A stretch of 64,000 nucleotides of DNA from Acidobacteriota bacterium (GTDB lineage: Bacteria; Acidobacteriota; Blastocatellia; Pyrinomonadales; Pyrinomonadaceae). Below the pieces are notes generated by a model, which saw nothing but the letters and a program-made list of their open reading frames with translations, did not search any database and was not told the origin of the DNA. The stretch is from the NCBI GenBank assembly GCA_003697135.1, contig RFGC01000035.1:248001-312000 (forward strand), written 5' to 3'. Of the stretch, positions 1 through 64,000 are shown piece by piece. The stretch's first letter is position 1; each line of letters opens with the position of its first letter. The position numbers were made by a program, and so were the translations under genes.

Positions 1-327
1 TTCTGCCGATTGGTCTAGCGGAAACGTATTTTTCGGCGGCTCGATCATCAAAATTTCACCAACCTTCAATTTGTCATGGATATAAACTGATCCACCCGTG
101 CTTTTTTTGTCACGCTTTACGCCTATAACATAGCTCTTCGGATTCTCTTCTGCTTTGATAAGAGAATAATGCCTGACAAGCCCGTTAGGCAAATGGACAC
201 CGATATGCGCTCCCGCCTCAGCTTTAGGCAAACTTTCACCGTTTAATGGAACGAACTCGTAAAGATTTATATCTTTCGCCGCGTAACGAATCGAAACCAA
301 ACGTGTTTTTATGAGGTTTTCTCCCAT
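1..327 (-). CDS. FAD/NAD(P)H oxidoreductase, VanB/PDR-like, N-terminal part (cut by window edge)
   Basis: An open frame of 109 codons starts at an ATG at 327 and runs off the left edge, so only the N-terminal FAD-binding barrel is visible. The motif RHYSL at residues 52-56 matches the flavin-binding RxYS signature of ferredoxin-NADP reductase-like proteins, and GGSVYIHD at 78-85 matches the second flavin-phosphate contact. The run of features resembles the reductase component of phthalate or vanillate dioxygenase systems (FAD, NAD and a C-terminal 2Fe-2S domain), but the NAD and iron-sulfur parts lie outside the window. The substrate or partner oxygenase cannot be told from here. Confidence 0.75.
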   Translation of the reverse strand, partial: MGENLIKTRLVSIRYAAKDINLYEFVPLNGESLPKAEAGAHIGVHLPNGLVRHYSLIKAEENPKSYVIGVKRDKKSTGGSVYIHDKLKVGEILMIEPPKNTFPLDQSAE

Positions 328-435
328 ACTCGACTTTTCAAATTCAATTATCTACCCTGAGAAACAGCTATAGCAAACATTCAAACCGACACCACCTACT
401 TAGAAAAAAATAAATGATGCTCCACAAATAAAAAA

Positions 436-468
436 CTGCAAAGGCTTCAACCTGTAGCGCCTTTGCAG
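436..468 (-). terminator. Rho-independent terminator of the peptidoglycan-binding gene
   Basis: The arms CTGCAAAGGC (436-445) and GCCTTTGCAG (459-468) are perfect complements around a 13-base loop. Read on the minus strand the hairpin is followed by TTTTTTATTTG, and it lies about 85 bases past the stop codon at 553. Confidence 0.75.
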
Positions 469-552
469 AAGCTTAAATCTACACCGATCGGCAATAAAAC
501 CTCTTACCAACAGTATGTAAACAACTTAAAAAAAACAGGGCAGATCAAATTT

Positions 553-1182
553 CTATTGACTTTTCTTCATCACGATTTCCTTTTGCTTGTCGGTTAACTG
601 AATACCCATTTTTTCCAGTGTTTCCGCATTCAAAGTCCCAGTTTGTTTTATCCCGCTTGCTTCTTGGAATTTCTTTATGGCTTCTCTTGTATCTTTGTCA
701 AGTTTGCCTGTTGCTTCACCCTTGTAATATCCCTTTTCTTTAAGCATCTTCTGAGCTTGCTCTATCTGCTCTTTTGTTGCTCTGAAAACAGGGCCACGTT
801 TTGTTCCCGTCTTTTGTTCAGATGAAGCATAAGACTTAGGATCAACAGGAATCTGTTTCTGCTTTTCCGTCAGTTCAACTCCCATTTTTTCAAGCGTGGC
901 ACGATTCAAGCCACCGGTCGGACGCAAACCATTTTCGGATTGATACTTCTTAACCGCCGCACGCGTAGCCTCGTCCATTTTGCCTGTTTGCGGGACATTA
1001 AGCTTTTTTTGAACTTCAATTATCTGTTCCTTGGTAGCTCTGAAAACGGGTCCTCTTTTCTTTTTTTCGGTTTTCTCCTGTTTCGCTCCTTTAGAAGTTT
1101 CGGAGGGAGCCTGCTCTTGGGCAAACCCAAAAAGACTCAATGAAAGAACTACCGCCATCGCAATCAAAAATCTCTTTACCAT
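553..1182 (-). CDS. Exported protein with two peptidoglycan-binding domains
   Basis: The protein has 209 residues with an N-terminal signal peptide (MVKRFLIAMAVVLSLSLFGF, then AQ). Two PG_binding_1-type helical domains follow, at about 42-115 and 127-205. Each is preceded by the same block, KRGPVFRATKEQI, and each ends in a LNxxTLEKMGxxLT segment, so the pair arose by internal duplication. I chose the ATG at 1182 over the longer frame from 1197 because GGAGG sits 8 bases upstream of it. Such domains bind the cell wall, so the product is probably periplasmic and wall-associated. No catalytic domain is present, so its job may be structural. Confidence 0.8.
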   Translation of the reverse strand: MVKRFLIAMAVVLSLSLFGFAQEQAPSETSKGAKQEKTEKKKRGPVFRATKEQIIEVQKKLNVPQTGKMDEATRAAVKKYQSENGLRPTGGLNRATLEKMGVELTEKQKQIPVDPKSYASSEQKTGTKRGPVFRATKEQIEQAQKMLKEKGYYKGEATGKLDKDTREAIKKFQEASGIKQTGTLNAETLEKMGIQLTDKQKEIVMKKSQ

Positions 1183-1315
1183 AAACCCAACCTCCAAGAC
1201 TGAAGATTCTCGTTCCGCTCAAGCAAATTATCTAAAACCTAAACCAAAGTCAAGTCAAAAATCCCTTCAGGTAGGACTCTGTGGAAATTTTTCAAGAACA
1301 TACAGGTCGCTCCAG

Positions 1316-1801
1316 TTAGAGATTTGCTCTATCTTGGGAAGGAATTTCCTTTAGGATTGGCTCTTTATCCTTTATGGAAAGCAGAATTTTATCAACCTCT
1401 TTTATTTCGATCTTTGAAGTTATAACTCTTGAAACTCTCTTCGGCAAAATTATAGGCGCAAGATTGGCAATCGTTTCTGCGAGTTCCACAATATCGCCAC
1501 CTCCTCTCCAATGCTCACGAACAACCTGTTCGTCGGTATAGTTAATGAGCCTTAGAATTGTCAAAGCAACCAAATAGATGTCGTCAACTTGACCGATAAA
1601 AGGAAAAATATCGGGAATAAAATCAAGTGGTGAAAGGACATAGGCAATCGCTGCCACAAAAAGAGCCTTTTCTGCTATTGGAACTCGCTTATCCTTCAAA
1701 AGCGCACCGAGAAGTAAAACCAAATTCGGTAAAAACAACAATAAATTCTTCACTCTGTCTTTGATCTTAACCTTTTCCTCAACTCTCTCTTTCTTCGACA
1801 T
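1316..1801 (-). CDS. DUF1232 (YkvA-like) membrane protein
   Basis: A 161-residue protein whose centre carries the DUF1232 signature SPLDFIPDIFPFIGQVDDI, bracketed by short hydrophobic segments (one at about residue 20, one over the signature). The N-terminus is lysine-rich. The frame is open up to 1873, but an ATG at 1801 has GGAGGG six bases upstream and gives the usual domain position, so I start there. The family is widespread and its function is unknown. It is divergently arranged with the coiled-coil gene at 1953. Confidence 0.8.
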   Translation of the reverse strand: MSKKERVEEKVKIKDRVKNLLLFLPNLVLLLGALLKDKRVPIAEKALFVAAIAYVLSPLDFIPDIFPFIGQVDDIYLVALTILRLINYTDEQVVREHWRGGGDIVELAETIANLAPIILPKRVSRVITSKIEIKEVDKILLSIKDKEPILKEIPSQDRANL

Positions 1802-1912
1802 ATTCTTCCCTCCGCAAAATTCTAAAACCTCTGTGCATAAAACTTCAAGGTGAGCGTCTTGATCTTCTCTCAATCCTAGTTTCTGCCATCAAAACGACGC
1901 CAAAATTAGAGA

Positions 1913-1942
1913 TTGAAAAACAATCCTTCCGCTTAGTAAAAT
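1913..1942 (+). promoter_or_regulatory. Sigma-70-like promoter of the coiled-coil gene
   Basis: TTGAAA at 1913-1918 and TAAAAT at 1937-1942 are separated by 18 bases. The -10 box ends only 10 bases before the ATG at 1953, so the transcript would have almost no leader. Confidence 0.5.
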
Positions 1943-1952
1943 TTGAAAAGCA

Positions 1953-2804
1953 ATGGAAAATATAAACGTTGTTCATCTCATAATTTTCTTTATCGGCTTA
2001 GTATTTACCATTGTTTCTGCTTCGTGGATTTCGGCCTATCAATTTCGTGACAGCCTTCACCAACTTCGAGATACCATGAACGAGATGAGTAAGCATTTTA
2101 CCTCAGAAATAAAAGCACTTAAGCACGAATTGAAAGGACAAATAGACCTGCTACAAGAGCAACTCAACTCATCTCAAAAACAACTTCAGGGACAGATTGA
2201 TTCTCTTCAAGAACGACTTCAGGGACAGATTGATTCTCTTCAAAAACAGCTTGAGTTATTTCAAAAGAGATTGGACTCACTTGAGAAAAAGTTTGATTCG
2301 CTTCAAGAACAAGTAAACTCGATACAAACTCAGGTAAAAACGATTCAAGTAAGGCTCGATTCACTTGAAGCCCAACTTCAAGAAAAAACTACTTCAATCC
2401 AGAAGCAGTTCCAAGAAAAAATTGACTCCGTTCAAGCGCAACTTCAAGGCCAAATTGACTCTGTTAAATCTCAAGTAACGACCGTGCAAACGCAAATAGA
2501 GCTTTTCAAAGAGCAAATGAACATGATTTACTCTTCCCTCGAAGCAAGGATAAACTCAGATAAGGTCGAACTTCAAGCACAAATAAAACTAGTTGAAGAA
2601 CGATTAGAAGAAACTAAAGCCGAATTAAAGGCTGAAATTCTCAAGAGCAGAAGTGATTTATCAATGCAATTCAGCGAACAGTTTAACAAATACAACGATC
2701 GGATTAACAAATATGAAGAGCGTTTGAATTATATTCAAGACCGCTTAGATCGCTTTGAAAAAGAAGTTGACGAACGCTTTGAAAAACTTGAAAAAGTTGG
2801 ATAA
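1953..2804 (+). CDS. Membrane-anchored long coiled-coil protein, function unknown
   Basis: The 283-residue product begins with one hydrophobic segment (about residues 6-27) and is otherwise a nearly continuous coiled coil to the C-terminus, rich in Gln, Glu, Leu, Lys and Ser. Heptads such as LEKKFDS, LQEQVNS and IQVRLDS alternate with an 11-residue unit, LQGQIDSLQ plus two residues. Two copies of a 27-base block (2184-2210 and 2217-2243) are identical and 33 bases apart, pointing to recent tandem repeat expansion. Topology would be a short cytoplasmic N-terminus and a rod in the periplasm, or the reverse. It could act as a spacer or scaffold. I recognise no named family. Confidence 0.7.
   Translation: MENINVVHLIIFFIGLVFTIVSASWISAYQFRDSLHQLRDTMNEMSKHFTSEIKALKHELKGQIDLLQEQLNSSQKQLQGQIDSLQERLQGQIDSLQKQLELFQKRLDSLEKKFDSLQEQVNSIQTQVKTIQVRLDSLEAQLQEKTTSIQKQFQEKIDSVQAQLQGQIDSVKSQVTTVQTQIELFKEQMNMIYSSLEARINSDKVELQAQIKLVEERLEETKAELKAEILKSRSDLSMQFSEQFNKYNDRINKYEERLNYIQDRLDRFEKEVDERFEKLEKVG
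2184..2243 (+). repeat. Tandem 33-base repeat within the coiled-coil gene
   Basis: Two identical 27-base copies start at 2184 and 2217. The period of 33 bases equals 11 codons, which matches a hendecad coiled-coil unit. Confidence 0.8.
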
Positions 2805-2893
2805 AACCTCAAACTCTAATCATCAAAAGTTTTGTTTGTCGCCTTAATCTTCAACAAAATTAGCTTGGTCGCTTTTTGTTACGAGGTCCTTTG

Positions 2894-2921
2894 TTGATAT
2901 TCTTTTGTTTTTCGTTAGAAT
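2894..2921 (+). promoter_or_regulatory. Sigma-70-like promoter of pta
   Basis: TTGATA (2894-2899) and TAGAAT (2916-2921) with a 16-base spacer lie 21 bases before the ATG. No clear ribosome-binding site follows. Confidence 0.5.
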
Positions 2922-2942
2922 TTTTCAGGCTTTCTCTTCGAC

Positions 2943-3950
2943 ATGTTAGAAAGAATAAGAGCAAAAGCAGCTTCGGATGTTCAGCATATCTTACTACCGG
3001 AAGGCGAAGATCGTCGCACCATCGTAGCGGCGGAAATTTGTGTCCGCAACAAAATAGCCAAAGTTACACTCTTCGGTAACGAAGAAAAAATCAGACAAAC
3101 AGCTAAAGACATTGGTGCAAATTTGAATGGGATTGAAATTTTCAATCATCTGAAAGACCCGAATTTTGCCCAAGTAGCACAGTTTTATTATGAACTTCGT
3201 CGCTCAAAAGGAATTACTTTAGAAGAAGCTGAAGAAACCGTCAAAGACCCGCTCTATTATGCGAATTTGCTCGTTCGGCTTGGAAAAGCCGATGGCTCGG
3301 TTGCCGGCGCTACAAACACCACTGCTCACACTGTCACTGCCGCTATTAGGTGCATTGGTTTACGTGATGGGTTCAAAATAGTCTCTTCATTTTTCCTGAT
3401 GGTCGTCCCGAATAAATCCTTTGGCGTCAACGGTGCTATGATTTATGCCGATTGTGGTGTTGTAATCGATCCGACAGCTTCTGAATTAGCTGAGATCGCC
3501 ATCGCTTCAGCCGAAAGCTGCAGGATATTTCTAGGAGCAGAGCCAAAAATCGCCATGCTCTCTTTTTCAACCAAAGGCAGTGCCAAGCACAAATCAGTGG
3601 ACAAAGTCATAGAAGCTGTCAAAACAGTCAGAGCGCGCAGACCCGAACTAGAAGTTGATGGAGAACTTCAAGCCGATGCCGCTTTAGTGCCTTCAGTTGC
3701 TGAATCGAAAGCTCCGGGAAGCAGAGTTGCCGGACAAGCAAATGTCTTGATATTCCCAGACCTTAACGCAGGAAACATAGCATACAAATTGACAGAGAGA
3801 TTAACTGGTGGAATTGCAATAGGACCGATTTTACAGGGATTAGACCGCCCATGTAACGATCTTTCACGCGGCTGCAAGGCTGAAGACATCGTTGATGCTG
3901 TCGCTATAACCGCTGTTCAATCACAAGCAAGGAAGCTTTCCAAAAGATAG
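2943..3950 (+). CDS. pta: Phosphate acetyltransferase
   Basis: Pta interconverts acetyl-CoA and acetyl phosphate, the first step of the cytoplasmic Pta-AckA route. The 335-residue length is that of the short, single-domain class. The frame covers the whole PTA_PTB fold: an N-terminal [13 protein letters not shown] segment, a central [12 protein letters not shown] substrate-binding stretch, and a C-terminal [12 protein letters not shown] and [13 protein letters not shown] signature. No acetate kinase gene lies in the window, so acetyl phosphate may be used elsewhere. The gene appears to stand alone; its 3' neighbour is convergent. Confidence 0.93.
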
Positions 3951-4047
3951 AAAAAAGCCAATTAAACTGCTCTCACTTTTCCCGTTTTGCAGATTTCTCA
4001 ATTTGCAAAGCACCTTTACCTACCGCTAACTAAACTTCGGTATTTGC

Positions 4048-5520
4048 TTACAGATTCTTGATTATGGTATCAGCCACCATCTTGGCTGACAGAAGAACAA
4101 GCGGGATTCCGCCTCCCGGATGCGCTGCTCCACCGACGAAATACAGATTCTCAAACTCTCTACACTTATTTGGCACTCTCAAAAATGCTGAAAAAATTCC
4201 ATTCGACGAAATTCCATAAATCGAACCACGGTTTGCATTCGTGTCGCGTGCAAAATCCAGCGGTGTGATTATCTTTTCAAACTCTATGCTCTCTTCTAAA
4301 CCCTCTAAACCGGAATCTTCGAGTTTTCGGATAATTAGATTTCGGTAATCTTTGCCTTCTTTTTCCCAATCAACTTTGTCCGTCAGATAAGGTGCATTCA
4401 CAAGAATGAAAAGATTTTCGCAGTTAGGTGGTGCTTGTGTTGCGTCTGTGCGTGAAGTTGCGCAAACGTAAATGGTCGGATTTTGTGCAAGCTTAGTTTG
4501 CTTGAAGATCGCATCGAATTCCGCTTTGTAGTCGTCTGAGAAAAATATGTTGTGGTGTGCTAGTTTCGGAAATTGCTTTTTAACACCTAGCAGAATCACG
4601 AATCCGCTACATGAAGGCTGACGCCGCACAAACTTGTTTTCAACACCCAAGAGCCTGCGATAAGTTTCCACTGCGTCGGCGTTTGAAATTATGAAGTCCG
4701 CACCAAAAGATTCTTCTCCAATCTGCACACCTACAGCTTTTTGATTTTTGATTATAATCTTGTCAACCTCAACCCCGCTGAAAATCCTTACTCCGAGTTC
4801 GGAAGCAAGTCTTGCAAGCGACTTTGGGATTTCATAAATCCCGCCTTTCACATACCAAGCTCCTAAACCGAATTCAACATAAGGTATGAGAGCAAAGGTC
4901 GCAGGTATTTCGTAGGGTGATGATCCGTTATAAGTTGCAAAGCGATTGAAAAGCTGTCTTAGTTTTGGCGAAGAGAAAAACTTACTGTTGTGAGCATCAA
5001 GCGTTCTCAAAGATGAAAGTCTCAAAAGATCACGAAGATTCTTTAGAAACTCTCCATCAAACTTCGTTAAAATTTCTGGCAATTCATTTAGGCTTTTTGC
5101 TAAAAACGTGCGCTCTGCGATTTCGTATTTCTGCTTAGCATCAGAAAGATAAGCTCGAAACGCAGAAACGTCCTTCGGATTGAGTTTTCGTATCTCTGCT
5201 TCTGTTTTTTCAAGGTTTCTTGATGCATCGAAAACCGTTCCATCAGACCAAAAATAACGGCAGATCGGATCAAGCTCTACAAGCTCAAGATAATCTTCTA
5301 TGTGCCTACTGCAAAAGTTAAACAAATCTTCTAGCACGTGGCGCATTGTCAAAAGCGAAGCGCCCGTATCGAATTTGTAGCCAGCCGCTTCGACAAGATT
5401 AACTTTTCCACCAACAAGCTCGTTTTTCTCGAAAATCGTAACTGCAAGTCCCATCTTTGCTAAGCGGCAGGCAACAGCAAGACCACCTAGCCCTGCACCG
5501 ATTACAATTGCACTTTTCAT
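4048..5520 (-). CDS. Phytoene desaturase-family (CrtI-like) FAD oxidoreductase
   Basis: The 490-residue protein starts with the dinucleotide-binding fold VIGAGLGGLAVACRLAKMG and the following EKNELVGGK stretch, and ends with the family's C-terminal FAD-contact region FVGGAAHPGGGIPLVLLS. This architecture covers carotenoid desaturases and related diapocarotenoid oxygenases; HPGGGIP is reminiscent of the CrtNb/CrtP and CrtD branches as much as CrtI, so I leave the symbol blank. The frame opens with a GTG at 5538, but the ATG at 5520 begins directly at the FAD fold. No other carotenoid gene (crtB, crtY) is nearby, so the substrate is unknown. Confidence 0.82.
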   Translation of the reverse strand: MKSAIVIGAGLGGLAVACRLAKMGLAVTIFEKNELVGGKVNLVEAAGYKFDTGASLLTMRHVLEDLFNFCSRHIEDYLELVELDPICRYFWSDGTVFDASRNLEKTEAEIRKLNPKDVSAFRAYLSDAKQKYEIAERTFLAKSLNELPEILTKFDGEFLKNLRDLLRLSSLRTLDAHNSKFFSSPKLRQLFNRFATYNGSSPYEIPATFALIPYVEFGLGAWYVKGGIYEIPKSLARLASELGVRIFSGVEVDKIIIKNQKAVGVQIGEESFGADFIISNADAVETYRRLLGVENKFVRRQPSCSGFVILLGVKKQFPKLAHHNIFFSDDYKAEFDAIFKQTKLAQNPTIYVCATSRTDATQAPPNCENLFILVNAPYLTDKVDWEKEGKDYRNLIIRKLEDSGLEGLEESIEFEKIITPLDFARDTNANRGSIYGISSNGIFSAFLRVPNKCREFENLYFVGGAAHPGGGIPLVLLSAKMVADTIIKNL

Positions 5521-5560
5521 CTCTCTTCGATGAAACACTAGGATAAACTACTTATGCTTG

Positions 5561-5590
5561 ATTATGATAAAATCAGTGTTGTTTTTCCAA
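5561..5590 (-). promoter_or_regulatory. Possible promoter of the CrtI-like gene
   Basis: Read on the minus strand, TTGGAA (5590-5585) and CATAAT (5566-5561) are separated by 18 bases in the 96-base divergent gap. Confidence 0.35.
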
Positions 5591-5616
5591 GAGTCTAAAG
5601 GGTTAGTTTTTCCATC

Positions 5617-6540
5617 ATGAAATTCTGTCCCTCATGCAAAACCGAATACGAAAACCCGATACGTTTCTGCCCGAAAGATGGCACTCCGCTCGCAGACATT
5701 GAGCCTCCTCAGTTTCCCGAAGAAGATTCAGGCGAAGAAGTCACAATAATAAAGCACAACTACCCAAAGGAAGAAATAGACCCAAAAGACATAATAACCA
5801 ACAAACCTAAGAGAATCGTTATACCCACAGAAGAACCTCAGATCATCAAAACCTCGTCACCTGCGCCCACTCTTCCACAAGAAAGAAACATCTTAGCAAT
5901 AGTTGTATTAACTGTTTTCGGGACAATAGTTGTTTTCTCTTTAGGATTCATAGGTGGATATATTTTCTCTCAAAGAAACTTTGAATCCGTTAATTCAAAC
6001 ACGGACCAAAACGCTAATCTTCAAAATGTCAACACAAATGCAAACATTGAGAACATAAATGCAAACGTAAAACCCAGTCCGACAAAGACCCCGACACCTA
6101 GTCCATCGCCAACGGTTGCAAACGTAGATGCAAACCAATCAAATGTGAATTCTTCAATAACGCCGACACCAACAGCAACACCCACTCCAACTTCAAAACC
6201 GACGCCAACCTCAAACATTTCACCAACGCCAGAACCTCAACCTTCGCCAACTTCTTCTCCTTTGCTGAATGCTGGAGTCTTGAACGGCAGAGCAATTAGC
6301 TTGCCTAAACCGACTTATCCAATGGCAGCAAGACAGGCTGGAGCATCTGGTCCTGTAGCGGTAAAGGTGGTGATTGATGAAGAAGGCAATGTAGTTTCTG
6401 CAAAAGCTATCAGTGGACATGCCCTTTTGCGTCCAGCAGCAGAAGCCGCCGCTATGCAGTCAAAATTCACGCCCTTCCTATCAGAAGGTAAACCTGCAAA
6501 AGCAAGTGGTTTGATTCTCTACAGCTTTGTTCTTCAATAA
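5617..6540 (+). CDS. Zinc-ribbon / TonB C-terminal domain protein
   Basis: The 307-residue protein starts with a ribbon-like knuckle (FCPSCKTEYENPIRFCPKDG; three cysteines, the fourth ligand missing), then an acidic linker, one membrane span at about 91-119, an Asn/Thr/Pro-rich periplasmic linker (about 120-220) and a TonB C-terminal domain (about 225-307, with YPMAARQAGASGPVAVKVVI). TonB domains contact the TonB box of outer-membrane receptors. Here a cytoplasmic ribbon replaces the usual short N-terminus, so the protein could relay a signal as well as transduce force. The same layout recurs at 52351-53691. No exbB/exbD is in the window. Confidence 0.78.
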   Translation: MKFCPSCKTEYENPIRFCPKDGTPLADIEPPQFPEEDSGEEVTIIKHNYPKEEIDPKDIITNKPKRIVIPTEEPQIIKTSSPAPTLPQERNILAIVVLTVFGTIVVFSLGFIGGYIFSQRNFESVNSNTDQNANLQNVNTNANIENINANVKPSPTKTPTPSPSPTVANVDANQSNVNSSITPTPTATPTPTSKPTPTSNISPTPEPQPSPTSSPLLNAGVLNGRAISLPKPTYPMAARQAGASGPVAVKVVIDEEGNVVSAKAISGHALLRPAAEAAAMQSKFTPFLSEGKPAKASGLILYSFVLQ

Positions 6541-6694
6541 AACTCATGTAAGGAGATGAATTTCTCAGTTTTTGCCGGCTTCGCTTTTTGGAAGTAGAAT
6601 TGAAGAAGGCACATTGAATTGTGAAATCTGTCTCGTCGAAGCAGGACTTCAAAAAATTAAGACCTTGAAAAAACATACAAATTCGACAAGGAAT

Positions 6695-7096
6695 ATGAAA
6701 ATCATAAAAGTTCGATCCAAAGCTCGCGAAGAAATGATAGACATCACCAGAGAAGTTGAAAAGCTTTTACCCGAAAAAGGCGAAGGCGTATGCGTTTTAT
6801 TTGTTCAACACACAACTTGCGGATTGACGATCAACGAAAATGCTGATCCAGACGTTAAAAAGGATATGCTTTTATTCTTGCGCAAGACGATACCGCAGTT
6901 TTTTGAAGGCTTTCAGCATTTTGAACACAACTCCGATGCTCACATCAAATCTTCTTTAGTCGGATCGAACATAACAGTTCCGTTTCAAAACGGGAAACTG
7001 ATGCTAGGACGTTGGCAAGCCGTCTTTTTGTGCGAATTCGACGGCGCAAGGGAAAGAACCATTTTGATGCAAACATTGATCTCAAATTCTGATTGA
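6695..7096 (+). CDS. YjbQ/UPF0047 family protein
   Basis: A 133-residue soluble protein of the UPF0047 fold. The conserved HTTCGLTINENADPDV segment and the later HIKSSLVGSNITVPF ... GRWQAVFLCEFDGARER stretch are both present. E. coli YjbQ shows weak thiamine-phosphate synthase activity, but the family's real role is uncertain. The frame is open from 6572, yet homologues begin at the MKIIKVRSKA methionine at 6695, which I adopt; the ribosome site there (AAGGA, two bases away) is poorly spaced. Confidence 0.85.
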   Translation: MKIIKVRSKAREEMIDITREVEKLLPEKGEGVCVLFVQHTTCGLTINENADPDVKKDMLLFLRKTIPQFFEGFQHFEHNSDAHIKSSLVGSNITVPFQNGKLMLGRWQAVFLCEFDGARERTILMQTLISNSD

Positions 7097-7193
7097 GAAA
7101 TTTTTTCCTCTGTTGCAACCAGCCAAAATTTATGCTACATCTCACCGAACGAGTTAGTATTTCTTAAAAGTTCGATAGAATAGGAGCGAGCAA

Positions 7194-10100
7194 ATGTCTA
7201 AGGTCTTCTGCCTTGCAGTTGTAGTGTGTCTTTTCTTGTCTTCTTCAGCACTGACTCAAGATTCCTTAGTCGTTGTCGAATCAAAACTCAAAGCAACTTT
7301 GCGGACAAATCCCGCAGAAGTTTTGGTTCCTATTATCAACAAAGGAAGCCCATTCTACGGGCAAATCAAGCTTGAAATGATTGACCCAAAAGGAAAAGCC
7401 AAAGCTGGGGCTTTAAGAAAAGTTAGCCTCAAAAGCGGTGAGGAAACATACAAAATTAAATTACCGCTCTTTGGCTCGATAAAGAAAGTAGGAAAAGATA
7501 TTCTTCTGTACCGTCTCAAATACACTATTTCAGATGCGAAGGGGCAGATACGAGCAGCTGGTATAGTCTCTTTTCCCAAGATTTCCGACAACATATTTGA
7601 ACTTCGAGTTTCGGGCTTAGAAGAAATTCTTCCAGGCATGGACTATCGGATTCGTGTATATGCTATCAACCCAATCAGCAATCTACCAGTTGAAGACATA
7701 AAAATTTATGGAAAATTAACGATAGAATCAGAAAAGCAAACTACCCAACTAAAAGCACAAAGCTTTACGAACAAAGAAGGTTTTGCAGTCTTGGGTTTCC
7801 GAATACCGTCAAGAATTAAACTCAGTGAACATTCAAGCGATTTGGAAATTGTAGGTGAAAAATTTGGATATATCAATAAAATTGAAGAAGAGGTTTCTTT
7901 CCCAAGTGAAAATTACATGGCTTATTTCAACACCGACAAGCCTATTTATCAGCCCGGTCAAATTTTCAATGCTAGAGTTTTGCTCCTAAGAAGGAATCAG
8001 CTCGAAACTACTGTAGTTGCTGATGCAGATTTGACATTTACAATCAAAGATCAAGAAGGAACAACTCTTTACAAGGAATCCGTCAAAACTTCTCAGTTCG
8101 GCATTGCTTCAATCTCATGGAAAATTCCGGAAAATGCCAAATTAGGAATCTACACCGTTGAGGTTGATTCAGACGATTTTCCTATAAATCAATCTCTAAG
8201 ATCATTCAAGGTTTCACGTTATGAACTACCGCAATTTACCGTGAGCGTCAAGACTGATCGAGAGTTTTATACATCTGCGGAGCAAAAGGCTAAAATAACT
8301 GTTTCCGCAGATTACATCTTCAACAAACCCGTAACCAGAGGCAAGATTCACATTGTTCAAGAAGGAGAAAGAGAGTGGAATTACAGTGAGCAGAGGTGGG
8401 AAATTGAAGAAGAAAGGTCCTACGAAGGCGAAACTGATGATCAAGGTGAATTTACCATGGAGATTGACCTAACCGAGGAGTATCGAAAGCTTAGAGAATA
8501 CGAAAGATACAAAGACCTAAACTTTACGGCTTATTTTACAGACCTAACGACTAACAGAACCGAACAACGTCGCTTTGATTTGCGACTAACCAAAGAACCA
8601 ATCCACGTTTATTTGAGAAAGGCTGATGATCCAAATCCCAACATACCTGAGATTTTCTATGTTTCAACTTTTTACGCTAATGGCTCGCCGGCTATCTGTG
8701 ATGTTGAGATTCTAGGCGGATATGAAGGTCAATCTCCACAAATCCTTGGCAGAACAAAAACAAACCAATATGGTGTTGGCAAGTTTACCTTCCTTCTCCC
8801 CACCAAACCTGCTGATAAAAACAAATTTTTGATAAATCTTAAGGCAGTTGATTCAGCGGGTCAAGAAGGAACTTATAAGGAGCACGTTTATATTTCAATC
8901 GGAGATACTTTGAGAATTAAACCAGATAAAACAATCTACCAAAGAGGTGAACCAATTAAGCTTAAGGTAGTTTCTACGAAGAGCGAAGGCAAGGTTTACC
9001 TAGATGTTTTTAAGAATTCTTTTCCTATCGCCTCGCAGGTCTCAAATCTCAAAGACGGATATACCGAAGTCGAGATACCATATCGAGAAAACTTCAATGG
9101 GATTTTGTCAATCCTTGCTTACATAGAAGAGATTAACAAAGAAGGCAATCTGATACTGATTAAAGACCAACGAAAAGTTATTTTCCCGGAAAAAGAGAAA
9201 TTACTACTGCTAAATACGAAACTTTCCAAAGAAGAATTTCGTCCCGGGGAAGAGGCACAGGTAGATTTTAGTGTTTTGTCACCTTCAAAGACTCCAGTTG
9301 AAAGTGCCCTTGGTGTTGTGGTTTTTGATAAAGCAATAGAAGAACGCGCTCAAGTAGATGTGGAGTTTGGAAGTTATCGCGAAATACTTTCCGATTTCAG
9401 ATTTCTGCTCAAAGAACAAAATCCAGTTCTTATAGATTTCAACAACGAAATAACACCAGACCTTCAACTCGTTGCAGAAAAAGAGCTTTTAGATTACGAC
9501 AGCTACGAAAACAGCTTATGGACGGAACAAAGCAATAATCTTCCCGACATGCGAATGGCATTTGCTGATTACTTCAAAAAGCAGTTCTTTTCTATCGAAA
9601 AATTTTTGATAAACGCTTATGCGAAGGACTACACTTATCCAAAGGACGAAGCATCGCTAAAGAAAATTTTGAACCAGAACGGACTGGATTATTCCCATTT
9701 TCGTGATCCCTGGAATGAAGCCTACAGAGTAAAATTTGAGGCAGAAGTAGTAAACGATATTCTTGCAATCGAATCCTCTGGTCCTGATAAAAAATTTGAC
9801 ACAAAAGATGACATCACGGTTCTGAAATTGGGATTTTCTCGCTTTTTGCCAATCGGTAAGACGATTGACAGAACCGTTGAAGAATACCACAAAAGAACAG
9901 GTAAATTCATACGCGATTACGAAACCTTGCGAGATGAGTTGAAAAAACAAAACATTGATTTAGACTCGCTAAAAGACATCTGGGGAGTTCCTTATAAGAT
10001 TAAATTCGATGTCAGCAAAAGAAAATATCTGATTCTTTTTTCCAGTGTTGGCTCTGGCTGGGAGTCAACCGTTTGGACAAACGAAATTGACTATTTTGCC

Positions 10101-13100
10101 GAAATAGAAACACAAATTCAAAAAGCTCTGGACCGATATTTAGCAGAAACAAAATCTTTCCCTCAAGATGAAGAAAGCTTTAGAAAAATTCTTAGAAATT
10201 ATGGAATAGACGAAAACTCACTCAAAGATGGATACGGGCAGGACCTATATTTGAACGTAACAGCTGGTCAGACTTATTCGGACAAGGTGAAGGTTAGAAA
10301 TGTTGCAAAATTCAGAAAAAAGCAAGTAGAAAAAGTTGAGATCGAGCGAACCGAGCAACAAATTATCTATCTCAAATTGCGAAGTAAGGGGCCAGATTCT
10401 CAAAAAGCAACTTATGACGACTTCGACATGGCTACTTTCTTCGGCATCATTCCCAAAGAAACTGCTCAACAAGCTGAGGCAGAAAAGAAAAAAACATCTG
10501 CTGACTCCAAATCCAGAGGAGCGCTCACAGGAACGATAACTGACAGCATAGGTGCAGTTATTGCAAACGCTAAAGTGACAGCAATAAATAAAGCAACAAA
10601 AGATGAGTTTGAAACTACGTCAAACAGCATGGGTCATTATCTTATCGAAAATCTTCCAGCAGGCCGATATGAAATCGTTGTCGAAGCCATCGGATTCAAA
10701 GAAACCGTAGTCGAAGATGTTTTGATCAGAAACAGGAGAATGACTAAACTTGACTTTCATCTCGAACCCGATAGCGTCGAATATCAGGTTGCAGTAGTTG
10801 CTCCAGAAGGTATCGAGATAATAGCCTCGGCAAACATCGCAGAGCATGTTGGATATGGATATGGGACTGGATACGGAACTGGAAGTGGATATGGCGCAGG
10901 AAGTGGAATGCTTGATAAAAGAAAAGCACCGAAAAACACGCCAAGACTTCGGGAGCATTTTCCTGAAACCTTGTTGTGGCAACCTGAACTAATCACCGAT
11001 CAAAGCGGCTCTGCACAAATCAGATTCAAGTTAGCCGATAATATCACCACATGGAAACTCTATGCTATCGCCTCCGACAAAAACGGAAATATCGGCATAG
11101 CCGAACATCAATTTCGTTCCTTTCAACCCTTTTTCGTTGATCTCGATCCGCCAAAGTTTCTCACTACCGGCGACCGCATCTCACTTCCTGTCCAATTAAG
11201 AAACTACACGCAAAGCAATCAAAAATTCAACGTCGAGATGAAAACAGAAAATTGGTTTGTTCCTATTGATTCGCAAATTAAACAAACAGAAGTGCCTGCA
11301 AATTCAAGCCAAAACGTGATATTTAGCTTTCTTGCTTTGAATCACACGAAAAACGGTAAGCAAAGAGTCACAGCAATCGGCGAAAATGATTCCGATGCCG
11401 TTGAAAAATCAATAACCGTTCGCCCTGATGGTCAGGAAATTATCAAAAGCCAAAGTGAGATTTTCAAAAGAACTGTAACATTTGATCTAGATTTTCCAAC
11501 AAGCATAATTCCAAACACTCAAACCGCAGAAGTCAAACTGTATCCGAATCTGATGGCACATATCACCGAATCAGTTGAAGGCTTACTGCAAAGACCTTAT
11601 GGGTGTGCCGAACAAACAATATCTTCAACATATCCCAACCTGATGATTTTAAGACTCAGCAAAAGTGAAAAACTCAAGCAAAAGGCAAAAGAGTATTTGC
11701 AAAAGGGCTACAACAGACTTATAGCTTATCAAAGCAATGATGGAGGCTTTTCCTACTGGGGTAAAAAAGAAACACCTGACATAGCCCTAACTGCTTATGC
11801 ACTGAAGTTTTTGACAGACGCCAAAAATTTCATAGAAGTCGATCAGGAAATTCTTTCAAACGCAAAAGACTGGCTCTTAAAACAACAACGTCCTGACGGT
11901 AGCTGGACGAAAACATACAACTGGGAAGCAGCAGAAAACAAAGAACGAACAAATTTGATAACAGCTTACGTTATAAGCGTGCTTGCAAGGTTGGAGAAAA
12001 AGCCTGACTTTAGAACAAGAAAATCGCTTGAAAAGGGACTTGATTTTCTGAAAAGGCAAATAACACATATAGAAGACCCTTACGTGTTGAGTTTAATAGG
12101 AACAGCACTCTTAGAATCTAAAAGATTTGCTGACGCAGTCACAATTGCCGAAAAGTTAAAGCAAAAGGCAATCGTGAAAGACGATTCAGCATATTGGGAC
12201 TTGAAAGCTGAGACCGCATTCTACGGGTGGGGAATAGCCGGACGAATGGAAACCACCGGTTCGGTTCTGGAGTTTCTATCATCACTAAACAAATTAAATC
12301 AAAAACAGGAAAACGCAAGCAAAGGAGCGAAAGCAAACAAACTAAGTTCGGCAAGTAGCCTTAAAACTTTAACAAACACAAAATATTCAAAAGGAAAAGA
12401 AAACTCAGCACAAGGGGAAAATTTGATTTCAAAAGGTGCGGTGTATCTAGTCAAAAACAAAGACAGATACGGCGTATGGTATTCGACACAGGCGACGATA
12501 AAGGTATTAGAAGGACTTTTGAAAGCGCTCGACTCGCAACAATATCTTCGAGCAACAAAAGCGGAAATTATTCTGAACGGAGAAAAGCTAAAAGAATTCG
12601 ACTTGACAAAAGAAGGAGAATCGCCGTTGTTTTTGGATATATCAGACAGACTGAACGGTCGCAACGACAGAGTTGAAATTAAGACCGATATTGATGTACC
12701 AATGATGGCACAAATTGTTTATGGTTACTATGTGAATTGGAAAGATACCGAGCTGAATAATGGAAACTACAGATTCAACTATAGTTGCGATAAAACAGAA
12801 GCCAAAATAGCAGAAGAAATAAGGTGTGTAGTCGAAATCAAAAGGTTAGAAGCACGATATGGAATGATAATAGCAGAGCTGGGATTACCGCCAGGAGCAG
12901 AAGTCGATAGAGCAAGTTTGGAAAAAGCAAGAAATGAAAACTGGTGGTTTAGAGAGTATGAGGTAATGCCAGACAAATTGGTAATGTATTTATGGACGAA
13001 TCCTGAAGGAATGAAAGCAGAATTCAGTTTTCGTGTTCGATATGGCATAGAGGCGCAAACCGGTGCATCTGTTGTATATGATTACTACAATGAAGAATCA

Positions 13101-13139
13101 AGATCAGTGCTTGCGCCCATGAAATTCGTCGTAAGATAA
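7194..13139 (+). CDS. Alpha-2-macroglobulin family protein with an inserted repeat region
   Basis: At 1981 residues this is the largest gene here. A signal peptide without lipobox cysteine (MSKVFCLAVVVCLFL) predicts a periplasmic or secreted product. Macroglobulin beta-sandwich domains follow (MG2 at about 245-340, with TDKPIYQPGQ). The A2M core segment (WQPELITDQSGSAQIRF) begins near 1263, and a thioester GCAEQ occupies 1470-1474 (Cys1471, Gln1474) before an all-helical thioester domain. These proteins trap proteases cleaving a bait region. Between the MG and A2M domains sit three pseudopilin-G-like modules (about 800-1085), a carboxypeptidase-regulatory-like domain (about 1108-1195) and a Gly/Tyr-rich strip (1220-1238). 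No pbpC accompanies it. AGGAG lies 7 bases before the ATG. Confidence 0.9.
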   Translation: MSKVFCLAVVVCLFLSSSALTQDSLVVVESKLKATLRTNPAEVLVPIINKGSPFYGQIKLEMIDPKGKAKAGALRKVSLKSGEETYKIKLPLFGSIKKVGKDILLYRLKYTISDAKGQIRAAGIVSFPKISDNIFELRVSGLEEILPGMDYRIRVYAINPISNLPVEDIKIYGKLTIESEKQTTQLKAQSFTNKEGFAVLGFRIPSRIKLSEHSSDLEIVGEKFGYINKIEEEVSFPSENYMAYFNTDKPIYQPGQIFNARVLLLRRNQLETTVVADADLTFTIKDQEGTTLYKESVKTSQFGIASISWKIPENAKLGIYTVEVDSDDFPINQSLRSFKVSRYELPQFTVSVKTDREFYTSAEQKAKITVSADYIFNKPVTRGKIHIVQEGEREWNYSEQRWEIEEERSYEGETDDQGEFTMEIDLTEEYRKLREYERYKDLNFTAYFTDLTTNRTEQRRFDLRLTKEPIHVYLRKADDPNPNIPEIFYVSTFYANGSPAICDVEILGGYEGQSPQILGRTKTNQYGVGKFTFLLPTKPADKNKFLINLKAVDSAGQEGTYKEHVYISIGDTLRIKPDKTIYQRGEPIKLKVVSTKSEGKVYLDVFKNSFPIASQVSNLKDGYTEVEIPYRENFNGILSILAYIEEINKEGNLILIKDQRKVIFPEKEKLLLLNTKLSKEEFRPGEEAQVDFSVLSPSKTPVESALGVVVFDKAIEERAQVDVEFGSYREILSDFRFLLKEQNPVLIDFNNEITPDLQLVAEKELLDYDSYENSLWTEQSNNLPDMRMAFADYFKKQFFSIEKFLINAYAKDYTYPKDEASLKKILNQNGLDYSHFRDPWNEAYRVKFEAEVVNDILAIESSGPDKKFDTKDDITVLKLGFSRFLPIGKTIDRTVEEYHKRTGKFIRDYETLRDELKKQNIDLDSLKDIWGVPYKIKFDVSKRKYLILFSSVGSGWESTVWTNEIDYFAEIETQIQKALDRYLAETKSFPQDEESFRKILRNYGIDENSLKDGYGQDLYLNVTAGQTYSDKVKVRNVAKFRKKQVEKVEIERTEQQIIYLKLRSKGPDSQKATYDDFDMATFFGIIPKETAQQAEAEKKKTSADSKSRGALTGTITDSIGAVIANAKVTAINKATKDEFETTSNSMGHYLIENLPAGRYEIVVEAIGFKETVVEDVLIRNRRMTKLDFHLEPDSVEYQVAVVAPEGIEIIASANIAEHVGYGYGTGYGTGSGYGAGSGMLDKRKAPKNTPRLREHFPETLLWQPELITDQSGSAQIRFKLADNITTWKLYAIASDKNGNIGIAEHQFRSFQPFFVDLDPPKFLTTGDRISLPVQLRNYTQSNQKFNVEMKTENWFVPIDSQIKQTEVPANSSQNVIFSFLALNHTKNGKQRVTAIGENDSDAVEKSITVRPDGQEIIKSQSEIFKRTVTFDLDFPTSIIPNTQTAEVKLYPNLMAHITESVEGLLQRPYGCAEQTISSTYPNLMILRLSKSEKLKQKAKEYLQKGYNRLIAYQSNDGGFSYWGKKETPDIALTAYALKFLTDAKNFIEVDQEILSNAKDWLLKQQRPDGSWTKTYNWEAAENKERTNLITAYVISVLARLEKKPDFRTRKSLEKGLDFLKRQITHIEDPYVLSLIGTALLESKRFADAVTIAEKLKQKAIVKDDSAYWDLKAETAFYGWGIAGRMETTGSVLEFLSSLNKLNQKQENASKGAKANKLSSASSLKTLTNTKYSKGKENSAQGENLISKGAVYLVKNKDRYGVWYSTQATIKVLEGLLKALDSQQYLRATKAEIILNGEKLKEFDLTKEGESPLFLDISDRLNGRNDRVEIKTDIDVPMMAQIVYGYYVNWKDTELNNGNYRFNYSCDKTEAKIAEEIRCVVEIKRLEARYGMIIAELGLPPGAEVDRASLEKARNENWWFREYEVMPDKLVMYLWTNPEGMKAEFSFRVRYGIEAQTGASVVYDYYNEESRSVLAPMKFVVR

Positions 13140-13212
13140 ATTCTCACTTGGATTTTATTGCACAAAGCATGAGAAAAGTTCGAGTTCTCACTCAAGTTCT
13201 AGACAGGTTCTG

Positions 13213-14175
13213 TCACCGGTAATCTTGTGTATCAACAGTCCGGCGCGGCAGGAGAGGCATTTTTTTCAATTCTTCTTCACTAACCTCTCTGTAAGAGCAA
13301 ACTCTGTTTTTGCCTTCACGCTTTGCGCGATACAAAGCCGAATCTGCCATCTCAACAAGTTCTATGGGATCGCGTGAATCGTCGGGAAAACATGAAACCC
13401 CGATGCTAACAGTTATCTTGTGAAATTCAGAAGATTTTTTGCCTCGTCGGATCACGCTGAAATTGTGCTCCTCAATTGCCTTGCGGATTCTTTCTGCCGC
13501 TATCAATCCCTGAGCAAGGTTTGCATCTAACAAAAAAGCGGCAAATTCTTCGCCACCAAATCTTGCCGCAACATCGCCACTACGCATGACGCTGCTGATG
13601 CAAGCCCCGACTTCTTCAATCGTCTTGCTACCTGTCAAATGTCCGTATGTGTCATTGACGCTTTTGAAATCATCAACATCTATCATCAAAACGCAAAAAT
13701 TGCGGTTCTCAGCCGTAGAGCGTGCGACTTCCCTTCTGAGTTCTGAAAAAAACGAACGACTCGAAAGCAATCCTGTTAAATCATCGTGAGAAAGAAGTCT
13801 GCGGATTTGCCAATGATACTCTCTGTCAATCTCATCGAACATCTCGAATTTCAAAATATGCGTTCCAACGGTTATTTTATCGCCTTTCTGCAAAATCTCT
13901 TTGCCTTGTATGCGACGACCGTTCAAGAATGTTCCGTTACGCGAATTCAAATCCGTTATAGTGCATATAATATCGTTGGTTTGTTGATTGTAGGTTGTGC
14001 TAATGCAAGCGTGAAGACGCGAAACTTTCGGATCGTTGATTCTAACGTCTGCTTCGATGGCTCTACCCAAGATTACTTCTTCGCGCTCTAGAGGGATCGG
14101 AACGGCAAATAAATCGCCGTTTAAGAAAATCAACGCTGGACGCAAGTCACGTTTTTGCTCTGGTTGATTCGGCAT
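13213..14175 (-). CDS. FHA-GGDEF diguanylate cyclase
   Basis: The 320-residue cytoplasmic protein has an N-terminal FHA phosphothreonine-binding domain (VILGRAIEADVRI ... VSRLHACI, about residues 30-110) and a C-terminal GGDEF domain. The active-site loop is GGEEF, an accepted active variant, and an RSGD I-site stands five residues upstream, so the enzyme should make cyclic di-GMP and be product-inhibited. The FHA module suggests control by a Ser/Thr kinase such as the one at 38653, but they are not adjacent. The frame extends to a TTG at 14205; the ATG at 14175 is a better start. Confidence 0.9.
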   Translation of the reverse strand: MPNQPEQKRDLRPALIFLNGDLFAVPIPLEREEVILGRAIEADVRINDPKVSRLHACISTTYNQQTNDIICTITDLNSRNGTFLNGRRIQGKEILQKGDKITVGTHILKFEMFDEIDREYHWQIRRLLSHDDLTGLLSSRSFFSELRREVARSTAENRNFCVLMIDVDDFKSVNDTYGHLTGSKTIEEVGACISSVMRSGDVAARFGGEEFAAFLLDANLAQGLIAAERIRKAIEEHNFSVIRRGKKSSEFHKITVSIGVSCFPDDSRDPIELVEMADSALYRAKREGKNRVCSYREVSEEELKKMPLLPRRTVDTQDYR

Positions 14176-14258
14176 AGACCAAGGGAAGAGAAAGACATCC
14201 AGCAAATAGAATAACCCAGAAATTCTTTTGAGTCTAGCAAAATTCTCAAGAAAATTTG

Positions 14259-14846
14259 CTACTCCAATCTTTGTGAAGCCTGCTTTGCTATTTGATTAGC
14301 TTCTGCACTCATCTGACGCGCAACTTCCATGTATTGACGAAATTTTTCTTCTCTCTCTTTGAAGTCCGATTTCGCCCTCTCAATAGCGAATTTATCTTTT
14401 GTCCCGAAGCTATCTCGCAAAAGCACTGCCGCTTGCCTTCTAAATTCAAAGGCTTCAAGTTGCTTTTCTAGACTTGCTCTTTTCAGTTGAAGATACTCCT
14501 TGTAAGTTTCATTGATATTCATCTCCTCAGCCTGATTTAACTTCTCCAACGCGCTTTCTCCCAAAGAGATTCCATCGTTTATCAAATAAACCACATCGTC
14601 CGCAATCTTTCTAACCTCTTCAACTTTGTTTTCCTTCATTGCTTGCTTGATTTCTTCGAGTTTTCCTTCGTTTTCCTTATACATTTTGCGGATTTTCTTT
14701 AGGTCCTCGTTCGCTTCTGCTACCAACTGCGCCGCTTTTTCAGTTTCATCAAAAACGAAAAGCGGCTTTGAAGATTTATCTTCGTTTTGACAGGCTAGCA
14801 GAAAACAAAAAACTACCAGCCAAAGTTTCTGCAAGACTCTAATCAT
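14259..14846 (-). CDS. Predicted lipoprotein, helical
   Basis: The 195-residue product starts with a lipoprotein signal ending in LLAC, making Cys19 the lipidated residue; Gln at +2 predicts the outer membrane. The rest is charged and helical (long Glu/Lys-rich stretches with coiled-coil character) and lacks any domain I recognise. Its start codon overlaps the stop codon of the polytopic membrane protein gene upstream by four bases (ATGA), so the two are translationally coupled and probably act together. The frame ends in a conserved-looking QIAKQASQRLE helix. Confidence 0.75.
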   Translation of the reverse strand: MIRVLQKLWLVVFCFLLACQNEDKSSKPLFVFDETEKAAQLVAEANEDLKKIRKMYKENEGKLEEIKQAMKENKVEEVRKIADDVVYLINDGISLGESALEKLNQAEEMNINETYKEYLQLKRASLEKQLEAFEFRRQAAVLLRDSFGTKDKFAIERAKSDFKEREEKFRQYMEVARQMSAEANQIAKQASQRLE

Positions 14847-15904
14847 AAGAAATTCAAGTGTGGATTACCTTTTCTTCGCCATATAAAACCGTCGAGAACA
14901 TAATGAGAGATTTGCGGCACTGCAAGAAGCGGCACAAGATAAACTTTCCAGTCTTCTAATTCCCAATTCCCACCGAAAAGCCAATTACGCTCATGCCAAA
15001 CTGCCCGATGCCAAAAAAGCTCTTCCAAATAAGCTAAAGCCCAAAGCGTTGCTAGAAAAACAATCCAGTTCGATGAAAGTTTGCGATAAAACCTACCTGC
15101 ATTCTCACTACGCCATCGTGCATAGAAATAAACCAAGACAAAATAAGGCACACCGTGGATAATCACGTTTGTAACTGTAAAAGCATAATCTGAATTCAGG
15201 AGAACTATCCCTACATACCAACAGATAGCCGTTGTGGCAACAACTATGTCTTTGCCGATATTCAAAAAACCTTCGGCGATGCATAAGTAAAAAGATTTAG
15301 CAAAGTAAGTCACCATGACAGCAACGTAAAAAGGAAATAGAATTTTCTCCAGCAAAGGCGGTAAGGCGAAGAAATCGTTTTCTACGAACCACTGAAAATT
15401 TCGTGGCAAATTGCTCATCCAAAAAACAAGTGGATAGACTGTTGCAAGATAGATAGCCGATGAATCAATTAGAAAAGATAACCTGCCAGTTTCACCCAGC
15501 TTCCTTCGATAAAGCGCAACCCATCCGTATTGCTGTCTAATGAAATGAAAAACCGCTATCAAAGCAAGAATTCGCCAGAATATCAACTCGCTTTCTGAAT
15601 AGATAGCAACACCCAATATGTAGCCTGTTACTGGGACTGAAACATAAAGAAAAAGACGACGGCGAAGTTCTTGCGGATCGAAATAAACACGAAAAGAAGT
15701 CGCCCATACATGGGCTACATCAATTAAAAGAACAGCAGAAACCCATGCCCAGTCGGGAGTTTCACCTTCCAGAATTCCTATTTGCCAACCAACTGCAAGA
15801 AGTAACAAAGAAATAACAGCGCTTCCCAAAAAAGCTGATAAATCCACAGATGCAGAAAAAAGCCAAGGGTTTTTGTTCCCCTCAAGTGCTAGTTGTGACT
15901 GCAT
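14843..15904 (-). CDS. Polytopic membrane protein with conserved-looking histidine motifs
   Basis: The 353-residue protein has about eight to ten hydrophobic spans and few loops. Histidines sit in or next to spans: DVAHVWAT (about 62-69), FHFIRQQYG, HGVPYF and SHYVLDGFIWRR near the C-terminus, with several aspartates. Repeated histidines at membrane faces are typical of metal-dependent membrane oxidoreductases and hydrolases, or haem ligands, but I do not recognise the family and cannot assign metal or substrate. It is the first gene of a coupled pair with the lipoprotein at 14259-14846. Confidence 0.75.
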   Translation of the reverse strand: MQSQLALEGNKNPWLFSASVDLSAFLGSAVISLLLLAVGWQIGILEGETPDWAWVSAVLLIDVAHVWATSFRVYFDPQELRRRLFLYVSVPVTGYILGVAIYSESELIFWRILALIAVFHFIRQQYGWVALYRRKLGETGRLSFLIDSSAIYLATVYPLVFWMSNLPRNFQWFVENDFFALPPLLEKILFPFYVAVMVTYFAKSFYLCIAEGFLNIGKDIVVATTAICWYVGIVLLNSDYAFTVTNVIIHGVPYFVLVYFYARWRSENAGRFYRKLSSNWIVFLATLWALAYLEELFWHRAVWHERNWLFGGNWELEDWKVYLVPLLAVPQISHYVLDGFIWRRKGNPHLNFL

Positions 15905-16005
15905 CGTTTATATTTTAATTTGGTTCGCTTTCTCGGCACAAAAATAGAAGCTTAGACCACAGCGGGAAGTAATCCGGCGGCAAGTTTTGCAAAATATGCC
16001 GAAAT

Positions 16006-16176
16006 TTAGCTAAAAAGCCATTTAAGAAGGTAAAAAATCCCTATCCCAATCCCTGCAATCAAGGCAAGTAAGAATACAGCGAACAAAGCGACTATTATCT
16101 TAAAGGCACGATAGCGTTTCGGATCAGGTGGCGAAAGTTGTTCTTGCGGGAAATAAGGCGGTGGTCTGTTCGGCAT
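16006..16176 (-). CDS. Small single-span membrane protein (56 residues)
   Basis: A short frame begins at an ATG at 16176 with a strong ribosome site (AAAGGAG, five bases away) and ends at a TAA at 16006. The product has a proline-rich N-terminus (MPNRPPPYFPQEQLSPPDPK) followed by one membrane helix (about residues 27-53) and a WLFS end. It lies just downstream of atpC on the same strand, after a gap of 71 bases, so it may be cotranscribed with atpDC. The good ribosome site and clean hydrophobic segment support it as a real gene of unknown function. Confidence 0.65.
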   Translation of the reverse strand: MPNRPPPYFPQEQLSPPDPKRYRAFKIIVALFAVFLLALIAGIGIGIFYLLKWLFS

Positions 16177-16247
16177 ATTTTCTCCTTTGTGATAAAAATT
16201 CTAGATTTTTTGCCTATAAAACACTTGTCGAGTTACAAGCGATAAAC

Positions 16248-16652
16248 TTACGAAATTTTGCCAGTAGCGAGTTGTAATCTTGCTTGAGCGCATTCTAATT
16301 TTTCTCTCTCTTTTTCAAGCTCTTCTTGCGATCCGCTCCACTTGCTCAAAATCTTTTCAGACTCTTCCTTTTGAAGACGAGCTTTCTCCACATCTATTTC
16401 ATCGGCAGTTTCAGCAATATCAGCCAGCACAGAAACTTTGTTGTCATTGATTTCAACAAAACCGCCTGCTACGACTAATCTGTTTGAAACGCCACTGCGA
16501 AAGTATGTCAAAATCCCCGGCTTTAGACTGGAAATCAAAGGAGCGTGGTTGGGAAGCACTCCGATTTCACCACTAGCCGTAGGAATCGTGACCATATCAA
16601 CACTTTCGCTCAAAACTTTCTTTTCGGGAGTTACTATCTCAAGCCTCAACAT
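16248..16652 (-). CDS. atpC: F1 ATP synthase epsilon subunit
   Basis: The 134-residue protein carries the N-terminal epsilon beta-sandwich (LRLEIVTPEKKVLSES ... IPTASGEIGVLPNHAPLIS) and the C-terminal helical hairpin from about residue 88. Epsilon is part of the F1 central stalk with gamma and can inhibit ATP hydrolysis through its C-terminal helices. It follows atpD by 54 bases on the same strand. No other F1Fo gene is in the window, so the operon is split. Confidence 0.93.
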   Translation of the reverse strand: MLRLEIVTPEKKVLSESVDMVTIPTASGEIGVLPNHAPLISSLKPGILTYFRSGVSNRLVVAGGFVEINDNKVSVLADIAETADEIDVEKARLQKEESEKILSKWSGSQEELEKEREKLECAQARLQLATGKIS

Positions 16653-16706
16653 ATTCTTTCCTCAAATGCAAGAAGGGAGATGAACAAACGTTCAACTCCC
16701 TTTTTT

Positions 16707-18251
<1,545 letters not shown>

Positions 18252-18272
18252 TTACTTGCTTTTTAAGCGGTA

Positions 18273-18301
18273 AGTTTAGCAAAATTAAAACAATATCACA
18301 A
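18273..18301 (-). promoter_or_regulatory. Sigma-70-like promoter of atpDC
   Basis: Minus-strand TTGTGA (18301-18296) and TAAACT (18278-18273) are 17 bases apart. The predicted leader is about 45 bases and holds the AAGGAG site. Confidence 0.5.
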
Positions 18302-18413
18302 TTTCAAGCTTAAAAGCAAAAAGCCAAGTAGATTTTCTTTTTGGTAAATGGCTTTCAGTTTGTTTTCTCAAAGTCCGAAAAGAGTTAAACTTAAAATTTA
18401 GGGTTTTTGTTAG

Positions 18414-19535
18414 ATGAAGATAGCAATAGCAATGAGTGGTGGCGTTGATTCCTCAACCGCAGCTGCGATTTTGAAGTCGCAAGGACACGAGCTGATAGGC
18501 TTTACAATGCAGCTTTGGAATCAGCGTCGCAATGTTTCGGTTGACGAGAACGGCGATCCGCTTCCGAGTCGCTGTTGTTCTCTAGATGACGTTTACGATG
18601 CGCGCAGAGTGGCTGAAAGTCTCGAAATACCGTTCTATGTTTTGAATTTAGAAAAAGACTTTGAAAGAGACGTTGTAGAGCCTTTTATTCAAAGTTATCT
18701 TTCCGGCGAAACGCCGATTCCTTGCGTCGCCTGCAACTCACGCTTGAAGTTTTCAGCACTTGATAGACTAGCTAGAAGCTTAGGTTGTGACAAAGTTGCT
18801 ACCGGGCACTACGCACGCATAGAATTCGACAACTCAAAAAACCTCTACAGGCTTTACCGAAGCCGTAATCACGAAAAAGACCAAAGCTACTTTTTGTGGG
18901 AACTTACTCAAGAACAACTCGCAAGAGCAATTTTTCCGCTTGGAGACATGACAAAATCTCAAGTCAGGGAAATTGCCAGAAACTTGGGTCTTTATACAGC
19001 TAACAAACCCGAATCTCAAGAAATATGTTTTGTTCCCGATGGCGATTACGCAGGATTTATTGAAAGGTATTTGAAGATCGAGAATCGCTCCGAAGAAGTT
19101 CCCAAACCGGGCGAGATTGTAGATTCAAGCGGTAAAATTTTGGGAAGGCATAAAGGCATTCATCATTACACAATCGGACAAAGGCGCGGACTCGGCATAT
19201 CGCACGGAAAACCCCTCTATGTTTTGAAGATAGAGCGAGCAAAAAATCAAATCATAGTGGGCGAAGAAGATGAGCTTTTCTCTTCGGAATTCACAGTAAG
19301 AGGTGTCAACTGGACAGCATTTCACGAACCGCCATCTGAACCTGTGAGAGCCAAAGTCAAAGTCCGCTATCGTCATGAACCTGCGATGGCAACTATTTAC
19401 TCACTTCCCGAAAAAAAAGCAAAGGTAGTTTTCGACACTCCACAACGCGCCATCACTCCCGGACAGGCCGCAGTCTTTTACAGCGACGAAGAAGTCTTAG
19501 GCGGTGGTTGGATTGAGAAAGCTCAATCAAACTGA
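18414..19535 (+). CDS. mnmA: tRNA-specific 2-thiouridylase
   Basis: MnmA thiolates uridine 34 in Lys, Glu and Gln tRNAs, using ATP to adenylate the base and sulfur from a relay. The 373-residue protein has the PP-loop SGGVDSS at 8-14, the catalytic cysteine in PCVACN (Cys107), a second cysteine in QEICFVP (Cys205), the [10 protein letters not shown] tRNA-recognition stretch and the C-terminal beta-barrel. Length and motif order match the family throughout. It is divergent from atpD; carB follows 59 bases downstream from its own -10 box. Confidence 0.95.
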
Positions 19536-19577
19536 ACACAACAAAGACTAAACTTTTTCGACCAAACTGCTTTTGTG

Positions 19578-19583
19578 TATAAT
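19578..19583 (+). promoter_or_regulatory. Consensus -10 box before carB
   Basis: A perfect TATAAT ends 11 bases before the ATG. The matching -35 region (T-rich, about 19555-19560) is weak. The transcript would be nearly leaderless. Confidence 0.45.
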
Positions 19584-19594
19584 TTCCGTTTAAC

Positions 19595-22500
19595 ATGCCA
19601 AGGCGAACTGATATTAAAAAAGTATTGATTATCGGCTCAGGGCCAATCGTGATAGGGCAGGCTTGCGAATTCGATTACTCCGGCTCGCAAGCCTGTAGAG
19701 TCTTGAAAAGAGAAGGATTTGAAGTTGTTTTAGTGAACTCAAATCCTGCAACGATAATGACCGATCCCGAAATGGCAGATAAAACTTACATAGAACCGCT
19801 AACCTTTGAAACCGTATCTGCCATCATCGAAAAAGAAAAGCCCGATGCGCTTTTGCCGACAGTTGGTGGACAGACCGGGCTTAATCTCTCGGTTGAACTT
19901 TATGAAAAAGGCGTTCTGTCGGCCTACGGTGTTAAGTTGATAGGTGCAAACATTGACGCTATAAAGATAGGCGAAGACCGCGAGCTTTTCAAGAAAGCGA
20001 TGGAAGAGATCGGAATCCCCGTGCCGCGCGGTGGATTCGCCCACAGTTGGGAAGAAGCTCAAAAAATAATACATGACATCGGTTATCCTGCAATCATTCG
20101 TCCTTCCTTCACTCTAGGTGGCACTGGCGGTGGCACTGCTTATAATCCGGAAGAATTTGAAGAAATCGTCCAGCGTGGACTTGCCGCTTCACCAATTCAT
20201 CAGGTTTTGATCGAGGAATCTGTTTTGGGCTGGAAAGAATTTGAGCTGGAAGTAATGAGAGACCTGAAAGATAATGTCGTAATCATCTGCTCGATTGAAA
20301 ACTTCGATCCAATGGGAGTTCACACAGGAGATTCCATCACAGTTGCTCCAGCCCAGACGCTCTCTGATGTTGAATACCAGCGCCTCAGAGATATGGCAAT
20401 TGCTTGTATTCGCAAAGTAGGAGTAGAAACAGGCGGTTCCAACATTCAGTTCGCTGTCAATCCAGAAAACGGCGATGTGAGAATAATTGAAATGAATCCC
20501 AGAGTTTCAAGAAGCTCTGCTTTGGCTTCAAAGGCAACAGGATTCCCAATCGCCAAAATAGCCGCACTCCTAGCAGTCGGTTACACACTGGACGAAATTC
20601 CTAACGACATAACAAAGAAAACTCCCGCAAGTTTTGAACCAACCATTGATTATGTCGTAACAAAGATTCCAAAATGGGCATTCGAGAAGTTTCCGGGTGT
20701 AGAAGATGTTCTCGGAACTCAAATGAAATCTGTCGGCGAAGCAATGGCAATCGGCAGAACTTTTAAGGAATCGCTCTTCAAAGGGTTACGCTCTTTAGAA
20801 GCTGTTAAACCGCTCCGCTTGGAAAATGTTCCCGATCACGTTTTACAACGCAAACTTGCACGTCCGAATTCGCAGCGTTTCTCTTACATCACTTACGCTT
20901 TGCGCAAAGGATATTCGATAAACGAGATTCACCGCCTAACGAAAATCGATCCTTGGTTTTTGGCTCAGATACAAGAAGTGATGAATCTTCAGGCCCGAAT
21001 CGAAGGTAGAAAACTCGAAGATGTTCCTATCGAAGTTCTACGCACAGCCAAAGAATACGCACTTTCGGACCGCAGAATCGCATATCTGACCAAATCCGAT
21101 GAAATGGAAGTCCGAAAAAGACGCAAATCCCTAGGGATCGAACCTGTTTATAAGCGAGTTGATACTTGCGCCGCTGAGTTTGAATCTTTTACGCCTTATC
21201 TCTATTCAACCTACGAAGAAGAATGTGAAGCCGAACCGACACAAAGAAGGAAAGTTATGATTCTCGGCTCTGGCCCAAATCGAATCGGGCAGGGCATAGA
21301 ATTCGATTATTGTTGTTGCCATGCCTCGTTTGCGCTAAGAGAAGCCGGATTTGAAACCATAATGGTCAATTGTAATCCCGAAACTGTTTCAACCGATTAC
21401 GATACTTCAGATCGTCTCTACTTCGAGCCTCTAACCTTTGAAGATGTGATGCACGTATTTGAAAAAGAAAAACCCGAAGGCGTTATAGTCCAATTCGGCG
21501 GCCAAACACCTTTGAACCTTTCCGAAAAGCTCCACAAAGCTGGCGTGCCGATAATCGGAACTTCGCCAGATTCAATAGATTTAGCTGAAAATCGAGAGCG
21601 TTTTTCAAAGCTTCTGAACGAGCTAAACATACCACAACCAAGTAACGGAACAGCCGTATCTTTTGAACAAGCTAGAGAAGTTGCCGCAAAAATAGGCTAC
21701 CCAGTTGTGGTTCGACCGAGCTTTGTTCTTGGCGGAAGAGCAATGGCAATTGTTTACGATGAAGAATCACTGGTCGAATACATGCGAACGGCGGTTGATG
21801 CCTCGCCAGAAAAACCAATTTTGATCGATAAATTTTTAGAACGCGCTGTAGAAATTGACGTTGACGCTTTAGCAGACGAAACAGCAGTTGTCATAGCTGG
21901 TATTCAAGAACATATCGAAGAAGCCGGAATTCATTCAGGCGATTCTTCCTGTGTGCTTCCGGCACAAAAAATCGCTGAAGAACATATCGAAACCATTAAG
22001 CACTACACAAAGTTACTCGCTAAAGCCCTAAATGTTGTGGGCTTGATGAATCTACAGCTTGCAATAAAAGACGATAGAGTCTATGTTCTGGAAGTCAATC
22101 CCAGAGCTTCACGCACCGTTCCTTTCGTTGCAAAAGCAACAGGTGTTCCAATAGTCAAAATTGCATCTCTCATGATGGTAGGCGTAAAAAAGCTCTCTGA
22201 TTTCGGTTTGCCTGAAATCCTTCCCGTTCCCAAAGTCTTCGTAAAATCGCCTGTCTTCCCGTTTAAGAAACTCGATGGAGCTGATCCGATCTTAGGTCCC
22301 GAAATGCATTCAACAGGAGAAGTAATGGGAGTAGGCGACACATTTGGCGAAGCGTATGGAAAAGCAATGGAAGGAACAGGAATCACTTTGCCACTTAAAG
22401 GTAAAGCCTTTATCTCTGTTAATGATTCTGACAAAGGCCAAGCCGCAGTGCTAGCACGTAGATTAAGCAAACTCGGATTCCGGTTGATAGCAACTTACGG

Positions 22501-22816
22501 AACTGCTCTTCGTCTGAGAGAAGTTGGCCTAGAATGCGAAACGGTTTTCAAAGTCAATGAAGGTCGTCCGAACATAGTTGACTATATCAAACAAGGTGAA
22601 ATAGCTCTAGTCATAAACACACCCCTTGGAAAAACCTCTCATTTCGACGAGAAAGCTATCCGTAAAGCTGCACTCCAATTTAACGTGCCTTTCGTAACAA
22701 CAATGACTGGAGCAGAAGCTCTGGTCGAAGCTATCATCGCAAAAAGTAAACAGGAAAAATTGCAAGTTAGAAACCTACAAGAAATTCATACAACAAAGAA
22801 AGCATTAGCCAACTAA
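19595..22816 (+). CDS. carB: Carbamoyl-phosphate synthase large subunit
   Basis: CarB makes carbamoyl phosphate from bicarbonate, ammonia (channelled from CarA) and two ATP, for arginine and pyrimidine synthesis. The 1073 residues contain two homologous ATP-grasp halves, each opening with a GSGPxxIGQGxEFD motif (residues about 11-28 and 562-580), and a C-terminal MGS-like allosteric domain (about 935-1060). The paired halves and length match E. coli CarB. carA is not in the window, so the two subunit genes are separated here. Confidence 0.96.
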
Positions 22817-22938
22817 CATATCCCCTAAAGCGAATATATTGTACTCCTAACTACTAAATCTTTGTCTTCCCATGCTAAAATTTGTTGTTGCCAAGCACAA
22901 TTAGAGCTTAGGCAATACTTTGAAAGGTAGAAGCTTTT

Positions 22939-23355
22939 ATGAGAAACGATTTTTCAGCCTTGTTCTTGGCTTTAGCAGATAAAACTCGTTTAAGAATTTT
23001 GAATTTGCTGGCTCATTGTGAAATTTCTGTTCACACTTTAACGGAAATACTGGGCGAAAGTCAGCCGAAAATCTCAAGACATCTTGCTTTTTTAAGAAAG
23101 GCTGAGCTTGTCAAAACTAGACGCGAGGGAAAATGGATTTACTACAAAATGGCTGAGATCAAAAACGAGCATCTCAAAAACATTCTAAACAACCTGATTG
23201 AATGGATTTCAAGCGACGAAACAATGCAAAAAGATTATAGCAAACTTCTGGAACTTCAACCCGACTTAGTATTGAGAGCAAAATCTAACATATACGCCAA
23301 TCCATATATGACAAGAGAGCAAAAGAAGGAAGAATTAGAAATCCATTTGTTGTAA
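22939..23355 (+). CDS. ArsR-family transcriptional regulator
   Basis: A 138-residue winged-helix protein. The HTH is ISVHTLTEILGESQPKISRHLAFLRKAELV (about residues 34-65), followed by a KTRREGKWIYYKM wing. The usual metal-sensing CxC motif of ArsR/SmtB in the recognition region is absent (CEISVHTL carries a single Cys), so the ligand is unlikely to be arsenite or a soft metal through that site. The target genes are unknown; uvrA downstream has its own promoter. Confidence 0.85.
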   Translation: MRNDFSALFLALADKTRLRILNLLAHCEISVHTLTEILGESQPKISRHLAFLRKAELVKTRREGKWIYYKMAEIKNEHLKNILNNLIEWISSDETMQKDYSKLLELQPDLVLRAKSNIYANPYMTREQKKEELEIHLL

Positions 23356-23413
23356 GTTTCTCCCGCTAAATTCCGCAAGTTGTTTGCCTTTGCCTTCGGT
23401 TTGGAGTTGTCTT

Positions 23414-23442
23414 TTGTCACTGCGTAAGTTAGCTGGTAGAAT
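23414..23442 (+). promoter_or_regulatory. Sigma-70-like promoter of uvrA
   Basis: TTGTCA (23414-23419) and TAGAAT (23437-23442) are separated by 17 bases; the ATG follows at 23478. Confidence 0.5.
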
Positions 23443-23477
23443 GGAGTTTTACGGCGAAATTTAGATTTCTGTCAAAG

Positions 23478-26330
23478 ATGAGCATAAACGAAATTATTAT
23501 TCGTGGTGCGCGTCAGCATAACTTGAAGAACATAAATCTTGAGATTCCGAGAAACAAGCTGACGGTAATTACTGGGTTGAGTGGTTCTGGAAAGTCTTCA
23601 CTTGCTTTTGATACTATTTACGCTGAAGGACAAAGACGTTATGTTGAGTCACTTTCAGCTTACGCAAGGCAATTTCTCGATCAGCTTGAAAAACCCGATG
23701 TAGATTCCATAGAAGGTCTATCTCCTGCAATTTCAATTGAGCAAAAAACTATTTCAAAATCGCCGAGATCAACCGTTGGGACAGTGACGGAGATTTACGA
23801 CTATCTGCGTCTGCTTTTCTCGTCAATTGGGCAACCTCATTGTCATATATGCGGATCGCCGATTACAAAGCAGTCACAAAATCAAATAGTCAACAGCATC
23901 CTGCAACTTCCTGAAGGTGAAAGAGTGATGATTTTAGCGCCAATTGTTCGCGGGCGCAAAGGTGAATTCAGAAAAGAACTCGAAAAACTTTATCGTGATG
24001 GTTTTTTGAGAGCTAGGATTGACGGTGAAATAAGACAACTAGATGAAGAAATAAAGCTGGACAAAAGAAAAAATCACACAATAGAAGTGGTTGTTGACCG
24101 ATTGCTCATCAAAAGCGATGTTAAAGAAAGGCTTGCAGATTCGGTTCGCACTGCCCTAAAACTCACAGGTGGCGCCGTCATAGTTTCCGTAATTGATGGC
24201 GAAGAAAAACTTTTCTCGGAAAAAATGGCCTGCATAAATTGCGGTGTTAACCTTCCTGAGCTTGAACCTCGTTCATTTTCTTTTAACTCAACATACGGAG
24301 CCTGCAAAACCTGCCAAGGCTTGGGAGTTGTAATGCGAGTCGAACCGTCGAAAATAATTGACGATCCCGAAAAACCAGTAAGTCAAATAAACTTTCTCAC
24401 CGACGGTGATAAAAACGGTTCCAGATACTTACAAGTCGCCTTGAGAGCTGTAATCGAAAGATATGTGGAAGACAAAATTACCACAGGAAAAAACGTTGCA
24501 GTGAAAGAACTTCTAGATACACCATTTTCTAAATTGCCTACCGAAATCCAAGAAGCATTCTTCAACGGGACAGACAAAAGACTTGTATTTACCTACAATG
24601 GCTACAAATACGAATCCGAATGGTGCGGTGCGATCCAGATGCTTGAAGACAGGCTTGAAAATCCGCCTTCGGAAAAAGTCAAGATGGCTTTGGAGGAGTT
24701 GATAATGCCAACACCTTGCTTAGACTGCAACGGCAAACGCTTAAGGCCAGAATCGCTAGCAGTAAAAATTCAAGGTCTCAGCATAGCAGACTACGCAAGC
24801 TTAACGATAGAAGAAGCTTGCAAGAAATTCGACAAACTTAAACTCAATGAACGAGAAGAAAAAATCGCCGGTTTGATTTTGAAAGAGATAAAAGACAGAC
24901 TTAATTTCCTAAAAACAGTTGGGCTTGGATATTTGACTCTCGACAGACCTTCTGCGAGCTTGAGCGGTGGTGAAGGACAAAGAATTCGTCTCGCAACGCA
25001 AATAGGCTCGCAACTTCGAGGCGTTTTGTATGTTCTAGATGAACCTTCAATCGGACTTCACCCAAGAGATAATGCTAAACTTTTGGAAACACTGAGAAAA
25101 CTGCGTGATTTAGGGAATACCGTGATTGTCGTTGAACATGATGAGGAAACTATCAGACAAGCTGATTTTGTTGTTGATTTAGGTCCGGGAGCAGGAAAAC
25201 AAGGTGGCGAGATTGTAGCGAAGGGATCGCCGAAAGATATTGAAAAAATTGCAGATTCGATAACCGGACAATATCTATCCGGAAAACTTAAGATCGAAAT
25301 TCCCAAAGTGCGTCGCTCACCCAACGGGAAGGTGCTCAAAATAAAGGGGGCGAGAGCGCGAAATCTAAAAAATATTGACGTTGAATTTCCACTGGGAGTT
25401 TTTATTGCGGTTACTGGAGTCTCTGGTAGTGGTAAATCTACTTTGATTGAAGGAATTTTGTATGCCGCCTTAGCCAAGCACATCTACGGGTCTTCAGTAG
25501 AACCGCTTGAGCATGATTCTATCGAAGGATTGGACTTCATTGACAAAGTCATAGAAATTGATCAGTCGCCTATCGGAAGAACACCAAGATCGAATCCAGC
25601 AACTTACACGGGAGTTTTTGCGCCCATACGCGATCTTTACGCAATGCTTCCCGAATCACGCGAACGCGGCTACAAACCAGGTCGATTTTCATTCAACGTT
25701 AAAGGCGGAAGGTGCGAAGCTTGCGAAGGTAATGGCTTAAAGAGAATCGAGATGAATTTTCTTCCTGATGTTTACGTTCCATGCGATGTTTGTAGAGGCA
25801 CGCGCTATAATCGTGAGACACTCGCAATCAAATACAAAGGACTTTCAATTGCCGATATGCTCGATACAACAATCGAAGATGCATTAGCACTACTTGAAAA
25901 CATTCCGCAAATAAAGCAAAAACTTCAAACGCTCATAGACGTCGGGCTTGGGTATATCAAACTTGGACAACCTGCTACTACTTTGAGCGGCGGTGAAGCC
26001 CAGCGTGTTAAACTAGCAAAAGAACTTTCAAAACGTGCAACCGGAAGAAGTTTGTATATTTTGGATGAACCTACAACAGGACTTCACTTTGCAGATGTCC
26101 ATAAACTCTTGAACGTATTGCAAAGACTTGTTGATGCAGGAAATACTGTTATCGTAATTGAACACAACTTGGATGTTATAAAATGTGCCGATTACATCAT
26201 TGATTTAGGTCCTGAAGGAGGAGAAGGAGGTGGCAGAATAGTAGCCACCGGAACACCTGAGGAAGTCTCAAAAGTTAGTAAGTCTTATACCGGACAAGCA
26301 TTGAGAGCACTTTTCAAAAGGCAAAAATGA
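23478..26330 (+). CDS. uvrA: Excinuclease ABC subunit A
   Basis: UvrA is the damage-recognition ATPase of nucleotide excision repair and works as a dimer with UvrB. The 950 residues hold two ABC ATPase modules, with Walker A loops [13 protein letters not shown] and [14 protein letters not shown], signatures [12 protein letters not shown] and [12 protein letters not shown], and zinc knuckles (CxxC pairs, e.g. CINCG...CKTCQG and CEACEG...CDVCRG). Gene order of domains and length are standard. No uvrB or uvrC occurs in the window. No SOS-box was identified in its promoter region. Confidence 0.96.
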
Positions 26331-26470
26331 TCACTTTGAAACTGGTTTTCGTATTCTGCTCCGTTTTTTCGGACCTTTACTGTTAAATTCACGAAGACAT
26401 TGGGAAAATCAAATCTTCCGAACAAAATCAAGTCTTGTTTTGACTTCACAACCGCTAACAAAAGCTAAAC

Positions 26471-26499
26471 TTGATTTAGTGCTCTTTGGGCTTTATAAT
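26471..26499 (+). promoter_or_regulatory. Sigma-70-like promoter of rplU-rpmA
   Basis: TTGATT (26471-26476) and TATAAT (26494-26499) have an ideal 17-base spacer. The predicted leader is about 28 bases and contains AAAAGGAG. Confidence 0.7.
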
Positions 26500-26533
26500 T
26501 TTTCTTTTCAGCTAAGCCAAAAGGAGAAGAATA

Positions 26534-26827
26534 ATGAGTTATAAGGTCGTAAAAAGTGGCGGAAAACAATTCATCGTCGAACCCGGACAAGTAATAAAAG
26601 TCCCTTCAATTGCTGATAAAAAAGAAGGTGAAGAAATTGAGCTTGAAGTAGTTTTAGGATTCGACGGTGGCAAAATTACGCAAAGCCCAGAAAAAATAAA
26701 AGCCACTGTGGTTTCACACGGTAAGGGCGATAAAATAATTGTTTTCAAGAAGAAGCGTCGTAAACAATACAAACGCAAAAAAGGTCATCGTCAAGGATTT
26801 ACCGAGATAAAAATAGGTGATTTTTGA
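26534..26827 (+). CDS. rplU: 50S ribosomal protein L21
   Basis: The 97-residue bL21 binds 23S rRNA. The YKVVKSGGKQFIVEPGQ N-terminus and the C-terminal KKRRKQYKRKKGHRQ basic tail are diagnostic. AAAAGGAG lies upstream of the ATG. It is cotranscribed with rpmA (25-base gap), the common bacterial L21-L27 pair; the obgE that often follows is missing, and a convergent holA gene lies downstream instead. Confidence 0.95.
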   Translation: MSYKVVKSGGKQFIVEPGQVIKVPSIADKKEGEEIELEVVLGFDGGKITQSPEKIKATVVSHGKGDKIIVFKKKRRKQYKRKKGHRQGFTEIKIGDF

Positions 26828-26852
26828 TTTCGGACTTTAGGAGGAAAAAGTT

Positions 26853-27113
26853 ATGGCTCATAAAAAAGGTGTAGGGTCTTCGAGAAACGGAAGAGATTCA
26901 GCATCGAAAAGACTGGGACTTAAAAAATTTGGTGGCGAAAGAGTTCGCAGTGGGAACATCTTAGCACGTCAACGCGGAACAAAATGGAAACCCGGAAAAA
27001 ATGTCGGGCGTGGCGCAGATGATACTCTTTTTGCTTTAATTGATGGCATCGTTAAATTTGAAGACAAGGGCAGAAAAGGTAAATTCATCAGTGTTTATCC
27101 AGAGGTTTCATAA
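26853..27113 (+). CDS. rpmA: 50S ribosomal protein L27
   Basis: The 86-residue bL27 reaches toward the peptidyl transferase centre with its N-terminal tail. [16 protein letters not shown] and [13 protein letters not shown] are the hallmark segments. The protein begins directly with this tail, so it does not carry the cleavable N-terminal extension seen in Firmicutes. AGGAGG precedes the start by eight bases. Confidence 0.95.
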
Positions 27114-27201
27114 ATCGCTTGAATAAACAAACCGTCTGCTTACTTGAACTAAAATCTTTTCGTGGGAGCGTTTCTAAACTTTGGTTTCTGCTCTTTAGTT
27201 G

Positions 27202-28239
27202 TTATTGCGAGACCAAGTCTTGCATTGTTAATTCCAAAACTAACATCTCAAGTTGTAGGCGTGGTGAAGTTTCAGAGGTTTTCATTGCAATATCTGCCTT
27301 ATTGATTCTGTCTAAAACGAGCAAGAGCGATTGGGTACTTGTTCTCCTTGCCACTCTAAAAAATTCTTCTTGCTTGCTGTAAGGGACTTTGGCCACACTA
27401 ATGATTCGGCTTCGTTCAATTCCTTTTTTCATCATCTCCTTCGCAATCAACAATCTGCGAAAAGTCACTGCAATTAAACCCAACAACATTAGAGGTTCTA
27501 CTCCTTCATCAAGAAGCTTCTTTAGGGTGTAGAAAGCCTTTGTTGTATTTCTTCCTAACATATAATCGGCTAAATCGAAAACTTCAGGTATTCTAGAATC
27601 TGCAACAAGACGGTTGACGAGATCGAGGCTTACGAGTTTGTCTTGCGAATGAGATGCTATAGCAAGTTTTTCACATTCAAGGTTAAGCTCTCTTAGCGAA
27701 TTTCCTACAAGTTCAATCAGTTGACTTATCACTTGAGTATCGGCTGAAACTTTAAACTCTCCAAATTTCTTTTTAATCCACGAAATTAGCTCATCTGTTC
27801 GCAATCTCTCAAATTCCACAACTACAGCTTTCTCCAAAAAGACTTTTGCCATTTTTCGTCTTTTGTCAAATTCGTCAGCAATGAAAATGACTACACCTGT
27901 TGGCTCCGAATCGAAAAGCCTAATTAAGGCAGGTTCGTCCTTTTCTTTGATGGTATCTTTTGCAGAGTTTGAAGATATTCTAACATTCTTGACTACAACA
28001 ACTCTTCGCTCACAGTTGAATGGAAGCTCTCTTGCTGATAAAACGACGCTTTCTACACTATCTTTTTCCAAATCCAATACTGTTTCGTTAAAAGCACGTG
28101 GCGAATCTTTCAAAACCTTTTTTTTGATTGTCTCAACCGCACTTTCCAGTAAAAAGGTTTCATCACCAAAAAACAAATAGAAAGGCTTTATATCACCTAC
28201 CTTTACTTGCTGGCGAAGTTTTTCCAGTTCGATGATCAT
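27202..28239 (-). CDS. holA: DNA polymerase III delta subunit
   Basis: HolA is the clamp-loader subunit that opens the beta clamp. The 345 residues match its arrangement: an N-terminal region with FYLFFGDETFLLESAV (vestigial nucleotide-binding loop), a central FELVxx region with ELxxECEKLA (about 180-200) and a C-terminal collar domain. The start overlaps the lptE stop codon (ATGA), and the AGGAG motif is right against the ATG, so translation is probably coupled. The lptE-holA adjacency is also known in Enterobacteria, supporting both calls. Confidence 0.9.
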   Translation of the reverse strand: MIIELEKLRQQVKVGDIKPFYLFFGDETFLLESAVETIKKKVLKDSPRAFNETVLDLEKDSVESVVLSARELPFNCERRVVVVKNVRISSNSAKDTIKEKDEPALIRLFDSEPTGVVIFIADEFDKRRKMAKVFLEKAVVVEFERLRTDELISWIKKKFGEFKVSADTQVISQLIELVGNSLRELNLECEKLAIASHSQDKLVSLDLVNRLVADSRIPEVFDLADYMLGRNTTKAFYTLKKLLDEGVEPLMLLGLIAVTFRRLLIAKEMMKKGIERSRIISVAKVPYSKQEEFFRVARRTSTQSLLLVLDRINKADIAMKTSETSPRLQLEMLVLELTMQDLVSQ

Positions 28240-28799
28240 CTCCTGGTTTTAAAACTATCGTTTTTCTCTCTGCGAACATCAATTCCGTTTATGACAGACG
28301 AAATCAAAGACTCAGCAAAAGCTCGCGCTATCCTTTCAACGGCTGGGTCTTCCTCGTTAAAAAACGAACGCGGGTCTTGCGAGAAATCAAATGAATCGCG
28401 AAATATAAGGTTTTGATTGTCAAAGAGGATTTTATTTTCCTTCACATCTATCAAGGTAACAGCACTAACTATAGTTACTTCATAGATTCTGGCTCGACCT
28501 TCTCTGTCAAGCAAAACACCTGTAAAACTGAAATCGCGTATTGTGCCTTCTATTACCGCGTCTGCTCCTTCCCTACTGCCCTGAATTTTTATACCCCGAC
28601 TACGACGCATCAGTTCCTTTATCACAGCTTCGCTAAATCTGGATTCTATTCGATACCGTAGTCCTTCAGGTTCAAATTGAAAAGCCGGTACAGCGATTGT
28701 CTTAATATGTGCAGGTAGCCCGGATTTCGTAACTGGCTTATAACATTCTGCCGCTCCGAGAACAAAGGACAGAATTATTGCAAAAGCTAAAAACTTCAT
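28236..28799 (-). CDS. lptE: LPS-assembly lipoprotein LptE-like
   Basis: LptE plugs the LptD outer-membrane translocon that inserts LPS. The 187 residues have a signal-like N-terminus, then the family's opening YKPVTKSGLPAHIKTIAVPAFQFEP and SRFSEAVIKEL, and a C-terminal FESLISSVINGI-type helix. The putative lipidated cysteine (Cys19, in LGAAEC) has Glu at -1, which is not a classical lipobox, so lipidation is uncertain. It is coupled to holA (four-base overlap). LptE homologues are divergent, so identification relies on the N-terminal motif and the holA neighbour. Confidence 0.75.
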   Translation of the reverse strand: MKFLAFAIILSFVLGAAECYKPVTKSGLPAHIKTIAVPAFQFEPEGLRYRIESRFSEAVIKELMRRSRGIKIQGSREGADAVIEGTIRDFSFTGVLLDREGRARIYEVTIVSAVTLIDVKENKILFDNQNLIFRDSFDFSQDPRSFFNEEDPAVERIARAFAESLISSVINGIDVRREKNDSFKTRR

Positions 28800-28855
28800 A
28801 ACCAGAGACTAGCAACAATCATTTGGTCTTCTCAAATCGAAATGCATAAGAAAAG

Positions 28856-30460
28856 TTACGATTTATCTGTTTCAATCCTTTCTTCCGTAATTTTCCTGTA
28901 GAAAACGCTAAGTATCCTTGACCCAAGCGAACTGTTGAAAATATATTCGCGCAGATCTTTCAAAAACAAAATTGAAACTACCATCGAAAGCCCTGCGAAA
29001 AACAAACCTACTAGAATTTTAAGCCAATCTGTCGAAAGAAAAAATTCGATTGTGTATCTTCCTAGTCCTGTTACTAATAAAGCCACTGAAAGAGGCAAGA
29101 AATTATCCACAAAAAGCCACTTTTTATACTCACCTTTCAGGACTTTACGATGAGTTAGGTAAACAGTGACGATTGCAGAAGTGTATGCAAAAATACTCAA
29201 GCCAATAGCAGCGCCGACTGCGTCGTGAAAAATAGCCCCTAATGCAACTAAAGTTCCTATCGAGAAAATAGCAATGAGATTTTCGTAAAAATCCAATCTC
29301 ACCCAACCATGAGCAAGCCGCAAGCGGTAGGGAATCACTTTAACAGAAAATCCGATCCAGCAGATTGATAGAAGCGATAAAATTGAAGCTGTGTTCGATG
29401 CGAAGCTTTCATTTTTAAGCCATATTTGCAAAATCTCTTTTGAATAGAAAGCTAAAAAGAAACCTACGGGACCCGCAATAGTAGCCAAAAATTGACAACT
29501 TGTGTGGTAATTTGTCTTCAAAGCACTCATCTGTTCAGATGCTACCAGCTTGGAAAACAAAGGATAAGTTAAGTTGTATAAAGGCGTCACCAAAATTCCA
29601 AATATCAATACTATGGCGCCCGCTGAAAATGAGTAGTAACCAAACTTTTCTAAATCCAGAATTTTACTTAAGACGATCTTATCTGTTTGGACAACGAACA
29701 ACCACAGAAGTCCTACAACTGAAATCCCCGCAGTAAAGCGAAGTATGGATTTTAAGAGTTTTAAGTCAATCTTTGCAAGATAAAAGCCAGAAACTGTTTT
29801 CCAAAAAAGAAAAAACAAAACTGAAGTCTTTAAAGAAATCACAACTAACTGCCAAAGAAGAAACGCTTGAATTCTACTTGAGATGAAGATTAAAACCGCG
29901 GCAGAACCGAAATAGCGTATCACCGCAACAAAGCACATCCAGGAGTTTATTAGAACGTGCTTTTCCATTCCCATTAGTCCGCTTTGATAAAAGCTAAAAA
30001 ATATGTTGAAAAACATTGTAAAGCTGATTAAAAGGAAGCATTCAAAAATCTCATAATGGGCAAGCGATTTGGGGGTGATCCAATAGTAAGCGGCTGGAAA
30101 AGAGATTAAGCTGAGAATGACTAAAGCCAGAAACGCTCCGATCAAAACTAGAAACTCAAGCGAACGAGCTATATTTCTAGCCTGTTGAAGCTTTTCAGGC
30201 TGAGCCAAAGTTCTTGCCATTTCGCGGTTAACCGTAGCCGAAGCACCGAAGTCAAAAGAATAGAAAAATGCAGATAGAGAATTGTAAAAGCCTATGATTC
30301 CGTAACCCTCAGCTCCGAGATACTGAACATAGATTCTAGTAAAGGCAATACTTAGCAAAACATTTAGAAATGAGAAACTAAAATTTGCAATAAAAGCCTT
30401 GCCTAAACCAACCTCTATACTGGCAAGACGCTTTATCAAGTTCGTCAGTGATAGATTCAT
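28856..30460 (-). CDS. Polysaccharide flippase (Wzx/MVF-like)
   Basis: A 534-residue integral membrane protein with about 14 hydrophobic spans, the size and topology of oligosaccharide-lipid flippases (Wzx, MATE/MVF superfamily). The N-terminal LGAEGYGIIGFYNSLSAFFYSFDFG stretch is a hallmark. These move undecaprenyl-linked sugar units across the inner membrane. It is eight bases after the DegT-type aminotransferase on the same strand, which suggests a surface glycan role (O-antigen, capsule or exopolysaccharide). Confidence 0.85.
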   Translation of the reverse strand: MNLSLTNLIKRLASIEVGLGKAFIANFSFSFLNVLLSIAFTRIYVQYLGAEGYGIIGFYNSLSAFFYSFDFGASATVNREMARTLAQPEKLQQARNIARSLEFLVLIGAFLALVILSLISFPAAYYWITPKSLAHYEIFECFLLISFTMFFNIFFSFYQSGLMGMEKHVLINSWMCFVAVIRYFGSAAVLIFISSRIQAFLLWQLVVISLKTSVLFFLFWKTVSGFYLAKIDLKLLKSILRFTAGISVVGLLWLFVVQTDKIVLSKILDLEKFGYYSFSAGAIVLIFGILVTPLYNLTYPLFSKLVASEQMSALKTNYHTSCQFLATIAGPVGFFLAFYSKEILQIWLKNESFASNTASILSLLSICWIGFSVKVIPYRLRLAHGWVRLDFYENLIAIFSIGTLVALGAIFHDAVGAAIGLSIFAYTSAIVTVYLTHRKVLKGEYKKWLFVDNFLPLSVALLVTGLGRYTIEFFLSTDWLKILVGLFFAGLSMVVSILFLKDLREYIFNSSLGSRILSVFYRKITEERIETDKS

Positions 30461-30468
30461 GTTTGGGT

Positions 30469-31596
30469 TTAAGTGGTAAAAAATCTCTTTACTCTCTCGG
30501 TTATGGTTCTTAGAATATCTTCACTTAGTTCAGTGTGCATCGGCAAAGATACAACTGAACTGCAAAGTTTTTCCGTTACTGGTAGATTCAAATCGGGACT
30601 TACAAACTCAGCAAACGCTTTCTGACGATTTAGCGGAATTGGATAGTAAATCATTGCTGGAATTCCATGAGCATTCAGGTATTCGATCAAACGATCGCGC
30701 TTATCACTCGGCACTTTCAAGGTGTATTGATGGAAAACATGGGTCGAGTAAGGTGCGCGTGCTGGAATCTGAATCTCCTCTATCTGGGAAAATGCCTCAT
30801 CGTAAAACGAAGCCGCCTGCCGCCGTGCCATGCAGTATTGATCGAGATATTTTAGCTTGACGTTCAAAATCGCTGCTTGTATTGAGTCAAGACGTGAGTT
30901 AACACCGATATAGTCATGATAATAGCGTTTTGATTGTCCATGATTTGCTATCATTCTCATCTTCTCAGCCAACAAATCATCGTTAGTAAAGATCGCTCCA
31001 CCATCGCCGTAACAACCCAAGTTTTTCGACGGAAAGAAGGATGTTGTTCCAATATGCCCAATTGTCCCTGCTTTTTTTCTAGTTCCATCAGAAAAAATAC
31101 ACTCTGCACCGATTGACTGAGCGTTATCTTCGATGACATAAAGACCATATTTTTCAGCAAGTTCCATGATTGATTGCATATCACAAGCCTGACCGAATAA
31201 ATGCACAGGCATTATAACCTTCGTCCGAGGCGTAATAGCTTTTTCTATGTTTTCTGCTGTAACGTTGAAGGTTTCAAAATCAACATCAACCATTACAGGT
31301 CTTAGTCTTAGCAAAGCTACAACTTCTGCGGTTGAAATAAACGTAAATGCCGGAACTATTACTTCATCTCCCGGCTCCAAATCGAGCGCCATGAGAGCTA
31401 TCTGCAAGGCGTCTGTGCCATTTGCACAAGGAATAACGTGCTTTACACTCAGATATTTTTCTAAGTTTCTACTGAAAGTTTCAACAGCTGGGCCATTTAT
31501 GTAGGCAGTCGAGCTAACACATTCAAGAATTGCTTTGTCAATCTCGTCCTTGATTTTCTCGTATTGATTCTTTAGATCAACCATTTGCGTTATCAT
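30469..31596 (-). CDS. DegT/DnrJ/EryC1/StrS-family sugar aminotransferase
   Basis: The 375-residue PLP enzyme makes an amino sugar from a keto-sugar nucleotide. Diagnostic segments are MVDLKNQYEKIKDEID at the N-terminus, NGTDALQIALMAL, VIEDNAQSIGA, and the PLP lysine in SFFPSKNLGCYGDGGAIF. The opening residues and overall order resemble WbpE/FdtB-type enzymes (UDP-2-acetamido-3-amino sugars), but the exact donor cannot be told. The frame is open to 31659; homologues start at MVDLKN or the preceding MITQ, so I use 31596. It forms an operon with the flippase. Confidence 0.88.
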   Translation of the reverse strand: MITQMVDLKNQYEKIKDEIDKAILECVSSTAYINGPAVETFSRNLEKYLSVKHVIPCANGTDALQIALMALDLEPGDEVIVPAFTFISTAEVVALLRLRPVMVDVDFETFNVTAENIEKAITPRTKVIMPVHLFGQACDMQSIMELAEKYGLYVIEDNAQSIGAECIFSDGTRKKAGTIGHIGTTSFFPSKNLGCYGDGGAIFTNDDLLAEKMRMIANHGQSKRYYHDYIGVNSRLDSIQAAILNVKLKYLDQYCMARRQAASFYDEAFSQIEEIQIPARAPYSTHVFHQYTLKVPSDKRDRLIEYLNAHGIPAMIYYPIPLNRQKAFAEFVSPDLNLPVTEKLCSSVVSLPMHTELSEDILRTITERVKRFFTT

Positions 31597-31698
31597 ATTC
31601 AAAAAAATAAGAGTAAAATTTCTGAGAAAGAATGGCAATTGTCCGATTATCTCTTCCAAAAAACCGTCTAAGATTTCCTTATAGTAGAGTTTGGATTA

Positions 31699-31707
31699 TG
31701 TTATAAT
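31699..31707 (+). promoter_or_regulatory. Extended -10 promoter before the J-domain gene
   Basis: TGTTATAAT matches the extended TGnTATAAT consensus; no -35 is evident. It lies 39 bases before the ATG. Confidence 0.5.
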
Positions 31708-31746
31708 CTTATTGCTTTTGTTAAACTTCTGAAGTCCGTTTTTATC

Positions 31747-32541
31747 ATGGTGATTAACTATTATAAGGTTTTAGGGATTTCACCGAGGGCTTCGGCATCA
31801 GAAATAAAACGTGCTTATCGGCGACTAGCCAAACAATATCATCCTGATCTACATGGCGGTTCAGAAGAAGCTACTAAGAGATTTGCACTCATAGCGGAAG
31901 CATACGAAATTCTAAGCGATCCGCAAAAGAGAAAAGATTTCGATAGACAATTAGCACAAAGCGCTAACGGCGAAGACTCAATTTTGTTTTCCGATAATTA
32001 CTATGCTAGAAAACTCCGCCAAATAGCACTGGAGAGACGCTATAACCAGATAGTTGATCGCATTATAGAAGCCGAAAGAGAAGAAGTTATAGCACTTCAA
32101 AAAGTCATATTTCCTCTAGTTGCACTCTTTCTTTCCATATTTTTCGTGGCTATTTTCAGACCGAGATTTTTCGCTAACGCAGAGTTTTTCGGAAAAATGG
32201 CTTTAATTACATTGTCGGTCATCGGCTTCATTCATCTAATATCGAGGCTCAGAGAAGGTTTTCAAAAATACACTTACGATTCGGAAAAACTGCATAACTC
32301 GATTTTTGAAGAAGAGGAAGAAAAGAGGCCCTATTCAAGATCAGTAGCATTTGCATTTCTAATTTTCGGCATCGGAATAAGCTTAGGTTTAGGTTGGATA
32401 ATAGGAAATTATCTTGAAATGTTCGTAGCTGCCGCAATGCCGAGACTCTTTTCACCGACTTTCCAAACAGAATTCATTCTTTATCCTCCGATATTAGTTC
32501 TTTTAATAGACATAATTCACTACTTAACTTCAAAAGACTAA
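31747..32541 (+). CDS. Membrane-bound J-domain (DnaJ-like) protein
   Basis: A J domain fills residues 4-66 ([20 protein letters not shown] ... KQYHPDL ... [15 protein letters not shown]) with the HPD tripeptide at about 38-40 that stimulates Hsp70 ATPase. The rest has a charged helix (about 70-115) and four hydrophobic spans, with no zinc or glycine-rich region. It thus resembles membrane-tethered J proteins that recruit DnaK to a membrane client, not the general chaperone DnaJ. The frame is complete, starting with an ATG at 31747; the ribosome site is weak. Confidence 0.85.
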
Positions 32542-32559
32542 TTTCCCACTTTGCTAAGC

Positions 32560-33522
32560 TCAAATTCTCCTGTAGAACTCTACACCATCATGTCTTATTT
32601 CCAAAGCAATTTTACCGTTCATAACCGCATAATCAAGGTGTGCTACTGTTTCCGATACTGCCAGAAACCTTTGATGATCTTGTTCAATTGCCGAAGGAAA
32701 CATTTTTGTAGCGACCTCAAAACCCGTGATGCCTTCATTCGTCACCAGTGAGATGATTTTGCGCTGGCGCTCTTCAATTGCCCGTAAGTAGCGATTAAAA
32801 ATTTCTTCAAAATCTTTTACCGAATCACCGTGGCCACCATGTGTTAAAGTTGGCGAAAGAGAGCGAAGACGAGCTAACGAAACTAGATATTCAGCAAGCG
32901 ATGGAAAACGACGTTTTGAGTCGTAGGGATCGGGCGAAATTACAGGATTTGGCGTGATTCTCTTCAACACGCAGTCACCACAAATCAAAGTTCTATCTGC
33001 TTGTCTGAAAAAAGAACAAGAACCCGGCGTATGGCCAGGAGTATGAAGAACCTTCAAAACACCTTTTGAAAACTCAAGCTCTGTCTCATCAGACAAAACC
33101 TCAAAATCACCTTCATGTAAGCTATCGGTCAATAATCTTATCTTTCGATAAAACCGACGCATCTTCTCGATCACATCATCAGGGACACCAACTCGCCGAA
33201 GCATTATTTCACTTTCTTTTCCATCAAATCTACCAAACAGGTGACCAGTTTCCCATTCATGAACAAAAATTTTCACGTCTTTTGCTTCGTTGAGTATTGT
33301 TTTTGCCAGTCCGCAGTGGTCTTCATGAGCGTGTGTCAAAACAATTCTACGAATATCAGAAAGTTTGACTCCATTTTGAGCAAGCCTTTCACGCAAAATA
33401 TCTAAAGCTTGCTTGGTTTTCGGGCCTGTATCAATCAAAGTAATTGGATCATCTTTGATTAGATAGACATTAACATCACCCACGACTAAAGGTGTCGGCA
33501 AAGAGATTCTTACTATTTGCAT
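32560..33522 (-). CDS. MBL-fold metallo-hydrolase (LACTB2-like)
   Basis: The 320-residue protein has the HxHxDH zinc motif as LTHAHEDHCGL, then HTPGHTPGSC, CGDCVL and a late LTHGGHGDSV, all standard MBL-fold ligands. The C-terminal about 80 residues form a winged-helix-like segment (ITGFEVATKMFP ... VAHLDYAVMNGKIAL), the architecture of the LACTB2 branch of nucleic acid or glyoxalase II-type hydrolases. The substrate is unknown. It is a single gene divergent from the Oar receptor gene at 33733. Confidence 0.88.
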   Translation of the reverse strand: MQIVRISLPTPLVVGDVNVYLIKDDPITLIDTGPKTKQALDILRERLAQNGVKLSDIRRIVLTHAHEDHCGLAKTILNEAKDVKIFVHEWETGHLFGRFDGKESEIMLRRVGVPDDVIEKMRRFYRKIRLLTDSLHEGDFEVLSDETELEFSKGVLKVLHTPGHTPGSCSFFRQADRTLICGDCVLKRITPNPVISPDPYDSKRRFPSLAEYLVSLARLRSLSPTLTHGGHGDSVKDFEEIFNRYLRAIEERQRKIISLVTNEGITGFEVATKMFPSAIEQDHQRFLAVSETVAHLDYAVMNGKIALEIRHDGVEFYRRI

Positions 33523-33618
33523 GTCCAGTAAAACCTAATGAGTTTACAAAATCCACAATTTTCAAATTGTATCACCTTATGCATCGAGATACGTCATTAC
33601 GAAAGTTTTCAATACTTC

Positions 33619-33646
33619 TGAACATTTTTTCAACTTTTGTTATAAG
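33619..33646 (+). promoter_or_regulatory. Promoter of the Oar-like receptor
   Basis: TGAACA (33619-33624) and an extended -10 TGTTATAAG (33638-33646) are spaced by 16 bases between the -35 and TATAAG. The leader is about 80 bases, ending in GAGGTGAG before the ATG. Confidence 0.45.
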
Positions 33647-33732
33647 ATGGTGCTTGCAAACTTGCATTTATTCAATTTTTAGGTTACAAGTTTCAAAAGC
33701 TAGAAAAATCTTTACAATCGAGGTGAGTTTTT

Positions 33733-36700
33733 ATGACTAGAAGCAGATGTTTAATCGAGACGGTAGCAACTATTGCTTTAGTGCTTGCTATCGTGCTTTC
33801 AGTGTCACCAACGAAAGTTCATGCGCAAGCGCAGGCAAGCACGGCTGATTTAGTAGGGACGGTCACCGATCCGACAGGTGCTGTTGTGGCAGGAGCGACC
33901 GTCACTGCAAAAAACCTAGCAACCGGGCTTACTAGAACTGTTCAATCGAACGCCACAGGGGAATACCAAATTATCGGGTTGATCCCTGGAAACTACGAAA
34001 TAACGGCAGAAGCCCCCACCTTCAAAAAAGTGATAATATCACCTGTTCAACTAACAGTTGGACAGAGAGCCGAGTTGCAAATAAGGCTTGAGATCGGCGA
34101 AATCGGAGGAGGAGTCGTCACTATTTCAGGAGACGTGGTGGAGCTGATAGAAACCAGCCGAACTGCTGTTTCTACAACAATAGAGCAAGTTAGAATTGAA
34201 AACCTACCGATAAACGAGCGAAGCGCTATAGGATTTGCTTTGACTATCTCAACCGTCAATCGAGACAATGGCCGTCCGATAGGCCCTGCTCCTACATCGG
34301 GATTGAACATAGGCGGACAGCGCGGACGTTCAACGCTAGTGCAAGTTGATGGTGTGGATTTCACTGATAACTCAGTAAACACAGCACGTTCAACTGTCGG
34401 TCAAGAAGCAGTTCAAGAATATCAAATCTCGACGAATTCCTACATGCCGGAATTCGGTAGAGCAATCGGTGGCGTCGTTAATGTTGTTACTAAACGCGGC
34501 ACAAACGACTTCCGTGGTAATCTCTTCTTTTTTGTCAGAGACAAATCAATTCAAGCAAGACCACCATTTGCGCCAACGAGTGATAAGCCTGATTTCACCA
34601 GAGTGCAATATGGCGCCACTTTGGGCGGTCCCATAAAAAAAGACAAGACATTTTTCTTCACTGCATTTGAAGGAAGACAGCGTCGTGAATCAGGATTTTT
34701 CACTAGCGATGTTGCGCAAGGTTTAACAGCCTCGATAACATTAGGACCTCCGATACTTCCATTTACCCAGACTTTTAATTTTCTAACACCTCAACAAGCT
34801 CAATTTGCGCAATCTCTGATTGCGAGCGGTAATCCAACATTGATAAATGCCGCAGTTCAATATCTCTACTTGGCTTCCAGCGGGTCAAATACAGCCTTGA
34901 ATGGTGTAAACCCACTGATAAGCCCTGGCGGTTCGATACCGATACCAGCAGGACAGGTAGTTGGCCAAAGGTTTTTGCTTTCAGGAGCACCTGTTCCGAT
35001 AAGCGATATAGCTTTTCGCCCGTTAAACCAACTACAAAGAGTTTTCCCGGTCACCGATAAAACCCATTTCTTTTCGATTCGCGGGGATCACACATTTAAC
35101 GCTAATAACCAACTAACTGTTCGTTTCAGCTACAATCCTAGCAAGATTACAGGCATTCAGGTTGAGTCACAAAATCAATCGCTCGGACAAAACGATTTCT
35201 CGCGAACAGGTGTTTCTGATACGAAAGACTATGCCTTCACTGTTGGTCTCAACTCTAATTTCCTAACCAACATTTTGAATGAAATCAGATTCAGCTATGG
35301 CCAAAGAAACACAACTTTCCGCTCACAAAACGGCGATGCAGTAGCTTTCAACATTTCAGGCACAGCGTTTATAGGAAGAGAGCTTTTCTCTCCAGTTGTT
35401 AGAACTGAAAGACGATTCCAGATAGCCGATAACTTCAATCTAATCGTTGGAAAACATAATTTCAAATTCGGAGGCGACTTCAACTACATAAAGATTCCAT
35501 CAGTGAGATTCGAGCTTAATTTTGCTGGACTTTTTAACTTCGGTCCCTTTGCAGCAGGTAATCTCAATCCAGCATTTGCTACCCTTGGCGCTCCCGATCT
35601 GACACCTGTTCAGGCCTACGGTTTAGGATTACCTTCGATCTTTATCCAGGGATTTGGTAATCCAATAAACAAAATTAAAAATGTCCCCATAGCTTTCTAT
35701 GCCCAAGATTCGTGGAAAATTCACCCACGAATTACACTTAACTACGGAATACGTTATGATGTTGAATTAACAGACACAATAGCACCGACGCCGTTTCGTG
35801 ATCCTCTCACTGGTATAACGCTTTCTACCACGGATTTGCTTGCCGCACAAGATGCTGTTGGAGTTCAACAAGGATTCCCAAGAGACAAGAATAACTTTGC
35901 ACCTCGTCTGGCAATTGCATGGGATGTTTTCGGAACCGGCAGAACGCTTATCAGAGCGGCCGCTGGGCTTTTCTATGATCACCCACTTCTCGCAATCGCA
36001 TTTAATTCCGACATTGCAGACGCCGCACAACAACAGCAATCAGTTCTGACACCGGGTAGCCCTGCTCCGAATGCGCTTTTGAATGCTACCCAGGTCTTCC
36101 ATGGAACTGTTTGCACTGCCGCAACAACAAATCCTGTATGCCCAACTGGAGTCTTCACGCCCGGAGCGGCGCCAACAGCCCAATATCAATTCGGACGTCA
36201 ACGCTTCAACGATCAAACTTTCCCCGGCTTTGGACCAGTTTTGCCATTCATCCTGTCTGTTGAAAAAGACTTCAAATATGCTTCAGCTTTTCAGGCAAAC
36301 TTAGGATTTGAACAACAAATCACCAAGGACATTGCATTTTCTATCAGCTACATAAGAGTTGCGGCTAGAAACTTACCAAAACCAACGGATTTGAACACGC
36401 CAAACACGGCACTTCAAATCCAAAACTTTGCCCGTTTTGCAAATCGTAACCCTAACAGCACCACCGAAGCAATAGCAGGCATATCAATTCCGACGTCTGC
36501 GCCCGGATCGAGTTTCACCAACGCTTATGGTGTAACCTGTGTGGTTGTCATTCCGGGAATGATAGCTCAATGCCCAAGCGGAAGAGTTATAGTTCCAGCT
36601 ATAGCCAACTTCTTCCGTCCCAATGCTCCTAACTACTTCCTTGCACAGGCTCTTTCCGGCGGCGCTGTAACTAAAGCCGTTCTAGATTCACAACTTGCAG

Positions 36701-37485
36701 GCACTTTGAGAACTCCTGGTGTGCTGAGTCCCTTCGGAGCTGTGAATGCACAGGTCTCAAGTGGATTCTCAAATTATGATGCCATGAATGTGGAAGTTAA
36801 AAGACGCTTCGCAAATAACTTCCAATTCTTTGCTACCTACACATGGTCACACGCAATTGATGACTCATCAGATTTGCAAACTCTTTTGATTGCCCAAGAT
36901 GTCACTAGACCGCAACTAGAAAAAGCTGATTCGCTTTTCGATCAAAGACACCGCTTCGTTTTCAGCGGTGTTTTAACCTCGCCTCAAAATTGGCGAAAGT
37001 CCGATGACTTCGTGAGAAGATTCTTTGCAGACTTCACGATTGCACCTATCATCGAGATTTCATCTGGTCGTCCGTTCAACATCATCACCAATGTTGACAC
37101 GAATAATGACCAGTCAACGCAAACAGATCGTCCTAGCGTCCGTCCTGACGGCACATTGTGTCTACCCGGCACAGCTGGATGCACTCCTTTGATTACTGAT
37201 GGCAAATTCTCCATCGGCAATCTAGGACGCAACATGGGCATCACAAAGAGCTTTGCTTCTTTTGATTTCCGTATCACCAAAGCCATTTACTTTGGTGAAA
37301 GAATAAGGCTAGACCTGATTGGAGAGGTCTTTAACTTGTTTAACCGCTTCAACCAAGCTGCCGCTTCACCTTTCTTCCAAGATGTAAACGCTTTTGGAAG
37401 AAGGTCTGGAAGGAAATACTTAAGCCGTCCAACTGCCGCTTACGATCAAAGGCAATTCCAGTTCGGAATCAAATTAAACTTCTGA
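33733..37485 (+). CDS. TonB-dependent Oar-like outer-membrane receptor
   Basis: The 1250 residues start with a signal peptide, then a carboxypeptidase-regulatory-like beta-sandwich (about 35-120; GTVTDPTGAVVAGATVTAKN), a plug domain (about 135-260; NIGGQRGRSTLVQVDGVDFTD) and a large C-terminal beta-barrel ending in an aromatic residue (FQFGIKLNF), the usual BAM recognition end. This is the Oar/SusC-like receptor architecture common in Acidobacteria and Myxococcus. No SusD-like partner lies in the window. The ligand is unknown. A strong terminator follows at 37543, so it is monocistronic. Confidence 0.9.
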   Translation: MTRSRCLIETVATIALVLAIVLSVSPTKVHAQAQASTADLVGTVTDPTGAVVAGATVTAKNLATGLTRTVQSNATGEYQIIGLIPGNYEITAEAPTFKKVIISPVQLTVGQRAELQIRLEIGEIGGGVVTISGDVVELIETSRTAVSTTIEQVRIENLPINERSAIGFALTISTVNRDNGRPIGPAPTSGLNIGGQRGRSTLVQVDGVDFTDNSVNTARSTVGQEAVQEYQISTNSYMPEFGRAIGGVVNVVTKRGTNDFRGNLFFFVRDKSIQARPPFAPTSDKPDFTRVQYGATLGGPIKKDKTFFFTAFEGRQRRESGFFTSDVAQGLTASITLGPPILPFTQTFNFLTPQQAQFAQSLIASGNPTLINAAVQYLYLASSGSNTALNGVNPLISPGGSIPIPAGQVVGQRFLLSGAPVPISDIAFRPLNQLQRVFPVTDKTHFFSIRGDHTFNANNQLTVRFSYNPSKITGIQVESQNQSLGQNDFSRTGVSDTKDYAFTVGLNSNFLTNILNEIRFSYGQRNTTFRSQNGDAVAFNISGTAFIGRELFSPVVRTERRFQIADNFNLIVGKHNFKFGGDFNYIKIPSVRFELNFAGLFNFGPFAAGNLNPAFATLGAPDLTPVQAYGLGLPSIFIQGFGNPINKIKNVPIAFYAQDSWKIHPRITLNYGIRYDVELTDTIAPTPFRDPLTGITLSTTDLLAAQDAVGVQQGFPRDKNNFAPRLAIAWDVFGTGRTLIRAAAGLFYDHPLLAIAFNSDIADAAQQQQSVLTPGSPAPNALLNATQVFHGTVCTAATTNPVCPTGVFTPGAAPTAQYQFGRQRFNDQTFPGFGPVLPFILSVEKDFKYASAFQANLGFEQQITKDIAFSISYIRVAARNLPKPTDLNTPNTALQIQNFARFANRNPNSTTEAIAGISIPTSAPGSSFTNAYGVTCVVVIPGMIAQCPSGRVIVPAIANFFRPNAPNYFLAQALSGGAVTKAVLDSQLAGTLRTPGVLSPFGAVNAQVSSGFSNYDAMNVEVKRRFANNFQFFATYTWSHAIDDSSDLQTLLIAQDVTRPQLEKADSLFDQRHRFVFSGVLTSPQNWRKSDDFVRRFFADFTIAPIIEISSGRPFNIITNVDTNNDQSTQTDRPSVRPDGTLCLPGTAGCTPLITDGKFSIGNLGRNMGITKSFASFDFRITKAIYFGERIRLDLIGEVFNLFNRFNQAAASPFFQDVNAFGRRSGRKYLSRPTAAYDQRQFQFGIKLNF

Positions 37486-37542
37486 AAAGTAAGAAAATCC
37501 GAATTTCTGAAAGTAAGAAATCTGAATTCCTGCAATCCTCTG

Positions 37543-37572
37543 AAAAGGCTAGCAAAAAATGGCTAGCCTTTT
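37543..37572 (+). terminator. Rho-independent terminator after the receptor gene
   Basis: AAAAGGCTAGC (37543-37553) and GCTAGCCTTTT (37562-37572) are perfect complements with an eight-base loop. The A/T ends give it bidirectional character. Confidence 0.85.
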
Positions 37573-37595
37573 CTGTTTTGTCTTATACTTAAATC

Positions 37596-38537
37596 GTGGC
37601 TTCAACAATAGCAGAAAAAATCAGAAAAAAAGCTCTAGAACTCGGCTTTCACAAAGTTGGTTTCGCTCCAGCAGAAACCTTGATGCATGAAAGAGATTTG
37701 CTCGAAAAGTGGTTAGAGAAAGGCTTTCATGGAGAAATGCTTTGGATGGCAAGAGAGCCTGAAAAAAGAACCGATCCAAAACTGCTTTTCCCTCAAGCCA
37801 AAACCGTGATTTCTGTTGCGCTGAACTACTACACACCGTTTCAACACGAAGAAACTCCAAAAAAAGGAAAAATCTCACGATATGCCTGGGGCGATGACTA
37901 TCACGAAATCCTTCGGGAGAAATTGCAACGACTACTTGAGTTTATAAAAACTCTTGACCATGAAGTAGAAGGAAAAATTTGCGTTGACACTTCTCCCATT
38001 ATGGAAAAAGCCTGGGCTGTGCGAGCTGGTTTGGGATGGATTGGCAAGCACTCAAATTTAATCACAAAAGATTATGGCTCATGGGTTTTTCTAGGCGAGA
38101 TTTTAGTAAACATAGAAATTGAAGACGAGACGAAAATTGAAACTGATCACTGCGGGAGTTGCACAGCTTGCATAAACGCTTGTCCAACCGGTGCCATCGT
38201 TGAGCCTTATGTCGTTAACTCTAATCTTTGTATTTCCTACGCTACGATAGAACTTCGAGAACCAGAATTACCTGAAAAAATCAAAGAAAATCTAAATGGC
38301 TGGCTTTACGGTTGTGACATCTGTCAAGAAGTCTGCCCTTGGAACCGCTTTCAAAAAGAAACGGAAGAAAATCGTTTCCATCCACGCAATAACGAAACTT
38401 CCGTGAGCATAGATTCCATCTTATCAATGACACATGAGCAATATATCGAAAGATTCAGAAGAAGCCCTATGAAAAGAGCAAAACTGCAAGGTCTAAAAAG
38501 AAATGCCGAAGCTCTGAAAAACTCTAATCAAAAGTGA
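37596..38537 (+). CDS. queG: Epoxyqueuosine reductase
   Basis: QueG reduces epoxyqueuosine to queuosine in tRNA wobble position 34, using cobalamin and two 4Fe-4S clusters. The 313 residues contain the ferredoxin-like CGSCTACINACPTGAI and a second set in GCDICQEVCPWN, plus the conserved VDTSPIMEKAWAVRAGLGWIGKH active-site stretch with its catalytic aspartate. The start codon is GTG, with no Shine-Dalgarno motif; the TATACT box ends six bases before it, so the mRNA may be leaderless. The gene lies directly past the receptor terminator and is unlikely to be cotranscribed with the kinase. Confidence 0.92.
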   Translation: MASTIAEKIRKKALELGFHKVGFAPAETLMHERDLLEKWLEKGFHGEMLWMAREPEKRTDPKLLFPQAKTVISVALNYYTPFQHEETPKKGKISRYAWGDDYHEILREKLQRLLEFIKTLDHEVEGKICVDTSPIMEKAWAVRAGLGWIGKHSNLITKDYGSWVFLGEILVNIEIEDETKIETDHCGSCTACINACPTGAIVEPYVVNSNLCISYATIELREPELPEKIKENLNGWLYGCDICQEVCPWNRFQKETEENRFHPRNNETSVSIDSILSMTHEQYIERFRRSPMKRAKLQGLKRNAEALKNSNQK

Positions 38538-38652
38538 TCTAGGCTATAAACCCGAACATACAAAGCCAGATTCACCGAATTTTTGAAACAAAAATCTCTG
38601 TTCGCTTGGAGTTTTGAGTTAAAATGTATCAAAGGGGTAAACACTCTAGACA

Positions 38653-40164
38653 ATGACTACTAGGCTTCATTTAGAAAACTGCCGCCTCAGCAACCGATAT
38701 GACATTCATAAACTACTTGGGGAAGGCAGTTACGCAGAGATATACCTTGCACGCGACACTCTAGCCGCTCCTGATTCTCCATTTGCATGGGTTGTAATCA
38801 AAGCATTGAATGTTTACCTCCAAGGTGAACCTGAACCGGATTTGGAAAGAACATTGATTGAAAATCTCAAAAATGAGGCCATTGCTCTTGATTTACTACG
38901 TCATCCGAACATAGTCAGCCGATTAGGCCATGGAACAGCAAAAAATATAGAGGGCAGAATTTTCCATTACTTAATTTTGGAATATCTACCCGGCGGCGAT
39001 CTTTCAAAACTCTGTAAGCCGAATGGTTTGCCACTCGACAAAGTGCTTTACTACCTAGAACAGGTTTGTGCTGGGCTGATGCACGCACACGAAAAAGGCA
39101 TAATTCACCGCGACATCAAACCACAAAATCTTCTTCTCACAGCTGATCGGCAAATAGTAAAGATAACTGATTTCGGCGTGGTTAGATTTGCAGACCTTGA
39201 CACCCCTGTAACGTTGGTTGGAACCAACGTATATGCTCCACCAGAACATAATCCACTCATAGCCGACGGAGCAACAAACAAAATCACACCTGCCGCAGAT
39301 ATTTACTCACTTGCAAAAACTGTTTATGTTTTGCTTACAGGAGAATTACCAAAGCAATTCACCGGAAAGCCGATTACGAGCCTACCTGAACGCTTCGAGA
39401 AAAAGCCTTGGGCAAAACACCTTCTTTACGTGCTCGAAAAAGCGACACAAAGCCAACCCGACAAGCGTTATCAAACCGTGCAAAGTTTTTGGGCTGATTT
39501 GTTTAGAATAAAACAAAGTTTCATGCCTTCCAGCACTTCACGAGATTTTTACGAAGAAGAACCAGAAACTTTGCTTGCTAACGCAAAGCCACAAGCCAGA
39601 TTTTCTGCCGACTTCCCTTTACAAGTAATCCCTCAAACACCCAAGTTTGAAACTTCATACGATTTAGGTCAAACGGAAATAACTCAAAAAGTTGTCGCAA
39701 ATCTTGATTCAACTCCAATAACACCAAATCAGAGAAGCCAAATTCTCTGGGGGGCAAATAGAGTAGCATCCTATCCAGAAGCAGAAATTGTTCTCCCGGA
39801 AAACAAAAGGTCTCTACCGTCGAAATTCTTGAGAGTAGTCATGCTTGTTACGGTCTTTGCAATCGCTTTGTTCGCTACTCAATACTATCTGCGAAACTTC
39901 ATTTCAGTTCCAACGAATCCCGAAAGGCAGACCATTAAGGAAACCATAGGCATTTCGACAACAGATGTTAACATAAGGCCCAGTCCAGGAACTCAAGAAC
40001 CACCTATAGGGCTTCTGCCAAAAGGTTCAAAAGCCCGAATTCTTGACACCAAAGATAACTGGTATCTGATTGATGTGATAGAATATAGTCGCCCGAAAAA
40101 TAATCAGAAAGACGCCGATAAGGGCTGGGTCAACAAAAAATATATCCAAATTCAAGGAGAATAA
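38653..40164 (+). CDS. Membrane Ser/Thr protein kinase with C-terminal SH3-like domain
   Basis: A Hanks-type kinase (about residues 12-285) with the Gly loop LLGEGSYAEIYLA, the VVIKAL lysine, HRDIKPQN (about 152-159) and DFG. The activation segment ends in APPEH in place of APE. A membrane span lies near 392-415, and an SH3_3-type domain (about 435-500; STTDVNIRPSPGTQ ... LPKGSKARILDTKDNWYLI) faces the periplasm, probably binding the cell wall. The FHA gene starts three bases later with its own AAGGAG, so the pair is an operon. Confidence 0.92.
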   Translation: MTTRLHLENCRLSNRYDIHKLLGEGSYAEIYLARDTLAAPDSPFAWVVIKALNVYLQGEPEPDLERTLIENLKNEAIALDLLRHPNIVSRLGHGTAKNIEGRIFHYLILEYLPGGDLSKLCKPNGLPLDKVLYYLEQVCAGLMHAHEKGIIHRDIKPQNLLLTADRQIVKITDFGVVRFADLDTPVTLVGTNVYAPPEHNPLIADGATNKITPAADIYSLAKTVYVLLTGELPKQFTGKPITSLPERFEKKPWAKHLLYVLEKATQSQPDKRYQTVQSFWADLFRIKQSFMPSSTSRDFYEEEPETLLANAKPQARFSADFPLQVIPQTPKFETSYDLGQTEITQKVVANLDSTPITPNQRSQILWGANRVASYPEAEIVLPENKRSLPSKFLRVVMLVTVFAIALFATQYYLRNFISVPTNPERQTIKETIGISTTDVNIRPSPGTQEPPIGLLPKGSKARILDTKDNWYLIDVIEYSRPKNNQKDADKGWVNKKYIQIQGE

Positions 40165-40167
40165 ACA

Positions 40168-41085
40168 ATGGGAATTTTGGAAAAAATAAGGCGTTGGATA
40201 GATGATGAAGAATCAGAAAGAGTGTTAGAAGAGGCGATTCTCAAGGAAAAACCCAGAAATCCTGCAGAGGAGTTTATTGTGCAGGTAGCAAGAGCTGTTG
40301 AGGAAGTTATGCGACGCGAGCTTTTACCTCTACCTCAAGGAAAAGTTCTGATGCCTTCCGAATACGTCGTTTTCATAAGCGAAGAAGACGACAAAGAATG
40401 GCGTGGCATCAAAAGAAAAGGTCTGGAAGAAGCTCTTCAATACATACTTGGACAAAGGGCAAAAGAACTTGCTGGTAACAAAACTCTCGAACTTAAACGC
40501 CTATCTCTTGAAATTAAGGTTGATGGAACGTTACAGAAAGGCGAAATACGAGTTCAGCATACTTGGGAAGATGGCTCAAGCGGAAAGACGATTATATCTC
40601 CTCGAATGAAAGATTTCGTTTTACCTTCAACTCAAAACTTACAAAGAGAAGATTTTTTTGAAAAAGAGCCTTCTACTTTCATTGAGAGAACCGCAAAAGA
40701 GCCTGATTCAACATTGATAGAAAGGGATTCCGACGAAGAAACACGGGTCGTTAAAAGAATCAGCGAACTCTATAGGCTTGAAATCTGGCGCAATGGTGTC
40801 AGACAAAATGTTATTCCTATCTACCAACCCGAAATAACCATAGGACGTGGTTCCCGTTCAAAACCCGTTGATGTAGCTCTTCAAGGTGATTTAGAAATCA
40901 GCCGCCATCATCTCAAAATCATCTACGAAGGCGGTAAATTTTTCATAGTAAGCGAGGGCAAAAATCCGACCTTTATTGATAACTATGAAGTTCCCGTAGG
41001 CCGAAAGGTTTCAATACCGCCTCTGACCATGATAAAAGTTTGTAGTTATATGCTTAGAATTCAACCTTCAAGAACTGACATTTGA
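40168..41085 (+). CDS. FHA-domain protein with DUF3662-like N-terminus
   Basis: The 305-residue soluble protein has a helical N-terminal region (about 1-125) of the type found in FhaA (DUF3662) and a C-terminal FHA domain (about 215-300) with TIGRGSRSKPVDV and ISRHHLKII. FHA domains bind phosphothreonine, so the adjacent kinase is the natural partner. In Actinobacteria FhaA-type proteins act in cell-envelope synthesis. AAGGAG lies eight bases before the ATG. The TGA overlaps the next frame's TTG, but the later ATG at 41091 is the probable start there. Confidence 0.85.
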   Translation: MGILEKIRRWIDDEESERVLEEAILKEKPRNPAEEFIVQVARAVEEVMRRELLPLPQGKVLMPSEYVVFISEEDDKEWRGIKRKGLEEALQYILGQRAKELAGNKTLELKRLSLEIKVDGTLQKGEIRVQHTWEDGSSGKTIISPRMKDFVLPSTQNLQREDFFEKEPSTFIERTAKEPDSTLIERDSDEETRVVKRISELYRLEIWRNGVRQNVIPIYQPEITIGRGSRSKPVDVALQGDLEISRHHLKIIYEGGKFFIVSEGKNPTFIDNYEVPVGRKVSIPPLTMIKVCSYMLRIQPSRTDI

Positions 41086-41090
41086 AAAAG

Positions 41091-41543
41091 ATGAACGAAG
41101 CGGAAACCATTAAAAAGATATTTACTGAGTGCAGAAAGATAGCCGTCGTTGGGCTTTCTTCTAATCCTCTTCGCTCTTCAAATAGTGTGGCTTCTTTCAT
41201 GAAAGAAAACGGCTACAAAATAATACCAGTGAATCCAAACGAAAAGGAAGTGCTAGGGGAAAAGTCATATCCGAATCTTTCGGCCATTCCTGAAAAAATA
41301 GACCTTGTGAGCATCTTTCGCCGATCTGAAGAGGCAGGTAAGGTTGTTGATGAAGCCATCAAAATAGGTGCAAAAGCAGTGTGGATGCAAGAAGGCGTAA
41401 TTGACAACGCCGCAGCAAAGCGCGCCGAAGATGCAGGGCTTCTAGTCGTAATGGATAGATGCTGGGCAATGGATTTTGTAAGATTCAAAAAAGGCAAGGA
41501 TTTTATAGGTGCAGCTTATCCTAAAAACTTAAGAAAATCTTAG
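41091..41543 (+). CDS. CoA-binding (YccU-like) protein
   Basis: A 150-residue Rossmann-fold protein of the CoA_binding_2 family: KIAVVGLSSNPLRSSNSVASFMKENGYKIIPVNPN, the middle region with FRRSEEAGKVVDEAIKIGAKAVWMQ and the final VVMDRCWAMD. Such proteins bind CoA-related nucleotides; no catalytic activity is known. The frame is open from a TTG at 41082, but I start at the ATG at 41091. It may be cotranscribed with the FHA gene. Confidence 0.88.
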   Translation: MNEAETIKKIFTECRKIAVVGLSSNPLRSSNSVASFMKENGYKIIPVNPNEKEVLGEKSYPNLSAIPEKIDLVSIFRRSEEAGKVVDEAIKIGAKAVWMQEGVIDNAAAKRAEDAGLLVVMDRCWAMDFVRFKKGKDFIGAAYPKNLRKS

Positions 41544-41561
41544 CAGTTTGGGTAACGAAAA

Positions 41562-42053
41562 ATGGAAGAGCAAATCAAAGCAGTAGTTATAACCGTTAGC
41601 GACTCCCGTCAAGAATCGACAGACGTTTCGGGAATAACTCTGGTAGGGCTTTTACTTTCTTTCGGAGCAGAAGTTGTGGACAAAATTATCGTGCCAGATG
41701 ATCTCGAAAAAATCGCACAAACCTTAGAAAAAATGGCTGATCGCAATGATGTGAATCTGATTATAACCACAGGTGGAACAGGGCTTTCACCACGCGACAA
41801 TACTCCAGAAGCAACTTTGAAAGTCATAGAAAAACTTGTTCCCGGAATAGCTGAAGCAATCAGGCTTCAGACAATGAAAAAAACTCCAACAGCTATACTT
41901 TCACGCGGAGTCTGTGGCATCAGAAACAACACCTTGATAATAAACCTTCCTGGCTCACCAAACGCTGTCGTGGAATGCTTTGAAGTTATAGAACCAATCT
42001 TAAAACATGCTGTAAGCCTTATCGAGGGGAAAAAAGTTCATTGTGCCAATTGA
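41562..42053 (+). CDS. Molybdopterin adenylyltransferase-like MogA/MoaB protein
   Basis: The 163-residue protein of the MoCF family has the molybdopterin-binding signature TTGGTGLSPRDNTPEAT, SDSRQESTDVSG at the N-terminus and the C-terminal INLPGSPNAVVECFE. MogA adenylates molybdopterin before molybdenum insertion; MoaB looks alike and some homologues bind other ligands. The window has no other moa or moe genes. It follows the CoA-binding gene by 18 bases. Confidence 0.9.
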   Translation: MEEQIKAVVITVSDSRQESTDVSGITLVGLLLSFGAEVVDKIIVPDDLEKIAQTLEKMADRNDVNLIITTGGTGLSPRDNTPEATLKVIEKLVPGIAEAIRLQTMKKTPTAILSRGVCGIRNNTLIINLPGSPNAVVECFEVIEPILKHAVSLIEGKKVHCAN

Positions 42054-42100
42054 TCGTAAAAGAACCAAAAAATGAAGCTACAAAACTGAATCAGAGCATT

Positions 42101-42862
42101 TTAGTTTATCGAAAATACTTCGTCGTCAATCTGCTGATCGATAAGTATCTCCTTTGTTTTGAAACTGACATAGATGGTTAGGTTTCCTAGATCAAACCTC
42201 TGATAATACCGCTCTGGCCAAATGATTCCTTCTATTTCTTTCCATTTTTCAATATCAACTGAAGTCGTTACAATTCGATCTCTCACAGAATAGCTTGCTT
42301 CGTAGGATTTAACTCGCTTTGTTTTCTCATCAAGAAAGAAATCTGTGTAGTAACCTTCGGGAGATGTTATACGGAAACCTAACTTTTTCTTGTTTTTTCC
42401 TTCCAATTCTGAAACTACAAAACCTTCTTCACCTAGTTTTTGCAAGAGCGGCATTCCTAATCTGTTGACTGGCGGTAGATTGAAATTTGAAAGACTAGAG
42501 CGTGTTTGCCTGCCATCGTAAGTTTGTTTGAAAGGCTGAATCGGATTTGTTATTTCGAGAATATACTTATCACCCGCAAAAACTAAAGAAAAACCTGCTG
42601 GAAAAGTTGCTGTAGGCGAGCCTGAAACTTCCGCCGTGCCGCGTATCACTAAAGATTTTATGCTTTTGAACTTCTCGCCGCCATGTGCCTCTAAAGCCGC
42701 TTTTGCCAGTGCATCAGCAGACTGAGATGCTTCTTGACTTTGCGAAGCTTTTGTTTGTGCTTCCTGCAACGCCTTCCGAGGTCTTACCTCGGTAGTTTGG
42801 GCTAAAGAAAAACTTGCAATAAAAAGCAAACTCAACAAGAACCAAACCAACTTTCTGAACAT
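42101..42862 (-). CDS. Exported LolA-like protein
   Basis: A 253-residue protein with a signal peptide (MFRKLVWFLLSLLFIASFSL, then AQ) and a DALAKAALEAHGGEKFKSIKSLVIRG segment followed by alternating beta-strands. This is the look of the outer-membrane lipoprotein-sorting (LolA/LolB-like) fold that binds lipids in a half-barrel. I do not recognise the subfamily. It ends the minus-strand ABC cluster 68 bases after the ATPase, so it may supply the periplasmic lipid-handling part of that exporter. The C-terminal stretch DQQIDDEVFSIN is typical of such folds. Confidence 0.7.
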   Translation of the reverse strand: MFRKLVWFLLSLLFIASFSLAQTTEVRPRKALQEAQTKASQSQEASQSADALAKAALEAHGGEKFKSIKSLVIRGTAEVSGSPTATFPAGFSLVFAGDKYILEITNPIQPFKQTYDGRQTRSSLSNFNLPPVNRLGMPLLQKLGEEGFVVSELEGKNKKKLGFRITSPEGYYTDFFLDEKTKRVKSYEASYSVRDRIVTTSVDIEKWKEIEGIIWPERYYQRFDLGNLTIYVSFKTKEILIDQQIDDEVFSIN

Positions 42863-42929
42863 ACTTTTACCCCTTCAAATCTGCTTTGCTCGATGTTTAC
42901 TCGATTAAAAACTTCCTCTTGTATGCTCC

Positions 42930-43865
42930 CTAGCTTTGCTCAATCTCTTTAGCAAAGAAATCCTCCAGAGAAAGTTTGACAGGTTGAACTGATACAAGTT
43001 TACCACCAATTGAGCTAGCAAGTCTTATGATTTTTTCTACTTCTCCCTCATCAACACAATGTATTGTTAAGCCACTAGGCTTTTCAACGTAGCGTATTGA
43101 CGGCAAACTTAGTAAAATCTTATCGGCAGAAACATTTTTCAGATTAACCTCAAAGCCGTTCTCGTGGCTGTTTTGCATAAGCAATTCATCTAAGTCACCA
43201 ACCGCAACAAGTTTCCCACCACGTAAAATCGCCACTTCCTCACACAAAACCTCTATATCCGAAAGAATGTGAGTTGACATGAAAACCGTAGTCCCTTGTC
43301 GTCTTAGATTAAGAATCAATTCTCTTATCTCTTTGCGTCCAACTGGATCAAGCCCGCTCATAGGCTCATCTAGAATAACTACCTCTGGAGAATTTATTAG
43401 AGCCTGTGCTAAACCTACTCTTTGAAGCATTCCTTTCGAGAATTTACGGAGCTGCTGATGCCAATTCTTTTCTTCCAATCCTACAAGGCTCAAAAGCTCT
43501 TCAGCTTTTTCTACCCGTTTTTTGTAGTCAAGCCCGAAAAGCGCTCCGAAATAGGTCATCAGTTCAAAGGCTGTTAGATAATCGTAAAAGTAGGGATTTT
43601 CAGGACAATAGCCAATAAAACGATGGATTTCGACATCTGCTATATCACGCCCTAAAATTTTTACACTCCCAGACGTAGGAAACAAAAGCCTCACTAGAAT
43701 TTTTATTGTCGTAGTTTTCCCTGCCCCGTTAGGACCTAAAAAGCCGAAGATACAACCACGCCGAACTCGAAGACAAACATTGTCAAGAGCGCGCGCCTTC
43801 TTCTTTTTCCAAAATCCAACCAGATAGTCTTTTGTAAGATTTTCTATTTCAATCACAAAGTCCAT
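42930..43865 (-). CDS. ABC transporter ATP-binding protein
   Basis: The 311-residue protein has the Walker A loop GPNGAGKTTT, Q-loop region ENPYFYDYLTAFE, signature (FSKGMLQRVGLAQ), Walker B VVILDEPMSGLDP and a C-terminal approximately 90-residue domain, the layout of ABC-2 exporter ATPases (type ABC_NatA, NodI, DrrA). It pairs with the permease at 44875-45645; the TPR gene lies between them, and the upstream gap is 88 bases. Confidence 0.9.
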   Translation of the reverse strand: MDFVIEIENLTKDYLVGFWKKKKARALDNVCLRVRRGCIFGFLGPNGAGKTTTIKILVRLLFPTSGSVKILGRDIADVEIHRFIGYCPENPYFYDYLTAFELMTYFGALFGLDYKKRVEKAEELLSLVGLEEKNWHQQLRKFSKGMLQRVGLAQALINSPEVVILDEPMSGLDPVGRKEIRELILNLRRQGTTVFMSTHILSDIEVLCEEVAILRGGKLVAVGDLDELLMQNSHENGFEVNLKNVSADKILLSLPSIRYVEKPSGLTIHCVDEGEVEKIIRLASSIGGKLVSVQPVKLSLEDFFAKEIEQS

Positions 43866-43953
43866 AGAATTTTGATTTCTGAATGTGATTTCTTAAGACC
43901 GTTTGAATCCTGTTTTGGAAAACACTTTGAGTCTCGACTTAGTCTTAAGACTT

Positions 43954-44871
43954 TTATCTTAACGGCAATTTCGTTTTTTCAGCATCTAGTTTAACATCAC
44001 AAAGGACTTCATCCAGAAGATAAGGTGCACCAGTCGGATCATAGAGATTTCCTTCATTATCAACTCGAATGTTAATTCCCTTTTCTTGAGCTAAGATTGG
44101 CAAAATTTCGCGCCATGTTCTTGCGCATCGGCCTTGCTGTTGCTGAAACCGCCTCAAAGCCTGCCTGATAGCATCTCGCTCATCAAGAGAATCCAATTCC
44201 AGCAACCTAAGCATAGCCGCCTTTTTTATTTCCTCCGATTTAGTATTTTCCATAAGCTCACGATAAATTTCTCTAGCGGTGGAACGACTTCCGCCCTCGG
44301 ACCTAAGACGTGCTACCATTGTTTTCATGAATTCTGGCGCTCCTTTTAGGCGCGAACCTTCTTCATAAACAGATGCCGCCTTTTCATAATCTCCAATTTT
44401 CCAGTAAATGAAACCAAGATAATGAAAAAACCGCCAGTCTTGCGGATCATGACGAATGCCTTTCTCAAGCAATCTAATGGCTTCTTCCGGATTAACCGCA
44501 GGTAAAACAACTGCTCCGAAAAAATAAACTTCTTTGAACTGGGGATCAAACTCGGTCGCATTATTTAGCAAAGGATAGAGAAGTTTAGGATTTAGAACCG
44601 TCAAGTCGTCAATGTTAATATCTTTTTCGTAGGCCATTATTTTTTTTCCTAAATACTGAAGCGACTGCATCCAGTAATAATCCGCAAAAAGACCGTCAAG
44701 CCCAAGACAAAATCCTTTCAGCTTTGCACCATCCAGAATAATCATCTCATCTTCGTTTGATGGAACGACAGGACGCACTCGCTCCACATAATCGCTCAAA
44801 AGATAAACTGCTGTATAAGCCAAGATGAGAAATGTTAATAGCTTGACAGCAAAAAACCTGCTCGACCTCAT
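43954..44871 (-). CDS. TPR-repeat membrane-anchored protein
   Basis: A 305-residue protein with an N-terminal membrane span (about residues 8-27), then helical repeats with TPR signatures, clearest at about 105-210 (FKEVYFFGAVVLPAVNPEEAIRL, DWRFFHYLGFIYWKIGDYEKAASVYEEG). The C-terminal region is less regular. TPRs bind proteins, so it may scaffold the exporter. The start lies three bases after the permease stop codon and the ATPase follows after an 88-base gap, which is tight enough for one operon. Confidence 0.78.
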   Translation of the reverse strand: MRSSRFFAVKLLTFLILAYTAVYLLSDYVERVRPVVPSNEDEMIILDGAKLKGFCLGLDGLFADYYWMQSLQYLGKKIMAYEKDINIDDLTVLNPKLLYPLLNNATEFDPQFKEVYFFGAVVLPAVNPEEAIRLLEKGIRHDPQDWRFFHYLGFIYWKIGDYEKAASVYEEGSRLKGAPEFMKTMVARLRSEGGSRSTAREIYRELMENTKSEEIKKAAMLRLLELDSLDERDAIRQALRRFQQQQGRCARTWREILPILAQEKGINIRVDNEGNLYDPTGAPYLLDEVLCDVKLDAEKTKLPLR

Positions 44872-44874
44872 ATA

Positions 44875-45645
44875 TTATTTGAAATCTCGACGATTAAAAA
44901 TTACGACCGTAATTGTAATCAAAATAAAGATGTATAAAACCGCATAAGAAAATGAAGCCAGTAAAAACACCATTGTTGGAAACTCACCGTGTGCGGCATT
45001 TGTTACAAAACTAAAATGCGTCAAATTGGGCAGAATATAGTAAAGCAAATTAAAAAAAACTTTCGCTGATTTTGAACCTATACTTTCAGCTATATCTCTC
45101 AAAGATGAGCTAAAATGACCTATAAGAAAAATTGAGAAGCTGAAAAGCGCTGAAAGTGCAGGTGTAGAAAACGAAGAAAACATTATTGCCACGGCTGTCA
45201 TTAAACTTAATTCCAGATAAATCAAAATCACAGCTCCCCAGATTGCTAAGGCAAGCCAAGAAGCACGCACGTAAAGCAGTGCAAGCGAAACTCCTACTGC
45301 CATTATTAAAGTATTAACCAAAAGAACTAAGCAAAGTCCCAAGTAACGCCCCACAACAAACTCTGTTCTGGTTATGGGTTTCGCTAAAACCGCATAGATA
45401 GTTCTTCTATCAGTTTCTTTCCAAAGCAGACCAACGCCAACAAAGATAGCAATAAAGACGCCGAAAAGAAGCATGGCACCAAGCCCAAAATTAACGATAG
45501 TTCTAGCCTCATTGCCCGCAGTCAAATCACCCAAAAATACAGCCGAAGCTGTTATAAAAAGAAAAAACAATATCAGGTTGTAAAGGATTCTGTCTCTAAC
45601 AGCCTCACGAAAAGTATTCTTGGCAATTTCAATAACTTTTTGCAT
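44875..45645 (-). CDS. ABC-2 type permease
   Basis: The 256 residues form about six membrane spans, starting with KVIEIAKNTFREAVRDRILYNLILFF, an opening seen in NosY/ABC-2 permeases. Such a permease pairs with a NatA-type ATPase, and the ATPase two genes downstream on the same strand fits. Substrate unknown: drugs, lipids, glycans or Na+ are all handled by this superfamily. It is the first gene of the likely operon permease, TPR, ATPase, LolA-like. Confidence 0.85.
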   Translation of the reverse strand: MQKVIEIAKNTFREAVRDRILYNLILFFLFITASAVFLGDLTAGNEARTIVNFGLGAMLLFGVFIAIFVGVGLLWKETDRRTIYAVLAKPITRTEFVVGRYLGLCLVLLVNTLIMAVGVSLALLYVRASWLALAIWGAVILIYLELSLMTAVAIMFSSFSTPALSALFSFSIFLIGHFSSSLRDIAESIGSKSAKVFFNLLYYILPNLTHFSFVTNAAHGEFPTMVFLLASFSYAVLYIFILITITVVIFNRRDFK

Positions 45646-45812
45646 AGTCGAAACAAACTCAAAGCCACAGGCTATCTCGAAGAATCAGAAAGTCCCAAAA
45701 ATGCCCGCTCGTCTGTTATGATATAAACATACTCTATCGGTTTCAAGTCAATCGATCTTGGGGAAACTACCTCAGACTGCAGTGGCCAGCACGTTTAAGA
45801 CAAAAATATAAA

Positions 45813-45842
45813 CATAAAGGCACCAATCTCGGTGCCTTTATG
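45813..45842 (-). terminator. Rho-independent terminator of the downstream pilin gene
   Basis: CATAAAGGCACC (45813-45824) and GGTGCCTTTATG (45831-45842) are perfect arms with a six-base loop. On the minus strand it is followed by TTTATATTTTTG, about 25 bases past the pilin stop. Confidence 0.85.
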
Positions 45843-45866
45843 TAATTTAGAAATTTAGCAAAGCAA

Positions 45867-46367
45867 CTACGGATTCAGAGGACTACCACCAGTTACCGCT
45901 CTGTTGCTAGCATCTGCTGATGGTGGAGTAGAGTTGCTAGAGAAATATATTACGCCTGATTCATTGGTGTAGAAGGTGCGCGTTCCCGTTCCACTCAATC
46001 CCGTCCCAAAAACTGACGGCTGAGCTGTTGCATTCCAATAGTTTCTTTCACTGTTTGCAACTGGAGCAACATTGTAATAGTATCCGCTCTTTGCATTGGT
46101 TGCAGAAGTAGCATTTGCGACAACGCTATCTACAAGCCCAGCGTTACCCAACTGTGCTAGATTGCCGTATTGGCCTGCGCCTACTGTTGCTTGATAAGTC
46201 GCTTGAGCACTTGTAAATGTGCGCATTGTAGAAATTGCGCTTGATTCATTCGCCGCTCTGCGGCTTGCCAATAGATTCGGTATCGCTATCGCCGCAATAA
46301 TACCGATTATCACTATAACTATCAAAAGCTCAATCAACGAAAAACCTTTTTGTCTCATACTTTCCAA
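45867..46367 (-). CDS. Type IV pilin (PilA-like), copy A
   Basis: A 166-residue prepilin with the PilD cleavage site KG|FSLIE followed by a long hydrophobic helix, then a globular domain with a paired stretch ESGVIYFSS near the end. It polymerises in the inner membrane into the pilus. The frame opens with a TTG at 46367 that has AAAGGAG four bases upstream; an ATG nine bases later (46358) is the alternative start, though its spacing from AGGAG is 13. The 5' 98 bases are almost identical to those of copy B, while the rest of the protein has diverged. Confidence 0.92.
   Translation of the reverse strand: MESMRQKGFSLIELLIVIVIIGIIAAIAIPNLLASRRAANESSAISTMRTFTSAQATYQATVGAGQYGNLAQLGNAGLVDSVVANATSATNAKSGYYYNVAPVANSERNYWNATAQPSVFGTGLSGTGTRTFYTNESGVIYFSSNSTPPSADASNRAVTGGSPLNP
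46246..46343 (-). repeat. 98-base near-identical 5' block, pilin copy A
   Basis: This block matches 46922-47019 with only two substitutions and no gaps. It encodes the prepilin leader, cleavage site and hydrophobic helix. Confidence 0.9.
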
Positions 46368-46420
46368 TCTTCTCCTTTTTCAATTTTTGACCTTCTATCT
46401 TATCGGTCACCTTATATTTC

Positions 46421-46436
46421 ATCAAATTCTATGCCA
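46421..46436 (-). promoter_or_regulatory. Sigma-54-like promoter of pilin copy A
   Basis: Minus-strand TGGCATAGAATTTGAT fits the -24/-12 pattern TGGCAC-N5-TTGC with ten bases between GG and the -12 dinucleotide (GA in place of GC). The likely transcript starts about 45-60 bases before the start codon. Confidence 0.45.
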
Positions 46437-46551
46437 AAAATAGCATGATCCTTAAATCCTCAACTTTACAGCATTCCTTCAATCTCTAATATCAAACTTT
46501 TAACAATTATTGGCATACGACAACTGACGTTTTCTGTCACTTTTTCTGAAT

Positions 46552-47037
46552 TCATGGATTCAATGGTGTTCCTACTATGATTTGCCTCGTGTTCTGATCT
46601 ACCTGAGGCACTTGATCTGGATGATAGTAAATAACACCCGATTCATTCGTATAAAAATAACGCGTTCCTGTTCCTCTCAAGCCACCACCCGGATACACTG
46701 GCAGTGCCGATCCGTTCCAATAGATTCTTTCGTAATTAGTAACATACCTACAAGCAAACCAGTAACCACTTTTAGGAGTAAAGGGACTAGTTGCTCCAGC
46801 AACAACACTGTCAATCAATCCAGCATCCCTAAGTTCACTCATGAGACCGTATCTACCGTGAGTAGCATGATAGGTCGCTTGAGCACTAATAAAAGTTCTT
46901 AAAGTTGAAATCGCATTCGCCTCATTCGCCGCTCTACGGCTTGCCAATAGATTCGGTATCGCTATCGCCGCAATAATACCGATTATCACTATAACTATCA
47001 AAAGCTCAATCAATGAAAACCCAACTTCTCGTTTCAT
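46552..47037 (-). CDS. Type IV pilin (PilA-like), copy B
   Basis: A 161-residue prepilin. VG|FSLIE marks the cleavage site, followed by the same hydrophobic helix and the ESGVIYYHPDQ stretch. Compared with copy A, the N-terminal 40 residues are near identical while the globular domain differs in many positions, and two cysteine-free surface loops change length. A strong AGGAGGAG lies four bases before the ATG. Gene order suggests tandem duplication of pilA. Which copy builds the main pilus cannot be told. Confidence 0.93.
   Translation of the reverse strand: MKREVGFSLIELLIVIVIIGIIAAIAIPNLLASRRAANEANAISTLRTFISAQATYHATHGRYGLMSELRDAGLIDSVVAGATSPFTPKSGYWFACRYVTNYERIYWNGSALPVYPGGGLRGTGTRYFYTNESGVIYYHPDQVPQVDQNTRQIIVGTPLNP
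46922..47019 (-). repeat. 98-base near-identical 5' block, pilin copy B
   Basis: Partner of 46246-46343, offset by 676 bases; two substitutions in 98 bases. Confidence 0.9.
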
Positions 47038-47102
47038 AGGCTCCTCCTCTTTGTGAAGCCGTTTTCCTTATATCTTTCTAGCACTCTTACTCTCTATGCA
47101 TC

Positions 47103-47118
47103 CTCAACTCTCGTGCCA
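47103..47118 (-). promoter_or_regulatory. Sigma-54-like promoter of pilin copy B
   Basis: Minus-strand TGGCACGAGAGTTGAG has a perfect -24 TGGCACG and a TTGA at -12 with the required spacing. It lies 66 bases before the ATG. Confidence 0.6.
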
Positions 47119-47130
47119 CTTTTCAAACAC

Positions 47131-48555
47131 TCAAGCAAACATTTTTCCAGGATTGAGAATGCCGTTTGGATCGAACACCTTTTTGATTGCTTTCATGATT
47201 TCGAGAGTCGGCTTGTCAACTGCCATCTCAAGATAAGGCGCTTTCACATATCCAATACCGTGTTCGCCTGAAATAGTCCCACCGAGTTTAATAGCAAGCT
47301 CAAAAGTTTCTTTTACACAAGCTCTTGCGCGTCTTATTTCTTCAGGATTGCGACTACACACGAAATTTACATGAATGTTCCCATCGCCCGCATGTCCGAA
47401 ATTAGCAACAAAAGTGTTGTATTTTCTGGCAATGGCTTCTACTCCGGCTACAAGCTCAGGCACTTTTGAACGCGGTACAACCACGTCTTCATTGATTTTC
47501 AACTCCCCATACTTCGTCAAACTTGGACTTATAGCTCGGCGAACATCCCAAAGTTTATCCTCTTCTTCTTTTGTTCTGGAACGCATCACGTCGAAACCAC
47601 CATTTTTCCTTATGATCTCCTCGATTATTCGAGCCTGTTTTTCAACTTCTTCCTTTGAACCATCAACAGCCACAAGCAATATCGCATTTGCTTCTTTTGA
47701 CAAACCAAATGCAAAACTCCCCTCAACAGCTTCAATACAGTATTTGTCAATAACTTCCATCGCCATCGGCAAAATTCCTAATGGTGTGAACTTTGTGAGC
47801 ACCTTACAAGCTTCTTCCATCGTCCTGAAATTAGCCCTGACTGTAGCAGTGGCTTCAGGCATCGGCACTAGCTTCAAAGTCGCTTCGGTTATTATCCCAA
47901 GCATTCCTTCTGAACCACAGAAAAGCCCTGTTAGATCGAATCCAACAACATTCTTCACGGTTTTACCGCCCGTTCTTATTATTTCTCCTGTAGCCGTAAC
48001 AACTTCAAGCCCTAGAACATAATGCTTAGTAACGCCGTATTTAGGAGTCCTCATTCCACCGGCATTTTCGGCAATGTTGCCACCGATGTAGCTTTCCTTG
48101 TAGCTTGCTGGATCGGGCGGGAACATCAGTCCGTATTTTTCAACTTCTTTTTGCAAATTGTATGTCGTGATTCCGGGCTGACAAATGACATACAAATCAT
48201 CAACATTGATTTCGATAATCTTGTTCATCCTGTCTGTTCCCAATACTATTCCGCCCTCTATCGGCACAGCACCGCCCGTATAGCCCACTCCACCACCTCT
48301 AGCAGTTACCGGAAACCGATATTCATTTGCCAACTTCAAAATACGAGAAACCTGCTCAGTGCTTTCTGGAAAAACAACTGCCTCTGGCGGGAACTTCTCT
48401 TTGACTGCATCAGCACCGTAAGGCTCAACTTTTTGCGGATCAACCCAAACATTTTCTTCACCTACAATCTCCTTCATTTTCCTTATAACTTCGGGATTTG
48501 AAGCATTCGTTGTTGCACGACCTTTGGACTGAAAATGAATTGATTGATACATCAT
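47131..48555 (-). CDS. FAD-linked 2-hydroxyacid oxidase, GlcD-like
   Basis: The 474-residue protein combines an N-terminal FAD_binding_4 domain (VTARGGGVGYTGGAVPIEGGI; NIAENAGGMRTPKYG) and a C-terminal FAD-oxidase_C domain (FGHAGDGNIHVNFV; TISGEHGIGYVKAPYL). Relatives oxidise glycolate, D-lactate or alkyldihydroxyacetonephosphate, so the substrate is open. The frame is open to a TTG at 48561; AGGG six bases upstream supports the ATG at 48555. No GlcE/GlcF partner adjoins. The gap to the MDR dehydrogenase is 245 bases. Confidence 0.88.
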   Translation of the reverse strand: MMYQSIHFQSKGRATTNASNPEVIRKMKEIVGEENVWVDPQKVEPYGADAVKEKFPPEAVVFPESTEQVSRILKLANEYRFPVTARGGGVGYTGGAVPIEGGIVLGTDRMNKIIEINVDDLYVICQPGITTYNLQKEVEKYGLMFPPDPASYKESYIGGNIAENAGGMRTPKYGVTKHYVLGLEVVTATGEIIRTGGKTVKNVVGFDLTGLFCGSEGMLGIITEATLKLVPMPEATATVRANFRTMEEACKVLTKFTPLGILPMAMEVIDKYCIEAVEGSFAFGLSKEANAILLVAVDGSKEEVEKQARIIEEIIRKNGGFDVMRSRTKEEEDKLWDVRRAISPSLTKYGELKINEDVVVPRSKVPELVAGVEAIARKYNTFVANFGHAGDGNIHVNFVCSRNPEEIRRARACVKETFELAIKLGGTISGEHGIGYVKAPYLEMAVDKPTLEIMKAIKKVFDPNGILNPGKMFA

Positions 48556-48800
48556 AAGCAACCCTTACACACTCCGCCGATATTTTCACGATTCATTATA
48601 ACAAAGTCTTCGCTTCTAAATGACATGAAAATCTCCCTGAGATTCTTTACAAAAACACGCCCAAGAAATACCACCAATTCGATGAAATTTTTCCTGCAAA
48701 TATCCCGTGCGGAGAGATTACAATCAAAATCTAGGAATGCCTCGCAGATGAAGAAATTCGTAATCTTTGAGTTTAAAACCTCCGAAATTCAAAAAGAAAC

Positions 48801-49760
48801 CTACGGCCTTAGCAAAACTTTAAGAACGCTCTTTTGACGGGCTTTTTCGATGGCTTCAATTCCTTTTGTTAAGGGAAACTCTTCGGAAATCAAGTCTTGA
48901 ACGTTAATCTTCTTTTGGCTGAGTAGTTTCAGAGCCGGCAGGAATCTACCACATCTTGAACCGATGATTGAAATTTCATCAACAACAATCTGCCACATCT
49001 GCAAACTTGTCTTCCCATGGAATGTTGATTTTAGCACCATCTTGCCACGCGGTTTTATCAAATCTAAACTTGTCAAAAACCCCGATTCAGCGCCGCTGGC
49101 TTCTACAACAATATCGAAACTTCGGTTTAATTTCCCTTCAATCTCTTGAACTAGCAAACCTTCAATCCCGTTTTTTTCGGCAATTCCTAGCTTTTCTCGA
49201 TGTTTACCTATCAGAGTAACATTCTTGCTCTTTAAGGCAAGGGTCATAGCACAAAGTAGCCCTAACTTTCCATCTCCAACAACGGCAACTTTTGTTTCAG
49301 GTAAAATTTCAACCTGCTCGTTTATGCCGTAAGCCGCTGCTAAAGGTTCGACAAAGACGGCTTCTTCGTTAGATACGTTTTCAGGAACTTCAATAAGATT
49401 TTTTGCCGGAAGTGTTAAAAATTCAGCATGTGCGCCGTCACGTCCATGTATTCCTAATACTGTTCTTCTAGGACAATGTCTTGAATCACCTGTTTTACAA
49501 ACTTCACATTCCCCACAACCTACGTTTATCTCTCCCACAACTCTCTTGCCTACCAAATCAGGTCTTTCATTCGATTCTTCAACAATCCCGACAAATTCAT
49601 GCCCAATAGTCCCTTCAAAATCAGCATAACCTCGAATTATCTCAAGATCAGTATTGCAAATGCCTGATCTTACAACTCTAACCAAAGTTTCAGATTCGTT
49701 TTTTGGAATATCAATTTCCTCAAGGGATAATCTTTTTCCGACGAAACGAATGGCTTTCAT
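48801..49760 (-). CDS. Zinc-dependent medium-chain dehydrogenase
   Basis: The 319-residue MDR-family protein shows GICNTDLEIIRGY, GHEFVGIVEE (catalytic zinc), a structural-zinc cluster CGECEVCKTGDSRHC and a Rossmann segment VAVVGDGKLGLLCAMTLALKSKNV. It should oxidise an alcohol or polyol using NAD(P). The glucose dehydrogenase and sorbitol dehydrogenase branches are the nearest by style. The frame extends to a TTG at 49772; the ATG at 49760 lies inside the 3' end of the upstream gene, overlapping its stop by 41 bases, and no strong ribosome site is seen. Confidence 0.85.
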   Translation of the reverse strand: MKAIRFVGKRLSLEEIDIPKNESETLVRVVRSGICNTDLEIIRGYADFEGTIGHEFVGIVEESNERPDLVGKRVVGEINVGCGECEVCKTGDSRHCPRRTVLGIHGRDGAHAEFLTLPAKNLIEVPENVSNEEAVFVEPLAAAYGINEQVEILPETKVAVVGDGKLGLLCAMTLALKSKNVTLIGKHREKLGIAEKNGIEGLLVQEIEGKLNRSFDIVVEASGAESGFLTSLDLIKPRGKMVLKSTFHGKTSLQMWQIVVDEISIIGSRCGRFLPALKLLSQKKINVQDLISEEFPLTKGIEAIEKARQKSVLKVLLRP

Positions 49761-51210
49761 TGCTCTTTCCAAAATTCAAGATAAACTTTATAAACCCCTT
49801 CAAATCCAACGGATAGACAGGCACTTTGAAATTTGAACAAAGCTCGTCGAATGTCATTCCATCAAGAAAGATAGGCTCATCTGATTTGATTGTGTGCTGT
49901 GGGATTATTACAAAATCGCCCTTAACTTTATTTCTAAACGCTACAAAATCCTGCCCCGTCAAAAGTCCTGCAACTGCAACATCACCGCCGAAATAGGTAT
50001 TTGGAACCGCTATGACTTCAAGCCTTGAACCTATTAGGCAGTTCAAATTTTTAATTTGTTCTGCCAAAATAGGTGCAAACATTTCGCCCGTCAAAATCGT
50101 TCCCCGCAATCTCTTCGGATAGACTTCTGATTGCACAAAAGACATTTCGCTTATTGAGCCATTTGCAAACGCCTGCATAGCAGAGCCTCTAACACTTTTA
50201 GGAACAATGCTTTCAACCCCGTTGAGATTACCCTTCTCAAGCTTGCTCAAAAATCTCTTAAAAGAATCCAAGAAGGTGCGAATCATTCCGACTCCGTCTT
50301 CAATCTGCGGATAATTTCCGTAATGACGTCGCGAAGGTATTTTCACGCCACCTTTTATGTAGATTTCATCAGCCAAAAAAGCGAATGTCTTTCCAAAACG
50401 TCGGCGAAATTCTTTTTGGAGTTTTCCAACTTGTTTTATGACAGTTCTACAGAATTCAGGAGTTACGCGAGTAAGTCTTTCATCGGTGTTGTAACGTGTG
50501 AGTGCCACTGGAACAACAGCAACCGAGATTATCTTCGGATAAAGCTCCGCCAGATCGAGCAATGTCTTCTGTAAAATCTCACCATCATTTATCTTCGGAC
50601 ACAAAACTATCTGAGCATGAATTTCAATGTTGTTGTCGAGAAGAAACTTAAGCTTATCAGAAATATCGGCACGCTTTTCACTTACTCCAAGCAGATACGC
50701 TCTGGTTTTTAGGTCTGTCGCATGTATGGAAACATATTGAGGCGAGAGCCTTTGCCGAACGATACGATTAAGCTCTTCCTGAGTAACCGACGTCAAAGTC
50801 GTGTAGTTCCCGTAGAGAAACGAAAGCCTTATATCTTCATCACGCACGAAAAGACTTGGACGCGCTGTCTTCGGATTTCCCTTGCAGAAACAAAAAATAC
50901 AGTCGTTTGCGCATTGGCGCGGGATTATCTGCTCGAAAGTTAAACCGAAATCTTCTGTTTCATCACGCTCAACCTCGATTTCCCAAGTCTCACCATTTGC
51001 TTTCTTCACCAACAGAGTCAGTTCAGTCTCACCGGCAGTTTGAAAGCGAAAATCAAGATAGTCGCGCACCAAATGCCCGTTAACTCGCACGATCCTATCA
51101 TTTGGTTCAAGCCCCAACTCGGCTCCGAGACTACTTGGCTCTACAGCCGTAATCATCACTCCTGGACGCCGAAGCTGTGTAATTGCTGGTGTTACTGCAA
51201 ATTCATACAT
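49720..51210 (-). CDS. PDZ-radical SAM-DUF512 protein
   Basis: The 496 residues start with a PDZ-like domain (about 15-85; SSLGAELGLEPNDRIVRVNGH) followed by a radical-SAM-like iron-sulfur motif CANDCIFC (CxxxCxxC, about 105-112) and the DUF512 domain towards the C-terminus (LIGSRLEVIAVPNTYFGGDVAVAGLLTGQD). This matches a family once annotated as cyanobacterial-type Fe-S oxidoreductase of unknown function. The C-terminal end is basic (SHSFRRKKIIP). The downstream MDR gene overlaps, suggesting cotranscription. Confidence 0.82.
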   Translation of the reverse strand: MYEFAVTPAITQLRRPGVMITAVEPSSLGAELGLEPNDRIVRVNGHLVRDYLDFRFQTAGETELTLLVKKANGETWEIEVERDETEDFGLTFEQIIPRQCANDCIFCFCKGNPKTARPSLFVRDEDIRLSFLYGNYTTLTSVTQEELNRIVRQRLSPQYVSIHATDLKTRAYLLGVSEKRADISDKLKFLLDNNIEIHAQIVLCPKINDGEILQKTLLDLAELYPKIISVAVVPVALTRYNTDERLTRVTPEFCRTVIKQVGKLQKEFRRRFGKTFAFLADEIYIKGGVKIPSRRHYGNYPQIEDGVGMIRTFLDSFKRFLSKLEKGNLNGVESIVPKSVRGSAMQAFANGSISEMSFVQSEVYPKRLRGTILTGEMFAPILAEQIKNLNCLIGSRLEVIAVPNTYFGGDVAVAGLLTGQDFVAFRNKVKGDFVIIPQHTIKSDEPIFLDGMTFDELCSNFKVPVYPLDLKGFIKFILNFGKSNESHSFRRKKIIP

Positions 51211-51252
51211 AGAAACCTTAGGTTTCGGAAGAGTTGACTCGACCGAAAAACG

Positions 51253-51654
51253 ATGATAGCATCCATGCTAAGAAAAATCACCATGTTAAAGAAGATTTTC
51301 GCAGCAATCCAAATTTTTTGTCTAAGTGGGATATTATGTTCGTTCTGCTGCGACACTGCAAAGGCGGAACAGCAAAGCTACCACTGCCCACTAGCAAAGT
51401 TCGGAAATTGCGAAAAGTCTTCTGATTCAAAAGTTGCAAAATCCCAAGGAAACAGCTTCGGATGTTGTGGCTTGATGCCCAACTTGCTGGATAATCCGAA
51501 AAACATTGAAAAAAACAAAAAATTCCTTGTCTTAACTTACTCTGAATTACAAACACAAACCATAAACTGGCAACCATTTTTCTTTCAACTCCAGCAAACC
51601 AGAATCAAGCGCGCACAAAAACTCTATCTGAAAAATCGCGTTCTCCTAATCTAA
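51253..51654 (+). CDS. Small exported protein with cysteine cluster, function unknown
   Basis: A 133-residue frame with a hydrophobic signal-like segment (about 13-33) whose end contains CSFCCDTAKA, then a short cysteine-containing stretch (YHCPLAKFGNCEKS, FGCCGLMPNLLDN) and a basic C-terminus. The start could be any of three methionines (51253, 51265, 51283). I do not recognise the family. It precedes the cysteine-rich exported gene at 51876 on the same strand, which hints at a shared metal or redox role. Low complexity and no clear ribosome site keep confidence moderate. Confidence 0.5.
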   Translation: MIASMLRKITMLKKIFAAIQIFCLSGILCSFCCDTAKAEQQSYHCPLAKFGNCEKSSDSKVAKSQGNSFGCCGLMPNLLDNPKNIEKNKKFLVLTYSELQTQTINWQPFFFQLQQTRIKRAQKLYLKNRVLLI

Positions 51655-51689
51655 AAAGCCCAAAATCCTGCCATAGAAAAACTCTAGAC

Positions 51690-51722
51690 ATTTGATTGGT
51701 GATCCCTGATCCCCAATCAAAT
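51690..51722. other. Inverted repeat between the two cysteine-containing genes
   Basis: ATTTGATTGG (51690-51699) and CCAATCAAAT (51713-51722) are perfect arms; pairing extends inward through TGATC/GATC-type bases with a mismatch. No T-tract follows, so it is not a clear terminator. Confidence 0.5.
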
Positions 51723-51795
51723 CTGCGAGAAGTTCAAACAAAGCATACTTCTCGATAAATCAGCAGTAAACTTTGGAAAATGTTTTTGCTCTAAT

Positions 51796-51828
51796 AGTCT
51801 CGAAATTGTCAAGGCAATTTTTGAGACT
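51796..51828. promoter_or_regulatory. Dyad upstream of the cysteine-rich gene (possible operator or leader stem)
   Basis: AGTCTCGAAATTG (51796-51808) pairs with CAATTTTTGAGACT (51815-51828) except for a one-base bulge and mismatch, with a six-base loop. It ends 48 bases before the ATG at 51876. Confidence 0.4.
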
Positions 51829-51875
51829 TGAAACACAAAAACTTCAAATGAAATTTCAAAGAAAGGAGAACGCTT

Positions 51876-52211
51876 ATGAAGAAGAAAGTTTTGATTTTTT
51901 CAGGTTTAGCAACAGCAACCTTGCTAGTTGTTTCAATGGCAACAATCACAAGCTCCAACGAGCCTAAAGGTTACAAAATAGTAGCCAGCACGAGCTACTG
52001 TGAAAAAGCATCCTGTTGCGAGGACTGCTGCGGTATGCCTGATTGCTGTCAAGATGGCAAATGCTCAATGGGCGGCGTTTGTTGCGGATCGTGCTGTAAA
52101 ACTTCATCTGAAAAGTCAGCCGAGACTTCGGTAAAAACCAGTGATTGTTGCGAAAGCGGAGCTTGTTGTTGCGGCGGCGGAGCCTGTTGCAAACAAGAAA
52201 AACAAAGCTAG
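51876..52211 (+). CDS. Exported cysteine-rich (metallothionein-like) protein
   Basis: A 111-residue product with a signal-like N-terminus (about residues 1-28; MKKKVLIFSGLATATLLVV) and a mature part carrying 19 cysteines, mostly as CC pairs: SYCEKASCCEDCC, DCCQDGKC, VCCGSCC, DCCESGACCC and GACC. No aromatic core is present beyond the first segment, so the fold would be held by metals or disulfides. AAAGGAG lies eight bases before the ATG. Metal-binding proteins with CC pairs sit in the cytoplasm in known metallothioneins, so the export signal is the unusual part. I do not recognise the family. Terminator follows at 52243-52272. Confidence 0.72.
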   Translation: MKKKVLIFSGLATATLLVVSMATITSSNEPKGYKIVASTSYCEKASCCEDCCGMPDCCQDGKCSMGGVCCGSCCKTSSEKSAETSVKTSDCCESGACCCGGGACCKQEKQS

Positions 52212-52242
52212 AAGGTTTCGAGTAACTCAACCTTAAGAAAAT

Positions 52243-52272
52243 GAAGACCGCTCCAACGTTGGAGCGGTCTTC
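52243..52272. terminator. Bidirectional terminator between convergent genes
   Basis: A perfect 15-bp inverted repeat (GAAGACCGCTCCAAC / GTTGGAGCGGTCTTC) without spacer; T-containing tracts flank both sides. It separates the cysteine-rich gene (+) from the TonB-type gene (-). Confidence 0.75.
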
Positions 52273-52350
52273 TGTCTTTTAGCTTCCTCAAAACTCACCT
52301 GAAACGATTACTTTACACCGTGAAATTCCTGATTCTTACAAAACCGAATT

Positions 52351-53691
52351 TCAGTAGATTGTGAATGTGTATTCGACTGTTCTAACAACGGTAACAGGAA
52401 CACCATCCTTTAATTCAGGCTCAAATCTGATCTGTCTAGCAGCAATTATGGCTTGCTCCGTCAAACCATAGCCTAGGTTGTTTAAGGGCGTTATGCTTCC
52501 AATTGTCCCATTGGCAAGAAAAGTCACTTTCAAGCGAACCACACCTTGAACCCCTGCTTTTCTGGCTTCATCTGTATAATTCGGGCGCGGTTTGTAGAGA
52601 ATATTTAGTCGCTTTGATGGACCTTTTTTAACAGTTGGAGCTTCTTCACTGTCGCCTCCATCACCTATTCCGCTGCCAATGCCTGTTCCGATACCGCTGC
52701 CCATGCCCGAGCCTCTTCCCGAACCAGCACCTGTGCCTTCACCTGAACCTTGTCCGGTGCCTCTACCTGAACCCTGTCCACCACCAATGCCAGGTCCATC
52801 AGAAAGTTTCAGCGATTTTGAAAGCGGATCACCGTAAGGTTCTTCCGTGACTTTTGTAGGTCTCTCAGGCCCTTGAGTGAAAGCCTGCATCTTTAGTTCC
52901 GTATCCATCTGCGGGATAGTTTTTGTTGGCGTAATCAGAGGTTGTTCCCTAGTTTGCGGAGCAAGCCTTCCTTTTGAGACTGGATCAGGCTCTTCACGTC
53001 CGCCGCCACCACCGCCTCCGCCTTTATCTTTCTTCAACTCTTCCGGCGCTTCTGTTTCAACATCCATCGGAGAATCTTCAAGTATAACGGCTGAAGCCAA
53101 TTCGTAATTTCCAAAGTCTCCTAAATCGAGACTCTTTTCAAAAAGTGACCAAAGAACTCCGCCTGTCCAAGCCGCTGTGACTAAAATGAAAGCGCCAAGT
53201 AAGAGCAGGTTTCTGGTTCTTGTGTCTTTGTCTTCTACAAAGGTTACGTGATAAAGTTCTTTTTCGTCGTAATAACTCATAAAATCTTCTTCAATCGGCT
53301 CTGATGTCTTCTCAGCACTGCTTTTCCTGATAACAATATCAGACATCAGGCCCAAGGGTTCTGCCCTTGAAATGAAACTCTTGACATTTGTGGGCGTTGT
53401 AACAGTTGCAGAAACGCCCGCAACTCTGTTTGAAGATAATGACGATGAAGCTTCGGTGAGTTTATGAGAAGGCTCTTGGAAGTCTGAATGCATAAAGACT
53501 TCTCTTTTCTCATCTAGCGACTCAAGCGGGATAAACTCTCTTTTTGCCTCGGAAGACATGCTAAGTTCTCGTTCTTTTCCGGGCATGTCGATTTCAACCG
53601 CCTTCAAACGCTCGCCGCACATCCGGCAAAAATTAAACTTTTCTGCGTAAGTCTCTTCACAAGCTTCGCAGTATTTGATTATCTTTTTCAT
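52351..53691 (-). CDS. Zinc-ribbon / TonB C-terminal domain protein with Gly-rich linker
   Basis: The 446-residue protein has an N-terminal four-cysteine zinc ribbon (CEACEETYAEKFNFCRMC), a soluble region of about 140 residues, a membrane span (RNLLLLGAFILVTAAWTGGV), a low-complexity periplasmic linker (eight Gly in a row in KGGGGGGGGREE, then GS/GT repeats) and a TonB C-terminal domain (about 360-446; YKPRPNYTDEARKAGVQGVVRLKV). The frame extends to 53733, but GGAGG eight bases before 53691 supports the shorter start. It mirrors 5617-6540, with an intact ribbon. A cytoplasmic partner is likely. Confidence 0.78.
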   Translation of the reverse strand: MKKIIKYCEACEETYAEKFNFCRMCGERLKAVEIDMPGKERELSMSSEAKREFIPLESLDEKREVFMHSDFQEPSHKLTEASSSLSSNRVAGVSATVTTPTNVKSFISRAEPLGLMSDIVIRKSSAEKTSEPIEEDFMSYYDEKELYHVTFVEDKDTRTRNLLLLGAFILVTAAWTGGVLWSLFEKSLDLGDFGNYELASAVILEDSPMDVETEAPEELKKDKGGGGGGGGREEPDPVSKGRLAPQTREQPLITPTKTIPQMDTELKMQAFTQGPERPTKVTEEPYGDPLSKSLKLSDGPGIGGGQGSGRGTGQGSGEGTGAGSGRGSGMGSGIGTGIGSGIGDGGDSEEAPTVKKGPSKRLNILYKPRPNYTDEARKAGVQGVVRLKVTFLANGTIGSITPLNNLGYGLTEQAIIAARQIRFEPELKDGVPVTVVRTVEYTFTIY

Positions 53692-53719
53692 GACCGTTCC
53701 CTCCCGCTTGACACCATTT

Positions 53720-53728
53720 ATTTTAGCA
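53720..53728 (-). promoter_or_regulatory. Extended -10 box of the second TonB-type gene
   Basis: Minus-strand TGCTAAAAT matches TGnTAnAAT; it lies 29 bases before the chosen start at 53691. Confidence 0.4.
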
Positions 53729-53862
53729 TTCAAGAACGATTTTGGAAATCTATAGCTACTAGATGCAAAGCCGAAAGCTTTAGATGCTTTTTGGGTTTGA
53801 CGAACTGAGAAGCCAGCATCTAAGATTTAGCTTGAAAGCTTCTAAAAACTTGGTGAAATTCT

Positions 53863-55167
53863 ATGCTACGTAAATTTGCTTTTTTGCTTATTTCATTTTG
53901 CTTAATTCAACTCATTCAAGCTCAGTCACAACCGAGACAAGAAAGATTGCTTAATGGGCTGAAGGTTTTGATCTGGAACGATAAGCAAACCAACAAAACT
54001 TCTGTTAGACTCAGAATCCACAGTGGCTCTGCCTTCGATCTGAAAGGCAAAACTGGCATGATGGCTTTACTAGCCGATATTCTTCTAGCCAGCGAACAGA
54101 CTAAAAAATTCGTTCGTGAAGATTTAGAAGGCGACATCAAAACAGAATGCACTCACGACTACATCGAAATTTCCATCAGCGGAAAGTCGGATGATATTTT
54201 AACAATCTTTGAAATACTCTCAACTGCAATCACAAAACCTGCAATTACAAAGGAAAACTTCGAGAAAGTCCTTAGTGCAAGAATGGCGAAACTAGAAGAA
54301 CTTCAAAAAGACGATGCTTACATTGCCGATATTTCCGTAGCTAAAAGACTGCTAGGTGAATTCCCCTACGGAAGACCTAGCGAAGGGACCATCGAAAGCC
54401 TTAAAGCAATTGAGCTAGCGGATTTGATATTTGCAAAGGACAGATATTTAACCGCTGACAATGCAACCTTGAGCATTCGGAGCAATGTTGATTCTGATTC
54501 AGTTTACATGGCCGTCCGAAGACTATTTGGCGGCTGGAGAAAATCCGATAAGATAATTCCCGCAACCTTTCGCCAACCTGATCCTCCCGACACAAACACA
54601 CAAGTCTTAGAAGCTCAATCTGAAAACTTGATAGAAGCTCGGTCTGCCTTGAGAGGCGCTGCCAGAAACGACAAAAATTTTTTTGCCGCTTCAATCCTAG
54701 CCAAAGTGCTTACTTACAGAATCCGCAATCAAAGCGCTCAAATGAACAAAGATAAAACCTTCGTCGTTCATCAAGCCCATTTTCTACCGGGAATTTTGAT
54801 CGCAAAACTTTCAATGCCCAAATTTTCTATCTCGCTACAAAGCGAAAACGAGAATAATCTCGCACAAAACACAACAGAAACCACTCAAATAACCACAAAG
54901 TTCAGTCTAACTGATCTACTTCGTGAAAAAATCACAAGCAATGAATTTGAGAAAGCAAAAGCAGAGTTCTTAAACGAGTTTAATTCAAAATCACTGGAAG
55001 ACCTTTGGCTCGACGTTGATACTTTCAAGCTTGTTTCCGTGCAAGATGAGGTTCAAAAAGCAAACAGTGTTCGCTTGGAAGACGTCAACAAAGTAGCAGA
55101 AGAATTCAGGCAAAAGCCTATTGTTAACTTGATACTCATAAAAAGCGGTGCACCGAAAAATAACTAA
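53863..55167 (+). CDS. M16 (insulinase-like) family protein, catalytic motif missing
   Basis: The 434 residues resemble one half of a periplasmic M16 metallopeptidase: signal peptide (FAFLLISFCLIQLIQA), LLNGLKVLIWND, LRIHSGSAFD, a middle GPRPSEGTIESLKAIELADL segment and FAKDRYLTADNATLSI. The HxxEH zinc motif that should follow LRIHSGSAFDLKGKTGM is replaced by MALLAD, so it should be catalytically inactive. M16 proteins often work as an active/inactive subunit pair; no active partner is in the window. The next gene starts eight bases after its stop codon. Confidence 0.75.
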   Translation: MLRKFAFLLISFCLIQLIQAQSQPRQERLLNGLKVLIWNDKQTNKTSVRLRIHSGSAFDLKGKTGMMALLADILLASEQTKKFVREDLEGDIKTECTHDYIEISISGKSDDILTIFEILSTAITKPAITKENFEKVLSARMAKLEELQKDDAYIADISVAKRLLGEFPYGRPSEGTIESLKAIELADLIFAKDRYLTADNATLSIRSNVDSDSVYMAVRRLFGGWRKSDKIIPATFRQPDPPDTNTQVLEAQSENLIEARSALRGAARNDKNFFAASILAKVLTYRIRNQSAQMNKDKTFVVHQAHFLPGILIAKLSMPKFSISLQSENENNLAQNTTETTQITTKFSLTDLLREKITSNEFEKAKAEFLNEFNSKSLEDLWLDVDTFKLVSVQDEVQKANSVRLEDVNKVAEEFRQKPIVNLILIKSGAPKNN

Positions 55168-55174
55168 AAACGCT

Positions 55175-55906
55175 ATGAAAACACAAACTGAAAACTCAAA
55201 TACTGAGAGCTTTCGTCACCCTGAAAAAATCCGTCAGATGTTTGCTCGAATTGCGCCAGCCTACGACTTCTTGAACCACGCACTTTCTGCAAACATTGAC
55301 AAACTCTGGCGTAAGCGCGTCGTGCGGAAATTGAAAAACATTCTCGAAAATCCTAACGCACTCGTGCTGGACGTAGCTTGTGGGACAGGAGATTTAGCTA
55401 TTGAAATGAAAAAATACGGAAAAGCCAAAATCATAGGAACAGACTTTTGCCGTCCTATGCTGGAAATTGCAAAAAGAAAAAACTTGAAAAATCAAATTTC
55501 GATTCCATACGTGGAAGGCGATGGCTTGAATCTGCCTTTCTCAGAAAGCAGTTTCGATGCAGTGACGATCGCTTTTGGATTGAGAAATTTCTCAAACTGG
55601 GAAAAAGGCTTGAAAGAAGCATACAGAGTTTTGAAAATTGGCGGTAAGCTCTTAGTTTTGGAATTTTCTACTCCCGTCGTTCCAGGTTTTAAGCAACTTT
55701 TCAACTTTTACTTTAATAGAATTCTGCCAGCCATTGGCGGCATAATTTCTGGTTCGCGCATCGCTTACGAGTATCTGCCTGATTCCGTTTCAAAATTTCC
55801 AAACCAACAACAACTGGCTGAGATGATGAAAAAGGTTGGTTTCAAATCTGTTGAGTATGAAAATTTAACAGGCGGAGTCGCTGCAATTCATCTCGGACAA
55901 AAATGA
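55175..55906 (+). CDS. ubiE: Demethylmenaquinone / 2-methoxy-6-polyprenyl-quinol methyltransferase
   Basis: A SAM-dependent class I methyltransferase of 243 residues: LVLDVACGTGDLAIEM (SAM loop), FDAVTIAFGLRNFSNWEKGLKEAYRVLKIGGKLLVLEFSTP, and the SRIAYEYLPDSVSKFPNQQQLAEMM C-terminal region are family marks. It methylates the quinone ring in menaquinone or ubiquinone synthesis; which quinone is used is not shown here, so menG would equally fit. The frame is open to a GTG at 55148, but the ATG at 55175 avoids overlap with the preceding gene. Confidence 0.92.
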   Translation: MKTQTENSNTESFRHPEKIRQMFARIAPAYDFLNHALSANIDKLWRKRVVRKLKNILENPNALVLDVACGTGDLAIEMKKYGKAKIIGTDFCRPMLEIAKRKNLKNQISIPYVEGDGLNLPFSESSFDAVTIAFGLRNFSNWEKGLKEAYRVLKIGGKLLVLEFSTPVVPGFKQLFNFYFNRILPAIGGIISGSRIAYEYLPDSVSKFPNQQQLAEMMKKVGFKSVEYENLTGGVAAIHLGQK

Positions 55907-55949
55907 AGAATTCGAGTAGTAAAATGACGGCTTATAATCAGAAACAGCG

Positions 55950-56930
55950 ATGAAGTATAAGATAAAAAACCTGCTTACCCGAATTGGAATGATTTTGCTC
56001 GTTGCATGGACGGTCGTTTCGCTAGTCACGCTTTTAATCGAAATCATACCGGGAAAGCCCTCAACCGCAATACTCGGCGAAAATGCAACCCCAGAACAAA
56101 TCAGAGCTTTTGAACGAAAACACGGACTCGATAAACCAGCCTTTTTCATTAGTTTCTCAAAAGAAAAAGGCGTAGTATGGAACGGTTTTGACAATCGCTA
56201 TTTTGCATATTTGAGTGGTGTTGTTCGAGGAGATTTGGGAAAATCCTTCAGAACTGATAGGCCCGTTATCGAAATGATCTTAGAACGCTATCCAAATACG
56301 ATAAAACTTGCTCTTGCCGCAATGCTGGTTGCTGTTACGATTGCCATTCCGCTCGGAGTTTTAGCAGGGACAAATAAGGGTTCATGGATTGACAGTTTCG
56401 CATCCCTGTTTGCATTGATCGGGATAAGCCTTCCCAGTTTCGTAACAGGTCCGTTTTTAGTCTATATCTTTGCAGTTAAGCTCAACTGGTTTGCACCAAC
56501 GGGAAGTAGCAATCCTGAAGATATTGTGCTACCGGCAATAACTTTAGGTTCAGCGCTTTCCGCAATTCTAACCAGAATGGTTCGCAGTTCCGTAATAGAG
56601 GAACTCAACGAAGATTATGTCCGAACAGCTCGTGCAAAAGGCTTGAGTGAAAGAACCGTAATTTATAAGCATGTTTTGAAAAATGGCTTGATTCCGGTTG
56701 TTACAATTCTCGGTTTGCAACTCGGCGTTTTGCTCGCCGGAGCGATAATAACAGAAAAAATTTTTGGCTGGCAAGGTTTAGGCACATTGCTTTTGGATGA
56801 AGGAATATCGAAATTAGACTATCGCCTGATCCAAGGCTGCGTTTTAGTCATAAGCATCACCTACATTCTCGTAAACACATTAACAGATATGCTATACCGC
56901 TGGCTTGATCCAAGAATAAGACTTTCTTGA
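55950..56930 (+). CDS. ABC transporter permease, DppB/OppB-like
   Basis: A 326-residue inner-membrane permease of the peptide/nickel ABC family with about six spans, a periplasmic loop after the first (TPEQIRAFERKHGLDKP) and the EAA loop DYVRTARAKGLSERTVIYKHVLKNGL that contacts the ATPase. The usual neighbours dppC, dppD/F and the binding protein are missing from the window; what follows is a terminator-like hairpin at 57001-57055 and convergent genes. It therefore looks like a solitary permease gene, whose partners are elsewhere. Confidence 0.88.
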   Translation: MKYKIKNLLTRIGMILLVAWTVVSLVTLLIEIIPGKPSTAILGENATPEQIRAFERKHGLDKPAFFISFSKEKGVVWNGFDNRYFAYLSGVVRGDLGKSFRTDRPVIEMILERYPNTIKLALAAMLVAVTIAIPLGVLAGTNKGSWIDSFASLFALIGISLPSFVTGPFLVYIFAVKLNWFAPTGSSNPEDIVLPAITLGSALSAILTRMVRSSVIEELNEDYVRTARAKGLSERTVIYKHVLKNGLIPVVTILGLQLGVLLAGAIITEKIFGWQGLGTLLLDEGISKLDYRLIQGCVLVISITYILVNTLTDMLYRWLDPRIRLS

Positions 56931-57000
56931 TCCGATTCCATCAAGAGCAAGATTTCTTCAGGTTTCCCGTGATTTTTGCAAATAAAAATCGGCTAGAACA

Positions 57001-57055
57001 CCTTAAGCACAAAGAGCGCCGAAAAAGCCAGCTTCTCGCGTCTTTGTGCTTAAGG
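57001..57055 (+). terminator. Hairpin after the DppB-type permease
   Basis: CCTTAAGCACAAAGA (57001-57015) and TCTTTGTGCTTAAGG (57041-57055) are perfect 15-base arms; CATTTTCTAATTTG and further T-rich sequence follow on the plus strand. The loop of 25 bases is long for a terminator. Confidence 0.55.
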
Positions 57056-57119
57056 CATTTTCTAATTTGTTCTCTACTTTTTCGTTATTTTTATGGGAGT
57101 AGGAGAATTCAATCGAGAT

Positions 57120-57674
57120 TTAGTTTATTAGGTCTTCTTCTAATGCCTTTCTTTGTTCAGGAGTTAGCTCGACTTCAGCTTTATATTCTTCATATTCGCA
57201 ACCAACAGCTACCGGCACTTTACCGTCGCAAGGAAACTTTAGAAACTGAACAGAAGAAATTTTTTTGTCGTCCTTTTGTCTTTGATCAACTTTTGCAAAT
57301 ACCTTTGTTCCGTCATCAAGCTTGACATAGACCTTTTCCGGCAAGCCGAGCCATCGGCTTAGCTTTTCAGCTCTTTCTTGAGGGTCTTCTATTTCAACAA
57401 GCAAAGTGCATCCAAGCTCGCCGTTCTCACCTAAAAGCTCGTTGTATGTATCAATCTCATGCTGAATATCAGCCTCCTTCACGATTCTTTCAGCTCTTAT
57501 CATTTCCAAAATTTGGTAACGCACAGTCTCGTGGTTTTCAAAAAGAAAGGTTAGATTCTCGCCGAGACGCACTCGGCGCAAATCCTTTGCTTTCATTGCA
57601 GAAGCACGAATTTGTGGTCTTTGTTCTTCGTATGTAACATAGTCTAAAATTTCGCTTCGCTCTACTTTCCTCAT
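57120..57674 (-). CDS. DUF3501 family protein
   Basis: A 184-residue soluble protein; MRKVERSEILDYVTYEEQRPQIR and the RRVRLGENLTFLFENHETVRYQILEM stretch are the DUF3501 signature. Its ATG overlaps the stop of the Fe-S protein gene upstream (ATGA) and AAGGAGG precedes it, so the two are coupled. DUF3501 is regularly found next to rubrerythrin and a heterodisulfide-reductase-like Fe-S protein, as here; its biochemical role is unknown. Confidence 0.88.
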   Translation of the reverse strand: MRKVERSEILDYVTYEEQRPQIRASAMKAKDLRRVRLGENLTFLFENHETVRYQILEMIRAERIVKEADIQHEIDTYNELLGENGELGCTLLVEIEDPQERAEKLSRWLGLPEKVYVKLDDGTKVFAKVDQRQKDDKKISSVQFLKFPCDGKVPVAVGCEYEEYKAEVELTPEQRKALEEDLIN

Positions 57675-59023
57675 AAACCCTCCTTGTTTTCTTGATTAGA
57701 GATTTTGTTCGGAAATCCGTCCTCTCTATAAGCTCTGGCTAAAATCGTCATAGGATGCAATGGCTTTATGCCTGTGTGTTGATAAAACTGAATTGCAGCA
57801 AGCGGACATTCTGTAGCCCAAACTTCTGCTCCCTGCTGTTTCATTTGATCGAAAGCCTTTTTCCCGACTCTTTGGGATGCCTCAAAACCTTCTACTTTCA
57901 TCGCAAATGTGCCATCGTGACCCGAACATTCCATAGTCATCGTTATAGAAACACCCGGAATTTTCCTAAGCAGGTCACGACCCTTAAATCCAACAGCTTG
58001 CGCTCGCAGATGACATGGCGCATGATAGGCAATTTTCCCGTTTGGAGTTGATTTGAAATCAGTATTGAACCTTTCTTCGTTACGAATTGACCATAAAAAC
58101 TCTCCTGGGTCCATTGTAACTTCAGCTATTTTCTTAGCTCCCTCTCTGTCTTCCTGCCTAACCAAAGTAGGATATTCACGCCTCAACATCATTGCGCAAG
58201 TCGGATTGATCGCCACGACTTTCGCACCTTTCTCAACGTATGGAAGCAAAAGCTTAATGTTGTGGCTGGCTTGATCTTGTAGCGACTTTATATCTCCATG
58301 CTCCCAAGCTGGCATCCCACAGCAACGTAGTCCTTTGACACAAGCCACTTCGACACGACTTTTCTCGAAAACCTCTACCGTGTCTTTGCCTATTTCAGGT
58401 TCGTTATGTTGAACATAGCAGGTCTGAAACAATACGACTTCTCCCGTCTGCTTGATTCTTCCAGTTTTCTCCGCCCATTTTTCAAAAGTTTCCGATGCAA
58501 AATCAGGAAGTAGTTTCTCACGATGAATCCCTAAGAACTTCTCCATCAGGATTCTGTTTAGTTTATTGCGATTTGCCTTGTTGGTTATGAAAACAGGGAG
58601 AGTTCTTGCAAGTTTACCAGCTCGATCTGGATTTCCAAGCATTTTATCTCGCAAAGTTGCCCCTCTCTCGCGAAATCTTATGGCTTTGTAGCGATGAACC
58701 AATTTCGGAAAATCGAGCCGAAATTCATGTCTATCTCGCTCTGTATAAGGACACTGAACCTCACAAAGCTTGCATTGAAAACACTCGTCCATGACCTTTT
58801 CGATCTCAGCTTCTGTAAGTTTTCGGACATCGCCGCCATGAGCATCAACGAAACTGAAAAGCGAAGGGAAGCTGTCGCAAAACTTGAAGCACATTCGACA
58901 TCCATGGCAAATCTCGAAAATCCTCTCGATTTCTTTTTTCAAGCCTTCTTTTGACCAGTATTTTTCCTCCGTAGGATCGTAAGAAATCCCGTCAGTTGGT
59001 GCGTAAGAAATCTGCTTATCCAT
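57671..59023 (-). CDS. Heterodisulfide reductase/GlcF-like Fe-S protein
   Basis: The 450 residues start with two 4Fe-4S ferredoxin motifs (CHGCRMCFKFC and CFQCKLCEVQCPY, about residues 40-100) followed by two CCG domains: CVKGLRCCGMPAWEHG is regular, the second is variant (MECSGHDG rather than CCGxGG). CCG proteins bind non-cubane clusters or transfer electrons with disulfides. It lies between rubrerythrin and DUF3501, so it probably supplies electrons for peroxide or superoxide reduction. The start at 59023 is preceded by GGAGG, six bases away. Confidence 0.85.
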   Translation of the reverse strand: MDKQISYAPTDGISYDPTEEKYWSKEGLKKEIERIFEICHGCRMCFKFCDSFPSLFSFVDAHGGDVRKLTEAEIEKVMDECFQCKLCEVQCPYTERDRHEFRLDFPKLVHRYKAIRFRERGATLRDKMLGNPDRAGKLARTLPVFITNKANRNKLNRILMEKFLGIHREKLLPDFASETFEKWAEKTGRIKQTGEVVLFQTCYVQHNEPEIGKDTVEVFEKSRVEVACVKGLRCCGMPAWEHGDIKSLQDQASHNIKLLLPYVEKGAKVVAINPTCAMMLRREYPTLVRQEDREGAKKIAEVTMDPGEFLWSIRNEERFNTDFKSTPNGKIAYHAPCHLRAQAVGFKGRDLLRKIPGVSITMTMECSGHDGTFAMKVEGFEASQRVGKKAFDQMKQQGAEVWATECPLAAIQFYQHTGIKPLHPMTILARAYREDGFPNKISNQENKEGL

Positions 59024-59152
59024 AACCCTCCGTTTTTTACACCAAGAACTTAGGCTCCAGAAATTAAGCCCTTAATGAATGCAAATACCTTTTCAATCTC
59101 AAGTTTTCAGTCCGAAAACTCAGGATTGTCAAAATTGCTTCGTCAAACAAAG

Positions 59153-59185
59153 CGGAAGGCGCTTTGAAATGAAAAGCGCCTTCCG
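59153..59185 (-). terminator. Terminator or attenuator between rubrerythrin and the Fe-S gene
   Basis: CGGAAGGCGCTTT (59153-59165) and AAAGCGCCTTCCG (59173-59185) are perfect 13-base arms with a seven-base loop. On the minus strand CTTTGTTTGACG follows, seven bases after the rubrerythrin stop. Confidence 0.7.
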
Positions 59186-59191
59186 TTCGGG

Positions 59192-59611
59192 TTACTGGAT
59201 TGACTCAAGGAGCTTCTGGAATCTTCCGGCATGTGACTTTTCCGCCTTGGCTAAGGTTTCAAACCAATCTGCAATTTCGTTGAAACCTTCTTCCCTAGCG
59301 GTCTTCGCCATCCCCGGATACATATCCGTATATTCGTGGGTTTCGCCGTGTATGGCGGACTTAAGATTGGTGATAGTATCACCGAAAGGCAAATCCGTTG
59401 CCGGGTCACCACAAGCCTTCAAATAATCCAAGTGACCGTGAGCATGTCCGGTTTCACCTTCGGCTGTTTCTCGGAAGTTTCCTGCAATTTCAGGATAACC
59501 TTCCACATCGGCTATCTTCGCAAAATAAAGATACCGACGATTCGCCATTGATTCGCCTGCAAAGGCTTTCTTTAAGTTTTCATGTGTTTTTGTTCCCTTC
59601 AGTTCAGCCAT
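59192..59611 (-). CDS. Rubrerythrin-like diiron protein (ferritin-like domain only)
   Basis: The 139 residues form one four-helix ferritin-like domain with diiron ligand motifs: [24 protein letters not shown] and [17 protein letters not shown] in the first half, [21 protein letters not shown] and [13 protein letters not shown] in the second. The C-terminal rubredoxin-like CxxC...CxxC domain of classic rubrerythrin is absent, so it needs an external electron donor such as the Fe-S protein downstream. GGAGGG lies five bases before the start. A PerR/Fur-like dyad lies at its promoter. Confidence 0.93.
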
Positions 59612-59625
59612 ATTTCCCTCCTGAC

Positions 59626-59642
59626 AAAATAAAGTTTATTTT
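59626..59642. other. Palindrome overlapping the rubrerythrin leader
   Basis: AAAATAAA (59626-59633) and TTTATTTT (59635-59642) are perfect arms around a single G. The site abuts the PerR-like dyad. Confidence 0.4.
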
Positions 59643-59656
59643 TAGATTCAGTCTAA
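59642..59656. promoter_or_regulatory. PerR/Fur-like 7-1-7 operator of the rubrerythrin gene
   Basis: The 15-mer TTAGATTCAGTCTAA matches the PerR box TTATAATnATTATAA at 10 of 14 fixed positions, with 7-1-7 geometry (one mismatch between the arms). It overlaps the predicted transcription start of rubrerythrin. Confidence 0.45.
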
Positions 59657-59686
59657 ATAATAATTCGACTTACCAAATCAAGTCAA
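59657..59686 (-). promoter_or_regulatory. Promoter of the rubrerythrin gene
   Basis: Minus-strand TTGACT (59686-59681) and TATTAT (59662-59657) are 18 bases apart. The predicted start lies within the PerR-like dyad. Confidence 0.55.
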
Positions 59687-59820
59687 GCCGAAGTCACTCT
59701 GTCTTAGCGGCAACAATAAAAAATTTTTGGAAAAAACTAGACATTAGTAATTGAAAAGCTAGAAAAGTATAAACAATTTTTTTGAGAAAAAAGCAAGTAG
59801 TTTTTTGATTTTGTTAACTT
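59687..59820. other. Divergent intergenic region without other features
   Basis: This AT-rich stretch is part of the 381-base gap between the rubrerythrin start at 59611 and the OmpA start at 59993, the longest gene-free stretch in the window. It contains long T and A runs (for example at 59781-59810). I see no gene, RNA or repeat in it beyond promoter background. Confidence 0.6.
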
Positions 59821-59829
59821 TGTTATAAA
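59821..59829 (+). promoter_or_regulatory. Extended -10 promoter of the OmpA-family gene
   Basis: TGTTATAAA fits the extended -10 TGnTATAAT with one mismatch; no -35 is clear. The leader is about 155-160 bases. Confidence 0.4.
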
Positions 59830-59903
59830 ATCCAAAAGGAATTTACATCGAGCAGTTTTCAAAAATGTTTATGAACAATACGCAAATTACTGCAAGACAA
59901 AAA

Positions 59904-59961
59904 CTAGGTTTGCATTGAACAACTTTCAAAAAAGGCTAGGCATCTCAAAACCTAGCTTTTT
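59904..59961 (+). promoter_or_regulatory. Attenuator-like leader: terminator with competing antiterminator
   Basis: A terminator-like hairpin is formed by GCTAGG (59935-59940) and CCTAGC (59951-59956), preceded by an A-run and followed by TTTTT (59957-59961). Upstream, CTAGGTTT (59904-59911) is a perfect eight-base complement of AAACCTAG (59948-59955), which overlaps the 3' arm, so pairing there would break the terminator. Confidence 0.5.
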
Positions 59962-59992
59962 AGAAATTTCACGGAAGGGGAGAATTTTTATC

Positions 59993-60976
59993 ATGAATAA
60001 GACATCAGTAAAAAGAATTCTAGGTTTGTTTGTAATCCTTGCGCTTTTGGCAGTTGGGATTTTTTCTCAAGATGAAAACCTAAGGAAGGTTCCAATTGGC
60101 GCCAAGATGAAAATCAAAGGTATTGTAGTGTCAAAGAAAGATGACAAAATAATAGTTCGCGACTCGATGGGTGTTGATACCTCGGTTGTTGTAACCAAAT
60201 CAACTAGCATCAGAACAAAAAGAAGGCTTTTCAGAAGTGGCGATCCAGTAGTGCTTCAGCAGATTGTGCGTGGTTTGAATCTAGAAGTTGAAGGAATTGG
60301 TGATGGTGAAAATCTGATTGCCAACAAAATTCGCTTCGACAAAGATGATTTTCAAACGGCTTTAGCGATTGAAAGCAGAATTGCACCAACCGAAGAAAAG
60401 GTTTCGCAAACAGAAGAGAGAGTATCTCAAATCGAGCAAAATGCTCAGAAACTTTCGAGCCAGATTGATGAACTGATGGCGATCTCTAGTGCAGCACGTA
60501 GTAGCGCCAAAGAAGCTCAAGAAACTGCTGACGCCGCGGTGCAAGGTGTTAATGCAACCAATGCAAGAATAACAGCGCTTGACGATTACATTGTTCAGTC
60601 AACTGCAACTATTTACTTCAAGGTTGGCAGTGTTGTTCTTACTCCGGAAGCAAAAGCCATTCTGGATCAAGTCGCTCAAACAGCTATCGGCTTAAAAGGC
60701 TACATTATTGAAGTCACGGGATTCGCCTCTTCTGATGGCGATGCTCAGAAGAATAAGCTACTTAGTCAACGCCGTGCACAAGCCGTTATTGATTATCTAG
60801 TTGAGAAACACAATATCCCGCTGCGTCGCATTGGGCAATCTTATGGGTTTGGCGAACTTCAGCCAATAGCAGATAATTCTACACGACAAGGACGCGCCCA
60901 AAACCGTAGAGTTGAGGTTAAAATTCTCGTAAGCCGCGGCATAAATCAAAATGTCGAGGTTCGAGTTAATCAATGA
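59993..60976 (+). CDS. OmpA-family protein with N-terminal OB-like domain
   Basis: The 327-residue exported protein has a signal peptide (RILGLFVILALLAVGIF), a small beta domain (about 38-120; MKIKGIVVSKKDDKIIVRDSMG) resembling DUF5666-type OB folds, a coiled coil of about 50 residues (TEEKVSQTEERVSQIEQNAQ) and an OmpA C-terminal domain (about 205-322; FKVGSVVLTPEAKAILDQVA; NKLLSQRRAQAVIDYLVEK; GRAQNRRVEV) that binds peptidoglycan. A TTG start at 59915 would run through the terminator-like leader, so I use the ATG at 59993, with GGGGAG ten bases upstream. Confidence 0.9.
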   Translation: MNKTSVKRILGLFVILALLAVGIFSQDENLRKVPIGAKMKIKGIVVSKKDDKIIVRDSMGVDTSVVVTKSTSIRTKRRLFRSGDPVVLQQIVRGLNLEVEGIGDGENLIANKIRFDKDDFQTALAIESRIAPTEEKVSQTEERVSQIEQNAQKLSSQIDELMAISSAARSSAKEAQETADAAVQGVNATNARITALDDYIVQSTATIYFKVGSVVLTPEAKAILDQVAQTAIGLKGYIIEVTGFASSDGDAQKNKLLSQRRAQAVIDYLVEKHNIPLRRIGQSYGFGELQPIADNSTRQGRAQNRRVEVKILVSRGINQNVEVRVNQ

Positions 60977-60981
60977 TGGCC

Positions 60982-61017
60982 AAGTAGCTTCGGCTTTTAC
61001 ATAAGTCGAAGCTACTT
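60982..61017 (+). other. Stem-loop between the OmpA and VWFA genes
   Basis: AAGTAGCTTCG (60982-60992) and CGAAGCTACTT (61007-61017) form a perfect 11-bp stem with a 14-base loop. The following bases (TCAAAAC) lack a T-tract, so it may be a weak terminator or stabilising stem. Confidence 0.5.
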
Positions 61018-61055
61018 TCAAAACACAAGCTAGGAATGATTCTAAACTGCTGAAA

Positions 61056-62138
61056 ATGAAGCTAAAGATTTTTTTTATAGTCTTTTTTTGCCTGTTTAAA
61101 GCTGTTGTGATTGCTCAAGACACCGATAAAGATGAATTTATTCGCATTCAATCCCGCTTGGTTTTGGTTCCTGTTTCGGTTCTTGATACTGATGGTAATC
61201 CTTTGAAAGGCCTAACAAAGCAAGATTTCTGGCTCAGCGAAGAAGGCAAACTTCAAGAAATTGATGAGCTTTTAGAAGCTGAAAAAACCCCTCTGGAAAT
61301 AGCTATTTTATTCGATCTTTCATCTAGCACAGAAACGTTTTTCGATATTCAACGTGAAGCAACGATTCAATTCCTGCAAGAAGTAATGAGACCAGAAGAC
61401 TATGCAACGATTTTTAGTATAAGCAGCGAACCCATGTTGATTCAGGAAAGGACAAAAAGCGAACAAGCTGTTCAAGCAATCAAGAAACTCACTCCTTCAA
61501 AAGGCTTCACAGCCTTTTATGACACGGTTGCCATGGCAGTAGATTATCTGCAAAAAAACGCTCCTCCAAAAAGTCGCAAAGTGATACTAACCATAAGCGA
61601 TGGCGAAGACACCAACAGCACTCAAATTGCTACAGCAATTCGACAAGGTTATCGGAAGCTTGGAAGCAAGATAGACACGCTGGATCAAAAATCGCTCTAC
61701 GAATACACAGTGAAGGTTCGTGACGAAGCGTCAAAAAGAGAACAAGAAAGAATCTTGAAAATGCTACAAGACGCAGATGCAGTTTTTTACTCAATAAACT
61801 TTGCCGGCAGCTCCTATAAACTCAACAAAATTAGCCAAAAGGGTCAAGACGTAATGCAGAAATTCGCTGAAGAAACCGGCGGAACAGCATATCTACCGAA
61901 ATTTCTCTCAACCAATCTCAAAGATGTCCGCCAGAACCAAATAAATGCAGAACTAAACAAACAAGACTTGATAAAAACTTTCAGAAAGTTAACGAATGAA
62001 TTAAGAGCGCAGTATTTAATTCAGTATTACTCTGAAGCTGAATATCCTGAAGGAAAATTCGTAAGGCTCAGGATCAACTTGAAAAACCCAAGTGATTTCA
62101 AGGTCAAGGCAAGGCGTGGATATTTCATCAAAAAGTAA
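61056..62138 (+). CDS. Exported VWFA-domain protein
   Basis: The 360-residue protein has a signal peptide (IFFIVFFCLFKAVVIA), then the RLVLVPVSVLDTDGNPLKGLTKQDFWLSEEGKLQEI opening and a von Willebrand A domain whose MIDAS motif is DLSSS (about 87-91). It matches the Acidobacteria-type VWFA protein family (TIGR03436) and should bind a ligand through a divalent cation. Length and composition are typical; the C-terminus is basic (KVKARRGYFIKK). It meets the transglutaminase gene convergently with an eight-base gap. Confidence 0.88.
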   Translation: MKLKIFFIVFFCLFKAVVIAQDTDKDEFIRIQSRLVLVPVSVLDTDGNPLKGLTKQDFWLSEEGKLQEIDELLEAEKTPLEIAILFDLSSSTETFFDIQREATIQFLQEVMRPEDYATIFSISSEPMLIQERTKSEQAVQAIKKLTPSKGFTAFYDTVAMAVDYLQKNAPPKSRKVILTISDGEDTNSTQIATAIRQGYRKLGSKIDTLDQKSLYEYTVKVRDEASKREQERILKMLQDADAVFYSINFAGSSYKLNKISQKGQDVMQKFAEETGGTAYLPKFLSTNLKDVRQNQINAELNKQDLIKTFRKLTNELRAQYLIQYYSEAEYPEGKFVRLRINLKNPSDFKVKARRGYFIKK

Positions 62139-62146
62139 TAAGTCTA

Positions 62147-64000
62147 TCAAGAATTCCTAATTGCTTTTGATTCAACCAGAAAACTTTCTTCTTTCCGTAA
62201 TAGTTTTTCCTGTAATTTTTCCAGTAAAGCCTCCACGTTTATTGTTTCTGCTTCCGATAATTGTTTGTTTCCGAATCGAACTTGATTGTATTTCTCAGTC
62301 AACTCCGTCACTTCAGGTATATTGAGAGAATAAGCAAACTCCAATGGGGTTTGAGAATCCTGACGAACATATCCCTTTTCTGCCAAAAGTTTGACCATCT
62401 TCTCGTAGAATTCAACTCTTGGCAAAGCTCGATCTGGGAAAAATCGAAGTCTAAGCCTTTCAATCAAAAGCCTAATATTCTTCAGTGCCAATTCAAGCAA
62501 CCAAACAAAAGCTACGGCTAACAAAATCAAAGAAAATGTTTTTGTAGCGGTCCAAACACTTGTCCTGAAACCTCTTTCTCCTTTGAGGTTTTTCCACCAT
62601 TCCTCAACGTATTCATTTATCTTCTTTCCCCAAATCAACAAGTTGTTTTGCAAATTCCTTTGATTTCCAATCCTGCCTATTAGCGATTTTTGCTCTTGAT
62701 TGTCGTAAGCGATGACATACTGAACCCAAAAAGTTTCTAAGGCATCGAAATAGCTTCTGACCCTTCCTAGGATTCCGCTTTCACTAACACCTCCAGACAC
62801 TCTACCTGCCGCTGGTGTGGGATCGAAAGCAATCCAAGCATTTTCCTTCGGGAAATAAACCTCTACCCAAGCATGAGCATTGCGTTGACGGACAATGTAA
62901 ACGTCAGCAGTTGGATTATATTCACCTGCCTGAAACCCAGTAACAACTCTAGTGGCTATACCTTGAGTTCTGAGCATAACAGCCATTGCTGTTGCAAAGT
63001 ATTCGCAATGACCTTCTCGAACATTAAACAAAAAATCCGCTAGTGGCTGTTCACCACTAGCTCTTAGATTTAGCGTGTAACCGAAATTGTTTTGGAGATA
63101 TTCTTCGATTGCTTTCGCTTTATCATAACGATTCGACGCACCTGATCTACTGATGATTTCCGCCGCAAGTCTAGCAATTCTTGGATCAAGATTCGCAGGA
63201 AGTTGTAAGTAACGGGCAGTTCCAAGCGTATAAGGTGAGTTATCCTTCCTCAGTGATTCAACGCTGGGTGAGGAAATATCAGAAAAGGCTTTGTAAGAAA
63301 ACCTTTCACTACCCGAACGCACAACCATTATTGCGCCTTCAATATCTTTGTTAATCAGCTTGAAACCACCTTGGAAAGCAACAGGTCGAGAGAGTGCGAA
63401 CAAAATAGGCACATCCAAAGGCTCAAGGTAAACGGTTTGAGTCACAAGATTTGGAGTTTTGTTGAATCCGTCAACGATGAAAAAATCTCTCTCGGTTCTA
63501 ACAAATGGCTCGCTATAATCTTTCCTAGATTTTTGCCAACCTAGGTTTGTAAAGTAATCAAGCGCCATTCCACGCCATTTTATTTCTTTTACTGTCTCTT
63601 TGCCTTCTTCTATCCGAACGCGCATCACGATCTCATCGCTTTGCTGAACGCGAGCTATTTCCCCTAATCTAATTGAATCGGAGAAACCCGAAACCACTCC
63701 ACCACCAAGACCACCTCCTATTCCCGCTCCACCAACGCGAGGGAAAAGGAAAAACAACGGCACCGCAAATAAGAGAATTAAAACCAAAAGAACAGCAGCC
63801 ACAGTGGAAAGTCTTAACCTAATCGGCCTTTCCACTTCTCTCAGTTTCTTTTCTTTTGCAACTCTATCTCTTGTTCTTTTAATCTCGAAAGCTATTATCG
63901 AACAAATCATGAAAAACAGATAAAAGAGCATTGAAACCACAAACAATGGGCTTATGCTCATTCCTGCCGATAGCAAAATCTCGAAAAAGGAAATCAAGTA
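62147..64000 (-). CDS. TgpA-like transglutaminase membrane protein (5' end cut by the window)
   Basis: At least 617 residues, open to the right edge. Several membrane spans come first (VAAVLLVLILLFAVPLFFLF near residue 75), then a periplasmic transglutaminase-like domain (about 320-400) with the Cys-His-Asp triad in GHCEYFATAM, NAHAWVEVY and WIAFDPTPA, one more span (SLILLAVAFVWLLELAL) and a C-terminal DUF4129-like domain. This is the TgpA arrangement; TgpA in Pseudomonas is essential for viability through an uncertain peptidase or transamidase role. The true start lies beyond 64000, since the upstream spans of the DUF3488 region are incomplete. Confidence 0.82.
   Translation of the reverse strand, partial: YLISFFEILLSAGMSISPLFVVSMLFYLFFMICSIIAFEIKRTRDRVAKEKKLREVERPIRLRLSTVAAVLLVLILLFAVPLFFLFPRVGGAGIGGGLGGGVVSGFSDSIRLGEIARVQQSDEIVMRVRIEEGKETVKEIKWRGMALDYFTNLGWQKSRKDYSEPFVRTERDFFIVDGFNKTPNLVTQTVYLEPLDVPILFALSRPVAFQGGFKLINKDIEGAIMVVRSGSERFSYKAFSDISSPSVESLRKDNSPYTLGTARYLQLPANLDPRIARLAAEIISRSGASNRYDKAKAIEEYLQNNFGYTLNLRASGEQPLADFLFNVREGHCEYFATAMAVMLRTQGIATRVVTGFQAGEYNPTADVYIVRQRNAHAWVEVYFPKENAWIAFDPTPAAGRVSGGVSESGILGRVRSYFDALETFWVQYVIAYDNQEQKSLIGRIGNQRNLQNNLLIWGKKINEYVEEWWKNLKGERGFRTSVWTATKTFSLILLAVAFVWLLELALKNIRLLIERLRLRFFPDRALPRVEFYEKMVKLLAEKGYVRQDSQTPLEFAYSLNIPEVTELTEKYNQVRFGNKQLSEAETINVEALLEKLQEKLLRKEESFLVESKAIRNS

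What the first reader, a model, noticed from the sequence alone, without database searches (positions are those of the whole stretch)
9595..10445. Three pseudopilin-G-like modules inserted in an alpha-2-macroglobulin
Residues about 800-1085 contain three successive segments with the T2SSG C-terminal pattern. The first holds DPWNEAYRVKF and ESSGPDKKFDTKDDI, the second DIWGVPYKIKFD and LFSSVGSG, the third a degraded KSFPQDEESF, GYGQDLYLN and SKGPDS series. The pattern DPWG-x-PY ... SxGPDGxxxTxDDI is established for major pseudopilins (GspG). I know of no macroglobulin with this module. They would sit between the MG domains and the bait/A2M core, possibly as protease-contact or docking domains; that role is inference.
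Basis: partly seen in the sequence, partly recalled or inferred. Interest (0 to 1): 0.65.

Follow-up and report, generated by a model that had tools for sequence, protein, structure and literature searches.

The report
Pseudopilin-like triplet in bacterial macroglobulin
A soil bacterium's alpha-2-macroglobulin, a protein of the kind that traps proteases, carries three copies of a folded domain otherwise known from the piston of a secretion machine, next to the stretch where proteases are expected to cut; relatives across one bacterial phylum share this layout, and I found no published description of it.

Summary
The ORF at 7194-13139 (+) is a 1981-residue macroglobulin with a thioester motif (GCAEQ). 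Residues 795-1084 are three tandem domains homologous to each other and to the C-terminal domain of the major pseudopilin GspG. AlphaFold gives three helix-helix-three-strand units, and the seven best structural matches to the first are all major pseudopilin (GspG) structures. The pilin N-terminal helix is absent. Modules 1 and 3 keep the side-chain calcium ligands of GspG; module 2 has lost its loop here but not in most relatives.

The insert splits MG6 at the bait-region site, where complement C3 carries its anaphylatoxin domain. It is followed by a CarboxypepD_reg domain and a variable, predicted-disordered bait that resembles the start of TonB-receptor plugs. The triplet is found in 37 of 119 genomes of the order and in nine families of Acidobacteriota. 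Relatives carry no module, one, three or four at this site; in a quick tree the triplet forms one group.

Most likely it is a protease trap with a calcium-stabilised arm next to the bait. Docking to a secretion filament is less likely: the genome lacks a canonical GspG. The function of the modules is inferred.

The parts
7194..13139 (+). alpha-2-macroglobulin family protein, 1981 aa, with an apparent signal peptide (MSKVFCLAVVVCLFLSSSALTQ); no lipobox seen by eye
   Evidence: ORF; Pfam MG2, MG3, A2M_BRD, A2M, TED_complement, A2M_recep; full-length homologues mostly 33-43% identical
8910..9338 (+). A2M_BRD domain (Pfam PF07703, MG5 and first half of MG6), residues 573-715
   Evidence: 27.7 bits against cut-off 22.7
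9576..9833 (+). pseudopilin-G-like module 1, residues 795-880, with a complete calcium-type loop (GPDKKFDTKDD)
   Evidence: Pfam T2SSG; PDB profile hits to GspG; AF2 and VIA-align
9834..10103 (+). pseudopilin-G-like module 2, residues 881-970, loop shortened in this copy
   Evidence: hhalign with module 1 E 2.2e-25; T2SSG in 11 of 29 relatives; same secondary structure
10104..10445 (+). pseudopilin-G-like module 3, residues 971-1084, with a long beta-hairpin insert and a complete loop (GPDSQKATYDD)
   Evidence: hhalign with modules 1 and 2 E 1.1e-23 and 5.9e-20; T2SSG in 8 of 29 relatives
10524..10766 (+). CarboxypepD_reg domain, residues 1111-1191
   Evidence: Pfam PF13620 69.7 bits, cut-off 32.3; similar to many CarboxypepD_reg-type stretches in the same genome
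10773..10934 (+). putative bait region, residues 1194-1247: variable in length and sequence, predicted disordered; in many relatives similar to the start of TonB-receptor plugs
   Evidence: AF2 pLDDT under 50 at residues 1194-1263; variability and receptor similarity; aligns with the residues just before VRKYFPETWIW in human A2M
10968..11240 (+). A2M domain (MG7), Pfam PF00207, residues 1259-1349; preceded by TPRLREHFPETLLW at 1249-1262
11553..12518 (+). thioester domain (TED), residues 1454-1775; thioester motif GCAEQ at residues 1470-1474 (DNA 11601-11615)

Best explanation
It is an exported, thioester-containing alpha-2-macroglobulin whose bait-region domain has been enlarged into a folded arm: three tandem domains homologous to the calcium-binding C-terminal domain of GspG, without the pilin helix, followed by a CarboxypepD_reg domain and a short disordered bait. 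Shown by sequence or prediction: the homology, the fold of module 1, the place of the insert and its conservation. Inferred: a protease cuts the exposed bait between the arm and MG7, the protein changes shape, and the thioester bonds the protease as in other A2Ms. The modules act as rigid, calcium-stabilised spacers that hold the bait out from the body and add bulk around the captured protease. They are not pilus subunits.
For: Domain order and thioester motif. Module homology. Fold: AF2 pLDDT 88.3, pTM 0.78, three aa-bbb units; the seven best VIA-align rows are all major pseudopilin (GspG) structures, Z 6.3 to 4.2, next unrelated row 3.1. Place: BRD ends at 715 and MG7 begins at 1259, with TPRLREHFPETLLW aligned to VRKYFPETWIW right after the human bait; low-confidence stretch just before it. 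Calcium-type loops in modules 1 and 3. Conservation and patchy spread across Acidobacteriota. Module-number series with one origin of the triplet in a quick tree.
Against: No functional data. Plain Foldseek gave no significant pseudopilin match for the three-module model; VIA-align Z values are below 8, and only module 1 was matched by fold. The calcium loop is lost in window module 2 and in some relatives, so calcium binding is not essential in every copy. The spacer role rests on position alone. The full AF2 model of the MG6 region has low overall confidence (pTM 0.42), so the arm's orientation is unknown.
Confidence: 0.6

Rival explanations
1. The modules are docking domains that bind a type II secretion or type IV pilus-like filament through pseudopilin-pseudopilin contacts, to place the macroglobulin at a secretion site or to export it.
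For: The modules are true GspG relatives. The genome has a T2SS-like cluster with GspE, GspF, a secretin and two pseudopilin-like proteins.
Against: No canonical GspG or GspD above the curated cut-offs in the window's genome, and canonical GspG in only 2 of 31 carrier genomes; the pseudopilins of its cluster lack the calcium loop. The modules lack the hydrophobic N-terminal helix by which pilins pack. The gene is not linked to secretion genes.
Confidence: 0.12
2. The insert is a binding or adhesion arm (to cell wall, outer membrane or a partner protein), with the GspG modules and the receptor-derived CarboxypepD_reg domain as interaction surfaces, and protease trapping secondary.
For: CarboxypepD_reg and GspG-type modules recur in other exported proteins of the phylum. 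Module sequences vary between relatives (23-56% identity to the window) while core motifs stay.
Against: MG7 and TED are the best conserved parts and the thioester is kept in nearly all of the triplet clade, which points to the trap as the main function.
Confidence: 0.2
3. The resemblance is limited to a generic GxDGx5DD calcium loop (PERCAL motif) grafted on unrelated folds.
For: That loop is known outside pseudopilins (PMC3396595).
Against: The similarity spans the YP..E..L helix region, DPWG..Y strand and loop, the fold of module 1 matches GspG, and module 2 is homologous although its loop is lost.
Confidence: 0.03
4. The insert is neutral domain accretion at a tolerant site with no selected role.
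For: Sister proteins carry one or a decayed module, and one (L173) has a hydrophobic, membrane-like stretch at the same site, so the site tolerates varied inserts.
Against: Three modules are kept across nine families with invariant D, W and DD positions, at about the same column conservation as MG1-5.
Confidence: 0.05

Closest known systems
Human alpha-2-macroglobulin and A2ML1 (PDB 6tav, 7q1y)
   Same: MG2, MG3, BRD, MG7, thioester TED and receptor-binding domain in the same order; PRLREHFPET aligns with VRKYFPET just after the bait
   Different: 544 residues between BRD and MG7, filled by three pseudopilin modules and a CarboxypepD_reg domain
Complement C3, C4 and C5
   Same: extra domain (ANA) inserted in MG6 at the equivalent site (own knowledge)
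   Different: the inserted domain is unrelated: pseudopilin modules without cysteines instead of a disulphide-bonded anaphylatoxin
Escherichia coli YfhM (ECAM)
   Same: bacterial exported A2M with thioester and disordered bait (PMC4498604)
   Different: only a weak match, to the MG7-TED part; ECAM has ten MG domains and is a lipoprotein; no pseudopilin modules
GspG/PulG/EpsG major pseudopilin (3g20, 3gn9, 3fu1, 5o2y)
   Same: fold of the C-terminal domain, DPWG motif, calcium ligand positions D117, T122 and D125 of 3g20
   Different: no N-terminal pilin helix or prepilin cleavage site; three copies inside another protein
Exported single-module T2SSG proteins of Acidobacteriota (e.g. L068, L070, L200)
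   Same: the same kind of module outside a pilin
   Different: small proteins of about 200-360 aa, with no macroglobulin part

Membership tests
alpha-2-macroglobulin family | MG2, BRD, A2M (MG7), TED and receptor-binding domains in order | tested here: met
   all above Pfam cut-offs
alpha-2-macroglobulin family | internal thioester motif GCxEQ | tested here: met
   GCAEQ at residues 1470-1474
alpha-2-macroglobulin family | disordered, variable bait region before MG7 | tested here: met
   pLDDT under 50 at 1194-1263; lower column conservation and variable length; prediction only
alpha-2-macroglobulin family | protease cleavage of the bait and covalent protease capture | not testable with these tools
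   needs biochemistry
GspG (T2SSG) domain | sequence profile of Pfam T2SSG | tested here: met
   module 1: 24.8 bits on the segment, cut-off 21, though 20.6 in the whole protein and 17.7 alone; modules 2 and 3 in the window are below the cut-off and follow by homology to module 1
GspG (T2SSG) domain | pseudopilin C-terminal fold | tested here: met
   module 1: VIA-align Z 6.3 to 3g20 over 98 residues, rmsd 4.7; modules 2 and 3 not matched separately
GspG (T2SSG) domain | calcium loop with D117, T122 and D125 equivalents | tested here: met
   modules 1 and 3 by sequence; module 2 in the window lacks it; binding itself not tested
type II secretion major pseudopilin (GspG protein) | N-terminal prepilin cleavage site and hydrophobic helix | tested here: not met
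   modules are internal to the protein; no pilin helix precedes them
type II secretion major pseudopilin (GspG protein) | gene in a T2SS operon | tested here: not met
   neighbouring genes are not T2SS genes and are not conserved among homologues
complement C3-type protein with anaphylatoxin | six-cysteine ANA domain in MG6 | tested here: not met
   no cysteine in residues 795-1084 (sequences)

The most novel reading that the evidence does not exclude
The arm is a releasable bacterial counterpart of an anaphylatoxin: it sits at the same site as C3a, has a low-confidence junction on each side (about residues 720-784 and 1194-1247), and cutting both would free a soluble three-pseudopilin plus CarboxypepD_reg fragment that signals protease attack or blocks an attacker's type II secretion or pilus machine by mimicry.
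Probability: 0.06. Interest if true: 0.9.

Novelty: new variant of a known kind. Interest (0 to 1): 0.55.

Why it matters
It shows that the bait-region site of macroglobulins, which in animals received the anaphylatoxin domain, has independently taken up folded domains in bacteria, with a readable series from no module to one, three and four. It also shows the GspG calcium domain living a life outside secretion filaments. Both make the design of bacterial protease traps testable.

Tried and rejected
Plain Foldseek of the three-module model gave only Hsp70-like rows with low TM-scores and no E under 0.001; rejected as noise of a three-domain query. PDB profile searches with modules 2 and 3 alone gave no meaningful hit. 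A phmmer search with the MG5/MG6 half found no macroglobulin, so the human alignment anchors only the downstream side; the upstream side rests on Pfam A2M_BRD and the family alignment. A conserved gene neighbourhood was looked for and not found. The first alignment for the search for related loci was too diverse. The careful tree did not finish; the quick tree was used. A paper on bacterial A2Ms (Budd et al. 2004) is not held.

Full report
What is there. The ORF at 7194-13139 (+) encodes 1981 residues. Pfam finds MG2 (243-340), MG3 (343-427), A2M_BRD (573-715), CarboxypepD_reg (1111-1191), A2M/MG7 (1259-1349), TED (1454-1775) and A2M_recep (1890-1971), plus T2SSG (796-872) just under its cut-off in the whole protein and above it on the segment (24.8 against 21 bits). 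The thioester motif is GCAEQ at 1470-1474. The protein starts with an apparent signal peptide; no lipobox was seen by eye.

The modules. Six-frame searches found the same insert in relatives of the order: by my count, 37 of 119 genomes have a match at E 1e-15 or better. I aligned 29 proteins including the window. All show three successive units with the pattern L..AL..Y....YP.DE.SL..IL....(D)F..LRDPWG.PYR..F......I.SAGPDK.FGT.DDF. Modules 1, 2 and 3 as separate alignments are homologous by profile comparison (2.2e-25, 1.1e-23 and 5.9e-20). T2SSG is the commonest Pfam hit in each set: 25, 11 and 8 of 29 members. A profile of module 1 picks GspG structures first in the PDB (3g20, E 0.0013; the best five are all GspG-type). 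The strict loop GxDx4TxDD is present in 25 of 29 first modules and 16 of 29 third modules; the second module has a longer loop with GxD and DD in 25 of 29. In shuffled proteins the strict loop is expected 0.003 times, against 1.45 observed.

Calcium. In 3g20 the ion is held by main-chain P114 and V119 and side chains D117, T122 and D125 (PMC3396595). Aligned to that, window modules 1 (GPDKKFDTKDD) and 3 (GPDSQKATYDD) keep all three side chains; module 2 (SSVGSGWESTVW) does not. Calcium binding is therefore likely for two modules but was not measured.

Structure. AlphaFold2 on 770-1092 with 32 sequences gave pLDDT 88.3 and pTM 0.78, with three helix-helix-three-strand units. VIA-align ranked 3g20, 3gn9, 2kep, 3fu1, 4lw9, 5o2y and 9a1f first (Z 6.3 to 4.2), all major pseudopilins, and the next unrelated row at 3.1. 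Z below 8 is modest, and only module 1 was matched; the agreement with the independent sequence evidence makes it convincing. Plain Foldseek did not find it.

Where the insert sits. BRD ends at residue 715 and MG7 begins at 1259. TPRLREHFPETLLW (1249-1262) aligns with VRKYFPETWIW of human A2M, and the stretch before it with the end of the human bait. A model of 566-1352 has pLDDT under 50 at 1194-1263 (overall pTM only 0.42). That stretch is the least conserved part (0.44 mean column identity against 0.53 for the modules and 0.76 for MG7), and with a few residues of the domain before it varies from 17 to 124 residues in length across the relatives, some of them partial. So the modules lie inside MG6 at the bait-region site, upstream of the bait. 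In complement C3 the anaphylatoxin domain is inserted at the equivalent site (own knowledge).

The rest of the arm. The CarboxypepD_reg domain resembles stretches of about 18 other long ORFs in the same genome, which I take to be mostly TonB-dependent, Oar-like receptors. In many relatives the similarity to two of these proteins runs on into the bait, with LPLNGRN..LL.L.PGV, the start of a receptor plug (best E about 1e-11 in a small database). The bait of these proteins seems to derive from a truncated receptor N-terminus.

Spread and history. In an even sample of the phylum 22 of 396 genomes, in nine families, have the insert. A scan of one genome per species of bacteria and archaea returned 35 loci, all in records labelled as Acidobacteriota groups, but only two short patterns were used, so absence elsewhere is not shown. 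The one other genome of the same genus held here lacks the gene. Macroglobulins found by their MG7-TED part fall into types by the same site: none (L180, L181), one module with GCFEQ thioester (L166, L167, L169-L172, L175-L177), a decayed one (L168, L174, L178, L179), three (the window's group), and four (L182, read by eye and by one of its two genes). In a quick maximum-likelihood tree of MG7-TED the three-module group (with L182) is one side of a 99% branch, one change against 15 in shuffles. The outgroup without insert suggests one insertion, then triplication once; the careful tree did not finish.

Link to secretion. The genome has no T2SSG match at E 0.05 and nothing over the cut-offs of the GspG and GspD equivalogs. 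It does have a T2SS-like cluster with GspE, GspF, secretin and two pseudopilin-like proteins without the calcium loop (names by eye). Among 31 carriers only two have a canonical GspG. Docking to a filament is therefore possible but not favoured. Gene neighbours are not conserved.

Mechanism. Best supported is a protease trap of the usual A2M kind (cut bait, shape change, thioester bond; PMC4498604) in which the modules form a rigid, probably calcium-stabilised arm that carries the bait. The domain order, homology, site and conservation are shown; cleavage, capture and the role of the arm are inferred.

Novelty. No paper in the held library has 'macroglobulin' together with 'pseudopilin' or 'T2SSG'. 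The parts are known; the combination, site and copy series are not described as far as I could find. I file it as a new variant of a known kind.

Noticed in passing
L067-L070, L199-L212 (other Acidobacteriota genomes): Small exported proteins of about 200-360 aa that end in a single T2SSG-type module without a pilin helix; many begin with a shared LTPKEARRLIA.MAG domain. The GspG domain seems to be a mobile module in this phylum.
   Followed up: partly
L173 (G446:C6), about residues 578-963 of its macroglobulin: A long hydrophobic, apparently multi-pass membrane stretch occupies the bait-region site in place of the pseudopilin module.
   Followed up: no
window 10773-10934 and the same stretch in relatives (e.g. 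L040, L044, L060, L063): The putative bait continues the CarboxypepD_reg domain with sequence like the start of a TonB-receptor plug.
   Followed up: partly
L059:4050-10061 (G000:C15): Second macroglobulin of the same genome, 2004 aa, without pseudopilin modules; the thioester motif appears to be lost (YPFESSES).
   Followed up: partly
L215:1751-9430 (G000:C13): T2SS-like cluster with GspF, GspE, a secretin of 815 aa with an extra C-terminal domain, two pseudopilin-like proteins and a GspL-like gene.
   Followed up: no
L182 (G126:C23): Two macroglobulin genes in tandem, with four pseudopilin-like modules by sequence.
   Followed up: partly
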